This document shows, piece by piece, positions 1 through 64,000 of a stretch of DNA of 64,000 nt. Both the position numbers and the translations under genes were made by a program. The notes beneath the pieces were generated by a model, which was given only the letters and a program-made list of their open reading frames with translations, did not search any database and had not been told where the DNA came from. The stretch's first letter is position 1. Each line of letters starts with the position of its first letter. The DNA comes from Sordariomycetes sp. S80-01Y (Eukaryota > Ascomycota > Sordariomycetes): contig JAXQJY010000033.1 in NCBI GenBank assembly GCA_037042185.1, positions 1,240,001 to 1,304,000 of the forward strand. The letters run 5' to 3'.

Positions 1-520
1 GGCGAAGAAGGCAAACCGATACGACGAGCAGGGCAAGCTCATCCTACTCCCCGAGGACCGCATGAGGGAGAATATGTGGATCGCCAACACGGTGTACCCG
101 TTGTCGTTGCTCGTCTTCGGATGGACGCTGGCATACGGAATCCATGTCTCTGTGCCATGCATAGCGCTGTACCTGTTCGGTGTTTCATCCATGCTCGTCT
201 TCGTGAGTCCCCCGCCCTTTTCCCCCAACAAGAGACAGCAAACTGACAGCCGGCAACAGGCCGCCGCGACCACCATGCTCACGGAGTTCGTCCGCAAGAA
301 GTCCTCGGCGGGTGTGGCGGTAAACAACTTCGTCCGCAACATCCTCTCGTGCGTCGGCACCGTAGTCGCGAACCCCTGGATCAACGCCGTGGGCGTCGGC
401 TGGGTCTTCACCACAATCACCATCTTCTGCATGATTTTTGGCTTCCTGGGCATCTGGTTGCTCAGGAGATACGCTCAGCCCTGGAGGGCAAAGATGGACA
501 AGGCTTTAGAGAATATCTAG
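1..520 (+). CDS. MFS transporter, DHA1-type, C-terminal part (5' end outside window)
   Basis: This is the last third of a major facilitator superfamily exporter in the plasma membrane. Reading from base 2, the fragment begins in a cytoplasmic loop (LPEDRMRENMWIANTVYPL), followed by helices and the stretch SSAGVAVNNFVRNILSCVG, which is typical of fungal DHA1 drug/polyamine-type carriers (Qdr/Dtr1 relatives). A 57-bp intron lies at 203-259 (GTGAGT..CAG). It keeps frame and has no stop, so unspliced reading is also open. The stop is at 518-520. The substrate cannot be told from the C-terminus alone. The gene converges on the PLP enzyme with 84 bp between stop codons. Family assignment is fairly sure; the subfamily is inference. 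Confidence 0.88.
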   Translation, partial: AKKANRYDEQGKLILLPEDRMRENMWIANTVYPLSLLVFGWTLAYGIHVSVPCIALYLFGVSSMLVFVSPPPFSPNKRQQTDSRQQAAATTMLTEFVRKKSSAGVAVNNFVRNILSCVGTVVANPWINAVGVGWVFTTITIFCMIFGFLGIWLLRRYAQPWRAKMDKALENI

Positions 521-604
521 GGACTCGCAACAGAATACATTGGGCTGAAAGGTGTTCTTGTACATACAGTCTGGTATCATTTCCCGTACACCGTCTATCT
601 GAAT

Positions 605-1756
605 TTAGGCGAACAACCTGCCAATAGCGTCAGCACCGACATTTCCTCCGCTGAAGATGACACCCAGATCCCAGCCTTCCTCGCCCCCTTCCCTCTCGAC
701 CATGCTTCTGAAATCCTCGTCAAACAGCGCAACGGCCAACCCCACGCAGGCACTCGGCTCAACCACCAGCTTGAACCTCTCGAGGACCAACCGCATGGCC
801 GCCTTGATCTCGTCCTCGGTAACGCTGTAGAAGCCGCTGACAAGCTTGCGCTCGTAGATGACCCCCCAGGGGTGAACACCCACCGGCGTCCGCAGCCCAT
901 CCGCAACAGTCATCGTCGATACGCTCTCCACCCTCTTGCCGGACTCGTAGCCTCTCTTCCCATCATCCGCCCCCTGGAATATGGGTTCCGCGCCAAAGAC
1001 CTTTATCCCCGTCCCCTCGCAGCTCAAAGCGACGCCGCTCAGCATCCCGCCTCCACCGCAAGGCGCAATCACGGCATCCAAGCTCCCCTTACCCGCTTTC
1101 TTCGTCACCTCGGCTCTGAATATGTCATTCCCAGCCATCATCTCCTTCACCTGGTCTTGAAGCTCCAGGCCCATCGTCCCCTGGCCGAGCATAATATCAG
1201 GGTGGTCGTACGGCGGCACCAGCCGCGCCCCGGTCTCCTTGATGATCCTGTCGGCTACAGCCTCCCGCTCCACGCTCGTGCTCCCGCTGAAGATGACGTT
1301 GGCGCCGTATCCCTTGGTAGCAGCAATCTTCTGCGGGATGCTTATCTCCGGCATTACGATGTGAGCCGTGATGCCGCTCTCCTTGGCTGCCAGCGCCAAA
1401 GCCTGAGCGTGGTTCCCCGAGCTGTGGGTGACGACGCCCTTCTCCCTGCCTCCGTTCTCGAGCCACCCAGGCTCCTTCTTGAGCCGCTCGATGGCGTGGA
1501 AAGCCCCGCGGGCCTTGAAGGCCCCGATGCGCTGCAGGTTCTCGCACTTGAACCACAGGCGGAGCTTAGGGGCGGCCGGCGTGCGGCCCTCCCAGCGCGT
1601 TCCTGCGAGGTTTGAGGGTGAGCGAGGCCTCGAGGCTTCTAGGTCGAGGGTGCGGTTTGTGAGGACGGGCGTGTAGTGGACGTGGGGTTTCACGAGTTTG
1701 TGGGCTTCAGCTACTGAGGAGCGGCTTAAGGGGAGGCAGGTTGACAGGTCGGCCAT
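605..1756 (-). CDS. PLP-dependent serine/threonine dehydratase-family enzyme (serine racemase / hydroxyaspartate dehydratase-like)
   Basis: A single exon of 383 aa belonging to fold-type II PLP enzymes (threonine deaminase, serine racemase, yeast Sry1). Family marks are visible: the PLP-lysine motif in GAFKARGA (Lys81), the substrate loop SSGNHAQ near residue 113, the phosphate-binding glycine loop PCGGGGMLSG near 232-241, and a C-terminal SGGN. The C-terminal ACT regulatory domain of biosynthetic threonine deaminase (Ilv1) is missing, so this is more likely a catabolic or racemase-type enzyme than the first step of isoleucine synthesis. The start is the ATG at 1756, just before the conserved N-terminal region. 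ILV5 lies next door, but no shared regulation is visible. The exact substrate is not decided. Confidence 0.85.
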   Translation of the reverse strand: MADLSTCLPLSRSSVAEAHKLVKPHVHYTPVLTNRTLDLEASRPRSPSNLAGTRWEGRTPAAPKLRLWFKCENLQRIGAFKARGAFHAIERLKKEPGWLENGGREKGVVTHSSGNHAQALALAAKESGITAHIVMPEISIPQKIAATKGYGANVIFSGSTSVEREAVADRIIKETGARLVPPYDHPDIMLGQGTMGLELQDQVKEMMAGNDIFRAEVTKKAGKGSLDAVIAPCGGGGMLSGVALSCEGTGIKVFGAEPIFQGADDGKRGYESGKRVESVSTMTVADGLRTPVGVHPWGVIYERKLVSGFYSVTEDEIKAAMRLVLERFKLVVEPSACVGLAVALFDEDFRSMVEREGGEEGWDLGVIFSGGNVGADAIGRLFA

Positions 1757-2219
1757 GGCGACGGGTGAGTGAGGTGAGGCAGCAGTTTGATATCAAGCGC
1801 ACAGTCGAGAGCGGATGTTGAGAGCAGCGTAATTGGGATCAGTGTAAAGAACGACAAGCCTGACTCTATGATGGACCAAGATGTGGCGTTGCGATGGGGA
1901 AGCCAAAAGTCCATGTATAACCGAATATGCAGGGTCGTGGGACATGTGCGAGGTACTGGACCGGCCTGCCTGTTGCGGCAATTAGCTCCATGTCTTGGCT
2001 GCGAAAATCGGCGCGGAGTCGACGATCGCGGGCAGCAATTTTTTGGTCACGGCATGCAGGGACGACGATCGGAAGGGTACTCGAAAAAGGACTCCAGTGG
2101 TATTGAACAGCTTTTGCATCTAAATCGCAGTATTTGAACAAGCCCGACCTCCCCTGCATGAATCAAGCCTGAGCACCTCGTCCAGACCAAGATCCGGCTC
2201 ACCAGCCATCATGCTTCAC
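1757..2219. other. Intergenic region between PLP enzyme and ILV5
   Basis: 463 bp holding the promoter of the leftward PLP enzyme and the 3' end of the leftward ILV5 gene. I see no gene, repeat or RNA in it. Short open frames here show no family resemblance. Confidence 0.6.
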
Positions 2220-3604
2220 CTATTTTTGGTTCTCGGGGCGGAGAGAGCGGACAGCCTTGCCGGCCCTCCAGATCTCGAGGCCACGGATCTCCTCCATCTC
2301 CTTCTCGAACTTCTCGCGGTAGTCCTTCTGGCCGTTGTACTCGAGCGAGCGCTTGGTCTCGGTACCGTCACGGACGGAGGCGTACAGGTCGTTGAAGACG
2401 GGCTTCAGGGCGTCCTTGAACTTGGGGGTCCAGTCAATGGCACCGCGGCGGGCGGTGGTGGAGCAGGCCTCGAACATCCAGTCCATGCCGTTGGCACCGA
2501 TCAGAGGGTACAGGGACTGGGTAGCCTCCTCGACGGTCTCGTTGAAGGCCTCGCTGGGGGAGTGGCCCTGCTCGCGGAGAACCTCGTACTGGGCGAGGAA
2601 CATACCGTGGATACCGCCCATGAGGCAGCCACGCTCACCGTAAAGGTCAGAGTAGACCTCCTTCTCGAAAGTGGTCTCGTAGAGGTAGCCGGAGCCGATG
2701 GCGACACCGAGAGCGATGGCCCTCTCCTTGGCCTGGCCAGTGACGTCCTGGAAGACGGCGAAGGACGAGTTGATACCGCGGCCCTCACGGAAGAGGGTGC
2801 GGACAGTGCGGCCAGAGCCCTTGGGGGCGCAGAGGATGACATCAATGTCCTTGGGGACATCGACCTTGGTGACGTCCTTGAAGACAGGAGAGAAACCGTG
2901 GGAGAAGTAGAGGGTCTAAAGCATCAGTAATTGCCCTGCCATTGCTCGGTGAGTCAACATACCTTGCCCTTGACGAGCTGAGGCTTGATGGCGGGCCAGG
3001 TCTCAGACTGGGCGGCGTCGGAGAGCAGGTTCATGACGATGGTGCCGCGGGAGATGGCCTCATCGACATCGAAGAGGTTCTTGCCGGCGACCCAGCCATC
3101 CTGCTCAGCATCCTTCCACGACTTGCCGTTCTTTCGGACACCGACGATGACGTTCAGGCCGTTGTCGCGAAGGTTGAGACCCTGACCGTGGCCCTGAGAA
3201 CCGTAGCCAATGAGGGCAAGAGTGTCGTTCTTGAAGTAGTCCTGTTGCCAGTGTTAGCCCGATTGCCTTCCGGCCTGGTGCTGGGCATGTTATTGACTCA
3301 CCAAGAGCTTCTCCTGGGGCCAGTCGGCACGCTCTATATGCGAGTCAGCAAGCAAAATTCAGCGCAGGCAGAGGGATGAGGGATTGGACCTACCGTAGAC
3401 GTCCTCGGTGGTACCGGCAAAGTCAATGGTCTTGACACCACGGACCTGCTGCTGGGCAGGGCCAGCAACGGCAGCAGGGCGGGCGACGGCGCCAGCGCGG
3501 ACGAGGTTGCGGGCGGCAACAAAGGTGCGCTGCTGAACGCGAGGCGCGGCCAATTGGCGGGCCAATGGCGAGCGGACGGACTTGGAGAAGCTGCGGGAGG
3601 CCAT
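2220..3604 (-). CDS. ILV5: Ketol-acid reductoisomerase, mitochondrial
   Basis: Acetohydroxyacid isomeroreductase, the second common step of valine and isoleucine (and so leucine) synthesis, acting in the mitochondrial matrix with NADPH and Mg2+. Four exons on the minus strand: 3604-3394, 3333-3302, 3241-2963 and 2915-2220, with introns of 60, 60 and 47 bp. The product is 405 aa, the usual fungal length. The first 60 residues are Arg/Ser/Ala-rich with no early acids, as expected of a targeting peptide. The Rossmann loop GYGSQGHGQGLNLRDNG and the C-terminal KARI knotted domain (GGIHGMF, EACSTTARRGA) are clear. The start at 3604 (MASRSFSKSV) gives a normal presequence; an in-frame ATG at 3757 would add 51 less typical residues. 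In yeast the protein also binds mtDNA nucleoids; that is family knowledge only. Confidence 0.97.
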
Positions 3605-3880
3605 TGTGAGGAGTACGAGGCGGGTGGTGATGGTGTTTCTGGGGGAGGTGGAGGGGAGGGAAGAGAAGAAGAGGCTTGACCGAAGGTTTGGAGAAATGTT
3701 GACTGGAGGTGAGTGAGGTAAGCCGGTTGTCGGACCCAGATTTTCTGCAGGCCACAACCTCCAGCGGTGCGCAGCCTGCCGTGCGCTTCTCAGGGCGCTG
3801 CAGGAGCCTCCGTTGATCGGAAGCGGTTTTTCACCTTTCTTCCCATTGGCTCAATTGACTCATCCATCCCACAACGGGCC

Positions 3881-3917
3881 CTGAGCACAGCCTGAGCCCA
3901 GCCTGAGCCCAGCCTAC
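3881..3917. repeat. Short tandem repeat, 11-bp unit
   Basis: About three copies of an 11-bp unit (GCCTGAGCCCA and variants) in tandem, upstream of ILV5. The first copy is imperfect. Confidence 0.7.
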
Positions 3918-3931
3918 CTTAGGCCGCCCCC

Positions 3932-3959
3932 AGACTGGAGACTGGAGACTGGAGACTGG
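3932..3959. repeat. (AGACTGG)4 tandem repeat
   Basis: Four perfect head-to-tail copies of the heptamer AGACTGG, 15 bp after the 11-bp repeat. It is intergenic and could vary in length between strains. Confidence 0.9.
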
Positions 3960-5220
3960 CAACGACCACCACGGCAACGCGTCGGACGGGGACGGGTTTC
4001 CGAGACATTCCAAAGTCCAGGACGGAACCGTCGTCAACTGTCTGACACAGTCGCAGCTCCTGTCACCGGCATCTTACGTGAGGAGATGAGGAGAATGCTC
4101 GAAAAACATCGCAATCCCGTCCATGGCATGGCCAGATGCGCCGTCGCTCAGCGGATCGAGCACACGAGAGCCGGTCCACCTCACCTATTGGGCCGAGGGT
4201 AAGCAACCTAGGCTAAGCCTATGGTGCATCCAGCGTCACCCGCATCCTTCCTGAAGAAAGAGGGATACCACCAGATCAGATCCTCTCGGATCTTCATGTT
4301 AAGATCCCAATGTTAAAGGCCGAGGCGAGTTGAGCTTTCGACCCCGACATCAAGTCGGCTGACACAGTCAAGCCTCAAAGCCACCAGCGCTTTATCGTCC
4401 CTGTGTTTACCCATACACGCTCCCATCCTGCGTTGGAGGAGGATCCCGCCCGGCCAATATGAGCTACAATAGTAATCCCTGAGCACGCGGACGGAACGGG
4501 AGTAGTCAGAAATCGTGCATCCCACGTTCCGACATCTGCATCTTGAATGCCATCTGAAGAATGACCTACGATCTAAGCGCAGTGAGCTCATGTCTCGCTC
4601 AACTTGTTCCACCGGCGAGTCCCTGAGGTAGGCTGCGTAAAGTGCCATCAGGCCTGGCGACTACCAAACCCTAGATGCGAAAGCAGAAGGGCAATAGACG
4701 GCTTTCCCTATGGGATTTACGTCTCTGGCTGCTGTCCCCAAGGCGGAAACGACCTGCGAGATCCTCTGCAGCAAGCTGCATGGCTTGTCACCCAGATCCC
4801 GCCTCTCAAAGGGATGAAGTCATCTTGTGCGAGAGATGGCCCATTTGATGAATTTCCAAGTATCGCATGTTCAAAGCCGTTCATAAAGCATCGGAACGTA
4901 CAGCTAGCGAGCTTCGAAGAGCCTCGACGGGCAATACTGTCGACATGTTGAATCAAGTGGATCTAGCCCTGCCTCCCGTGATTTTGAGTAGATCATGATC
5001 ATAAATGTCTTAATAATCGCTAGAATCTCCATGCACTCTAGTTGAGATGGGGCCAGGACACAGATAATGCAGCCGCTGTGACCTCCCACGTCTATGGTAT
5101 TGGTGCGCAGCCCATATGCGTCGGCGTGTCACAACTTGTTGGAAGGTGCCGATACGTATGTACTGCCGCCTAGCGCTCTGACTGGCGCTCCAGTGTCATC
5201 AAGACCGCCTTCTCCTTCTT

Positions 5221-5940
5221 CTACTTCAGCACGCGATCGTACTGCTGGCCCTTCACGGAGCTACCAGCCATCGCCGTCCGGACGTTCCGCCTAAATCCAT
5301 CTCTGTTATTGCGTAGATCATCGGCAGCCTCCTTGTTCAGCGGGTCTGAGGCGTTCGGTTCCAGGAACAGGAACTATCGACCGTTAGCTCTATCATCGAA
5401 TAGCTGTGATGTCGTATGTACCTGCATGCCAACAATGACAGCGTTCAAGTTCAGCACTGGCTTCCAGTCCTCTCGCAAGATGTTCAAGCACACCTTGCCC
5501 TCCAGATCTATATTAGGGTGGTAGATCTTCTGCTGGCAGCGCACCTTTGGTGGGTCGTGAGGGAAGTTCTGGTTGATGTTGAAGTCGAATGTGAATTTGC
5601 CGCCCTTGTACATGCCCTCGTCAGGCTCGATGCTCAGTACGAAGTTGAGGATATCGTCAGGGTTCGGGAACTCGGTCTTCATCGTTGATCCGAGGGAGAG
5701 TTCTGAGAGATCTAGGAGATGGAGCCGTCAGCACGTGCGACTTGGAACATAGGCGAGTCGAGACGAATACCTTTTTGCACACGGAGTTGCGCGGCTGTCA
5801 CCTTCTTCTTCTTGCCTCCATTTGCTAGGCCCTCGGCAGCCTCGGCATCTTTCTGCTCCTTTTTCTACGCCAAATGGTCAGCATCGCGTGCTCCGAGAGA
5901 CTGTGGACGGTGTGTCTACCATCGACCAGATCTTCAACAT
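5221..5940 (-). CDS. UBC12: NEDD8-conjugating enzyme E2 (Ubc12)
   Basis: Carries NEDD8/Rub1 from its E1 to cullins, activating cullin-RING ubiquitin ligases. Four exons: 5940-5920 (21 nt), 5864-5771, 5711-5422 and 5373-5221; introns are 55, 59 and 48 bp. The 185-aa protein starts MLKIWSMKKEQ, the Ubc12-specific N-terminal extension that docks on the NEDD8 E1. It then shows a Lys-rich linker, the UBC fold with the HPN tripeptide (103-105) and catalytic Cys113 in [15 protein letters not shown]. The C-terminus has [17 protein letters not shown], the usual Ubc12 ending. The tiny first exon was found by looking for the conserved start upstream of the KKEQ exon; a nearer ATG (MLTIW..., within the first intron) is out of frame. 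Confidence 0.95.
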
Positions 5941-6568
5941 CTTGGATGGCGGGGTGCCACGCGGGGCGGCTCAAGTATTTCCAAGCGTCGCTGTACGCGT
6001 TTTCGGGGGTACAAAGCACGTCTGATAGGGTTTCCCGAGTTCGAGGAGTCGGTCGGAAGTGTTTCGCTAGATCGGTACGCGGGTTCGGCAGGAAAGTGTT
6101 TGTTGTCGGGCGGTTACAGCGTACCTCATTCGGTCAGCTTAATGCTGGCTCACGAAGGCGGCAACGTGCTGATAAGATAATGGACGCACCTAAGCGCCGG
6201 CAATTACCCGATCCGCACTTGGTGGTATGTACTCCAACTAGCCCAGATGACGATTCGACTCTGAGAATGCAACCCTGGACTTGTCGACGTCTTCGCAGCA
6301 ATTTCAAGTTAACCCGCTGATCATTAATTACAACGCAATCGGGATATGGCAACCGATAGCACGTGTGGAAAAGACTATGCATTCATGCTATCCATCTTGA
6401 GTACACCCCTTCCTTCCCGAGACAGAGGGATGTGCCGATTATACCTAAAGCAAAGCATTACAAATTCGAGGTATTCGCATATGAACCAGATTGTACTCGT
6501 TACACCGAGCAGGCCTGCCAGAGAGGCTGCTGTTTTCTCTGCTGTTTGCAGCGTAGCACCTTACAAGC
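5941..6568. other. Intergenic region, UBC12 promoter and chitin synthase 3' end
   Basis: 628 bp upstream of UBC12 and downstream of the leftward chitin synthase. No gene, repeat or RNA recognised. Confidence 0.55.
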
Positions 6569-9439
6569 TTACCTCCGCGCGAAGCAGCACATGAGACCAG
6601 TCTTGCCCAAGAACCACAAGAAACCAACGAAACGAACCAGAGATAGGGCTGCTGTAGCGTACAGAAGAAACTTGAAGAAGTTCGCAGTACGGTCGGAGGC
6701 GTTTTCCTGCCGTCGTTAGTTGAAGCCTCCTGATTTCGCAAGTGATGATACTTACTCCGATACCAAACGAGTTGAAGTTGTCACTAGTGATAGCAATAAC
6801 AAGAAGGATGTTGGAGAACAGCCAGGTAATAACCAGACCGGTACGGAAAGATTTGTACGAGTCCTCGACGTCCTTCTTCTCAAACTCGTCAATCTCCTTG
6901 AACGGCGCAAGAGCACGCCTGACTGTCTGTTCGAACTGGCTGTCAATGTCTTCCTGCTCCTTTTCGATTTCCTCAACAACTGCTTCGTTCTTCTCGCCCT
7001 TGGTGACGTTGGCGGACGGTAGAGCTTCGGCCTTGTCGGAGCCCTTGGTACCCCATGAAACATCGTGCCAGTTGTTGAAGGCGTACACCATGAGAATGTT
7101 GATGTAGGTAGACATGAGCACAAGGTACTGGGGGAAAGAGTGGAACATGTGCCAGGGGTCGAGGTATAGGAACGAGGCGACGAAGTTGAGACCGTAAATC
7201 GTGACGAGCGCAATTATGATGACGCCACTGGCTCCGGATCCCGAGAAGAAACTTCGCACGAAGTCGTCACCCGTCGCAAAGGAAATCGATTCGTCAATCG
7301 GCGTCTCGATAAACGCGTTCGCAACGAGGTAGAAAGCCAAGACCATAACGTAGAGCTGAATGAGACCAAACACCATGAACGAGCCGATGTAGGTGAACTT
7401 GGAACCTTTGGGACGGTTACCCAAAGCCAGAATAAACTGTAGGATGACAAAAGCCAAGTAGGCGTACTTGAGCAAGGCATTGATAATGGGCGTCGCAGAA
7501 TCGCCAAACGGCCACGCGTGGTTCAGAGAGCTGTTAGACGAAGGAATCGAAGGAGTGCCGACAAGATCCATAATCACAGTAGTAGTGAGATAGTAGGACC
7601 CGAGCGAGAACCAGGCAAACATGGTGTTGAGGAAGTTGTAGACCAGCTGGATGTGGAAGAAGAACATGCGGATGAGGTTGTGGCCACTCTTGTACATGCG
7701 CCCAAAGTGCATGAGGGAGTAGAGAGTAGCAGCAAAAGAACCGTTGAGCCAACGACGACGCTGCGAGATGAATTCAGCAGCGCCTTCGGGCACATCAGTC
7801 TCACCCTTTGCCGCCTTGATGTAGCTCAAATGCCACTTCTGGCCAGCCTTGGCGACGAGCTCGAAACACAAGATTCGATCCTCAGCCAAGAACATGTTCT
7901 TCTTGAAGATGTTCATTCCGTCGATACCCTTCTTACCGAGTGCCTTCGACAGAGTATGATCACCGTGGAAGTACTGCTCGAGAGGGCGTCCCATGATGGC
8001 GCGGAAGCGGTACGCCGAAAAGGCACCGGGCAAAACCGAGACGTATCCAAAGGAACTCTCCAACGGCTTGTCGAGAATGTTGGATATCTTGTACTCGAAG
8101 TTTTGAATAGCGACCAAGGGGTTAATCAGCTTCTTGCCGCCTTTTCCGAGCATAGCATGAATTTCACCACAAGCGCCACCAAGATCCTTGTCGTTGTAGA
8201 AGCCTTCCCAGAGGGCTAAGAGCGAACGCGGACTAGGCTTGGTACCAGCGTCGATCAGCAAGGTAACCTCGGGGTTCAGGATACGACCAAAAGCGTTGAA
8301 CAACCAACGGTGAGAGTTGATCTTCTTGCTGTTCTTCTGCTTCAAACAGAAAATGAACTGCACAGGTGGCAGGTTGTTGGGTCCATCGTCAGTTGGCCGG
8401 ATGAGCTGCTGGTTCGGCGTGACAGACAGCTGAGAAGTATACTCGAAAATGTGAGCAACAGTCTCCTTGCCGTCGACATCCTTCTTGATCACGCCATCTT
8501 GGTAGACACCAACAGTAGCCAGAACATCCAGGACGTTCTTGTCAGCCTTTTCTATACCATCGAACACTAGACAGACAACGATCTTCTGCCAAGCAGGGCC
8601 GCCCTTATTCCAGAAGGTAGACTTCTTGAGGTTGACGATGTCCCTGATGTTCTGCATAACACCGTGAAGGGTTCTGCCCAGCAGAACCTTGTCCTCGTTG
8701 TAGTAGGTGATGGCGATCAGCAGCTCGGTGTGCCTGTTATACATGCGAGGCCTCAAATCGTAACCGTTTTTCAGGGTAAAATCGTTGGGATCACAGGTAG
8801 CAGCAGTGTAGCGCATCTTCATGAACTCCTCATTGCCGCCCTCAACATCGCGGTACTGAGGCTGGACCGCGTTCTTGATGGCACTGGGCACTGGGTAGTC
8901 GATGCTCAGAACTGAGCCTTGGACAAGCTTGATCTTGCGGGTGTTGAAGCGCTTCAAGGCGCTGCGGGAGCCGCCGCCGCCCATTTGGCCGGGGTTTTGC
9001 TGGCGTTGCATCCAGGAGTCCTCGTCATCGTCCTCGACTGTAGACATGGGACGAGGGGTATTCCAGCCGTTCGGGTCCATCCCATACTGTCCATATCCGT
9101 TGTCGCCGAAACCCTGCCCCGGGGGAGGTAACTGCGAAGCACCGGGCGCGTAGGACTCTGTTAAGCTGTAGGCGGAAACCGGTCGATCGGGGGGTGTCGC
9201 GGCGCCAAGGCGGCTGTGGTCGTACTGCTGGGGGGCATTGTCGTTGAGCAGGTAACGGCCGGCTTCATCATCATGCTCGCCCGGTGGCAGGTGGTACTGC
9301 GAAGACCAAAGGTTAAGGCGGGATTTGGAGCTGTTTGATGGCCGAAACTTACAGTGCTGCCGGCAGGCATGTCCTGCAATGGGTGACCACCGTACTCGTT
9401 GTTTTGGCCTTGGCCCTGGCCCTGACCGTTGTACGCCAT
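6569..9439 (-). CDS. Chitin synthase, class III
   Basis: Plasma-membrane processive glycosyltransferase (GT2) that polymerises UDP-GlcNAc into chitin at growing tips and septa. Three exons: 9439-9353, 9296-6756 and 6706-6569, with introns of 56 and 49 bp. The product is 921 aa, close to Neurospora CHS-1 as I recall it. The N-terminus [19 protein letters not shown] and a short disordered region of about 150 aa are class III-like. The catalytic domain shows [14 protein letters not shown], an EDR motif near residue 500 and QRRRW at 541-545. Several membrane segments follow, and the last exon ends [11 protein letters not shown]. No myosin or Cyt-b5 domain is present, which excludes classes V-VII and IV. 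Class III enzymes are specific to filamentous fungi and matter for hyphal growth. Confidence 0.96.
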
Positions 9440-12138
9440 GATGAACAGTGACGCAGAATTGATGTATAAAGGAATCTCAACTGATCAGTGATACAGGTGG
9501 AGGTCGGTGGCGCGAATAGGGGTCGAAAAGTCGGAGGACTGAGCGCGGTACGCGGTCTGTACTGAGGTAAGCTTCAAAAAGGTGAGCCCAACACGCGCAG
9601 AATGAGGCTCCAGCCTCAAGCGAACAACTGTGCGGAAGCGATTATGGTAATGAATAGGAAAACGTAGGAAATACGAAGTGCATCAACGATGCAATAGGGG
9701 CTGAAGGTCGGATGGAGGAGGCAGAAGGAAGGTGGTTTAAGGGATTGGCCGTCTCGAAATGTTTTCCAGCTGTTTCAGCGGCTGGAAAGGGGTCCACGTT
9801 AGCAGCACCGTGACGGGACCTGGTAGGGGTTTCGACTCGCGCTAGAGCTGGCTGAGCCACCACGACGCCATTCTCGCATCTCGGCGACCCCTGTCTATCC
9901 TCTGTCAGCAACCAGACTCGTCCACTCCTCGGAGACCTGCGCTGGCCTGCCTCGTATTGACGGTTCGGTTCGTCGATCGACGGTTCCTCCGCGCCCCCTT
10001 TGGTGCTGTAAAGTGCTCGAGGCCAACAGCGGGCTCGCTACATGTTTGTTAGACGGGGCAGTATTCGCCGACTGGCCTCGTCCGACAGGTTGCTCAACTT
10101 TGACTTGAATCAGAATATTCGATGCCGTCAGCCTCGAGGATGAGCTCATCTGCACACGATCCACAGCTCGCTGACAACCTCGAAGTGACAAGGCAATGCC
10201 CGGCACTTTCTGACGAGCCAAGCGACAGGCATTAATACCAGAAAGCCCATTGCCGAGCCCTGGGCGTGCACACGACCGACGTGGCTACAAAGTACATGAG
10301 TTTATTACCAGCACTAGGGACTGCCTTCACAGCGTTGGGCCGAGTCAGCAACAACCAGCGCCGCCCAGCCACTGGTGAGCTTTGCCGACAGTTTGCACAC
10401 CAGAAGTTGTATTGATACTCAATTTCCTACTGAAAGTCGAAATGCAGAGGGCCCAGGCGCTGACTGACAAACCTCGAGAGTCAGCAAGCCACTGCAAGCA
10501 ATTTTTGTGGTGCCAAAAATAGACTGGCGCCTTCGGAATGAGGCGAAGATCTGGGGCTGGTGTCTTGGGACACCGCGTCGCTCACTGTGGTTGAGGCGGT
10601 GCAACTGCAACGTTTAACCCCTGAAATCCCCTGAAATCCAACAGCCGAGTCGCGACTGGAATGCTCTGCGCGACACCAGCAGCAACCTTTGCTCCTATGT
10701 TCTTGATGAGGACTAGCTCTTGGCCACGCGCTCTCGAGTGACGTCGGGTTCAGCTTGACCTTTCTCTGACGACAACACATACGTCGAGTGGCTGGAGCCC
10801 CTGGATACGTGACATGCGTAACCATGGATTGCCTGGATAATTAGGAAGACATTCTTCTCGCCAAAAACTGCTGAGGGTAGCAGGAATGTTACATGCGGAA
10901 CCCTGCGGGATAGTGGCCAGCTCAACTCTCGCCAAAGTCAATATCGTGATGCATTGGAGGTGGAGGACCAGACGGGACAGCCCATCTATCCAAGAGTAAC
11001 AAAATCTAGGGAAGTCAAATTTGAGAGCTTATAGATATTCATGATTCTCTCGTGACCCTCTAGAATTGTGATCTCTTGAATCACCTTCCGAAATGTACGC
11101 CGTTCTTGAAGACTTTTTCTTGACACCAACGCGTCCAAGTCTCAACTCGGAGGCGGATGATCGGGAAAAATGGAGCGTCGGAGCGGAATGGCCCCACTTC
11201 GTGGTGCACTGGCGCTGATCCTGAGAGTGAGTTCGTCCGCGCCCAGTTCGCCGCGGCCTCAAGTGCGTACGACGATGTTGCCTTTTGTACTTGTCGAGTA
11301 TTCTTGAGTGTTGATTGTTGCAGCGATTTGTCCTGTTCTTCTTCGTGCCTGATCTTTAGGCTGTGAGATCGAACATACCAACGTTTAGGACGGATCGCGT
11401 ACACGCGTCCCAGGAAAAGCCTCCCAGCGGCGATCCTAACCCTGATGAATTGATGAAGTGACCCAGGATATGGTAATGATGTTCTACATATACATGAACT
11501 CGTGCCTATTTCGTATTAGGCATATAATGATTTCAGTGAGTTCGGGTCCTGAATCGCGGTTTGTGGTGTGTGCCGTTGTCTCGCTCAGCTACCCTATATC
11601 AATTCGATATATTGATGAAGGAGACTTGACAGTTGTGAACACAACCAAACAAATTTCTCGGTGTGTTCTCATACACGTCTTGCTGTTATATTTATCCTAT
11701 CCGTTGAATTACCTGTCTTAGAGGTACGAGTAGTAGGTACAGTCCAGGTACTTTAGTTGGCTGTGTTGATCGCGGCACTTCGTGGCGCTAGGGTCAGCAA
11801 AGCACGAGACTTTCCACACTGGCAACAACACTGATATATGTCACCGTAGCACCAATGCTCATAGCCTGCCGGATTGACCCTCCGTCTGTTTCCCATGCTC
11901 ATTTGCCCCCAGATGTGGCTTCAATCTCAGGCTGGGGGTCGAGACATTCGGTGGCTTCAGTAGAAGCGAACTGTCAGCAAACGCCATTGATGTGATTCGC
12001 TGCAGGCCAAATTAAATGGCCGCGCGGACTTGAAGGAGCAGATTGCCCTGACGCCTGCCTATCAGATCCGTTGGAAAGCGCTCAATTTCGTTATTGCAAC
12101 TTCCCCGACGTGCTCATCAACAGAAGCAGTCTCCGCGG

Positions 12139-12166
12139 AAAAAAAAAAAAAAACCCCCCCAAAAAA
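12139..12166. repeat. Homopolymer track A15-C7-A6
   Basis: Fifteen A, seven C and six A in a row. It could be a slippage-prone site or a sequencing/assembly artefact. It is intergenic. Confidence 0.85.
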
Positions 12167-12445
12167 CATCGTCTTCATGTCAAGTAACAGTGCCCTTGAA
12201 GGCCCGATATCAGAGGCAGCCGGATCCTGGAAACGACACGCAATAGGGGATAGTGGGGTGCTCAGTACAGTGCGCTCTGCTCATCTCGGCCAGACGTTGA
12301 CGCCGCCTGCTGCAGGTCGTTCCTGGTTCGACAGTGAGCAATTTGAGCATTTGAAGGCGCTGACTGGTCGCTCACCCCTCCAGAGAGTCAGTGAGAAATT
12401 GGCATGCCGCACTGTGCCGTGCTGGTGTCCGTCGAAAGTGTTTCG

Positions 12446-13075
12446 CTAGAGCCAACAAGGATTAGCGTTCCGCTCCCCTGCCGACCTGTGCTCCACGAGA
12501 GTTGGTGGATGCAAGCCCAGATCCTCTCCCCCTTTCGCTGCTGCTGCGCCGTCTTCCCGCTGTCCTTGTCTCGGTTCTTGTGGAATCTGCACCCGCGCTG
12601 CTGTGTTCACGCTGGCTGGGTCTCCGCTGCTCCTCGCGCTTCTCCTCTCCTCTTCACCCACCGGCAGATCCTCATCTTAACATCTTCCCGACCGTCGACC
12701 AGCGTCCCTCTTTCGCTTTCGTCCTTTCAACCACTCACGATCGCGTCTTCAATATCCTCGACAGTCGCCGGCCGGTCTTGTCATTCCCTTCAATGATCTG
12801 AACGATCCAATCTTTTCAACTTGTTCGAGCTAGTCTCCAGTCCACTCGTTTCACATCTATCGCATCTATTCCGCACGACGATCATTTCACAATCGTCAAT
12901 ATCTTTACCCAGCATCGACTCGAAGCCTCGAATATCTTCATTGCTACGGACCTCGAGACAGAGTTACAGTGCTCGTCGCAACTGGCCTGGCTCCCATCGC
13001 GACTGAAGCTCAACGGAGTCAGCGATTGACCTGTTCCACCCCCGTAAAGCAAGTTCCATCTCCGTCCTCGCTGCA
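12446..13075 (+). promoter_or_regulatory. Pyrimidine-rich promoter/leader of opy2
   Basis: Roughly 600 bp with long CT-rich runs on the coding strand directly upstream of the Opy2 start. This composition is common just upstream of and around transcription starts in filamentous ascomycetes. No clear TATA box is seen. The boundaries are approximate. Confidence 0.4.
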
Positions 13076-14460
13076 ATGGAAGGACAAATATACGCCCGTT
13101 CGCTGGACGAGCTCCATGAGAGTGAGAATTAAGGATATCAGTGGTCAAAGACGAAGCGTTGCTAACGATGAACCCAGTTATGAACCTCATGCCTCGCAAC
13201 CTCCAAGGTCGTCAGAACTGCGTCAAGTGCGATGATACCACCGAACTCAGCTGTCCAAGCTGCCCCAAGGGCAAGATGTGCCAATACACCGTCCCGACCG
13301 ACGACTGTACCGAATGTTCGCAGGCCATCTGTGTCACCGACCCCTCCGCCGTCGACGACCCCGCCTTGTCAGAAGGAGGCAAGAAAGACAGCGACGGTGG
13401 CCCCAACGTTGGAGCTATCGCAGGTGGTGTTATCGGCGGTGTCATTGTCATTGCCCTCATCACATACTTAGCTTGGAGGTACTTGATCAGACCAAGAAGA
13501 GCAGAGGAGGCCGCGCGCCAGTCCGCCTACGGCGGCAGCGTCCAACACCAAGACTCAGAAAAGGATGGGGCGTCCCGTCTGACACGACGCTCTTCGACAC
13601 ATACGGTCCACTCCATCGCATCCACAGTTCTCACCCGAGCCTCGAACATCATCCAGATCGCATACATCCCCGGTGTCACCAACCGCGCCAACCATTCGTC
13701 ATCTGGCGTACTCGTTCCGCCAGTCCCACCGATCCCCATGCAGCACTCCGGACAACAAAATCGCGAGCCCGGTCAAGACGAACAGCACTTCTTCGTGCCC
13801 GGCGATTTACGAGACTCAACGTACTCTGGCTTGTCAGGCTACTCCGACCGCACGTCATATGCCACACGCACATCATACGCTCCTCGATCGAGTATCGCCT
13901 CTACAATTTACGGCAAGCAGGCACAGGTGATGACTCCCGCCTCGACCGGCATGCGTGCCAAGCCCACGATGGTCAGCGTCAAGTCGACTGGCAGCAGCGG
14001 TAGCGGCGGACACACGCCTCCGGTCCCTGAAATCGATTTCGAGAAATTCGGCAACACACGCCCGAAGAGTGGTGCAAGCACATTCAGCGTTGGCTCCACT
14101 TTCCTCAACACTGCGACGCAAGCTAGGGCACAGGTCGTGAAAGTCAACGGTGGTGGTCTGAAGAAGGTTGAGATTCCTGCGAAATCCGGTAGCACTACTC
14201 CCGAGGGGGCGTCTGCCAAGGATGTTGGCGAGGGCTCAACAGCCATCACATCCCCACCAGCTGTCATGGTGAACGGCTCCCCGTTCAACGACCCTCCAGA
14301 GGACGCCAGCACGCCCACAACGCCTGGCTTGAAATCAGTCAGCACCCCAACACTGGGAGCCGTCATGGAGGACGACGAAGAGAAGCCCGCGAACTCCCCG
14401 CGACCAACCTCCATAGAGAGGGGTAGCAGTCCATTTGGCGATGAACACGCTACCAAGTAA
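13076..14460 (+). CDS. Opy2-type membrane anchor protein of MAPK pathways
   Basis: Single-pass plasma-membrane protein. In yeast Opy2 recruits the adaptor Ste50 and so links osmosensors to Ste11 in the HOG and filamentous-growth MAPK cascades. Two exons: 13076-13121 and 13178-14460, with a 56-bp intron whose branch site GCTAAC is visible; 442 aa. The N-terminal domain has eight cysteines (30, 33, 41, 44, 50, 59, 62, 67) in the Opy2 pattern CxxC..CPxC..C..CxxCxxxxC. A helix follows at about 93-117, then a basic stop-transfer stretch (RPRRAEE) and a long Ser/Thr/Pro-rich cytoplasmic tail. The start at 13076 (MEGQIYARSL) was chosen because it splices in frame; ATG codons inside exon 2 would give a slightly shorter form. 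There is no classical signal peptide, as in a signal-anchor protein. Confidence 0.78.
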
Positions 14461-17438
14461 CGACACGTACTCTTCACATTTTCTTTGGCGATTTACTGTG
14501 CGATGACACACCATCTGTTTACTTCCCGTCTTGTATAGACAGCAGGACCAACCAATGTGTGGTTGATCTCGGGGTTCGATATATAGATATTGCGGCGGAC
14601 TTTTCTTTGGATTTGGTTTGGCGTCTTTTGGATCTTTTGCGATGGAATCGGAATGATGGATGGTGACGTCCCTGGGCAGCAATTATCTTACTACCATTTG
14701 CGCTTCTTGTTACCCCTTTTGAATACAAGACGATCAGTCGACCTCTGCTTGCTTTCATCAATGTGCTGCTGGAGCCCAGACTCCGTTCCTAAGCAGCTTC
14801 TCTGCCGAACTCCTCACAACACCGTCAAGAGGTGGCTTGGGGTTCCGGAACCATCAACGCCTCGCTCGTGAAGCCCCCGGGATGCCGAACGAAGAGCAAC
14901 CGTCCATGTTTTCAAAGAGGGACATTCTGGACTGCTTTGGCTCTGATATCTCTGATTCTGCACTCCCTACTCGAGAATGTGTCCCCGACTTGACCCCGGA
15001 CTGCCGCCCTCGGCCACGCTCGGCCGTTCTTCCCCATGTTCAAAAGCCCAAGCGTCCGTCTACCCCAGGGCTTGCCCATCACTGCCGCATCCTGCCGCCT
15101 TTCTTGGAGACGCCAGCGTTGTGAGCCTTTTTTAAGGTGCTTTGATGCCGGGAGAGGGCTCTTCTGAAAAAGCGTCGTCGAGCAACGGTCGCGATCGTCA
15201 TGGACATGGGGTTAGCAGTAACGCCGTTGAGGGTGGCTTGACGAGGGAGCAGGCCACGATCCAGCGCACAACGTTTCGATCAGTAATATCTTAGTTATCA
15301 AGCTATCAAGTAAGAAAAGGAAAGGCCTTGCCGACTCGAGTGATCCGCCCGGCCAAGCTTCCCGCCTTAGAGCCCCCGGCCCCCAATCTTCACAACACCC
15401 TGTCATGCATCCCAAGCTTCGTAGAACGTCCTCCCTCTTCGGCCTCCAACCTCGTCCTTTGAAATCATGCTAAATAGGAAGCAATCTGTCTCCGCCACCT
15501 ATGGAGCGTCGCGGAGCGGAATCCTCAACGGCTCGGGGTCTAACCTGACCCCCAAATCCCCGACAGCGCTCCAGGGGTTTTAGCCTGGACATCCCTGAGG
15601 GGGTGGAAAAGTTCGGTCAACCTCCAGCGAAGTCTCTCCAAAAACCCATGCTGATTTTGGAGGCCGAGTTCGCGACTTTCCTGCAAGTCATTGTCACATT
15701 CTACCGCGAGGGCATTCCGAGAAGAAGTACCGAGGCGCTCATGCCTGTAGTTTCAAATGCTTGTTGCATGACTGTCAAGGCTTCCCCTACCTCGGTGGCT
15801 GCCGCCGTCGGTTCCCCGATCCAAAGACCTGGCACCAGGGTAGCCTGTTACGGCACCACACTTTTGCTCTGCTTGGTGGACGGGTTTTTTCTTATTTAAA
15901 AAAAAAACCAGCCGCGGCGCTGGACGCGCAAGCCGCGGACGGGGGGAACAAGCCTTTTGGCGCGAGCTCTGGCTTCCTCCAAGGGAGGGGTTCAGGTTTG
16001 CACGTTAGTGTCAATACGGAAAGGCTTGCAGGCGCCGATGTGGCCGTTGAAGATGCGTGAAGAAGCGAAGCTAGGATGGGTAGCGCGACATGTCAGGCGT
16101 GCTCCTCTTTCCGCATCTGGGTTATCTCCCCCCTCTCGACAGAATTTGCTGGAACTTAATGAGTGAAGTTGAGAGGAACGGGCTGGAAGCGACGGCAGGG
16201 GTCCCGATTGTCGAGAGGACTCGATCACTTCAATCATCCCCGGCGGCGACCCCCGGTGAATGAGGTTCTGAAAGAAGCCAGGGGAGGACATGAGAAGAGG
16301 GGAAAAAGTGCCCAAACGCCTTCACACTTCTTTTGCGCTATGGCGGGTACCTTCCATAGGCCGACACTAACAAGGTACGGGCAGAAATAGGGCTCTTGAG
16401 ACACGCACCGTTCGGCCAGAGGGTCACTTTCGACCGAAGAGACCACCACTGCGAGGTGGAAGACACGCTGAGTGAGATGGCCTAAGTGGGAATCGACTTG
16501 TAGATGCATTAAATTGGTGACGCCGGCGGGTAGATGGGTGGGTAAATGCCATATGTGACTATGCTGCTCCGTCACGGACATGCAGCATCTGTCTCTGCTC
16601 GTCCATACTTTCACTGTCTCTCAATCCTCAAGAACGACATCGTCTGGGAGATTCGCGCCAAGAAGATAAGATGGCCGCCCCTCCCCCTCCCCCAATGAAC
16701 CCCAGCCTAGCAAAATCTGCAGTCTTCCGTCTTGCCCTCCATCTCGTCATTATCGTAGAGTATCAATCCAACATCCGCAAGGGTACTTAGTAGCCATTCG
16801 AAATGGAAGCGGGGCGTGTCGAGAAAAATGTAACAAGATGCAACAGACTCCTCCCATTTCATCCAACGTCCAGTATCCAACAACAAGAAATGCTTAGCTT
16901 TTTTCTTTTGGTGCGTGATAGAAACAAAAATTCATATTTAGGTAAGAAGGTTTGGCGCAGGCAGACTCCAGGATACCAGCGTCTGCCCAGGATTTATCAG
17001 TTTGTTCGAGGAGGAGGGCGTTGAGAGGTAAAGGGCATAGTAAAAGCGGCAGGGTGTAAGGCGCTGCTGCTAAGGGTGTTGGTGATGTGCGCGTAAATAG
17101 ATATGGCCTGCTCGTTTTAGACCAATGCTTCGTAGTGTTGCGAGAAAGAAATGTCGTAAAGAAATCAAGCGCCCCGGAAATGCCTCTGTTGATCATGCGC
17201 CATTCGCCAAACAAGCACAAGGCCTTCTTTGATCATATGCCGAGTGCCATCCCATCATTAGCCATTGTCGTAGGGCACTGGCTCGCAGAACCATGCCTGA
17301 TGTCGAGACGACGCGGTGCGCATGCCGTCGAGAAAATGGTATCGTAGTTCGCTGCGGCTCGACAGAGCCTTGTGCAACGGTGCTCCAGTCGCCGTTGCCC
17401 AAGGGCAATGTCGCTGGACTCGGCCCCGGATGAAGTCC
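14461..17438. other. Gene-free region between opy2 and ras-2 3' ends
   Basis: 3.0 kb between two convergent genes. An A10 run lies at 15898-15907. I see no protein with family features; frames of 60-126 codons on both strands look like chance. The first few hundred bases must hold the opy2 3' UTR and the last part the ras-2 3' UTR. Confidence 0.5.
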
Positions 17439-18326
17439 TCATAACAGTACGCACTTGATCTTGGAGCCGTCCCTGTCCTTGTGGCGACGGTATCTGTTGT
17501 GGTCGCGCTCCCTTCCGGGGATATCACCATTGCCCGTGCGACTTCGGGTGCCAGAGCCGGCGGTCGGGCGCGAAGCTTGCTGGCGCTGACGACGGAGGAT
17601 CCTAACCACGTCGTAGAAGGCCTTCTCCACGTTGATGCAGTTCTTAGCCGAGGCTTCAACGAATTCGCAGCCGAGCTCGCGCGCAAGGGCATGGCCCTCC
17701 TGGGTAGACACCTCCCGCTCGGTAACTCTGTCGCTCTTGTTGCCGACCAGCATGACAGGAACGGGCATGTTGGAGGCTGCGACGGACAGGGCACCTGGGT
17801 AGGATGGCGATGATGCTACTGATTCCTTCACTCGCTGGATTTGGTGATGGAAGCGCTTGATGCGCCCAAAGGATGAGCGCGAGGAGATGCTGTAAACGAG
17901 GACGAAGCCTTCGCCGTCTCGGATCCACTGGTCTCTAAGCGCTGTGTATTCCTCCTGGCCAGCCGTATCGAGCACCTCGAGCATACATGGCTGTCCGTCG
18001 ATGACGACCTGCTTGCGATACGAATCCTCGATGGTCGGGTCGTACTGTTGTGCCGCAAAGATTAGCCCAGGCTCAAGGTTTGTTTGGTAGCGGAAGCGCA
18101 AAGAGGGGGGAGGGGAAGATATCGACGAGGGCCCCTAGATGCCCGCGCACAGACGGTGAGGATGCGAGCAGGGCAGGCAGGCTCTTCCTTGATCCCAGAC
18201 AAGGGCAATTGCATGACTTACAGTTTCGACGAAGTGTTGCAGACACAGCTGAATCGTCAAGGCCGTCTTTCCCACACCGCCGTCTCCCAGGACCACGAGC
18301 TTGTACAACACCATGCGACCCGCCAT
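17439..18326 (-). CDS. ras-2: Ras-family small GTPase, Ras-2 type
   Basis: Membrane-bound GTP switch for hyphal growth, conidiation and cAMP/MAPK signalling. Two exons: 18326-18222 (105 nt) and 18044-17439, with a 177-bp intron, long for this window; 236 aa. The start MAGRMVLYKLVVLGDGGVGK matches Neurospora Ras-2 as I know it. The P-loop GDGGVGKT (14-21), effector loop YDPTIEDSY, switch II DTAGQEEYTALRDQW, NKSD and SAK guanine-specificity motifs are all present. The hypervariable tail is basic and ends CVLL, a CAAX box whose final Leu favours geranylgeranylation. An insert (VASSPSYPGALSVAASNMP) before the NKSD strand is a feature of the Ras-2 group. The gene has 4.2 kb of gene-free upstream DNA. 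Confidence 0.96.
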
Positions 18327-18755
18327 GATGGGCGAGTTGAAGCCTGCGCAAAGAGCTGACCGAGAGCGAAGCGAACTTATGCGGTAGTGACGTCGAGTCT
18401 GGATCTGCAGCCGGATGGCACGGTGATGTAAAGCAGAAATGGGAGGAGGAAGGCGGAGGGACGGTAGCTGCGGTGGAGGAGGATGTGTTTTGGAAAGCTT
18501 GTCCTCGGCGGGGAGAACTGAGGCGGGACCTGGACGGTGTGACGGAGCGAGCAGCAGTGACCACTGGCACAAGAGCAACGGGCTAGTAGTGGTACTAAGG
18601 ATGCAACTTCCCAGCAAAGGGAAAAGAGGAAAGGGAGCTGGAGGGGCTGCGTGACTGCTCCGAGGAGTGTTTGCAGGAAAAGAAAGAAGCAACAACTGCT
18701 GCTGGCAAAAGTCGATGAAGCGAAAGGGGAGACGGAGACCCGACTGGGAGGCTGG

Positions 18756-18816
18756 CAATGGCACTGGTGCTGGCGCTGGTCGGGTCTGGTGCTGGTGCTG
18801 GTGCTGGTGCTGGCGC
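18756..18816. repeat. GCTGGT/GCACTG hexamer microsatellite
   Basis: About ten hexamers of the types GCACTG, GCGCTG and GCTGGT, including four tandem GCTGGT units near 18787-18812, about 450 bp upstream of the ras-2 start. Confidence 0.75.
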
Positions 18817-19129
18817 TCGACGGCAGCAGCCCACAATTTGGAGAGCCTGAGCCTGAGAGGCACTGGCAGAGACCCAGTGGGCGGCTCCCTTAGGTTGCGG
18901 GCATCTTAGTGGAGTGGAGGCCAATGGAGACGACTCGGACACTGGCATCTGGATCCGAACCCAAAGGCTGGCCAGTAACAGCCCACCACCGCGCGGTGGA
19001 CACCCGCTGATAGCCCCTGGCCCAGTTGGACTTTGGCCTCAAACCCACCGAAATCTGAAGACCCAGCAGCGCGGCAGGCGGGGCATCAGACGCGGGCGGG
19101 ACAGGCAACTGCTCGCTCGGGCAATGGAA

Positions 19130-19156
19130 GCTCAGGCTCAGGCTCAGGCTCAGGCT
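19130..19156. repeat. (GCTCAG)n microsatellite
   Basis: Four to five tandem copies of the hexamer GCTCAG (or a rotation), with little variation. Confidence 0.85.
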
Positions 19157-19248
19157 GTGGTGCCAGTGGGCTCCCAAGGCTCCCTGGACCTGCCGCCCGC
19201 CCCAGCGACAGCCCCATGCAGTTCAGGTCGCCTCGAGTTGTCTCGCTG

Positions 19249-19279
19249 CCACTGGCACTGGTGGCACTGGCACTGGCGC
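19249..19279. repeat. GCACTG hexamer repeat
   Basis: Five imperfect CACTGG/GCACTG hexamers, with one TGGTGG variant between them. The same hexamer recurs near 18760 and at 56534-56552. Confidence 0.7.
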
Positions 19280-19400
19280 TGCTCCAGTGGACTGCAATCG
19301 GAATTAGCGCAGCACTAAAATCGACGCCTTGATCTTTATCGAGGCCTCGAGCCACCGTGGTCAAGGCGAGGGATACTTCAACCACAGGAGCGCCCCCCTC

Positions 19401-19435
19401 GATGCAATGCGATGCGATGCGATGCGGTGCGGTGC
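19401..19435. repeat. (GATGC)n pentamer microsatellite
   Basis: Seven tandem pentamers, GATGC with AATGC and GGTGC variants. The last two or three units have drifted to GGTGC. Confidence 0.85.
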
Positions 19436-19504
19436 TCTCGCGCCCCTGCGCCTCGTGTGCCGCTACTCAAGCACGGAGCTTCTGTTCATGCTGGCCATAC
19501 TCAC

Positions 19505-19548
19505 GCTGATGCTGATGCTGATGCTGATGCTCGTGCTCATGCTGATGT
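19505..19548. repeat. (GCTGAT)n hexamer microsatellite
   Basis: Seven hexamers: GCTGAT with GCTCGT and GCTCAT variants. On the plus strand it reads as a Leu-Met string, which is an artefact of the repeat. Confidence 0.85.
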
Positions 19549-21872
19549 GCTCTCCCTGACGCATCGCGACCGAACCATACGCTGTGCAGGGTTGCGCATG
19601 CATTATTACCGACGCGCCTTTCACAAGCTTGCAATGCCAATGTGGAAAAAAATTCAATTCGACCTGTGCCCCGACAAGGGTCCTTCCTACTGGGCTAATG
19701 GAGGTCTCGCTCTGTTTGCCGATGCGCGATGCATGATTGGGGATGAGGAACTCCCTAGGGCCTCCCTAGTCCCTTGCCAGACCACCGACAAGGCGGCGGA
19801 TATGCACACGACTTGACCCGGTCGGTCAAACCTCACAAACGAGTTGCGCCCCCGACTCGTCCGTGGACCGTCGGCTCGGCTCCAACCTCGAGCCTGGCAC
19901 TCTCCTCGCATTACCTTACTCAGAGAGGTCGGCCGCTTTCTGCCACAACCGGATGCAGCCCCTTGCAACAGCGATTGTCGGGTTCCCACCGCGTCGACTG
20001 CACGGCCCTGCCATCGACTTGACAGAGATTTCCGTCCTTCGTATACATACATATTTCAGCATCGTAAAAGCAAACGCACCGCCCGGGATCGTGCATGCGG
20101 AGTCGAGCTTGCCTCATGGCACCACACCACTCAGAAGCTTAAGGATGGAGTGCTGTCATGCCATGTTTCCAAATCTTGGCAAGCCCGAGTCGAGACCGGA
20201 GCCTCATCACTGAGCCACACGGTACATCTCTGCCAGTTGATCCCAGCGCTGCCAGCCAGCTCCCATGGCCCCCAGTCCTTTGGCGAAGCGCTAGCACGAC
20301 ATGATCAGTCAGTGTAAGGTATGTACATGCCTGAGGTAACATCTGGTCACCTGTCTAATCACTTGTTTGGTCACTTGAGAGGGCCAGAGCTGACCAGGGC
20401 CGCTGTCAGATCCCATTGTGATAGGCTCGGCACGTCCATCCATCGCCCCTCGGTTCCAGAGGTTCCAGAGCAGCAGAGGTAGCCCTGGTTCGCAAACTAT
20501 CTACAGCTTTACAAGCTTAGCCCAGCCTCAACAAGTCGCATGACTACGGCCCGCAACAGCCCTCTTTTGCCTCTCGCTCAGCCTCTTCCGGTACGCAGCC
20601 GCGCCTCATGCTCTGCGTACGTCAGACTTCACAGCCTGAGCGATGGCCGACGAGACCAATCGACGGCCTCGGTCAGCAAGCACTCCTCAGCCAACAAATA
20701 GTCCGCGCCAAGGGCAATGTCATTCCATCGCATTGAAAACCCACACAGAACTTACCAAAACCCAGCACGCTTGACTCTTACTTCGCAGTGCCCCACAGTC
20801 CCTGATCAGGCCCCGCGTTACACGACTGAAGCACCAACTCGGTAGGACAACAAGTACCGGGTGGCTTATATGGGTCCTTGGTCTAAGAAGTATCTCACCG
20901 AGCACAGCTGAAAAGAGCACAGAACCGAGCTACATGTGACCAAAGTCGACGTTAAGCATGTTCAGCGAGACAAGGGCACATACTGCAGCATCCTGTACGA
21001 CGACGCCGCACGTCTTGTGGCTGGCAGGCTAGCCAACACACTGACCCGTCTTGCCATTGATTGCCAGCATTAAACAGCTTGTATTGGATGTTATTTGTGG
21101 CCCGTCTGTGCTTGGTTCCGATACTTTGGATACCCCGGACTCAAGACGTAAGCTTCGTGACGTAACAGACATCGTAATCACTACGACCAAGTGGCAGCGA
21201 GTTTTGCTAGTCTGCCTCGTCACAAATAGTATCCCCCGGCAAGCCAAGGAAGGGCTCATAGCTGCTGGAGGGTGTACTATCATGCCCCGACCCGTCGGTT
21301 CAGCTCTGTCCATCAACGCTATGCTGCCACGTCTGTCGACTTCACGACGGAGATGCTGCGACCCGCCAGGCATTGGACACGACTCATCATTGAGACCCCC
21401 GCCAATGGACATGTCAGTATCTCGGCTGCGGATGCAAGCGCCCTATTGTAGTCGATGGGACGCGCCTACCAAGATGACATCTGCCGTGCTTCCCCAGTAC
21501 GGCAGCGTCTGTTGGGCCATTACCGACGTTCCACCAGCCACCAGCCCACCAGACTTTGTTCCGCATGGCTCAGCGTGATCGCCTTGTTGTCAACCCGCTC
21601 TGTGGTCTTCCCTTTTACTCCGACCTTTCGCATATAGGTACGTAAGATACATTCGCCACTTATTCCCCGTGCTGAAGTGTAGCGAGCTGCTGCAGACCAC
21701 ACCACGTCCTCACCGGTCTGTATCTGCCAAGGGTCCGTGAACGTGGGGGCTGCTATCAGCTTACGGTTGCGGCTGAACGCGGGGGGCTGCGAGCCTTTTG
21801 TGATGTGCTCAGTGGTCATTGCTCCTAATTGAAATCAACATCTTCAGAGAATCACGGATGCCGGCTAGAAAG

Positions 21873-21912
21873 CTGACCCTCTGACCCTCTGACCCTCTGA
21901 CCCTCTGACCCT
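21873..21912. repeat. (CTGACCCT)5 tandem repeat
   Basis: Five perfect head-to-tail copies of the octamer CTGACCCT, intergenic, about 0.6 kb downstream of the leftward HAD gene's stop. Confidence 0.92.
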
Positions 21913-22552
21913 CCGTCGGCCACAAGGTACAAAGCCTGCTGACGCTCCTTGCACCCCACCCCATGTGTGGTGAATGCAGATTCTCCAGACGCGAATATTG
22001 GTGCTTCGCCCTTCAAATTTGAATACCTGCCTATATAGGACTTCGTTCGAACTTTCGTACCTGGATAGGCATCACTAGCAAGAGAACTGTTGGCCTATGT
22101 GCTGGCTCCCACGTGGGGGTCAGTATCACTGGCCGTTCAGTCGCGGGCTTGTCCAATCCCTTAGCTCGGTGCCCACACGTTTGACCCTCCTCACCGAAGG
22201 ATATGACCGTATCAGAAGGATTCTCGGTTTGGGGACTGGTGGTCCACGTGCCGCCGAGGCCGTTGTATGCTCTGGCTTGATGTCTGATGCTGCCGTGTCA
22301 GAATAGTCCAACAGGACTAGCAGGTAGAAACATGATGAATACAATCTTGCATGAACGATGAAGCTCACATCGTGTAAGAAGGTCAGAAGACTCCATGTAT
22401 AGTTGCTTAGGGACTAGGTACAAGGGGCGCCAACGCAGTCTGGAGTCACGCAGACGCGGCCAACAAGCCCCCCCCCGAAGCACCTTTTGATGCTCATACT
22501 CATAAAGGAGTGCCGCTGATTGCGGGTTAAAGCAACCAGCCATTATATCGCA

Positions 22553-23362
22553 CTAAATGCCTCGAATCTCACCCAATCGCTTGGCAGCACCTTGAAAGCC
22601 CCTGTCTGTAAGGCCGATCCACAAGTCTATCCATCTCTTCGCTCCATCAGCCTTCTCCTTTCCCCAAGCTTCCTCCCTCTCCCGCTCGACGTATATCGTC
22701 CGAAGCCCACAATCTTTCGCGGCCTCTAAATCCCCAAGATGGGCGGCCACCAGAGCCACCTCACCGGGCTCTAGCCCTAGCCTGGTAACAGCACCCAAGT
22801 AAGTAGAAGGGTGAGGCTTGTAGGCCTGGAAGAGCTCTGCGTTGAACAAATGTTGGGGTTCAAAACCCAGAGAGCCGAAGCTGTTGAGGTCGCTGAGTAG
22901 CGCAGTGTTCCCGTTCGATAGCGTAGCGACGGTATATGTCTGTTTCAGGACCTGCATCCCCTCGACGACATCCCCCCAGGGAACTAGCCTATGCCAGCCC
23001 ATGGTCAAGTCATGCAATTCTTCCTCGGTATACAACCCGCCCAGTCCCCTTTTCTCCAACAGAGCTTCTAGCGCTTCGCGATGATGTTGGTCGACAGTCT
23101 TCCACTCATCTCTGTTCGGGTCGAAACCCTTCGTGAACTTTCCGTAGGAGTCACGCCACTCTTGAGCGAAGTTTCCCCAGTCCTCCTCCGTCATACTCAA
23201 GAGTCTCGTCTTGAGATCGGAGGGAGTTGTGGTGGAGGACTGCTTCCGAGTGGCATGATCGCGTAGGTATTTCGTGATGGAGAGGCGCCAATTGACGACT
23301 GTGCCGAAGACGTCGAAGATAAGGGCTTTGACATGGTTCAGGGGCTTCTCTGAGGTGGACAT
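22553..23362 (-). CDS. HAD-superfamily haloacid dehalogenase type II-like hydrolase
   Basis: A single exon of 269 aa. The nucleophile motif is LIFDVFGTVVNWR (Asp17), with the DxFGT form of type II haloacid dehalogenases rather than DxDxT of phosphatases. Motif II is TLSNGN, the conserved Lys lies in YKPHPSTY, and the acidic motif is VAAHLGDLEAAK. The middle region has the helical cap with WR..Y and W.R. In this family an aspartyl ester with the substrate carbon or phosphorus is formed; the true substrate in fungi is unknown. It is divergent from the membrane-protein gene, sharing 583 bp of promoter. The start is the first in-frame ATG, just before the conserved strand. Confidence 0.9.
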   Translation of the reverse strand: MSTSEKPLNHVKALIFDVFGTVVNWRLSITKYLRDHATRKQSSTTTPSDLKTRLLSMTEEDWGNFAQEWRDSYGKFTKGFDPNRDEWKTVDQHHREALEALLEKRGLGGLYTEEELHDLTMGWHRLVPWGDVVEGMQVLKQTYTVATLSNGNTALLSDLNSFGSLGFEPQHLFNAELFQAYKPHPSTYLGAVTRLGLEPGEVALVAAHLGDLEAAKDCGLRTIYVEREREEAWGKEKADGAKRWIDLWIGLTDRGFQGAAKRLGEIRGI

Positions 23363-23945
23363 GGTGACGCGGTGACCTCGAGCTGCGTCAGAGCAGATCC
23401 AGGTTGGCGAAGCGGGTATAGTTGTAGTAGCCGAGGCTGAGACTCGTGAGATGCCGTCAGTTGATATTGAAATGACGGAGGACCCTTTAACTATTAGTCC
23501 GGCTAGAAAGTAAATACATTGAAGCTACGGGGACCTTTAGTAGGGTAAGGTTGATATAAGCACGATGACACTCTAAACGGCGGCGACATGATGCCATGAC
23601 ATGTGCTCATCCCCAATCACAACCCCGCGTTCAGCCTCGCTCGTACCATTGCCGAGTCACGATCGGAAACCGAACCACGTCAACAGCTTTGCCGGATTGG
23701 CCGGATGAGAACGACAGTGCCTCCATGCAGTTGTTTCAGCATCTCAACACGCCAATTGCTATACTGTGACTTAATTGAGTTTCCTCGATCGGATGTCATG
23801 AAAGCTCCTAAAGTTGCGACACAGTGAGCAGAAACATCCCAGTCGACAAGCTTCCAAACCACCAGCCGGAGACACCCAAAGCACTTCGAGACAGGGGTCA
23901 CTGCGAATCGCAAGAAGCGGGCGATTACGACCGTCTCAGGCAACC
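23363..23945. promoter_or_regulatory. Shared divergent promoter region
   Basis: 583 bp between the divergent starts of the HAD gene and the six-helix membrane protein. No repeat or RNA is recognised. An open frame runs upstream of the right-hand start but has no further ATG. Confidence 0.5.
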
Positions 23946-25259
23946 ATGTCGGAGGCGAGAGATCATTTTCACTCCGGCTACTACCATCCCACACGTGCAA
24001 TTGCCCCTGTACCACGTCTTAACGCTACTAGGCGACACCTTCCGCTCAAGCACAAAGTGCTACCAACCGAGGGCGAATCAAAGATCCCATCTTCTCTGAA
24101 GGAATCCCCTGGGGTTGTCCATGTCTGGCGAGCGAGGGACAACCGAAAGGGACGCCATGCCGCTGTGGTGCATCCGGATTTCGAAAGCCACCCTGCGACC
24201 AAGGTGCCGTCAAGAACCGACACGGTTCGAAGCACGCTGAAGGGAGTACGGAAGATGCTGATCAGGTATCCTATTTGGGATGTGAGCTACGATACTGCAG
24301 TGCTGTTTACCATAGGTAAGCACACTCCCAGTCAGAGATTCTAGATATAGTCCCCTGACATCGCAAAGGGTCCATAATTTGGGTGCTGAATGGCTTCTTC
24401 GTTTTCCTTCCCGTCCAGAATCCATCATCCGCCTTCTCAGGGGAATCAGCCTGGGGCGGTGGCATTACAGCCATCGTCGGCGCGACCGTCTTCGAAGTCG
24501 GCTCAATCTTCCTCATGATCGAGGCTGTCAACGAAAACCGCAGTGAGTGCTTCGGCTGGGCCTTGGAGGAAACTGCCGATGGATTCCTTCATCTTCGACC
24601 TAGCCTTGAGTGCCGTCACCACCATAGATCTAAGCGCAACCTAGTAACGAGCTCGTCTCTAGAGGAACACGTCGAGCACCCGGCTTCCAAAGGACCGGAC
24701 TGGGCGGATAGAACCTTCCGCTGGTGGCCAACTTGGTACGAGCTGCGGACGCACTATATCCGCGAACTAGGCTTCCTCGCTTGCGCTGCCCAGATGTTTG
24801 GTGCGACCATCTTCTGGATATCGGGCTTCACTGCATTGCCACCTATCCAGAACAATATCTCTCACGCCTCGCTCAATGGAGTGTACTGGGTGCCACAGGT
24901 AGTAGGAGGATCAGGGTTCTGTGTCTCCAGCCTCCTATTCATGGTGGAAGTGCAGACTAGGTGGTATATCCCTGCACCCGGAGTGCTGGGCTGGCATATC
25001 GGTTTCTGGAACTTTGTGGGAGCAGTAGGTTTCACTCTCTGCGGTGCCCTTGGCTTCGGAGGTTCACAAGGCGCAATTGCTTATGCGTTGACGTTGTCAA
25101 CGTTCATCGGATCCTGGGCGTTCTTGGTGAGAAGACCTTTCCCCCAAGGTGGCCATGGCTTATGGTGAACAGATTGGTAGCGTGATACAGTGGTATGAGA
25201 GCCTCGACAAGTACCCCCTCTGGATGGGCATGGAAGCGAGCGTCTCCGACCCCACCTGA
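23946..25259 (+). CDS. Six-helix integral membrane protein of unknown function
   Basis: Three exons: 23946-24315, 24369-25126 and 25173-25259, with introns of 53 and 46 bp; 404 aa. A soluble N-terminal part of about 115 aa is followed by six likely membrane helices. The first starts at AVLFTIGSIIWVLNGFFVF; others include GGITAIVGATVFEVGSIFL, LGFLACAAQMFGATIFWI, PQVVGGSGFCVSSLLFMVE and VGAVGFTLCGALGF. The loop between helices 2 and 3 has a His cluster (CRHHHRSKRN). I recall similar uncharacterised 'integral membrane proteins' in many ascomycetes, with the same NGFFVFLP and GATIFWISGF segments. The end IGSVIQWYESL is restored only by removing the 46-bp intron. The start is the first ATG in the open frame. 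No function is assigned. Confidence 0.82.
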
Positions 25260-28141
25260 CCTGTGCTCAGGTTGTCCCAGGAAGTGCTAGACAGGCTGGC
25301 GCGGCAAGCAACTTTGGTCACCAGGAACGAAAACTCAACCTTCGGAAAGACCGCAGATACGGTAGACAACGACTACGAACCGTTAGGCACTCATCGTTCT
25401 ACATCAGGCTGACAAGCTGATGATAGCAAGGAGTCTTAAGGTAGAAGCCTAGCATCGTGCTGGGTGTAAGTGAGAGAACAAGCTCTCTCCTTGTTGCCCC
25501 TCACCTCTAATGGCGGCTCGTCCTGCTTGCTTTTGAAGCTGGCGTCTTCTGAGACGCCGGCGCGCAAGAAAAACGCGCTTGTCCCATTAACGCGCCGTCG
25601 CGGGCGGGCCGGGACCGAGGCCGAGGCGCGTTGCTGCCATCGGTGTTCCGGCTTCGGATGGCTTGTTCAGATTTCGAAGCTGCAGCACTGATGAAGCCGG
25701 AGTATCTGACGCAACTTCAGTTACTCTGCGGTCCTTGAGCGCCGATCAAAGCTTCTGAGGCGTTCGGGAAGGTCCTCGAATGGATTGGAGCTGCTGATGA
25801 TGTCTCAGAGCGTAGACCAATGTCAATCTCCAAACCCCCCACTCCTCATTCTGAGGAGCGGCGCTAGTCGAGCCCAGCTAGCTCGTACGATGGCAAGGAT
25901 GGTCAAAGCTGTTGCGCGAGAGACACCCAAACCAGACGCGTGGAGTTGCTGTCGGCGTGATTGAGGGAAAGACCAAGGCGTGGTCTTTGTCAAGATACCG
26001 TCAGCGACCGCCTCGTGTCTCGTTCCAAGACCAAGGGTGACGAGATGAGGTGCTGGGGTCCCTGAGCCCCTGAGGGCGGTGCCACCGCCGGTGATGAACC
26101 GGTGGGCAAGAATCCTTGCCAGCAGAACCCGGATATTCCACTCGCGAAGCCAGTTGCTTGGGTAAGATTGCCGGTACTGCGCAGGGTTGTGGCCTTGATG
26201 TCAGCGCTTTCGTGTCGCCTTGGGGTAGGGGCCCGGCTGCGCAAGGCCTCAGATGCTGGCGACACATCACGATAAGAAGCAAGGAGATCGCCTCTGGGTT
26301 CAGCTCAGAGTCTAGAGCAGTTGGACATGGGAGGATTCGAAACTGGGGTCACGTAGGATAGATCGGGCAGAGCCTGCGAGCGTGGGCTGCTAGCGAGCAG
26401 GACTCTGCACGGAGTACGGAGTAATGGAAGCTGCGGAAGCTGCTCTGCCCCCGTTATTGCTTACGGAGAACAGTTAACTGTGATGGTTCGCAGTCGCTGC
26501 AATTGCCAGTGACAGGGCCCTGGACCTTGCTGATAATTGATACCGATAGATGTGTGATTGTCGTGCATCCGGGGTGCATGTGCAGCCCAGCGCATCACAG
26601 CACGGAGCCCCTTCCATCTCGGGGAACATGCGTGATAGAGGCCCAGTCAATTCTTGAGGACAGCCACGAATGTGACCGGGACATTGGAGTATTCCCGAGT
26701 AGCAAAGCGATGAGTTGATTTGGTGAAGGATTCCGAAATCGAGCGACGGCCAGCGTAGCAGAGAGGACAGTCCGGAAGGTGACGACTGGAGAGTACGAGT
26801 AAAATTGCAGGCACCAGGGTCGGGGATGGGGCGCTCCATGTCTTCCCAATTCGACGCCGCGCTACGGATAGGGGACCACCCGCTACGGCTTAGCGGGCTC
26901 TGCCCCCCCTGAATGCTGTTCTCTCTTCATCATCAACCACCTCGATCGCCTCTCGTCGACGCCACAATCATGGATATCCCTACGCAGAGGCCGTTGGTGC
27001 TCAGTGCCTTTCTCTACCGAAGCCCCTGGCAATTTGAGTCTCCCGAGGACTTGGAATCACCTGTTTCATTGGTCACGGCTGGTTCCCCCGAGTCTGGCGT
27101 AGAGTGACTGTCGTCCAGCCGAGGCCGAGGTCTAGGCTTGACAAGGAGCGAAATGCACAATTCGAGGCTGGCAATGCATCGAATGGCAATGCAGCCTCAC
27201 CAGCGGATGCCGGTTTAGAGTCTGCAGATACCGACCGGGCTGTGGGTTCGAGTTGCAGCGGGCAGTGAGCAGCGAACATTTGGGTCGCCTGCTGTCAGGG
27301 GTCCTCGTCCAGCTCTCCACTCCCACCAAATGACCTGGCAGCCCAGCCCATTGAGGGTGAGGGACCCATCAAAGGCTCTTCGAGCCCATCTCGTCCTCGT
27401 CATTTCTCTTCTCTAGTCAAGGCTGTCAAAGCTTCGTGACCGAAGCCTCGCCATTGTCTTTCTTTCTTGTGCTGTTTCTCGGTTTGAACAGCATGTTGCT
27501 CTTCATCTCCTAGCGCTTCGTTTTGCTGATGCCATTCTGATATCCACATCTGCGACATCGTCTTACTCGGCGCGCACCTTTTTGTAAGCTCGAGGCCCTC
27601 CATGCGAAAGCTCCGCGCTTTGCTTTGGTGCTTTGGTGCCGAATGTCGTCCGGCGTGGGTTGGACGTGTTTATCTGTTAACTTGCTGACGCCAGTCTTCG
27701 CAGTTTCGTTACATATTCTTGAATCACGTATATCTACGGAAACACTACTCGACGCTGCACCTCTCCTTTCCTAGTTTTGTATGAGCAATTCATCCAACAT
27801 ATATACCCCGACGACTTCGAGATACGCCTAGAGGCCTTTTCGAGCCTGCGAGTATTGGATTTACCTGAGCTCAAGGTAAGACTGCCTGCCGGAGGCCAAG
27901 GGCGCACTGCTGGAACATGCATGCGCTTGGTGCGCTTTCATTGCTTTTGGCTGATGATCCGGGGCAGCATTGATATCCTGTAGATATATAGTCTTGAAGA
28001 CTCCGACCTGAAACCGAATTACCCCGCCGATTTCGAGCTCTTTTTGTGTCACGATTACCGTCAAATAACGCGACCCATGCGCCCTGCTGCTGTCTGGTAG
28101 CAGTCGACGGGGACGAGACCGCTACCACACAACAAAATACG
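25260..28141. other. Gene-free region upstream of apsA
   Basis: 2.9 kb. It holds a copy of the dispersed ACGGAGTACGGAGTA motif (26410-26424) and presumably the apsA promoter at the right end. Reading frames of 60-121 codons have no motif. A tRNA-like T-loop near 26336 was checked and rejected. Confidence 0.5.
26410..26424. repeat. Dispersed motif ACGGAGTACGGAGTA
   Basis: A 15-bp motif found again at 61950-61964 (reverse complement) and in shortened form at 56254-56271. All copies are intergenic. Confidence 0.8.
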
Positions 28142-31100
28142 ATGGCCGACTGGGACAGGGATGACGAATATTTGAGCGGCCCTGCGGCAACATCTCTGCC
28201 GACTCCCCAGGACACGCCGTACAGGACGCCATCAGGTGCGTCCAAGATGTCGCGGCGTTCTATGACACCTCCACCCAAGGGGCCTTCGCCGCCACCGATA
28301 CATGGGGAGAGGAAGGAGAGGCACTCCAAGCGATTGTCACGAGATGTTGCTACCGATGATACGGTCAGCCCCCTCGATCCTCGACGGTTCACTCCAACGC
28401 TTCATGCGAATCTGGTTTCCGAGATTTTGGCTTTGAGGAGGGACCAAGAGGAGAAGATCAAGATCATTGAGAGCCTTGAACAGACTTTGAACTCCTCAAA
28501 AGAGCAGGAGAATGATTATCAGGGAAAGTTTAACTCAGCGGCCAAGGAGAATCGTTCCCTGAAACGTCAGTTGGCGCTCTTGGAAGGAGGAACATCATCA
28601 GCATTGGGAGAGTTAGCTCGTGAAAGGGACGAGGCAGTCGAGTCAACAGGAGACCTGAAGAAACGCCTGGAACAAACCCAGCGAAAACTTCGGAATTTGG
28701 AGGACGATGCAGAACGAAATCACGACCTCTGGACCCAGGACAAAGATGGCTGGGAAGAGGACAAGCGCAAATACGAGCGCAGGATCCATGTTGCCGAAAG
28801 CCGGCTGAAGACTGTCCTCGACGAGGTGGCAGCTTTCCAAGCTGCGCAGGCGAACGGAGTGCATCCTGGACCATCCCATGGGCATGACAGCGAGGCCGAA
28901 GAGAGCGGCAGAGAGAACGATGCTGGAAGCGTACGTTCCATGAGCATAACCAACAGTATCCGCTTCTCCGTGACCAACCCAGGAGGGGCGTCTGGCAAGA
29001 TTGGCAATACCCTCGCTGACGAACTCGATTTTGACGACACGGACGATCAGACCGACTTTGATGGGCGTGAGAGCATTGCTTCAGGTACTACTGGACATCG
29101 TCACACCAGGAACTTCAGCCGGGACAGCCTTACGAACAGAGTGCACCAGAGAAACCAGAGCTTGGACAGCTTGCGGCGACCGGGCAGTGTCCGGGGCAAG
29201 GTTTTTATGAACCAGTCCGTGCTGGAAGCCTTGGAAGGCGAGGACGAGGAGAATTCTCCCAAGGTCGAATATGTCGACACAGGCTTCCAACCATCACCAC
29301 CTCCTTCGCCCAAGATGGAACCGGTGAAGCCCTCAACGCCAGAGCCGGTCATCCCTGAGGTTAAGACTGCCGATGTGGAGATACCCTCGCCCTCGCGAGA
29401 CTATGAGATCGAGGCAAACTCCCGTCGTAAGCGAGTTCAGGTCAGCCCGCCTCCTAAAGTCGAATCTCCCAAGCCCCAGAGTATGGTGTCGGCTGCTTCT
29501 CAGACTGTCGAGGAGCCGTTGAGTCCTCCCAAGACCCCCGAGCATCCTCGGACTCCTACTCCACCCCCTGCACCCGTGATGGTCACCACTTCAACTCAGA
29601 CCGAAGACCTGCTCTTCCCTGATCCTCGCACACGTCTGGCTCCTACTCCGCCTCCAATTCCGAGCATCAGCATCCAGCCGCCTACAAGTCGACCAACTAC
29701 CCCGAGAGAGCCTCGACTGCCTCCTCATTTCAAACACTTTGGGTGTCAGGTCAACATTTTGTCTTCACCGGCATCTGTCACCGACGCCGCTAGTCAGACG
29801 GAGGGCATCAAGATCGATAAACGCTTGGCTCAGCTGCCCGCCCATCTTCAACCGTCTGCTATCTCCTCGCGGCCAAGCTCGCCTAACCCCACGAGAGAAA
29901 CCGATCCGGACAAGAACTTCACGCCTGTTCCTGGCAACATTCCACCTCGCAACCCTCGGCGACTGCAGGACACACCGACGATGCGTATCCCTTCGTCGCC
30001 CGTTTCCATGGTCCACGAGGACGATGACGAAGACCTCCACGATGCATACCCTGGTAATAACGACGACGGGCCACTGTCAAACGACAAGAATGCCCCTGCC
30101 AAGCGTCCTCATCGCTTCAGTAGTCTCTTTGCTGGTTTTGATACTGCCAGCTCGGACGAAGGCGAATTCGGTGATGATGACGTGAGTGATACAGAGTACC
30201 GTACTGCGCTCTCTGCTCCTCGTCCTCAATCAATCGGTAGCCGCCCAGGGGCTCGCAGTCCGACGGATACGGTCACCACGTCGCCTAACTCCAAGAGACA
30301 GAGTGCCAGGAGCACCATCAGCTCGATGAAACCCATCGGCACTCAGGTGTACAGCTCATTCAGCTTGGCCGAGCAGCAGACCCCTGGCAGGTTCACCAGC
30401 ACTGCTAGGGAATACGATCGAAGCGGGCCATCGACAGCAGGCGTCGGAAACCGAGCCAGTGTCATGCGCAAGGCTGCGATGATCCAAAGCGGTATTGCTA
30501 CCCACGGCGGACGTTCAAGAAGCCCAAGCCTCCCCGATACTCGCAATCCGCCTTTCCCCATTCCGCAAAGGACGACTTCGCGTAAGGTCAGCGCCAGCGC
30601 ACCGACAAGCGAGGGCCAAAGGTCGCCAACGCGCGCTGATGCATGGTCGAGGAGAGGCGGCCGCAGCAACCCGTATCGCTCGAACAGCATCCGGAAGGTC
30701 CGCTCGGCTGCTGCTCTTCCCAGACACCAAAGGTACCGCAGGCAAGGGAGCCGTTCGCCGCCGCCTCTGTCGCCCTCGACTGAAGCTCCTGAGAGCCCAG
30801 GATTGCCCCCTTTGCCGAGGAACGATATCACCACTCCTCGTCACCGACCCCGGGGGAGCAGTGCCTACAAAAGGCACCGGCACCAGCCCTCGACGAACAC
30901 TGAGAACACCAACAATACAAGGGAGACCGCCGGCACGGATCAAGCATCCGCAGTCAGCAGTGGGCAAACCATCGGAGTCGTTGACGCGATCGCTCAAACA
31001 ATGGTTGGCGAGTGGATGTTCAAATATGTTCGTCGAAGAAAGTCGTTCAGCGTGGCCGAGAGCAATGGCAAGGATGATGTGGGCAACGACCGCCACAAGC

Positions 31101-32319
31101 GGTGGGTATGGCTGGCACCTTATGAGAGATCTATTCTCTGGAGCAGCAAGCAGCCATCGTCGGGTAGCGCATTGATGGGCAAAACTGGCCGCAAGTGTGA
31201 GTTACTTTCTCTTGATATCCCGCCAGGGCGAGACAAGCATACTGACCTCCTACAGTGGTGATCCAATCGGTGCTTGATGTCAAGGACGACAACCCAGCTC
31301 CCAAGAACGAACCAGGCCCAATCTTTAACCGTTCAATCCTGATCCTTACACCGCAGAGGGCGCTTAAGTTCACGGCAACATCTCCAGAGAGGCATTATAT
31401 CTGGCTGACGGCTTTATCGTTCCTTGCACACTCCTCACAGGCCCTGCCGGACATTATGAGCGCTCCCCAATCCCAGCCTAAGCCTGCGCCTGTCCCGGAA
31501 TATGAACCACCACCACCACCGCCAGTACCGAAGGCAAAGAGGTCTGGCATTCGGGACTCTATTCGTTTGGCCAAGGGAAGGAATGGACCAATCAAGCCTG
31601 GAACGCCGAGTGTTCCTAGCATTCCCAGTGCGCCGTCCTCCCGAATGGGCGATGTGGCTAGCTTTAAGAACGCAGATTACTCTTTTGGCGCCATCACGAC
31701 CAGCCACGCGAGAGATCAGTCGGACGACGTGGCTGAACCGCCGTTCATCCCTCGCTTCCATGACCGAGCGAACCAGGCTGTGGTTCATGGGCGAAAACGC
31801 AGCAACACAGGAGGTCATGTACCCCCGCCCCTGTCGTTCAGAGGCTTCTCTGGGCCCACGAGTACTACTTCTGGACACAATGCCACAAACAGCACGGCGG
31901 GCAACAGTGTCGGCACGGCGGGCTCGTCTGATTACTACAACCAGTCGCAGCCCTCGCAAGGGACAGCCAACTCTTGGGGCATGAGCCAGACGGCTTCGCA
32001 AAGGACGTCAGAAGCCTCATCCCGACCTGGGAACTTCTTCGACGCCATCGGTACGGTGCGCATGGAAGCTTTCATTAGCCCGTTGGCACTCCAAGGGTTC
32101 AGCGAGAACCCAGACGAACATGACGAGATTCGACAAGTCGTCCGACGCAGGAGCAAGGAACTGAGAAGGAGACAGAGCCGTCGCAACAGCAGTAGGACTC
32201 GGGATAGTTACAGTTACGCCTCGCGTAGCAGACGAGGCTCAGACGATCGCTACATGAATGGTAGCAGGACAGCGGGGGAGGAGGATTACTTCAAAGATGA
32301 CCCCTTCCGGGGCTTTTAG
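28142..32319 (+). CDS. apsA: ApsA/Num1-type cortical anchor protein with PH domain
   Basis: Cell-cortex protein that captures dynein and microtubules for nuclear positioning (Aspergillus ApsA, yeast Num1, fission yeast Mcp5). Two exons: 28142-31196 and 31256-32319, with a 59-bp intron inside the PH domain; 1372 aa. A coiled coil covers about residues 90-236 (LVSEILALRRDQEEKIKIIE and on). A long disordered Ser/Pro-rich middle follows. The Mcp5/Num1-type PH domain lies at about 950-1076 (GEWMFKYVRRRKSF, HKRWVWLAPYERSILWSS, RYIW-like end RHYIWLTALSFLAHSS). A Pro-rich and Arg/Ser-rich tail ends it. The donor GTGAGT at 31197 restores GRKLVIQSVLD. The first ATG in frame is 28142 (MADWDRDDE); an upstream open frame lacks ATG. 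The PH domain should bind PI(4,5)P2 at the membrane. Confidence 0.93.
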
Positions 32320-32920
32320 GGGAGTTAAACCTGGCGCCGATAATGTATTCTTAGAGGATCTGACTAGCACGGGCTGACCTCGCGGTCACGTTGTGTATCA
32401 AGAGCTTGGCGCAGGGAAGATGGGTTGGGACAGGAAGCGAAGGGGGCCACAATCGTTCATGAAGGGAGTCTCCTCGTTATTAGTAGTTTCACTTGGAATG
32501 AAACGCCTGAGTCGTGTATGTTCTCGTTGCCCAGTAAAGTCAAGTCAAGGGATATGCGTTGAACTGGTCGGTAAAGTAAATGAGCCATGCTACTTTGATT
32601 AGTACCTACCGTAAGGTAAAGTAGAACGTAGTGAGGTACCTAGAAGCATGAGGCCGGCCATACTTACCTTTCTAGTACTTACCTGTAAGTACCTTAGTGC
32701 AGCTACTGGACCCTGAAGGCGGCAGGCACGTCATGGTGCCTCTCCAACTTTTTCGTGCAGCCCGACCAACTTCAACTCCAATCAACCCCACGTTCACCCC
32801 ATCACTTCTTTTCGAGCGACCTGAAATTTCACACGTGTTCCGCCCTTCGCGACGGGTAAAAAACAATAAAACACAATCACACATCATACCATAGCTTGCA
32901 TAGCGTATTCAGAGACCGTC
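32320..32920. other. Intergenic region between apsA and otu2
   Basis: 601 bp with the apsA 3' UTR and the promoter of the OTU gene. The middle (32601-32697) is crowded with TACCT/AGGTA motifs, listed separately. Confidence 0.6.
32601..32697. repeat. TACCT/AGGTA-rich cluster
   Basis: Within about 97 bp there are at least seven copies of TACCT, TACTT or AGGTA-type pentamers on either strand, some forming short palindromes such as GAGGTACCTAG. The motif density stands out from the flanks. Confidence 0.6.
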
Positions 32921-33859
32921 ATGGAGTCGGAGGACGTCGAGCAAATGCGCGCCCGCCACCGCAGAGAGCTCAAGGACCTGCAGGGACGCATAACATCCAA
33001 AAAGAAGAACGCCAGCAAGAAAACCCGCAAGGGAGTCAACGACGAATGTGAAGCCATGGAGCGCTCTTTGAAGGAGAAGCAAGCTGAGGAGATTGCGTCG
33101 CTGGAGTCTGCCGCGCCCGAATCATCTTCGTCGTCGTTGGAGGACGAAGCCGGTCAGAGCAAGTTGGAAAAGGTTGAGAACAAGGTCGAGGAAAAGCTAG
33201 AGAAGGGTCTGGAAAAGCTTCATCTCGGCTCGAATGGACACTCCAGCTCGAACGGCGAGGCGAAGGGTCCCGCGCCAGGCTCGACGTCGGGCAAGAAACG
33301 AAACCGCCAACAAGAACGACTCGCTCGACGGGCAGCCGAGCAGGAAGCCGCCGCACAGAAGGCTGAAGATGAAGCCGCGAACATGACGGACCACCGCGCC
33401 CGTGAGGGCGAGTACATGTCCAAGATGTTCACCACCTACAACCTCACGGAGAAGGACATTGAGCCCGACGGGCACTGCCTCTTCTCCGCCGTCGCGGACC
33501 AGCTCCTGCAGAACGCAGTCCCCGTCGGCACCCAGTCCGACGAGCTACCGTACAAGGCCGTGAGGAGGGCGGCGGCTGATTACATGGTGGCCCACCGGGA
33601 CGACTTTGCGCCGTTCCTGGAAGAGAACCTCGAGGGGTACGCCGAGGGAATCAAGAACACGGCGGAATGGGGCGGGCAGCTAGAGCTTATGGCGCTGGCG
33701 CGGAACTACGAGGTGGAGATAAGGGTCATCCAGGACGGCAGGATGGAGAAGATTGGGGAGGTTGAGGGACGGGAGAGCGGCAAGGTCCTGTGGTTGGCGT
33801 ATTACAGACACGGCTACGGGCTTGGGGAACATTACAACTCCCTGCGACAGGCGAAATAG
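32921..33859 (+). CDS. OTU-domain deubiquitinase (Otu2/OTUD6B family)
   Basis: Cysteine protease that removes ubiquitin; Otu2/OTUD6B relatives associate with translating ribosomes. A single exon of 312 aa. The N-terminal half is a charged coiled coil (MRARHRRELKDLQGRITSKK, then Lys/Glu-rich segments) as in OTUD6B. The OTU domain starts at about residue 175 with IEPDGHCLFSAVADQL: Asp183 and nucleophile Cys186. The catalytic His304 lies in LGEHYNSLR near the end. Length and order match the family. The start ATG at 32921 precedes the conserved RHRRELK segment. It converges on the methyltransferase gene, with 120 bp between stops. Confidence 0.94.
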   Translation: MESEDVEQMRARHRRELKDLQGRITSKKKNASKKTRKGVNDECEAMERSLKEKQAEEIASLESAAPESSSSSLEDEAGQSKLEKVENKVEEKLEKGLEKLHLGSNGHSSSNGEAKGPAPGSTSGKKRNRQQERLARRAAEQEAAAQKAEDEAANMTDHRAREGEYMSKMFTTYNLTEKDIEPDGHCLFSAVADQLLQNAVPVGTQSDELPYKAVRRAAADYMVAHRDDFAPFLEENLEGYAEGIKNTAEWGGQLELMALARNYEVEIRVIQDGRMEKIGEVEGRESGKVLWLAYYRHGYGLGEHYNSLRQAK

Positions 33860-33979
33860 CATGACCCCCTCCGGAGGATATATGGGAACTTGAGAGGGGA
33901 CCTCAATGACATGGGTGGGGTGAAATGTCGCCCATCCTGAGCGTTTTGCATTTTCGAGACTAGAGCATAGCCCACCTTT

Positions 33980-34909
33980 TCACTTACTCCAGACGCTCAC
34001 AAAGTCTTTCACGTTCCCCTCCTCATCCGTGCCCGCCTGATGCGTCCGCAGCGGCTTGACAAGTGCCAATCGGTGGACCGAGCTGTCCCGTGGCTTGGGG
34101 CTGGGTATGCTGACCACCGTCCCGTCACCGTTGCCGTCGTAGTGAACCGGTTCGCCGGGTGCGGATAGGAGGGCTTCGTAGACCTCGGGGTTGAGGCCCC
34201 ACGGCGGCCCCGGGTCGCGGAGGGGCTTGTAAGAGGGAAACTCGAGGCAGACCAAGCGACCTTTGGGAGCGAGGAGGGATGTTATCCTGACGGCCCACTG
34301 GGGACGGAGGTCTGGGGGAAGCGCGCAGAGGAACTGGGGAGTGTCAGTCTTATGGCAGGAAGAAAGGGGGGGAAAGGGGGCGAAGCTCACGGTGTAGTCG
34401 AAGATGAGGTCGAACTTCCCACTGCTTTGGCTACCCAGCCCTTCTGACCAGGCCTCGTCGAAGAAGTCGGCCTGTATCCACTGTATCCTCCCCCTTTCTG
34501 TGCCCTTATCCGCCTGGTACAGCCCCTTCTCAAGGCAAGCGCGCTCATTCTCCCTGGCCAACTCCAGACCCTTTTCGCTGACATCCAACGCCCAGACATC
34601 GTACCCGAAGCTCGCGAGCAGCAGGGCGTCGTGGCCCAGTCCGCAACCCGGCACCAGCGCCGTGTGCTTGACCACCTCGCCCGAGGCCGAGCGCACGGGC
34701 TCGCCGCGGCGGTCGTGATCCTGCGCGGGAGGGACGAGGTCCTGACGCTGGATGAGCAGGTCGGCGAGGGCGACGGAGGGACCGGCGCGGTCCCAGGGAT
34801 GCGTCTTGTCGCGGTACAGGGAGTCCCATTGGGACGTGTGGGACGAGGGTGCTAGGTTGTGGAAGGCGGCCTGGAGGGGCGAGAGTTCCTTTGACTCCGT
34901 GGCGGCCAT
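33980..34909 (-). CDS. TPMT/HOL-type S-adenosylmethionine-dependent methyltransferase
   Basis: Class I methyltransferase of the thiopurine/thiol (TPMT) family; fungal and plant relatives methylate thiols or halides. Two exons: 34909-34391 and 34333-33980, with a 57-bp intron that keeps frame and has no stop; 290 aa. The N-terminal WDSLYRDKTHPWDRAGPSVAL segment is a TPMT signature. The SAM-binding motif is ALVPGCGLGHDALLLASFGY, followed by ALDVSEKGLE and FDLIFDYTFLCALPP. I chose the ATG at 34909 (MAATESKEL); another in-frame ATG at 35008 would add 33 residues. The gene is divergent from the SDR gene with 505 bp between starts. The substrate is not known. Confidence 0.87.
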   Translation of the reverse strand: MAATESKELSPLQAAFHNLAPSSHTSQWDSLYRDKTHPWDRAGPSVALADLLIQRQDLVPPAQDHDRRGEPVRSASGEVVKHTALVPGCGLGHDALLLASFGYDVWALDVSEKGLELARENERACLEKGLYQADKGTERGRIQWIQADFFDEAWSEGLGSQSSGKFDLIFDYTVSFAPFPPLSSCHKTDTPQFLCALPPDLRPQWAVRITSLLAPKGRLVCLEFPSYKPLRDPGPPWGLNPEVYEALLSAPGEPVHYDGNGDGTVVSIPSPKPRDSSVHRLALVKPLRTHQAGTDEEGNVKDFVSVWSK

Positions 34910-35414
34910 TATGCTGTCTTCTCTTCTCGCTTCTACGGGTTGCAGAAGGATGCGAGGGATGTGGCAGACAGAGTTCGAGTTGGGCGATCCAGGGAAAACC
35001 GACGTCACGGGCTCAAGCCGGACTTCGGCGAGCTTTCAGCGCATGGAGGGCGGCGACTCGGCTGTCGTGATGCGGGATGGTGGGGTGACTGATCTCATCG
35101 CCCGCGGCGTGGGGTCGGCCGGGCGCCGGATCGGGGGGACACGCGACCTGTTGCTTCCGCTCGAGATGTCCTGAATTTGTCGATTCAGAGAGTTCCATAC
35201 AATGCAGACAATTGTCGAGATTAGGATCCGAAATATGTGCATCTGCAGCAGGGCGGGAATGGAGCCTGGGTGAGATGCAACGGAGCTATCTCCAATCGAG
35301 GCAGCTGGCCCGCTCCATCCCCAGACCGAGGCACGATGGCGATCGTCTCATTCTCAAGTGGTGCCCGTACAACTTGCGTCGAACAACCTCGCGACACCTC
35401 AAAATACAGACACA
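34910..35414. promoter_or_regulatory. Shared divergent promoter, methyltransferase and SDR
   Basis: 505 bp between divergent start codons. No repeat seen. It contains the possible upstream start of the methyltransferase at 35008. Confidence 0.45.
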
Positions 35415-36375
35415 ATGGATTCGCAGACGCTGTTCAATGTTCAGGTTCGTTTCATCCTGGTCTCGCTCCCGGCAAGGGCAGCCCGGCTAACTCCTCGCAG
35501 GACAAGGTGGTCCTCGTCACTGGCGGTGCGCTACCGAATTACCCTGACTGCCTCAGACAATCTAGGACTGACTATTTCCAGGTGCAAAGGGCATCGGCCG
35601 CATGATCGCGACGGCATTCGTCACCAACGGCGCAAAAGTCTACCTCACCGGCCGCTCCTCGAAAGACCTCGACGCCGCCGCGCGGGACCTCGCCTCGGCA
35701 GGGAAGCACGCCCCGACCCCGATCCCGGCGAACCTCCAGAACCTCGACGAGTGCAAGTCCCTCGTCGCAAAGATCACCGAGGCCGAGCCGCGCGGCATCC
35801 AGGTGCTGGTCAACAACGCGGGCGCGACCTGGGGCGCGGACATCGACTCCTACCCGGACGAGGCGTGGAACAAGGTCCTGACGCTCAACCTGACGCGGGC
35901 CTTCACGCTGACGCAGCTGTGCCTGCCTCTGCTGGAGAAGGGCGCCACGAGGGCCGACCCGAGCAGGGTCATACACATCGGCTCCATCGACGGGGTGCGC
36001 GTCCCGGCCATGTCGAGCTACGCGTACAGCACCTCCAAGGCGGGCCTGCACCACCTCTCCCGACATCTGGCGCGGGAGCTGGGGCCGAGGAACGTGACGA
36101 GCAACGTCCTCGCCTGCGGGCCGTTTGAGAGCAAGATGATGAAGGCCACGCTGGAGACGATGGGCGAGTTCATCCGAAGCGAAAGCCCCGTGGGTCGCAT
36201 TGGGACCGAGTACGACGTTGGCGGCGCGAGCTTGTTCCTGGCCAGCAAGGCGGGGTGAGTTTTTCCTCTTCACTGGGCGATACGGTACTCCGGCTAACAT
36301 GTTGGTCGCAGGGCTTTTGTCAACGGTGCGACTATCAGACTCGACGGAGGTCTGTCTTTGGTGTCGAAGCTGTAG
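35415..36375 (+). CDS. Short-chain dehydrogenase/reductase (RhlG/3-oxoacyl reductase-like)
   Basis: NAD(P)H-dependent oxidoreductase of the classical SDR family. Four exons: 35415-35444, 35501-35525, 35582-36254 and 36312-36375, with introns of 56, 56 and 57 bp; 263 aa. The cofactor loop TGGAKGIG (17-24) is assembled across two short first exons. NNAG is at 96-99, the active-site Ser at 153 (IGSIDG), Tyr167 and Lys171 (YSTSK). The C-terminus ends in FVNGATIRLDGGLSLV, the usual SDR tail. Arg43 after strand 2 (TGRS) suggests NADPH. Fungal proteins like this are often annotated after bacterial RhlG; the substrate is not known here. Confidence 0.93.
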
Positions 36376-36883
36376 ACGACGTCGTGTAGTGTGTACGCAG
36401 GCAATGGGACGGTGGAATGACGTATATGAACATGGTGTCTCGGTTGTATAAGCTTTAATTGATTCCGCTGATGCCATGTATACGAGCATGCCCATCTATC
36501 TGTAGCTAGTACTAACGACCAAGGGGGGTATTCTCCCAATAAAGCGCTTAAGAAACGGCAACAACAAGAACGATGGCTGCCTCCCAAAACAAGTGTCCCT
36601 GCAAGGAACATGTGATCCTTTGAAAAGCAATCCAAGCGCCGCAAACTCCAATAATGCTGATGAATAATTCCGGGGCGGTATCCTGCCCTGCTCCTTCGCG
36701 CGCGCAGCAGGCCCTATCCTATGCATGGCTAGGCGCGGTGAGTGACGGCTCGAGGCTTGCACAAGCCTCGAGCCGCTTAGGCGCCAGGTTGTGCCGTGAA
36801 GCTGGGGGTTGTGCGACGTGCGCCTCAATCGGTTGGCGATTGGGACGGGGACGCCATCATGCCGGCTCCCACGTACGACAACC
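36376..36883. other. Intergenic region with a strong inverted repeat
   Basis: 508 bp between two convergent genes (SDR and a 70-aa protein). The only clear structure is the 30-bp inverted repeat at 36746-36775. Confidence 0.55.
36746..36775. repeat. Perfect inverted repeat, 14-bp arms, 2-bp spacer
   Basis: CGGCTCGAGGCTTG, then CA, then CAAGCCTCGAGCCG. Both arms are GC-rich and match in every base. It lies downstream of both convergent genes, 109 bp from the small gene's stop codon. Confidence 0.9.
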
Positions 36884-37096
36884 TCACAGCGAGCAATCCT
36901 CGAAGTCTCGCACCATGACGGCAACTTGCGCTTTCTTGGCGGCCTCAGCAATCAGGGTGAAGTTCTGCAGGTAGGGCTCGGTAGAGGGCATCTGCCCGAC
37001 CTGCGGCGGCGCGGGGGGCAGGTGGTTGGCGGGTGACTGCTGGCGCTGGGAGGTGGCGGCTGTCGAGCTCGCCGAGGCGTTGTGCGTTGAGTCCAT
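36884..37096 (-). CDS. Small conserved-looking protein, 70 aa, unknown
   Basis: A short intronless frame starting MDSTHNASASSTAATSQR. A Pro/Gln-rich middle (NHLPPAPPQVGQMPSTE) leads to a compact C-terminal segment, PYLQNFTLIAEAAKKAQVAV, then MVRDFEDCSL. The C-terminal 30 residues look like a real amphipathic helix with balanced charge, unlike the noise frames around it, and I have an uncertain memory of similar short fungal proteins ending this way. The frame is open upstream to a farther ATG (37357), but that extension is low-quality. There is no signal peptide or membrane segment. It could be a small regulator or a spurious frame; conservation is not tested. Confidence 0.55.
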   Translation of the reverse strand: MDSTHNASASSTAATSQRQQSPANHLPPAPPQVGQMPSTEPYLQNFTLIAEAAKKAQVAVMVRDFEDCSL

Positions 37097-37307
37097 CTTG
37101 CGTTTTCCTCTTCGTAGGCGCGGAGCAGTGAGGGTGGATGTGTCCCGGCCGTGTGGTTGGGAGAGGTCCGGGAATGAAGGAGACCACGATAACGGTGGGT
37201 TATCGACGGAAGCGACCAGGCGCAAGGAACAAGAAGCGAAGTTCCTCAAGGCGGGGTGGAGGGGAAAACCAAGTAGATGTATCCCGTTAGGGTTGCCTGC
37301 GAGCACG

Positions 37308-37320
37308 GTGTGTGTGTGTG
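37308..37320. repeat. (GT)n dinucleotide run
   Basis: Six and a half GT units followed by CGCGTGTATG. Confidence 0.8.
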
Positions 37321-38221
37321 CGCGTGTATGCCGTTGCCGTCCAGTCCTGCAATGCAAGGTGGTGTGTTGACTGGTTCCCGATCGCGCGATCCCCCACGGA
37401 GAGAGAAGAGACGAGAAGGTGGTGAAATCTGGTTCAGGCTGAGCCGAGGCGGCGTGTGATATAGCAGCAAGACGGCAGCAGCTGAGATGCGCTAGTAGCC
37501 GTGCCAGTGACGCGGGGGGTGAGACTGAGACTCCAGGTGGTTCAAAGTCTGAAGTGGGAGACGGGGAAAGATGAATGGCCTGGGGAGCGCGCCGTCCGGG
37601 CTGGCTTCCTCCAGATAATACTCGCGTGTGAGCGGGCTGGGCTCGAGCGCGGAGTCTTAGTGTAGTATCGACGTAGTCAGCGAGCGTTGCAAGCGCAATG
37701 TCGATCCTCGTGCTGTGCGTCCGATGGGCACGACCTTAATATTTGGTAGCAGCCCGTGGGGTTCTGGAGGTGCAAGGATCCGAGAAGTCGGCCGCAGAAG
37801 GAACGAAAAGATGGGGAAAGGATGATGCTGATATGGAGCAGCAGCCTCAGAGCTCGGCGGTGGTCCAGCGGTCCAGCAGGGCCAACAAGGCAGCAGAGTT
37901 CCAAAGACCGGGGGGAGGGGAGGTTTGCGTTCCAAAAGAGCGAATCCGGCTCGAGGGACGGTGATGTCAAGTCACAGGCCGGGGCCACGTCTCGCTAGCG
38001 GGATGCCACTGGGTGCGGTACGGTGCTCTGGAACGGGCTGGGCGCGGAGAAAAGGCGTCGGCTATATCAGTCGACGGGCTCGTCGCGTGTGTGACTGGCA
38101 ACGGTGACGTGGGGGGACTTATGGCTGAAGATGCTTATCCGTCCTTGGCGATCCGGTGGAGGAGTCGAAGTCGAAGTCGAAGGTGAGAGTTCCGACCGAG
38201 GCTCACGATGGTGATGATGGG

Positions 38222-38240
38222 GGAGGAGGAGGAGGAGGAA
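38222..38240. repeat. (GGA)n trinucleotide run
   Basis: Six GGA units in a purine-rich stretch that continues to about 38275. Confidence 0.8.
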
Positions 38241-39454
38241 GATGGGAATGGGACTGGGGATGGAGAAGATGAAGAAGTCGAACCAGACCAGAGATAAGGT
38301 GACTGAGACGGTGGCAGCAACCCTCGGATCGCTGTCCCCGATGCCTCCTCTACGAACAATCTGACGATAAAACCCAGCATGCATTTGCCCGAGATAATTC
38401 CCGCCAAGCCTAGCCGTTCAAGCGGTCCACTTACACCAGCCCTGCAACGTCGTCACCACACAGCGGAGCAGCAGAGCAGCAGAGCACCAGAACAGCAGCA
38501 ACCGGCGCCCAGAAGGTAACGCTGGCCGCGAGACGAGACCCCTCCCGAGCCACGGTGGGGCCCTGGATTCGGCGTCCTGTCCGACATGTCCGTCAACCTT
38601 GACAGGCGGCGCACGGCTTGACGGATTATTAGCCTGAATGTGCCTCCTCAGACTCCGGAGAATTAAACATGCGTTCTGGAAAGATGCAAGATGCGACGTC
38701 TGGAGGTCGCAGTGCATTCATCACAGGGACGAGCCGCTCCCCCTTACAGCAGCGCATACAGCAGCGCATACCGTACGCATATGTACTTGGTACTGGTACG
38801 GCGCAATCGCTGCAAACTCAGAGGCAAGAGGATAGACGCTCGGCCGGACTGACCCGAAGCCGCACCGTCTGCTCCGTCTGCTCCGCCTGCTCCGTCATCT
38901 CGCTGACTCGCTTCACTCGCGCGTGGCAGCACTGCCGGGAAGTTTCGGAGTTCAGCAAACCCACCGCAAGAGACACAACTCGAAGACCAGAGGGCCCAAG
39001 TCTTGGCCCCCTTGGCCCTTGGTCCCCCTCCTCGCCTACCCACCGCAGATCTGAGCATCGGTGGAGCCAAGATCTCGTGCTGCCTCCAACTCGCCAAACG
39101 GGCGACTGGACGGCGGCGATTTTGCCGTGGACCGGAAGTGCCTGCAGCCCGACGGCCCCCCCCCAAGACCCAGGACCCAGGACCCTGACGTGTGCCCGAA
39201 CCCAGGGCGAGCCAGAGCTTAGCCGCCGCCTCTTCCTCACGGTATCTGTTCTGCCGAGGCTATGGGGGTGGCGAACTAGCGACATGTACTTCTCCCCCGT
39301 GGGCTTCATCCGCACGAAGCGGAGGTGATGAGCACCGCTGGGGAGGGGAAAGGGGGCGAAAAAGGAGTCCGAGCCAGGGGGCCCTCGAGTTCAAGTTGGA
39401 GTAAACATTTGGAGACCCAAAAACCCACGTTTTGTCCGTGATTCAGCCGGCTCG

Positions 39455-39466
39455 GGGGGGGGGGGG
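39455..39466. repeat. G12 homopolymer
   Basis: Twelve G in a row, 168 bp upstream of the SAM35-like start. Its length may be unreliable in assemblies. Confidence 0.85.
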
Positions 39467-39633
39467 AGAGTCAACCTGGGGGCCCACCTTCCCGGGCCGA
39501 CACGGTCACGCAGCCACTCAACCGCGTGAGGTACCGCGCGCCGGAGCTCTCGAACCTCAAGCATATCGTCATTCTTGTAGCTATAGCACTAGAAGTACCC
39601 TCGAGCTTCACGTGCTGCACTGCGGCCTCCGCC

Positions 39634-40563
39634 ATGTCGACACACGCAGCAGAAGCGCAGGGCGTCAGCCGCTTCTTCGCCATCCCGGCACCGCTCCGCT
39701 CTTTGTTCAAAATCTTCCCGCTGAAGACGTACGCCCCCAACGCCCTGCCGCACCGCTCTCCGTCCACCTCTCCCTCGCGACCGCGGCTGTACGTCTTCGC
39801 TGACGAGGATGTCGAGCTCGCGCAGCCGGGGCAGCAGCTGAGCTTCAACCCGTCTTGCCTCCGGTATCAGACCCTCTTGCGGATTGCAGGCGTGGACGTT
39901 GAGCTCGTGCCGTCGAACAACCACGCCTCGCCCAGCGGAAGCCTGCCATTCGTACTGACGGAGGGAGGCCGGCCGGTCAGCGGAGAGAAGATCGTGGGAT
40001 GGGCGAGGGAAGAGAGCGGGAAGGAGTTCAAGGAGGATGGGCCAAAGATTGAAGCATATAGGGCGTTGATCAGTCAAGCTATACGGCCCGCATGGGTGAG
40101 TCCACCAGAGCTGCGTAACGAAAAGGGGAACCTTGCTGACGGGATATAGCTGTATGCCTTGTATCTTAACCCAGCCAATTACGACCTCCTCAAGCGCCTC
40201 TATCTCCCCTCGAACCCCCTCCTCCGACTCCCAACCCACCAGCAACTCACGGACGCTTCAACCGCCGAAATCCTCAAGACCACAAACTCGACCATGATAT
40301 CCCCCGACCAGCTTTCCTCCGAATACCGCTCAGCGCTCGAAGCGCTGGAAACACTGCTGGGGGACGACGAGTGGTTCTTCGGGGGGGAGGAGCCCGGTGC
40401 GCTCGATGCCGAGGTCTTCGCCTATGCATGGTTAGTCGGCCACCCCACCTTGGGCTGGGGAGACGCCGAGCTCGGGCGGATGTTAGGGGAGTTTGCGAAC
40501 CTGTCGAAACACAGGCTGAGGGTTTACGAGAGGTGCTGGGGCGAGAAGACCGAAAAGGCGTGA
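39634..40563 (+). CDS. Metaxin/SAM35-like mitochondrial outer-membrane protein
   Basis: Probable subunit of the SAM/TOB complex that inserts beta-barrel proteins into the mitochondrial outer membrane. Two exons: 39634-40095 and 40150-40563, with a 54-bp intron; 291 aa. Fungal SAM35 features I can see are the start region RFFAIPAPLRSLFKIFPLKT, a YAPNALP segment, then a GST-N-like fold with LYVFADE, SFNPSCLRYQTLLRIAG and VELVPSNNHASPSGSLPFVL. The C-terminal half is helical, like a GST-C domain, with FGGEEPGALDAEVFAYAWL, a metaxin-like motif. There is no signal peptide or clear membrane helix, as expected for peripheral SAM35. The start at 39634 matches the family; an upstream ATG at 39526 adds a weak extension. 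Another GST-fold protein such as Sam37 is less likely at this length. Confidence 0.72.
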
Positions 40564-41405
40564 CGATCTGACGCGCGATGATACCCAATCTACGACTGTA
40601 CAATACTTGACCTTGTCCCGTTGCAGCGAGCTGGGCCTGTGATGAAAAGGCATCATGCGTACGCTGAACATGTAATGGGCTCTGTATGAATGGAGTGTAA
40701 TGGTAGCAATCTTTGTCATATATACTGGAGAATATGGACTAGAAGCTCGAAGCATGCCCTGACACGAACAAAGCAACCCTGGCTGGCTTACATGAAATGT
40801 GACCGGACACAGCACATGATGGCAGGGTCTCCTCAAGATTGGTTTCATTGAACGCAATTGAGTCGAGAATTCATATGGCAAGCCGCTGCGCGTCTAAGCT
40901 AAAATCATCCAATTGCCAACCATCATGCTACCCAGGAAGCCTCTGCCACGACGGGCTCCCCAGAACGAATGCCCGAGACAGGCCGTGCGTGACCACGTGT
41001 GCAAAACAGAAGAGACTGTAGCCTCAGAATTAAAAGCGACAGGAATGCTACCTCATATGCAATGACCATCGGAAGAGCCCAACGCCCACCAGCAGATGCG
41101 AGCCTATGGCCTACCGACCCTGTCTGACACCGCTGCCCAATGCATTAAGTCAACGCCTGCGGCGGCCGCGATCATCTAATACAACTTTGCCATAGCACAC
41201 ACAGAGCTCTGATGTGCTGCCATGACCTTAATGGAGTTAAGCTAGTTCCAACTCATCCTCGTGGGTCCCGGTGCCCTCGACCGTAGCCTCAGCAAACTCT
41301 TTAGCGAGGGATACGGACTCGTATTTAGAATGGACCCTCGGGCTCCTCGTTAGGCCATGGTATTAAATATTGAAACCCGGAGTCGATAGCTGATACGTGA
41401 TCTTG
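40564..41405. other. Intergenic region between convergent genes
   Basis: 842 bp between the SAM35-like gene and GID1 stop codons; it should hold both 3' UTRs. No gene, repeat or RNA recognised. Confidence 0.55.
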
Positions 41406-43486
41406 CTAAATCGCGCCATTCGCGGGAATCTCGTCCACGTAGTCATCGACCGAAATGAAGGCTCCCTCGCCCCCTTCCTTACGAAGTTCGTCTAGTAGGA
41501 CCGCCGTTTGACCGTAGATCTTCTCCAAAGCTGCTCGTTGGGATTTGCCGAGAGATGCTTCGAAAGTCAGCAGCTGCCCAACAGGCGTTCCACGTGTTCA
41601 GGGAGGGAGCACAATTCGCTCCTAGCAAGAAAGCAACTTACAGAGAATGGCGACATTAAGCTCTTCCGCAACGACTACGCGACCATCCTGATCAAGCAGA
41701 TGCTGCAGCTGAGGTTCTTGTAAAGGGTGCTGATATGCCATCAAAGAGAAGAGCTCGTCCAGGACCCCGCTTGAACCAGACGCAACGGTACTATCACTGT
41801 AGTCTGCCTGGAGGGTTTGCCCATACTCGAGCATCTCGGTTTCCAACGCGAGTACCTCAGCAGAGGATGACGCTCCACCCGCGTTGCCGTTTTGATCGAT
41901 TTCCATTCCTTGAGAATTCGAGTCCGTAGAGATACCGTTTCTCTTGGTTTGGCTCTCTATTGCTTGTCGCAGCTCGTCGGTCTTTCGTACCAGCTCAATA
42001 AAATAGCGGCATCGTAGCTTGAAGTGCACAAGTTTGTTAGTTTTGAGCACTTTCGGGTAAGCATCGTGCGTGGCCTTGATCGCTGTGGCAATGTCCCCAT
42101 CCAATATGGCCTTCCGTATCCCTATGCCTCGTCAGATGCTTTCGTGGTTAGGACTAAGTGAACCTACGTTGGCGATTGCCAGCATCCTCATTGTCGTGTG
42201 TTGTCATATCTTCGAGATCTGGATCTGAGCTTTGACGCATGGCTTGCTTTCCTTGGTTGACCTCCTCTGCGAAAGCTTTTGCAGTGTCAACGTAGCCATC
42301 ATGCTGGAGGAATTGAAGCACTAAGGTTTGGATCAGATCCGACTCGGACATTTCGGGCTCGAGCTTCGAAGTATCTGTTGCTGCGATCTCACATTCGATC
42401 TTAAGCCGTTCGTCCTAGCAACGTTCTTAGCTTTGCAATCAACTGGTGTCATTGTGTTCGTACCATCATCATTTGAACGATGTCAAAAACGAAGGGCTCT
42501 TGACCAAAGTTCGCCTTAACCTTCTCCGTAGGCTTCTTCAGACTTATTGCAGGGAACATTTTGCCTTGGCAGACGTCGTAGAATGCATCGCCTGAGAAGG
42601 TCAGTCTGGGCCATATGACCGCGAGCAGCGTGCTACCTACCAAGGTTCTTCCCGTTGCGGGTGAAGAATACGGTGTTAGTTTTGAAGTTGATGCCGGCCC
42701 CTATAACATCGCCCTTGTTGTAGGGGTTGCTGTACATCCGGCCGACATTCTGGGCCGAGAAGGCCCGACCATCATCGCCGTGGTATGCGTAGGATTCTGG
42801 CTCCCACCCGATGGGACGTGATAAGGTTGCGGTCTTAGTGCAAAACCCGATGGCGATGGTTGCGCTGTGAGCTGTGAGCATGGTTTCGAGAACATAAGGG
42901 ATCATACTAACTCATCCCTCCGAGCGTCCAGAATCACCACCTCGTAGTAGTAGATACCGCATTGCCGGGGCACGTAATGATTCGCTCGCACAGCTGAAGC
43001 TTCATGATCCCGCTCCCGCTCGTGGTAGCCCTGGTGGGGTCTATGCCTGACGACATTGTGAGGCTCGATCTCGATACCTCCCCAGAGGTCCTCCTTGTTC
43101 CATCTCGTTGGAAGTGGCGTTAATGTACCAGCTCCCTCGTCAGGCGCGTGGTTTGAATGTCGCTCAACCAGCTGGTGGGATAGCCCACGATGTGAACCCG
43201 ATGGTAATGACGGTGCTTCTGAAAGGGCCCCAGCGGCAGACTGTCCGTTGCCCTTGGCCAGTCTCGTGGCGTTCTGGGCCCGTACTTTAGAGATGTAGTC
43301 GCTCTCCAGCCGTTGCATGTACACAGACTTGTTCAAGTAGGTCGGCACGAAGAAACTGTCTTCCAAATCGGAATCGTCCGGCGATAGAAGGGCATCGAGG
43401 GCTCGCGGGGGCGCTGGACGTTTGCTCCTTACCCGTGGGCCGTCTGAGTGTGGGCGCTCGAGGGGTGCCCGACTAGGTGCCGACAT
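41406..43486 (-). CDS. GID1: GID/CTLH ubiquitin-ligase scaffold, RanBPM/Vid30 homolog
   Basis: Core subunit of the GID (CTLH) E3 ligase, which degrades gluconeogenic enzymes in yeast and other targets elsewhere. Six exons: 43486-42912, 42864-42641, 42591-42464, 42414-42168, 42121-41642 and 41557-41406; introns are 47, 49, 49, 46 and 84 bp; 601 aa. A disordered N-terminus precedes a SPRY domain at about 150-305 (GIYYYEVVILDARR, ATIAIGFCTK, YHGDDGR, GDVIGAGINFKTNTVFFTRNG). LisH follows at about 333-365 (LIQTLVLQFLQHDGYVDTAK), then CTLH (RIRKAILDGDIATAI, LKTNKLVHFKLRCRYFIELV) and a C-terminal CRA region. The order is that of Gid1/RanBP9. The start at 43486 is the only ATG giving an open first exon. 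Confidence 0.94.
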
Positions 43487-44927
43487 ATTGGCGAATCTGA
43501 TGGGCTGTAGCGGGAGGGGGAACTCGATATCAAGCTGAGCTGCTGACTATATCGACGGATGTGGTTCGGGATGGCCCCCAGCACCTTGGTCGCGATCAAG
43601 GGCGAGGGGGTATCGTCGAATGGAGGGATGATCGGTCCCAGATAGCCGTAATGCGAATACTGCAGCGAAGACTGTGGTGTTGGTATTAGATGAGGCCTGC
43701 CGGAGAAATGAAAAGAGATAGCTGGAACGAACACGGGGGCGCCTTTGCTTGAGTGCAGTTCGTCCTGGAGCTGTCCTGGACCGTCCAGCCGCCCAGAGCA
43801 GCTGCAAGCAAGGTTCCTGCGTCCGGGGTTCGAAAGACTCGGTAGGCTAGCAGCAACAGAGAAGGCCAGTTCGTCTATACATGTACAACTGACTGCATTA
43901 TCTGCCCGTGAAGGCGGGAGTCGTCATTTGTTTCTTTGTCGCGTGCAGGATCGTTGTAGGTACGTTGGATCAACGAGATCGGGGTTGAGAGAGGCACTCC
44001 GGACAGCGGTTCCGCACCTATCCGCCGTCTAGCGAGTGGATCCGCTGCGATTACGGCATCAGTCTCGAGAATCACCAACGCAGGCAAAGGTCGTGACATT
44101 ACTGGGCGTCCTGTTTTTGAGAGTTCAAGTGGGCTACGTGTCGAAATCTCATAAAATGCCAAGTTACAGCAAGTCACCCAACGACTTCTGCCGTCGAGAT
44201 CGGGCTGTTGGAGGGGAGGCGGCTGGCTACTGAGTTGCTGCTGAGGGTCATCCACCACTCGGGAACAGCCTTTCAGTGGCCCCTCAGGCTCTGGTGTCTG
44301 CACAGCGCTACAGACGAGCGTTGAGTGGCATACCGAAGCGACTGACACACGGGAGTAGGCCATTGATAGTTACTTTGATGTCAGATTCTGCGTCGGAGAA
44401 ATATATGATTCCAAGACCTTCTTTCTTCTAGGACAAATGACTAAGCCTCGCCTCTCAACTCACCACGGCTCGCAGCTCGAAGGGCACGTTTTACAGGCTT
44501 GAGGGGATGATGTACACTATTGTTGTTCTATGGTGAATCAGACACAGAGACCCATGTCACGACGCAAGAGCTCCTCGCAGGAGGGAAGTTCAAGTCCGAG
44601 GAATATCGAAAGTCATGAATTGCACACACTATGACCTTGTGCTCACCGGCATGGCCAACCCTCTATGATCCTTCTGGTCCAGTATTCTACAAATTATAAA
44701 ATCATCCCATAAACTCCATGCCTAAAAACCATGTGCTCCATCCCTTCAGACCTGAACGCCGGTGACATCCTACGTCGCATGCAAGCCTGCCTGTGTAACT
44801 CCAATTTTGTACGGCTTATGTACCCGAGTGCTATGTGAGGTGATTCACCTCCAAGGACGAACCGACAATAGCAGCGCGTAAGTCGAGAGCCTCATCACCG
44901 AGACTACCAGAAATGTGCTGGCCCTGA
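43487..44927. other. Gene-free region upstream of GID1
   Basis: 1.4 kb with the GID1 promoter on the left and the IES4 3' end on the right. A minus-strand frame of 162 codons (43875-44363) has no family features and is not called. Confidence 0.5.
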
Positions 44928-45761
44928 CTAGGAGGCAGCAGTAAGAGCCATGGGAGCAGGCGAGGAAGCATGGTTGCTGGCAGCTGGGGTGGGCATCTCG
45001 GCGTCGGCACCGTTGTTGCTGTTCAGTGCGCTGTTGTCGGCAGCTGTCTCCTTATTCTCCTTGCTGCTGGAGTTGTCGGCCGATGCAGCTGTAGTAGAAT
45101 CGCCAGTGCTGGATTCGGGTGTCTTCTTGGGAGGTGCAGTCCAACGCGGAATCTCCCAAATAGTGCCGGTAAAGCTCTTGAGTGTGAAGCCGCCTCTGTT
45201 CCACTTGCGGCAGGGTTTGCCAGAGCGATCGAGGGCACGCAGGCCGGCATTGATTGCACCTTGGTTCGCTTTAGGCCCGAGTTTGTGGGCAGCAGGTTTG
45301 GCGGCGTGATCGATGGTTCCGTCCTCACTGGGATTGTTAGTTATCCGTGGATGAAGGCGACAAGGGAGGACGACTTACAGACGCGGCTTCTTCTTGGGTC
45401 CCGGCTTGCCCTTGGCCTTGGGCGTGCCATCGCCGTTAGCATTCGCAGCAGATCGCTTCGTCCCCTTCTTCTTCGGTCCATCGGCCGGGGGCGCCATGAC
45501 GCCTGGCGCAGGTGTGCCTTCGGGCTGAGGCGTTGCGGCGTTGGAGTCGGAGGCCTGGTCTACGGCGTTGGGAGCCGGTGTAGTCTTTGCGTCGACAGAA
45601 CTGGGCGACTTCTTTACTTCTTCGGCAGAGTCCTGGGAAGCTGGCGAGCTATCGCCGGCGACGACTTCGCCAAGTTTCTTTGGATCGACTTTGAGTGTGA
45701 TGAAGAGCGAAGGCTTAGAGCCAGACTTTCGCCGAGCGTCGTCGGTGGCCTTGGGTGGCAT
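44928..45761 (-). CDS. IES4: INO80 chromatin-remodelling complex subunit Ies4
   Basis: Small nuclear subunit of INO80, implicated in yeast in the DNA-damage checkpoint response. Two exons: 45761-45379 and 45327-44928, with a 51-bp intron (branch site ACTAAC); 260 aa. The N-terminus has the Ies4 strand KPSLFITLKVDPKKL. An acidic/Ala-Pro spacer and a Lys-rich nuclear-localisation-like block (KGKPGPKKKPRLEDG) follow. The family core is AAHKLGPKANQGAINAGLRA, then DRSGKPCRKW, GGFTLKSFTGTIWEIPRW. The tail is Ser/Asn/Ala-rich. Both hallmark blocks are present and in order, and length is normal for filamentous fungi. The start ATG at 45761 is the first in the frame. Confidence 0.9.
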
Positions 45762-47026
45762 CGCGACGGTCTTGTCGGGAGAAGTATTTATCGACGTGTT
45801 TTACGGGTGCAGAAGTCTGGTGGTGGCGCGCAACGGCTAGGTTTGCAGTGATGGGAATGTGTTGAAGGCAATTTGGGGGAGGGTTGAACGGATGCAGCGG
45901 GTGTTTTAGGGCTGGTCAGCCTACGAGGCGAGTCGGCGTGATGGTAGGTGGTGATCGTTGGGCTTGGTCCGTTGGTCAGGGGTGCCGTCAGGTCTTTTCT
46001 GCCAGTAGCCGAAGGGCAACGATGGTGCGGTGACGAGCAGCGGTGGTTGTTGATGGGTGACGATGGTGGTGATGGGGGGAAGGGGAGGAAAAGAGATGGA
46101 GTCAACCGGGTGAGGGCATCATTTTTGGTGCCGTAGGTTTGGGTGGTCTCATCCTCATTTTTGCGGTGGGCGAGGCGAGGGCGTGGGTGCCAGCGGTGCA
46201 CAATCTGGCTCACGTCAATCGGTGGTCGCTTCTTGTCTGGGGCCTCGCGCACTGGCACGGGCAACTTCTCGAGATGAGGGAGTCGAAGGCGTCTGGGGCT
46301 GGACCAATTCGCTCGACTCTAACCAAGGTTGGACTAGCGTCCTGCATAACTTTTATGCTATCCGTCACGCGTCCCTTGGTGCCTGAGGCCGTCACTCGTG
46401 CTCTGCCTCCCAGATTCCCTCAGGTCCTCCCGGCTCCTCCAGCAGGCCTGTTGCATCGCATCGCCGCAGGCTCATCGAGTCAAACAAGGCCGCACAGTGT
46501 GTCTGCGCCGTGCCTCGCTCATGTTTGCCAGCCCTCGCGGCTCCGCTTCTTGCGACGATGACGCTCGACCGAAGCCTGGATCCCAGGGGCGAAGCAGGGC
46601 TTAAGACCTTGACACCACTGCGGACGCCTGACGCGTCTCGACTCTCGGCCGGCCATCTCCTTGATGTTCCGAACTCGCAGCATGCGTCCACATGAGCACA
46701 ACGCACTAGCCTAAACTCAGCTCGCCATCTGCTCTGTCGGATTCGATCACCACTTTCATCAGCCGCCCGCGCTTCCGTTCACTGCTTTGCGTTGCTTTAC
46801 GGGTCGAGTGATCCAACAGCACTTTTGTCCAATCTGCCATCACAAGGGCGTGCAACAGGCTTTTATACGGCCGGTGAAGTCTTTTGCTCAAGCTGATGAT
46901 TTTCTCCAGCTCCATTGACACATCTCACAAACTAACCTCAACACCGAGTCAGCCACTTGTTGGATTTCCGGGAAGCCACCCCATCATCAATTATCCGCTG
47001 CTTCCGACTGTTTAGCTTAAAACATC
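45762..47026. other. Intergenic region, divergent promoters of IES4 and HAD gene
   Basis: 1.3 kb. The part near IES4 (45790-46130) is purine-rich on the plus strand, so pyrimidine-rich on the IES4 strand, as in other leaders here. Frames of 60-158 codons on both strands are noise. No repeat seen. Confidence 0.5.
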
Positions 47027-47710
47027 ATGGCCAACGTCACCTCCAACTGGGAACCAAAAGCAATCATCTTTGATTTACTCACGGGACTTCTTGACTCGTG
47101 GTCGCTATGGGACGCTTCAACACCCTCTGGCGCCGCTGCTGAGGGCCGGCCGTGGCGACATCGTTATTTGGATCTTACCTACAGTATACCAGGGGGCGCC
47201 TATGTCCCATACGAGGACTGCGTGAGGCAAGCTGCGCAGGATGTTGGTTTACCCGCGTCTGCACCAGAGACCTTGTTGCGTAACTGGGCAAGCTTGAACG
47301 CGTGGCCGGAAACTGGAAAAGTGCTGCTGAAGCTGAGGCAGAAGGGTTACCAGCTTGGTGTTGTAACAAACTGCTCGAAAGAGAGAGGTCACATTGCGGT
47401 GGGCAGAGCAGAAGAGGCGGCGACCAGGGCCTCAGGGGGGAAGAACTTCGTCTTTGACGCCGCCATCACCGCGGAGGAAAGCAGTTTCTATAAGCCCACA
47501 CCGCAGGCTTACACCGCGCTGCTGGATCGCATGGGGTTGCAGCCAGGCGAGGTGCTGTTCCTTGCGGGTAGTTCTGGTGATGTACAAGGGGCGACTCAGG
47601 TGGGCATGGCCGTTTGTTGGCACAACAAGGCTCAGCTTCAGAAGAAAGGCAAGGCGGACCCGCTCAAGGAGGCTGGTACGCTTGACCAGGCCTTGGCGGA
47701 CTTCCTCTGA
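47027..47710 (+). CDS. HAD-superfamily hydrolase, dehalogenase-like
   Basis: A single exon of 227 aa. The first strand and nucleophile motif are AIIFDLLTGLLDSW (Asp16). The position two residues after the nucleophile is Leu, so the general acid/base Asp of HAD phosphatases is absent. Motif II is VVTNCS, the conserved Lys lies in SFYKPTPQAY and motif III is LFLAGSSGDVQGA. A helical cap occupies about residues 25-95. It resembles uncharacterised fungal HAD-like proteins near haloacid dehalogenases. It differs clearly from the HAD gene at 22553-23362, so the two are not a recent duplication. The function is not known. Confidence 0.85.
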   Translation: MANVTSNWEPKAIIFDLLTGLLDSWSLWDASTPSGAAAEGRPWRHRYLDLTYSIPGGAYVPYEDCVRQAAQDVGLPASAPETLLRNWASLNAWPETGKVLLKLRQKGYQLGVVTNCSKERGHIAVGRAEEAATRASGGKNFVFDAAITAEESSFYKPTPQAYTALLDRMGLQPGEVLFLAGSSGDVQGATQVGMAVCWHNKAQLQKKGKADPLKEAGTLDQALADFL

Positions 47711-48352
47711 TTTGTTTCAGAACAGTCACGCCAAAGTATCCGAGGTTGGGATGATGCCGGCGACCAGACCAGAGCTCGACCGCCCCGGTTGGAGGCCCTT
47801 TCTCCCCGGAGACTGTTGGAAAGGGCATAACAATTCCGCATACACATTCAATGCCAACTCATTCATTCCCTCAGGCAGACCTAAGCCTTCATCACGGTAT
47901 CCAAAGTCTTCTAACATTGCTTTCAAAATGCTTGAACACTGCGCGTTTGCGTGAGCTAAGGTCTAGGGAGCAATGCTTTACTTCGCGCTCCATCGCCCTT
48001 CCTAGCAACAGTGGAACACCGACCATTCGATTTCTTACAAAATCGTCCGAGAAAGCTCCTTTCCTGGGCCTCTCGCTGGAATGCACACGCCGTCGCGTTC
48101 GTGCCGCGTTGTCGGGACGGGCTTGCGAGGTGAGACATCGAGTCCCCTGCCTCAACAGCCGGTATGCAATATTCACACAAGGTTGGGGGAGTCATATATA
48201 AGATGGGCATCGATATAAGTCCCCTTCATTGACATTTTCCAATACAGCAATCTAACTTCCCTTCATTATACCAGTCTGTCATTTCAGAACGCCCTCACTT
48301 CAACCCCTTCCATTCACTCACACTTCCCTTCGCTTGGAAACATCCCGCCATC
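47711..48352. other. Intergenic region with promoter of the acidic orphan
   Basis: 642 bp. A TATA-type box (TATATAAG, 48195-48202) lies about 150 bp before the next start codon, followed by a CT-rich leader. Nothing else is recognised. Confidence 0.6.
48195..48202 (+). promoter_or_regulatory. TATA box of the gene at 48353
   Basis: TATATAAG, with a second TATAAG 11 bp downstream (48213-48218). The sequence then becomes CT-rich up to the start codon. This is one of the clearest core promoters in the window. Confidence 0.6.
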
Positions 48353-49355
48353 ATGAGCCTTCTCGAAGTTCTCGGTCTCAACCTCGGTAACCTCAACCTC
48401 TCCCTCACACTGGACTCCCGCTCCGCTGGCCTGGACAATTCGGTGCTCAGCCGCAGGGATCCGACTGTCGTCTTGCCCCGCACCGAGGCTGCGGTCAACC
48501 TTCATGAGTCGCTGATCGCGGCGAGAGACTTAGCAGCGTCGGTTGATGTGCCCACGGCGGAACTCGAGGACATCCTGGAGAAGCTGAGGAGCCTCGAGGG
48601 TCAGGTAGAGGGCTTGCTTGGGGACGAGGACGATGTTGTCGAGGTGAACACGATTGCGGGTGATGGCGACGGCGATCCTGATGACGTGAACACCGTCTCT
48701 GGAAACGGTGATGGACTTGGAGGTGGCGATGGGGGCGACGAGTCCGAGAGTATTACACAGAACTCTGCTACCGATAGTGACGACGAGGATGAGACTGGTA
48801 TGAAATCCGTGGGCATGAGACGTGCTGGTATTGAGACTAACATACATCGCAGATGGTTCTGGAAGCTCCGCTGGCGGTGCTGTCTTCAAGCAAAAGGTTA
48901 AGGTTGAAGAAGAAGTTGTCACTTCCACCATGGGAGACTCAACCTCAACCATCACCAAGACTCGCACTACGACTACAACCATCACCAAGACGACTGACGG
49001 CCCGGAGGAGTCCATGACCGAAGCACCTGTTGAGCCTTCGCCAGAGCCTTCACCGGAGCCTATGGAAACCTCGAGCGAACCCAGCACTCCAGCCTCACCT
49101 CCGGCCAACGTCCGCCTCGGCGCAGCGTTCAAGGAAGCCAGCCCGCCATTCCGCACATCCAACGCCACCGCTGTGGCAGTGAACGCAGCCATGCCGAACA
49201 CGATTCCTGGCGACGTCGTCTCTGCGCCGTCGACCATGTCTGCGCCTCCAACTTCGCTGCCCGTGCCTGCCGTCAAGCAGTTCTACAACGCGGTCTATAC
49301 CAACACTTCAGTCCGGACAGGCTTCCAGACGGTCACTCTGCCCGCTGCGCAGTAA
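48353..49355 (+). CDS. Acidic, Ser/Thr/Pro-rich orphan protein
   Basis: Two exons: 48353-48797 and 48853-49355, with a 55-bp intron; 315 aa. I do not recognise a family. The first 25 residues (MSLLEVLGLNLGNLNLSLTL) are Leu-rich but lack the basic n-region of a signal peptide. A helix-forming segment follows at about 45-90 (HESLIAARDLAAS, ELEDILEKLRSLEGQVEGLL), possibly a short coiled coil. A Gly/Asp-rich acidic stretch comes next, then Thr-rich ITKTRTTTTTITKTT and Glu/Pro repeats (PEPSPEPMETSSEPS). The C-terminal 45 residues (PVPAVKQFYNAVYTNTSV, then RTGFQTVTLPAAQ) look structured. The promoter is strong. It could be a wall- or surface-associated protein. Confidence 0.75.
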
Positions 49356-49651
49356 CTTGAACCCAAACGCCCTGTGCCGGTCACAGGTAAGATAGAGAAA
49401 TACGAAAAGAACATACGATATGCATGGCGGCCAAGCGAAGGATGGTGCTTTTCAGTCGCTCTTTCATTTGTTGGTTAGCTAGCTTCACTCACGCTCACTA
49501 TACGAATTCACGATAACACTCGCTTGATTTGTCCCTCCCTCCCTACTTCTCTGATCAAGCCCTAAGGAAACGTGACTTATGGATGAAAGCTTCCGCACAG
49601 GCCGACCATCGGATCATCGAAAGGAGGGACGCTGGGAGAGGGGCCGGGAAA

Positions 49652-49703
49652 TGTGGCCTCTCCGGCGCCGATTTCGTCGCGTGGCCGGAACGATTCCGGC
49701 CAC
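49652..49703. promoter_or_regulatory. Palindromic module, distal copy
   Basis: Box TGTGGCCTCTC (49652-49662), 18 bp, then the inverted repeat GTGGCCGGAA-CGA-TTCCGGCCAC (49681-49703), with perfect 10-bp arms. It lies 50 bp upstream of a TATA box, a usual place for an activator site. The arms contain CGG..CCG half-sites 7 bp apart, the arrangement used by many fungal Zn2Cys6 dimers. Confidence 0.7.
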
Positions 49704-49753
49704 TGACTCCACCTGAGGCCGGGCAGCGTCGGACGCGAGTGGGGCTGATCCAA

Positions 49754-49759
49754 TATAAG
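49754..49759 (+). promoter_or_regulatory. TATA box (TATAAG), probable distal IDO start region
   Basis: CCAATATAAGCC followed by a CT-rich stretch (49766-49795), a typical core-promoter layout. If used by IDO, the leader would be about 480 nt and would include the second palindrome. Confidence 0.5.
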
Positions 49760-50116
49760 CCCCGGCCTCCCCCTCCCTCCCTCGACTTCTCTTCATTGTT
49801 GAGCGCGGCACCACCGTAGCTGAGCGACTCAGACTTCGCTTACCAGTCGTCTAAGAGCAACTGAGTTTATGTCAAACTGTTTTGAGTCAAATGTCATTCA
49901 ATCCTACCAAAAAACAACGACCGAAAATCACCAACTCGTCCTCCGGAGCACTCCATAGTAGCACCAGACACTCTTGCGTTAGGCAGGCATCATCAGGGTG
50001 GAAGGCTTGACCGGAATTTCTCTTACTTTTTCATTACTTGATGACTGCCGCGTGACCTTCCGTGAAAAGTAGGAATGCACGAGCCCGTACACCTTCGTAA
50101 TCTCGTCCCCGCCTCA

Positions 50117-50169
50117 GTGGCCGGAATCGATTCCGGCCACGGGGTACTTAGGCGGCGCGAGAGGCCACA
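50117..50169. promoter_or_regulatory. Palindromic module, proximal copy (inverted)
   Basis: GTGGCCGGAATC directly followed by GATTCCGGCCAC (50117-50140), a perfect 24-bp palindrome. Then come 18 bp and the box GAGAGGCCACA (50159-50169), the reverse complement of the distal box apart from drift beyond its ends. Both copies have the palindrome, the 18-bp spacing and the box, but in opposite orientation. It sits about 135 bp upstream of the IDO start codon. Confidence 0.7.
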
Positions 50170-50274
50170 ACCCGAGAGTTGAAACTTGGAAATTCACTCA
50201 TCTGAACAGACTTTATCAGAGTTATCTGAACCTCAGTTTTTCCCATCTACTTCGTTGAGAAATCACACCTCAAG

Positions 50275-51791
50275 ATGGGTTCCCTTGGTGCAACCACCCA
50301 ACCCTTCAACGTCCTAGACGATGCTAGGCCGGGGGACACCTCCATCCCAGCCTTCATGGTCTCTACCACCCGCGGCTTCTTGCCCCGTGCAGACCCCGTT
50401 GTCACGCTGCCACGGGAGTTTGAAGCCCTCGAGTCCATCCTCCAACGCATGCCTATCAAGACTGCCTCAGGGGAGCCCGGGCTCTTGGCCGACAACAAGC
50501 TTGGCGATGAGGTCGACAACAACTTCCCCAACTTGTCCGACGCTATGGACAAGTACAAGGATGACTTGCCCATGATGAACGCTTTGTACAGGGATTATTC
50601 CTTCTTGGCGAGTGCATATCTGCTTGAGCCTTGCCACCAGAGGTTTGTCAAAGGGGAGCCCTATGGGCTGGGGAGACAAGTCCTTCCAGCGAACATATCG
50701 CATCCTATTGCGAAGTGCGCCGAGATGTAAGCTCATACTCCCACCGCTGCAACAATGATTCTGACATGTACAGCTGTGGCTTCAAGCCTTTCATGGAGTA
50801 CGCGGGGTCTTATGCATTGTTTAATTATCGTCTTGAGGATCCAAAGAAGGGTATGGAATATTCCAACCTTCGTCTTATCCGCGCGTTTGAGAACGGCCTG
50901 GATCCAACCTCCTCGGAGGCAGGCTTCGTCCTCGTGCACATCGACATGGTGAAGAACTCCGGACCTCTCGTTGCCGGCGTCATGCAATCCCTCAACGCAG
51001 CGGCCGAATCAACAAATTCCCTCGGCACCGTTGCTCAAAGGGCTAGCTTCAATGAGGGCATGACAAGCGTCCTTGAGGCCATGAGGAAGATCAACGCCGT
51101 CATGGAGACGATGTGGAACAAGTCCTCGCCTATGGCTTACACCAGCTTCAGGACTTTCATCTTTGGCATTACGAGCCAGAGCATGTTCCCTGACGGTGTG
51201 GTATATGAGGGCCTCAACGATGGGAAGCCCATGTCGTTCCGCGGCGAGAGCGGTGCGAACGATTCCATGGTGCCACTGATGGATAACCTCCTCCAAGTGC
51301 CCATGCCGAAGACGCCTCTGACGGAAATCTTGAGTGACTTCCGTGAGTATAGGCCTAGCAACCACAAAGCCTTCCTCTCATACGTCAAGGAGCGTTCGCT
51401 GGAAGTTGGGCTCAAGGACTTTGCCCTGGGGCTCCACGGTCGTGCCTCCAGCGACGAGGAAGCTGAGCTTCTTCGCGAATCTAGGAGCCTATGGATCCAG
51501 GTCCTGAACCAAGTTCGCGACTTCCGCTGGCGTCACTGGTGCTTTGCGAGGGAGTACATTCTCAAGAGGACGAGCCATCCTACCGCCACGGGTGGCAGTC
51601 CCATCGTGACTTGGCTGCCGAATCAGCTGGAGGCTGTGCTGGAGGACATGAAGACCACGTATGAGAAGTGCGGCGGCGAGGGCCTGGGCCGGGTTGCTGA
51701 AGATGTCATGGATGCGGCGATGAGGCAGAGGGATACATTGAGAAAGGAGGTGGACAAGTACTGCGCTGAACGGGGCGTGAGCCGCAGCTGA
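50275..51791 (+). CDS. Indoleamine 2,3-dioxygenase family protein
   Basis: Haem enzyme that opens the tryptophan ring to N-formylkynurenine, the first step toward NAD+ (yeast BNA2). Two exons: 50275-50726 and 50774-51791, with a 47-bp intron; 489 aa, typical for fungal IDOs. Family features: the N-terminal RGFLPRADPV, the FLASAYLLEPCHQRF helix, SFRTFIFGITSQSMFPDGV, and FRGESGANDSMVPLMDNLLQ, which gives the substrate-pocket Gly/Ser-rich loop. The likely proximal haem ligand is His405 in RDFRWRHWCFAREYI. Fungi usually have several IDO paralogs (alpha, beta, gamma); which one this is cannot be told by eye, and some paralogs act weakly on Trp. The upstream palindromes may regulate it. Confidence 0.92.
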
Positions 51792-52758
51792 GGGGGAGGC
51801 AATGGGCCGTTGGTAACCCTCAATGGACTTGGCCAGGTGGTGTTCTTCTTTCAAAAGCAGCAATAAATTGATATCTTCTAAATGACGGGCGATCGTCCCC
51901 TCGATAGCACTGGGTACATGGTGTGAGGACGTTGGTCGCAGGCTGTGAGCTCGGGCCCCTTTCCAAAAAGGGGACTGTTCTGTTCTAGATGGTGGCGGTG
52001 GTGGCTCATCATGCAAGGGATGTAAGCTTGATGTGGAGAGGTTCGGGCACCGGACTCCTCCGTAGGAATATATGAATGGCCGAATGGGGATTTTGTTACA
52101 ATATTCCACCACATAAGCTGGATCCATCGGCTGATGCCACTCACTGCTGCGTGGCGCGTGTTCGTTGCCGTCTTCGGTAGCGGAACGCTGTTCATGGAGA
52201 CAGACACAATGGCAACCCTTTCGCAAAGCCTCGACTTCTAGAAGTCATCTGAAGATTCCCATGCCACCCGCATTGGGGGAAAAAGGACCGAACCGCCGGC
52301 TGACCGTCCCAGGGATCGACATTTCCCACCACCAAAAGCGCAGCCATGCAGCACAAATGCAGGCGCAGAAAGGCCCTGGCCAACCCACCCCCCTCATTTC
52401 TCCTCCCCCCCCAGGCAGGCGACTTGGGCTCTCAATAGGCACGACAATACGTTGCCATCGGTGCACCGACGGTTGGACCACCCCATTCAGTCGACATGGG
52501 CAGAGGCGGACAATATGCACGAGCCTGCTTATCTCACGCGTGCGTGCAGAGCCCAGCCGAGGGTTCATGCGCATTTCTTCTCGGGATGTCCTACCCCGTC
52601 TGACCTCCATTGTCCCCATCCGCATCCGCATCAGCCTTGTTTCCCTCTCTGATCATGATAGCCTCCCTGCCGAGCGCTGCCCTGCTGTGAGCGCATTGTC
52701 GCTGCGTGTCCGAGACTGTGTTTGCGACTGAGAGCATGCCAATGCGACGACAGACGCC
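51792..52758. other. Intergenic region between IDO and the Cys-rich membrane protein
   Basis: 967 bp. No gene, RNA or clear repeat. Long minus-strand frames here overlap the IDO coding sequence and are its shadow. Confidence 0.55.
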
Positions 52759-54006
52759 ATGAAATTCCTTCGCTTCGCAGTATGCGTGAGCGCCGCGCTG
52801 GCATTCGAACGCTTCGCCGCCGTTTCGAACAACGATCTGATCCCCCGCTACTTCTTGGACAGATCCTTCCCTCTGGCCAAGCGCGCCGGAAACTGCGACG
52901 AGGACCATCATCCCTGCGAAGATACAGGCTTCGGAGATGAATGCTGTCCCAACGACCACTACTGCTACGTCTCCAACGAGGGCGAGTCCAAGTGCTGCCA
53001 AATAGGGTCCAACTGCCCCCTCGACACAGAGTGCAAGTCGGATTCGTGGTACTGTACTACAACGAGGACCACGACCGGCACCGCGACCGAGGAGGTGGGA
53101 TGCTGTCCGAGGCTGTGCCCGGCTACGTCGCAATATCTTTGCCCCTCTGGCGAGGGCGGGAAGTGCTGTGGCTACGACGCAGATTGTCGCGGTGGCAGTT
53201 GCGTTGTCACGGCGAAGCCTTCGAGGACTGGAGAGTTGACGCCCATTGCTGAAGGGTGTACGACGAGCCAGTACAAGTGCGACGATGGTAATGGATGTTG
53301 CGACAACGATCAGAGCTGTACCGAGGTTGAAGGTGAGGGTTACTGTGCTGCGGGACGGCCGACCGAGACCAACTTGGAGTTCATCGACCAAGATGGAGGA
53401 TCTGGGGGGGAGCTGTCCGCCGGCGCAAAAGCCGGGATAGCGGTCGGCGCCGTGGTCGGTGCAGCAGCAATCATCGGAGCCATCACTTGGATCTTCATCC
53501 GCAAGAGACGGGGGAAGAGGAGAACAGCATCAGCACCCAGCGGAGGCAGCAACTCACAGCAACGACAAGAGGATGCGGCTGGCATGACTGAGGCATCACA
53601 CTCGTCACGCCCGCAGCAAGCAGGCAGGGGCCTCACGCAAGAGTACTTTGGACCAAACCCCGGGGTCGGGCCATACACGGATACGGCTGGGCATCACTCT
53701 GATAACACGTCCCCGGGGCCTCATCGTGCTATGCCCTCCGGCCGTCCTCAGAACCCAGGCGATATCATTGCCCCGGTCGAGATGGATTCGGAGACGAGAA
53801 CAGAGGAGGCGCAGTCGATCGTGAGCCCGACGGGCTACTGGGGCCATCCATCTCCGCCGCAGGAGGAAACGACAGGTGGGAGGTTCGAGCTGTACGGATC
53901 GACCGAGGTTGAACCACCACCACGATCACCCTCGATTATGCAGACACCGGTCGCGTTCAAGGGGCGAAGCGAAGGACGGGGAAGTGAAAAGGAGGATGAG
54001 AGGTAG
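52759..54006 (+). CDS. Secreted-type Cys-rich single-pass membrane protein
   Basis: A single exon of 415 aa. A signal peptide (MKFLRFAVCVSAALAF) is followed by a dibasic Kex2-type site after LAKR (residue 42). The ectodomain, about 43-215, holds over twenty cysteines in repeated CC..C..C patterns (DECCPNDHYCY, SKCCQIGSNC, VGCCPRLC, GKCCGYDADC, NGCCDNDQSC). One helix at about 225-247 (GIAVGAVVGAAAIIGAITWI) leads to a basic stop (RKRRGKRR) and a disordered cytoplasmic tail of about 165 aa. The general plan resembles fungal wall sensors or adhesins, but I recognise no named domain. The start is the ATG right before the signal peptide. Confidence 0.83.
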   Translation: MKFLRFAVCVSAALAFERFAAVSNNDLIPRYFLDRSFPLAKRAGNCDEDHHPCEDTGFGDECCPNDHYCYVSNEGESKCCQIGSNCPLDTECKSDSWYCTTTRTTTGTATEEVGCCPRLCPATSQYLCPSGEGGKCCGYDADCRGGSCVVTAKPSRTGELTPIAEGCTTSQYKCDDGNGCCDNDQSCTEVEGEGYCAAGRPTETNLEFIDQDGGSGGELSAGAKAGIAVGAVVGAAAIIGAITWIFIRKRRGKRRTASAPSGGSNSQQRQEDAAGMTEASHSSRPQQAGRGLTQEYFGPNPGVGPYTDTAGHHSDNTSPGPHRAMPSGRPQNPGDIIAPVEMDSETRTEEAQSIVSPTGYWGHPSPPQEETTGGRFELYGSTEVEPPPRSPSIMQTPVAFKGRSEGRGSEKEDER

Positions 54007-54218
54007 CCGACGGAGCGCGCTTATCTATTTGCAGCTGCGTAGTAAAGGAAAAACGCCTGTTCATCCCGTCCTGATGAAGACCCCCTAAGTAGGGTTCGAA
54101 GTAGACATTTGCTCCAAGCTTGTGGACATCCAACAACTCCGAAAAGATACCAAAGAACACCAATGACTCGATGAAATAAACAATCATGGAAAAGAAAAAG
54201 GGGGCCGAGCTTCCCGCC

Positions 54219-55208
54219 TCAGCAGACGGCGCCCCCAAAAGGCGCACAGTTCCTCAGGTCCCTAACCAGATCCTCCACACTGCTCAAATGCCTGCTCAAC
54301 AGTTCCTGCTTCTCGGCCGTGCTCAGCTCGACGCTCGCCTCGCCCTCCCGACGCCTTCTCTGCGTCCCCGTTTCTCCGCCTTGGTTGCCGAACGCGCCGG
54401 CCAGCTTGCTGGGACTGCGCTGGAGCATGGCGGGCATCGAGTCGCGCTGCCCGGCGCGCGGGATGGAGGGGGCCTCGGGCATCAGGTAGAAGTAGAGGAA
54501 CTCGACGAGCTTGAGCTTGACCTCTCGGGCTGTGGAGCGCGACTTGAAGAGGGACGTCACAGTGAGCAGGCCGTCGAGAGATTCGAAGGCGCGGGTGTTG
54601 CGAGGGGTGTCGATGAGGGCGACTACCAGGGTGAGGAGGGTGGATGACTGGATGGCCGGGCAGTTGTAGGGCTCAAGGAGGTCGAGAAGAAGCTATCGAG
54701 GCTGAGTTAGCGCCACACGCGGAGGCTCATTGAGATGGATACATACGTTCATGTTCTGTTCGCGAGCGAACAGCGTCTTGCTCGGCGGGTGAAGCAGCAA
54801 AACACCCTGAATCAAGTCCAGCGCGCTCAAGATCAGAAGATCATTCTGTCCATCACCACCACTCGCCAGCAGGCGATCGAGAGTCTGGATCAGTCTCGCC
54901 GCGACATTCCACTCGAAGCCCTCCTGCAGCTTGAAGAACTCGCGAAAAGCAGGGTCGTGTGACAGCTGCGCAAGGTCCTTTTTATTCGGTGATTCCTCCG
55001 TTCCCCCCTGGTCGTCGACCTTGGTGCTCGCAGTCGATGTTGTAGATGTCGCAGACGACTTGGTAGGCGAGGACGCGGCGGACTGGGACGAGGGCTCGGA
55101 AAGGCAGATCTGCGCAAGAAGACCTTCGACCTGGCGCAAGCCCTTGCGGACCTTGGGGCCGTCGTAGGACGACAGGTTGTCGAATGCGAGGGAGAGTAGG
55201 TTTTCCAT
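54219..55208 (-). CDS. Septation initiation network protein Cdc14 (Sid1 partner)
   Basis: Member of the fungal SIN 'cell division control protein 14' family (fission yeast Cdc14, the binding partner of kinase Sid1), not the Cdc14 phosphatase. It acts at spindle pole bodies to trigger septum formation. Two exons: 55208-54747 and 54692-54219, with a 54-bp intron; 311 aa. The N-terminus MENLLSLAFDNLSSYDGPKV is characteristic, followed by LRQVEGLLAQICL, a Ser/Thr-rich insert, then helical repeats: FFKLQEGFEWNVAARLIQTL, LDLIQGVLLLHPPSK, LLDLLEPYNCPAIQSSTLLT, KLKLVEFLYFYLMPE. The second half carries a disordered insert and ends with SRHLSSVEDLVRDLRN. No phosphatase HCX5R motif is present. Confidence 0.9.
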
Positions 55209-55974
55209 CGTGAATGGAATATTATGTTGCTTTTAAATTGATTTATTTTCTTCTTGCGACGGCCGGGATCGCGCGGTGGGTGGGATGGTTGATATGGGGG
55301 CAGAGTAAACAAGACGAGAACGCAAGAACGCCGGGGTTGGTGAAAAGGGGGGGAGGAGCGCAGCGGAGGCGCGATGAAGAATGTTAATACAAGAGACTGA
55401 AGAAGAACATTTGGGTATCGTTGACTCTGGAGGTGATGCCTGAAAAGGAGAGCAGAGGCCGGCCAGGACTGGGGAATTTTGATGATGGACCATGGGAAAG
55501 TTAGAGTTCATGCTGTCGTCGGGGCAACGGACCGGGAGCTAGCACCACCACCAGGAGCTCCGATGCGAGATCCCGGTTTCAGGAACAAATTCGCCCCAGG
55601 CTCTCGGGAAACCGCAGCGGTGGGATGAGACTTTTGTAATTACGGGTCAGTCAGGCTCGCGCTTGAAGAAAAACCTAAGTATGATCAGTGCTTTGGTTGT
55701 GCATCTCAGAACAGTACGTGGTTGTAAGCCGGCCCTCTGGGACAGAATCTGAGCTTAACTACCTAACAGGCTGCACCATCCATCAGTGTCGGTGGGTGGG
55801 TCTATTAGCTGCCTGGGGAAGTCCAGTATCACCACCACCGTTCGTGTTCGACATCATGTCAGCCTATCCTCATGTATTCCAGGCATCAGCGGGTCAGGTC
55901 AAGCAAATTCCGCCTTGGCCTCGGGAGACTCTATTCCTCGCAGGTTGGTCAATGCCTCCGCCGCCATCGCCGTT

Positions 55975-55998
55975 CGAAGCGTCGTCCGAAGCGTCGTC
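55975..55998. repeat. Tandem duplication of CGAAGCGTCGTC
   Basis: Two perfect 12-bp copies in tandem. Confidence 0.9.
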
Positions 55999-56253
55999 AG
56001 GAAGTCTATGACGAAGACCAAGGGGAGTCCGGACAACCTACGAAAGCCGAGTGCGAGGCCGACTTGTTGGGCCGCGGGTCCCAGATGTAGCAAAATGCGC
56101 AAAATGCCATCGAGCAGCAAATGACGATCCTCTCCAAGCCGGCCGTGCCCCGCCTTGCCCGCCCCAGCGGAGGTCGCGGAGGGTCGCGGTGACGGCCGGC
56201 CCTCACGTCTTTTGACAGCTCCGACAGCACGCGCCAAGGCGGTACGAAAGCAC

Positions 56254-56271
56254 CGTACCGTACTCCGTACC
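56254..56271. repeat. Dispersed motif, shortened copy
   Basis: GTACCGTACTCCGTACCA; its reverse complement shares ACGGAGTACGG with the copies at 26410 and 61950. Confidence 0.7.
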
Positions 56272-56533
56272 ATCATCCATGACGCTTGCATTCTGCAAAG
56301 GTCGGTTCTCCTGCGAAGCCGAACTCAGGCACGCCGACAGGCACAGGCAGACAGGACAGGCACAGGTACCTCTGTTCGGACCGGCGACCAGCTGCTGCTG
56401 ACCAGTAGGTCTATCCTGGCTGCCGTATGGACCGAATCGCGTGTGGCGGCGTTATCAGGTGCAGCAGCTGCGGCGCCTGAGGTGCCTAAACTAAGGTTGC
56501 AGTCACCGCTCCCACGCGGCATGTGAAGTCATA

Positions 56534-56552
56534 GGCACTGGCACTGGCACTA
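56534..56552. repeat. GGCACT hexamer repeat
   Basis: Three GGCACT units in tandem, the same hexamer seen near 18760 and 19250. Confidence 0.8.
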
Positions 56553-56741
56553 GCTCATGTGGGGTAACACCTAAACTCCAACTCAAGTTGTATTCGTAGC
56601 TTCGCCCTCCCGCTCGCACTTTACTTAAGCTGCTGCGTCAACCCGTCTTCACCTTCTCTTCACCTCTTGCTCGTACCCAAATCGTACCTGGGCCGTCGCA
56701 CACCTGCTACCACCGGCTGCCAGCTTTCCCACTTGCAGAGC

Positions 56742-58019
56742 ATGGCCTCCAACATGCTCACCTCGCCCAACGCCATCCCGCCCCGAACGTCATCCACCAA
56801 CGGCGGTCTTCACTCCCACTCCAACTCCCTCTCCTCGACCAACAACGCATCCTCTCCCCCAAACAGCCGCTCTGTCCTCAAGCCTGTCTCGGAAGGGGAC
56901 TGGCTTTCGCAGCAGCAACCGCCGCATATTCCCCCTCAATCCCCCGACCGTCCCTCGAGCCACAACCACAGCTCCAGCATGAGCAAACACCACCGCCACC
57001 ACTCGTCCTCCTTCGGCTCTTACCCCGTACCCAACATGGTCCAGCCTGTGCAACCCAAAACGCAGGCCCCTCCACCCCCCGACCCGAACCGCTACGCCGC
57101 CGACGAACTCGACTTCCGCCCGGCGCGCACATGGACGGCGGACAAGGAGCGCGTCGTCCGCGGCCCCTTCGACTACGTCATCTCCCACCCAGGCAAGGAC
57201 TTCCGCGCGCAGCTCATCGGCGCCTTCAACGCCTGGCTCGACGTTCCGACTGAGAGCCTCACCGTCATCACCCGCGTCGTGGGCATGCTCCACGAGAGCT
57301 CCCTCCTGGTGGACGACGTGCAAGACAGTTCGGAGCTTCGACGTGGCTTTCCCGTCGCGCATAATATCTTCGGCGTGGCGCAGACGATCAACGCTGCCAA
57401 CTACATCTACTTCGTCGCCCTGGGAGAGTTGCACCAGCTGGGGAACCCGAGTGCTGTGAGCACGTTTGCCGAGGAATTGACGAATCTGCACAGGGGTCAG
57501 GGTATGGATCTGTACTGGAGGGACACGCTCACTTGCCCTTCGGAGGATGATTATCTGGAGATGGTTGGCAACAAGACTGGAGGGCTGTTCCGGCTGGGTA
57601 TCAAACTCATGCAAGCGCAGTCGCCTACCGACATCGACTGCGTCCAATTGATCAACCTCATCGGCCTCATTTTTCAGATTCGCGATGACTACATGAACCT
57701 CTCCTCGAGCGAATACTCCCACAACAAGGGCATGTGTGAGGATCTCACCGAAGGCAAATTCTCCTTCCCCGTCATCCACAGCATCCGCGCAGACCCGACC
57801 AACCTGCAACTCATCAACATCCTCAAGCAAAAGACCACCGACGTCCAGGTCAAGCGCTACGCAGTGCGCTACATGGAGAACACGGGCAGCTTCGAGTACA
57901 CGAGGAAGGTCATAGGCGTGCTGATCGAGCGCGCGAGGAGGACAGCGGAGCAGATCGATGCCGGGATGGGCAAGATGGCCGGGATACAGAAGATCTTGGA
58001 CAGGATGGTCGTGGAATAG
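56742..58019 (+). CDS. Geranylgeranyl diphosphate synthase
   Basis: Class I trans-prenyltransferase making C20-PP from FPP/DMAPP and IPP, for protein geranylgeranylation (for example of CVLL proteins such as Ras-2), carotenoids and diterpenes. A single exon of 425 aa, near Neurospora AL-3 in length. The first 130 residues are Ser/His/Pro-rich and disordered. The enzyme core starts near residue 140. The first Asp-rich motif DDVQD is at 191-195, as in fungal GGPP synthases, with RRG after it. The second, DDYMN, is at 315-319, followed by [18 protein letters not shown]. The start is the first ATG of the open frame ([10 protein letters not shown]); a slightly longer open frame upstream has no ATG. 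No secondary-metabolite genes lie beside it, so a housekeeping role is likely. Confidence 0.95.
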
Positions 58020-58441
58020 GACGACCAACCCCACTGGGGTTGCTGGTGGCATGCTTGTTTTGGTTGCTCACTGGTAAAGTGAATGGGTTAGCGAGCGGCA
58101 TGGGACCTCTGGAGTCACGGTGGTTTGATTTTGATGATTATTTTGTTTAGATACCAATCGCACATCACAATTCACGATGCTTGAGCTGATTTGATGTTTG
58201 TTTATTAAGCTCCTTCTCTATTCCTAGATGCTCAATTTCGGACATGGACATGCGAATTCCGTTCAAGATGTTCTTGCGACGCGCATTCTCGTTACTAATA
58301 TTTCGTTTCGTAAAAACAACGCCTGCGCCGTGTCGAGATCCTTCCTTCTTAAAAGCATCCCGCCTTCTCATATAGTATACATAACTGCATTACAACATCG
58401 TCCAGATATCTCCCTCGGAGGGTTCTCTGCGTTTTATATGA
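58020..58441. other. Intergenic region between convergent genes
   Basis: 422 bp between the GGPP synthase and C2-protein stop codons. AT-rich 3'-UTR-like sequence, nothing else seen. Confidence 0.6.
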
Positions 58442-61247
58442 TCAGTACCCGCCGCGGCGACGGGAGCGTCCCGCGCCAATGTCAATTCTCGACATCTCGT
58501 GCATCAAGGCGTCGTCACCGAGTGCCCCGCTCATCAACGGACCGCCGCCGAGGGGAACCTTGGCCGGAATGGGCGGGGCCGAACCGTAGTGGTTCTCATT
58601 CGGGTAGTCGTACTGAGCATGCGACGGGCGTTGCCCGCCACGGGTAGGGGTTGTGTGGTAGGGGCTACCGCGATCTTGGTAGTTATCCGGCGTCGGGGCC
58701 AAGGGGCTGGAGCCTGCCGAAGTGGGGACAGCAGAGCGGTTCTTCTTGTGTAGGCGGTTGCGCCCAGTTGCAGATGGTGGTGTCTGGGGGTCTGAAGGTC
58801 CGAAAGATGGATGGGGTGCCGCGGGACTGGGTGAGGGTCGAGCAGCGATGCGGAGCTGCCTTCTGCCGCTGGGCGGCATGGGTTGTGCGCCGCCTGGGGA
58901 AGGTCGGGCTCGAGGTTCGGGGGAGGGCTGCTTGTCCTTTTTCTCCGGCTCGGGTGCCCAGGACTCCATAGGTAGGTGATCAGAGGGGTCAACTTCTCGA
59001 CCATCGTGCGTGACGATCTTGGCATCAGGATCGATGGGTCCCCGTTGCTCCTCGCGGGTCGCGAGGTTGGTATTGAAGGAATCGAAGGAATCTGGACCAA
59101 AGGGTACATCAGACTTTCTTCGATCCTCAGCTGGAGGGGGTGCTGGGCTGACTGATTTGCGCTTGATCATCTGGTGTTGAGAGGTCGCGGGTGGACTGGG
59201 TGAAGGCCTTCGCATGCGCTGCTGCTCTCCTGGCATGCGCTGATCCGGAGCTCCTGAAAAGTTCACGTCGGACCCACGACGCGGAAGACGATCATATGGC
59301 GGCTGCGGAGGCTGGTAGGTAACCATCTCGCCCCTGTCAGGGTATGATGGGGGAGGCTCGGAAGCAAAGCGTCCCCTAGGCGGTGTGCCGGCAACCTGAG
59401 TTGTGTACCTCCTGTCATGATGACGCCTGTCATCTTGGATATTGTACTCGAGCTCCTGGGTCAAGCCAGGATCCACCCCCCGAGGGACTAGCGACGAAGG
59501 AAACTCCTGGACAGAGCGACCTGCTGCGCGATGCATATTCCTCTCGTACTCATGGCCGTAGTGAGAGTACGGGCTGGGTTGGGGACGTCCTGGGCTGGTG
59601 GAAAGTTCTCGCCCAGCAGATGGCGACACAGACCCGTAGTTTACCTGGTCGTCGTAGTCTTGGTGAACATCCCTTGAGTGTTCAATCTGGTGCAAAGGTG
59701 ACCCGCCAGTCCGACTCAAGGTTAGCGGAGCAGGGCTGGAGCCATAATCATAGCTCGGGTCATCCGGGTGACCCCTTGGGCTCTGCCTGTGCGACTGACC
59801 ATAAGAGGCGTTTGGGGACTCTGGGGCGTCCTCTACTGTGGCTTGCATCGACCGCGACGAAGCGTCGTAGGAAGCTGGGTCATAGGAGTGATGTCTCGGT
59901 GGTTCATAGTTTGGCGCTGGCAGGGCCTGAACTGGATTAGGGACTGGGGGGGCTGAATCATAGGCTCTGAATGTTGGGCGCGGAGCCGGTTGCGCTGCGA
60001 TCGAATGGCGGTGCGCCTCGTTTCTCAGAACATCGTGTCGCATGGGCAAAGAACTTGTAGACTTCTGAGCAGGGTGCTCAAAGCTGCGGCTCTGAACTAA
60101 CTCAGGCGGTCCTACCCCGAATGAAGAGCGGTGCGCTGGGGGCGGCGGGGGTCTGTCATCTTCAATAGCGGGCAATGCTTGTCGATTCTCCGTGATAGGG
60201 GGTGGCAGGTGATCGAAGTGCTCAGGGAACGCCTGCCCTCTGGGCTCATTTGCGAATGACGGCACCAAGGGCGCAGAATTGTATTCGCGTTCATCATATT
60301 GTCGCGGCGGCGTGTTGTAGGGGTCATTAGGGTGATAAGATTGACGCGGCGGCTCGGCTCGTTGTTGAGGAGGCGTTGGCTGCTGCTGGCCTTGGATTGA
60401 AGGCGAATATTGGTCCTGCTGGTACCGAGGTGCAGAGGGTGGTGTCTGATACTCGACGCTTTGCATGGGGCGGTGGTTCGACACAAAGCCCGAGTGCGAG
60501 GCGTGCTTCTGGTGAGCTCGTGGAGGTGTCTGGTGCGGATCCTGGGCTGGCGAAACCTGCGCAAGAGCGGGAGGAGCAGTTGGCGGTTGAACAGGCGGCG
60601 TTACTGGGGCCTCGCCCGTCACTGGGTCTGACGGAAGGGGTCGCCGTTTCATGGGCGTCCTCAGCTTGCCAGATCCGTTGTCTTGCTCAGTGGTAGAAGG
60701 TTGAGGACGAGGTTTTCGCGCCGGCTGTTCGGGTTTTGGCCGAGTGTCGTAGAAGGTGATTTCGACTCTGATCTCTCCCGCGTATTTCCCCCGGCAAGTC
60801 AAGGTTTGCCAGAGGTCGTCCTGCCCACCACCTTGCACAATGATCTTCTTCAGATCGATCCACGCCTCGCCGATCAAATCAGTTCGTTTGTCGTCAGTAA
60901 ATATCGAGACTTTGAGCTGGTAGTAGTCGGGGCCATCGTGAACGGTGAAGCGGAGCTCTTGATCCCTGTTGACTGTCAGTACAGACTGCTGGCCTGCGGT
61001 CATCATACGGAGCTTACCACTTCGGCGTCTGGCCACCGCGAACATCAGTGTTAGTTTTCTTCGCATGCTTTCCAAGTCGCATCGCGCAGTAAGGATCCTG
61101 CTTGCCAATGGTCTTCCGGTTGGGAAGGTTCTTCGCGCGGTCGACGATAGCCACAAGGGTGCCAATCTCAGGTCCATCGACCGACAAGTCTGCAAAGATG
61201 CCGGCTGTGTGAGGCGAGCTATTGAAGCTCGCAGTCTTGGTCGCCAT
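58442..61247 (-). CDS. C2-domain protein, Fic1/Inn1 ingression-like
   Basis: Probable cytokinesis factor related to fission yeast Fic1 and budding yeast Inn1, which link the contractile ring to septum synthesis. Two exons: 61247-61018 and 60965-58442, with a 52-bp intron; 917 aa. The C2 domain covers about residues 28-150 (GTLVAIVDRAKNLPNRKT, GKQDPYCAMRLGKHAKKT, PKWDQELRFTVHDGP, YYQLKVSIFTDD, LIGEAWIDL). It keeps only some Ca2+-binding Asp positions. The rest is a long Pro/Gln/Ser/Arg-rich disordered tail with many PxxP motifs suited to SH3 partners, as in Fic1/Inn1 but much longer. The ATG at 61247 (MATKTASFNS) is the first real start; the frame is open slightly upstream without ATG. Confidence 0.87.
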
Positions 61248-62565
61248 GGCTGCTGTAGGGGCCACCGAAGCTATGAACGGCCGTGGTGGTTGAGGAGCCG
61301 TTTGTTTACATGGACTTGAACTCGAGGATCAGGCTCGTCAATGACGACACTGGAAGAGAGGGGCTGAGCGCGTAGCTGAAAGGAAGGAAGATGACTCGAA
61401 AGAGGACAGTCAGCAATGCTAGAGGCGTTCAGCAAAGAAGCCTCCCACGATGCTCTGGAGGAAGAAAGAAGGAGAGACTGCAGAAGTGGGCTTGCAGGAG
61501 GAGAGTTCAGCAGAGGCTGACGGGGTCGACATTGTTTTGCATCTTGCATGCCATTAGCCCAGGCTAGAGAGATCGATCAGGCACGCGAGGTTGGGGAGTC
61601 CGCCATCGTGCAGGGAGGGGCCAAAGCGAGTGGCTGGGGCGGCCAAGGCTGGGTGAGCTTGCAGTTAGCGCTGCATTCCGGGAGGCTGGAGTTGACGCTG
61701 CCGGGGTGCCTCAGCCAATAGCAGCGGGCATTCGGGCTCTCGCACCCGACGCGATGACCCCTGCTCGGCTTTTGCAGGGTTCAGTATCTCTTAAACATCA
61801 ATAATGCAGAGGTAACTCTCGAGACCTCTTGCTCGCCAGTGATGCAAGGGCTCTGTCCAGGGTCGAGACAACCGCGACACCGATGCAGGACGACTGGCTA
61901 GTGTCAAATGCAAATTAATGGCCGCTTTATGCTTTGTTAACCGTCGACATACTCCGTACTCCGTAACTATGTTCCGCACTGCCCAGCGTTTTCACAGCCA
62001 CCTCGAGGTACGAGAGGATGACTTGAGAACTAGGTCGATCCTACAAAGCGACTGCGCAGATGACGACGCCTGCATTTCTTACACAATGACCACGCGGACG
62101 CGTTTCGGGATATATTTGGCACTTCTGAAGGCTTCTCTCGCCCGTGTCTGATCCGAGCCATGCGATCCTCGTCTGGGTTGCCTTGCTTGGGTTACCTCGC
62201 CAAGGTTGGACGGCGTAGACACCATCCGCTCGCCGCTCAACAACTCAACGTCCCGCGTTCAACTTTTTGCAAATAGAACGGACCAGTAAATTCAAATCTA
62301 GCCGTCGACGCTTAAAGTTCAGGGGTTTCTTTGTCTCGGTAAACTGTCTCTGCTATCCAGACCGTCATTTGAGACCTCCTTCCCCTCATGAAATGACTCT
62401 GATCACCGGCATTTGCCATGGAGACAGCTCAAGGGACCAAAGGGATCAAGACAGCTGACGTCGGTCGAGATTCCAATGATACAACCGCACGCCGAAAAGA
62501 TTGCATGTTTCAACGGTCACCACGGACAAGCTCCAACCACCAACGCCATTTTGTCAACGGCCGAG
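61248..62565. other. Intergenic region upstream of the C2-protein gene
   Basis: 1.3 kb. It contains the C2 gene's leader, a possible 92-codon upstream frame (61271-61549 minus), and a copy of the dispersed motif at 61950-61964. No other gene recognised. Confidence 0.5.
61950..61964. repeat. Dispersed motif, reverse copy
   Basis: TACTCCGTACTCCGT, the reverse complement of the 15-mer at 26410-26424. Confidence 0.8.
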
Positions 62566-63297
62566 TCACCAGTCACAAGCTTTTCCGATCAGAGCAGCCA
62601 ATTCCTCCAAGTTCTTCTTGTCGACTTCGTCGAAGCCATTGGTAGTAGCGCAATCTATGTCGATGATGGCGACGACTTGCTCTGTTTCCCCATCGGGCCT
62701 TGCGATGACGGGCACGACGATCTCGCTCTGGCTGTCCCCGTCGCAGGCAATATGACCTGGGAAGTCCTCGACATTATTCACTAGTTGGGTTTCTTTGGTC
62801 TGTGCGGCTGTTCCACAGACACCTTTGCCAAAGCTGATGGTCTGGCAGGCAACCTTGCCCTGGAAAGGCCCCAAGATCAGCTGCGGTTTTCTCGGCGATC
62901 CGTCCCGGTTCGTCTTCGTAAGATCCCACGACTTGTCAAGAACGTAGAAGCCTGCAAATTTCAGCTAAGCTATCTTTCGATGCAGGTACATGACCTACCA
63001 GCCCAGTTCACCTGGTTGCTGGGAGCCGGCATAGACTTGTACGCGTGCCACAGCAGCGAAGCAGCATTGGCAAGGTTGCAAACCTCGCTGATAGTCAGAA
63101 TCTTCGTGATAGAGTTGTGCACCGGGTGTTGTTTCTTACCCAATTGCGCTGACCAGTGAAGAGACCCTCTGCCTGTAGCAACACCTGCTCGTACGCCTCT
63201 TCCTTGGACACGTCCTCAGCGAAGTTGGAGGCGTCTGCGTGCACCTAGATAAATCAATCAGAGGACCGTCGACCCAGATGTCAAGTAGGCTCACCAT
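62566..63297 (-). CDS. Free methionine-(R)-sulfoxide reductase (GAF domain)
   Basis: Cytosolic enzyme reducing free Met-R-SO with thioredoxin (yeast YKL069W, bacterial fRMsr). Four exons: 63297-63295 (only the ATG), 63244-63140, 63083-62999 and 62951-62566, with introns of 50, 56 and 47 bp; 192 aa. The protein is one GAF domain. The three catalytic cysteines are Cys100, Cys110 and Cys134; spacings of 10 and 24 match E. coli Cys84/94/118. Motifs include NWVCNLANAASLLWHAY, NWAGFYVLDK, ISFGKGVCGTAA and SEIVVPVIA. For intron 2 I chose the acceptor GCGAG/GTT, because the nearer CAG would break the NWVCNLAN frame. It is divergent from the gene starting at 63781. Confidence 0.95.
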
Positions 63298-63780
63298 TTT
63301 GACGACAGAATGCTTGCAGTGTTATGGGTATTGCGCAGTCCCTACTATCAGTAGTCACGGATGAAAGTGAAAGAACCAGGAGTTTTTAGTCATGAAAAGT
63401 CCCATCGTCTCGGTAAAATTCTATATCAACTTTTAATCCGATGGCGCAATCGCACCCGAGAGGTTCCCTTAGCGATGACATGTCCGGCATATCTGCCTTA
63501 TGCTGCCCATTAAGCCGCCGTATGCCGAACAACAGCGGTGCAAATATCAACAAATTCCGAGCCTTGCATCTTTTTTGAGCTTGCAGTCGTCCTGAAGATG
63601 GAAGTCAGCGTCATGCAAGAGGTAGACCGTAGAGGTACTGACCAATGAACACGTCAAGAATGCATATGCGGGTCCAAGACCCTGACATTTGGAGCTCCTC
63701 GAACCCATTCTCAATCCGTCAGAACCGACCACGAGACTTTCTCGCAGCCTGCAAGTCACCTCGCCGGGCCTTTTGAAGTC
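63298..63780. promoter_or_regulatory. Shared divergent promoter region at right edge
   Basis: 483 bp between the fRMsr start and the rightmost partial gene. No repeat recognised. A minus-strand frame of 104 codons (63547-63861) overlaps the start of the right-hand gene and is not called. Confidence 0.45.
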
Positions 63781-64000
63781 ATGAGTGCTCGTTTGACATG
63801 GCGGCACTACTCGTCGTTGGCTGATCACCGCCTTGCTAGCCCACCATTTCCCATCTACCACGCCGCAGCCTTCACCATCTGTCGCGCCTCGATACCTGCG
63901 ACCTCACGATGCGCCCACAACAAGCCTTCCAAGCAAAGGAAGCATGTACCAGACAATGACCGCCGGTACAAACAGCTCGAGTCGAAGACGCCTGATATGC
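63781..64000 (+). CDS. 5' end of an unidentified, probably mitochondrial protein (runs off window)
   Basis: An open frame from ATG 63781 to the window end, 73 codons without a stop. It starts MSARLTWRHYSSLADHRLAS and goes on through an Arg/Ser/Ala-rich, acid-poor stretch to about residue 48, as in a mitochondrial presequence. A charged segment (RKHVPDNDRRYKQLESKTPD) follows and has the look of true coding sequence. No family is recognised from so little. An intron or a different start cannot be excluded. Confidence 0.5.
   Translation, partial: MSARLTWRHYSSLADHRLASPPFPIYHAAAFTICRASIPATSRCAHNKPSKQRKHVPDNDRRYKQLESKTPDM

Follow-up and report, generated by a model that had tools for sequence, protein, structure and literature searches.

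Mirror-image palindromic modules, probably paired operators, upstream of a divergent IDO-family gene

An IDO-family gene preceded by a promoter-sized gap

The window analyzed here is a 64,000-nucleotide stretch of the Sordariomycetes sp. S80-01Y genome, located on contig 16 of the 16 contigs (30.9 Mb) that were searched. It carries a plus-strand IDO-family gene with exon 1 at 50275..50726, starting from the ATG at 50275, and exon 2 at 50774..51791, stop codon included; the splice sites of both exons were judged by eye. The joined exons encode a 489-aa protein that matches the Pfam IDO family (E 2.5e-36, 125.8 bits, residues 26-421) and PDB chains named indoleamine 2,3-dioxygenase 1 or 2 (E 3.7e-15 to 1.5e-13). 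Between the stop of the upstream plus-strand ORF (49355) and the IDO ATG lies a promoter-sized gap of 919 bp with 52% G+C. The gene content of the genome, which includes a chitin synthase, at least 150 Zn2Cys6 domain matches and six IDO-family places, points to a fungus and probably to a filamentous ascomycete.

Eight IDO matches were found at six places in the genome. The best scores per place were 393-578 bits for four of them and 82.8 bits for the window gene. The sixth place (C11:941205-941672, L013) is very weak at 27.6 bits and gave no tblastn alignment to the window IDO. In the same tblastn comparison, the window IDO showed 22.8% identity to the C10 IDO over 307 positions and 20% identity to the C9 IDO over 416 positions, with no significant match to C2 and no alignment to either of the two C11 places. 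Judged by its sequence, the window gene is a divergent IDO, and its divergence suggests that it may be of the idoC/gamma type. The C10 IDO lies ~1 kb from a kynureninase as divergent neighbours (C10:2879748-2883485; L009, L011 and L027), and this kynureninase and strong IDO are probably the canonical kynurenine pair.

Anatomy of the two modules

Two mirror-image modules span 49652-50169 within the gap. Each combines a palindrome, in which 3 or 4 bp separate GTGGCCGGAA from TTCCGGCCAC, with a box that lies exactly 18 bp away and reads GAGAGGCCACA in the outward direction. Module 1 begins with its outer box (49652..49662), which reads GAGAGGCCACA on the minus strand and contains one GTGGCC hexamer, followed by an 18-bp spacer (49663..49680) unrelated to that of module 2. 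Palindrome 1 (49681..49703, 23 bp) comes next and has 10-bp arms around a 3-bp centre, GTGGCCGGAA-CGA-TTCCGGCCAC, containing CCGG-7N-CCGG and CGG-7N-CCG. Module 2 starts with palindrome 2 (50117..50140, 24 bp), a perfect, centreless palindrome with 12-bp arms, GTGGCCGGAATC-GATTCCGGCCAC, containing CCGG-8N-CCGG and CGG-8N-CCG; written with 10-bp arms and a 4-bp centre, it is GTGGCCGGAA-TCGA-TTCCGGCCAC. Its 18-bp spacer (50141..50158) leads to the plus-strand outer box GAGAGGCCACA (50159..50169). The ends of the palindromes are 572 bp (palindrome 1) and 135 bp (palindrome 2) from the ATG. This anatomy of palindrome, exact 18-bp spacing and box, together with its coordinates, had been described in the initial annotation and was found to be right on re-reading of the window.

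Three GTGGCC hexamers occur in each module, as an inverted pair in the palindrome and a further one in the box, 28 bp further out. The 919-bp gap contains six GTGGCC/GGCCAC occurrences, all of them inside the modules; their order is mirrored, and successive ones are 28 and 17 or 18 bp apart. Across the whole window the hexamer shows no enrichment, with 20 and 19 occurrences per strand versus ~25 each expected from base composition.

Agreement between the modules is limited to two blocks

The second module had been claimed to be a reverse-complement copy of the first, and alignment bears this out for the palindrome core and the box. When the TCA on the inner side is included, the 26 core bases of module 1 match the 27 of module 2 with one single-base gap, and the boxes agree at 11/11 positions. 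The initial annotation had also seen weak similarity continuing a little further at both sides, which did not hold up: over 60 bases each way the flanks resemble each other no more than shuffled sequence does (P 0.68 outward and 0.67 inward). The two 18-bp spacers are identical at 5/18 positions without gaps (shuffling P 0.69 for that or more) and reach P 0.12 once gaps are allowed and GGCGC is aligned with a two-base shift. The flanks of palindrome 2 are themselves weakly symmetric (P 0.06); those of palindrome 1 show no such symmetry (P 0.61). In BLAST the modules align as an inverted repeat of 55-56 bp with 83% identity, unevenly distributed along its length. An ungapped repeat finder run on the whole window with arms of at least 20 did not list the pair, which appears at a lower length setting within the gap.

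Two identical blocks kept at constant spacing around unrelated DNA form the pattern that protein contacts would be expected to leave, which is an argument and not a proof. Because the shared blocks flank unrelated DNA at fixed spacing, binding sites fit better than decayed terminal repeats. A recent local inverted duplication of one regulatory site, of which both copies need not work, would account for a 26-base core identity that includes the TCA beyond the palindrome, and the shifted GGCGC match in the spacers points the same way. The spacer and flanks, however, are at or near chance, unlike those of a recent unconstrained copy, and the 18-bp spacing is preserved exactly; we consider such an origin unlikely.

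No further copy of the motif among the patterns searched

The genome was searched with a series of patterns and reversed controls, very common words and simple repeats being omitted. The palindrome core TGGCCGGAA-2..6N-TTCCGGCCA occurs at two places in 30.9 Mb, which are the two modules, and its reversed control at none. Allowing mismatches in GGCCAC-18N-GAGAGGCCACA yielded two places at zero mismatches (both modules), none at one and nine at two; with up to three mismatches, 91 places (54+37) were obtained, a total close to the 78 (40+38) of the reversed control. Of the search proposed in the initial annotation, for palindrome, 18 bp and box together, this form with the end of the palindrome has the two modules as its only exact matches. 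BLAST of the 640-bp stretch against the genome gave three matches, namely itself and its own two arms. The 24-mer with the 4-bp centre, a form that cannot list palindrome 1, matched only itself at up to three mismatches (control, once), and the palindrome pattern with a 5-15-bp centre, the true centres being 3 and 4 bp, was found nowhere in the genome.

Looser patterns were at or below background. CCGGAA-1..8N-TTCCGG occurs at six places versus 21 for the reversed control and is hence not enriched; four of the six lie elsewhere, outside the TGGCCGGAA form. GTGGCCG-6..14N-CGGCCAC is present at four places (control, three), which besides the modules are one within a C15 ORF and one on C2 that falls in none of the listed ORFs; both of these have other centres, and GAGGCCAC is absent from their 3-kb loci. 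CGGCCAC-10..30N-GAGGCCAC is likewise at background (six places versus five), with the modules at 20N and the four others at 19, 27, 28 and 29N. None of the extra places from these looser patterns was seen to have palindrome and box together, and the motif is unique in this genome among the patterns searched. A single GTGGCCGGATTGCTATATAACGGCCAC with TATATAA inside it was observed at C2:213958-213984 (L030, 1501-1527), right before a 424-codon open frame; its 3-kb locus has no GAGGCCAC.

These searches bear on the proposal that the promoter is now carried by a 518-bp foldback or MITE-like element with the modules as its terminal inverted repeats. Elements of these kinds have inverted ends around a short stretch, and the modules resemble them in being inverted ends: the boxes form inverted termini, TG...CA, with the palindromes inside, and BLAST joins the pair as an inverted repeat. 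They differ in being single copy, neither the 640-bp stretch nor the palindrome core having a second copy in 30.9 Mb, and in lacking a target-site duplication. As the initial annotation had noted, no duplication is apparent; no common 4-12-mer was found within 3 bp of the element ends. The identity, moreover, lies in two blocks around an unrelated spacer instead of being evenly decayed. A mobile element was rejected as the leading explanation for want of a second copy in the genome searches and of a target duplication, and we judge it quite unlikely; the modules could still be the single-copy remnant of an element that has otherwise disappeared.

Promoter layout and RNA

The sole plus-strand TATAA in the gap, at 49754..49758, stands beside a CCAAT (49750) and is followed by a CT-rich stretch; it may be the core promoter. 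Transcription may start near 49790; module 2 would then be part of the leader and module 1 would sit 50 bp before the TATAA, so that a repressor could loop across the transcription start. The drawback of this layout is a leader with four upstream ATGs (49869-50182), whose ORFs are 29, 39, 4 and 35 codons long, the 35-codon ORF passing through palindrome 2 and its box. Alternatively, the start may be downstream of module 2, and both modules would then be ordinary upstream sites. In this second layout, toward which we lean slightly, no ATG occurs between module 2 and 50275; against it, no TATAA is found downstream of module 2.

A TGAGTCA, which we take to be a perfect Gcn4/CpcA-type site, was also observed between the modules at 49883-49889, and TGACTC adjoins palindrome 1 at 49704. 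TGAGTCA and TGACTCA each occur twice in the whole window. Cross-pathway amino-acid control through these sequences is possible.

Module 2 could also act as an RNA hairpin in the 5' leader that lowers translation, as its stem is predicted at -26 kcal/mol and it would be transcribed from a start near 49790. Module 1, however, folds similarly (-23 kcal/mol) and yet lies upstream of the TATAA, the stability of the leader is ordinary (z -0.8; 22/100 shuffles equally stable), and an Rfam search gave no family at its gathering score, with one match far below its own. A hairpin would also leave the mirrored box unaccounted for, and we judge this role highly improbable.

Chance expectation

Background was estimated from the window itself, from simulations and from pattern counts with reversed controls. 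Perfect palindromes with 10-bp arms and a spacer of 0-8 bp number three in the window versus 0.6 on average across 60 simulated sequences of 64 kb, and two of the three are those of the modules. The only other one, GGCTCGAGGC-8-GCCTCGAGCC, is at 36747-36774. The initial view that chance is very unlikely is upheld by this excess and by a palindrome core present at two genome places against none for its reversed control. Chance or unconstrained, functionless sequence is the least credible explanation of all, given word probabilities under a first-order model of the window of ~10^-14 and 10^-13.5 for the palindromes and ~10^-6.3 for each box, with the exact spacing repeated.

Paired operators as the best explanation

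We favor, with moderate confidence, the reading that the modules are paired cis-regulatory operators through which a single sequence-specific regulator, most likely homodimeric, would act on the downstream IDO-family gene. A dimer would hold the palindrome, whose symmetry suits it, and a further subunit or a partner would hold the box, where the extra GTGGCC suits a third contact. The modules would act jointly upstream of a start near 50190-50270, or would bracket a start near 49790 and loop. Operators are supported by spacers and flanks at shuffle level alongside an identical core and box. What counts against them is a one-base difference between the palindrome centres, too much for a strict-spacing regulator. 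A half-site with ten identical bases is long by zinc-cluster standards, and some of the identity may therefore reflect shared descent. With no second target in evidence, the regulator would either be dedicated to this gene or tolerate looser matches at other loci.

Between the two readings first offered for the modules, paired sites for a dimeric regulator are thus favored by the blocks, their fixed spacing and their place in one promoter; the foldback or MITE reading loses ground with no other copy in the genome searches and no duplication of 4 bp or more at the ends. As a promoter feature the pair is real and unusual and yet ordinary in kind, namely probable paired operators. We put forward only tentatively, as rather unlikely, that it represents a new operator architecture in which a pair of mirrored composite sites, with three GTGGCC half-sites apiece at set distances, is devoted to one IDO-type gene and read, perhaps by looping across the promoter, by an undescribed fungal regulator whose half-site is unusually long.

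A doubtful link to tryptophan breakdown

In one of its two readings, the initial annotation had placed tryptophan breakdown under the control of these sites. IDO, kynureninase and 3-HAO were sought as pathway genes, and nine loci spanning seven places, extending 1.5 kb past each match, were examined for GGCCGGAA. It is absent from all nine loci of the other IDO places, kynureninase and 3-HAO, and a kynurenine-gene regulon sharing the site was rejected on that ground. Shorter pieces do occur in these loci, with GTGGCCGG in L009 and L013, GGCCGGA in L027, L028 and L029, and GAGGCCAC in L009/L011. Because GGCCGGAA is missing from the other pathway loci, the site is not supported as a general control element of the kynurenine pathway, and with an IDO this divergent the proposed control of tryptophan breakdown appears doubtful. 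This one gene might still respond to tryptophan.

No named regulator of a fungal IDO gene was found in the open-access literature searched. Words of 15-17 letters, three of them taken from the palindromes and one running from the end of palindrome 1 into its spacer, had no match in open-access papers, and 10- and 11-mers of the motif gave no fungal title among the matches listed. The title of a paper on okaramine in Penicillium (PMC10888127) touches on fungal tryptophan regulation. In the available parts of the sources on Aspergillus, only the alpha and beta IDO types of A. oryzae are thought to be active in tryptophan catabolism (PMC7448278; PMC5786828), the kynureninase and idoB of A. fumigatus have neighbouring locus numbers, and its idoC responds to tryptophan with slight induction and is said to be nearer to bacterial IDOs (PMC5786828). 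Type c IDOs are said, in the accessible text of a further paper, to show very little activity and to have no clear role, and for Psilocybe the regulators that bind promoters of tryptophan pathway or catabolic genes are given as unknown (PMC11046786). If the window gene is of this third IDO type, a strong gene-specific operator would offer a handle on the binding protein, its signal and the purpose of the enzyme.

Comparison with known regulator families

Gal4, UaY and Put3 are Zn2Cys6 proteins with inverted-CGG operators. The inverted CGG...CCG of the modules is spaced by 7 bp in palindrome 1 (CGG-7N-CCG at 49686) and by 8 bp in palindrome 2 (CGG-8N-CCG at 50122), these being the only 6-8N cases in the gap; with 24 CGG-7N-CCG and 20 CGG-8N-CCG in the window, the form is weak evidence taken alone. 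Compared with the operators in the accessible motif table of other Zn2Cys6 proteins (PMC12941744), the modules share an inverted CGG...CCG in a promoter and differ in their spacings of 7 and 8, their ten-base identical arms and the extra box. These two spacings would speak against a strict-spacing Zn2Cys6 member. At least 150 Zn2Cys6 domain matches are present in the genome, and the nearest such domain on the contig, among the best 150 of 416 candidates, is ~174 kb off.

The velvet-domain protein VosA has the site CTGGCCaaGGC in the available description (PMC3876986). It is a dimeric regulator and its site shares the TGGCC core, but neither CTGGCC nor GGCCAG occurs in 49356-50274. A velvet site was rejected as no fit, the CTGGCC core being missing from the gap on either strand.

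PrnA, the Zn2Cys6 activator of proline use in the Aspergillus nidulans prn cluster, is reported in the accessible part of PMC5983819 to take sites of CCGG-6/7N-CCGG or CCGG-N-CCGG. Three CCGG-7N-CCGG and two CCGG-8N-CCGG occur in the window, and two of these five are the palindromes: palindrome 1 fits the PrnA form (CCGG-7N-CCGG at 49685), while palindrome 2 (CCGG-8N-CCGG at 50121) falls one base outside the reported range. That available PrnA description mentions neither the GTGG/CCAC flanks of the modules nor a box 18 bp away. The two systems are alike in one base of spacing slack, several sites per intergenic region and a setting in amino-acid catabolism. Since PrnA is reported to take two spacings, flexible-spacing Zn2Cys6 members exist (PMC5983819). 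We assign the modules to no named site family; they look built like a dimeric operator, for which a Zn2Cys6 protein is our leading guess.
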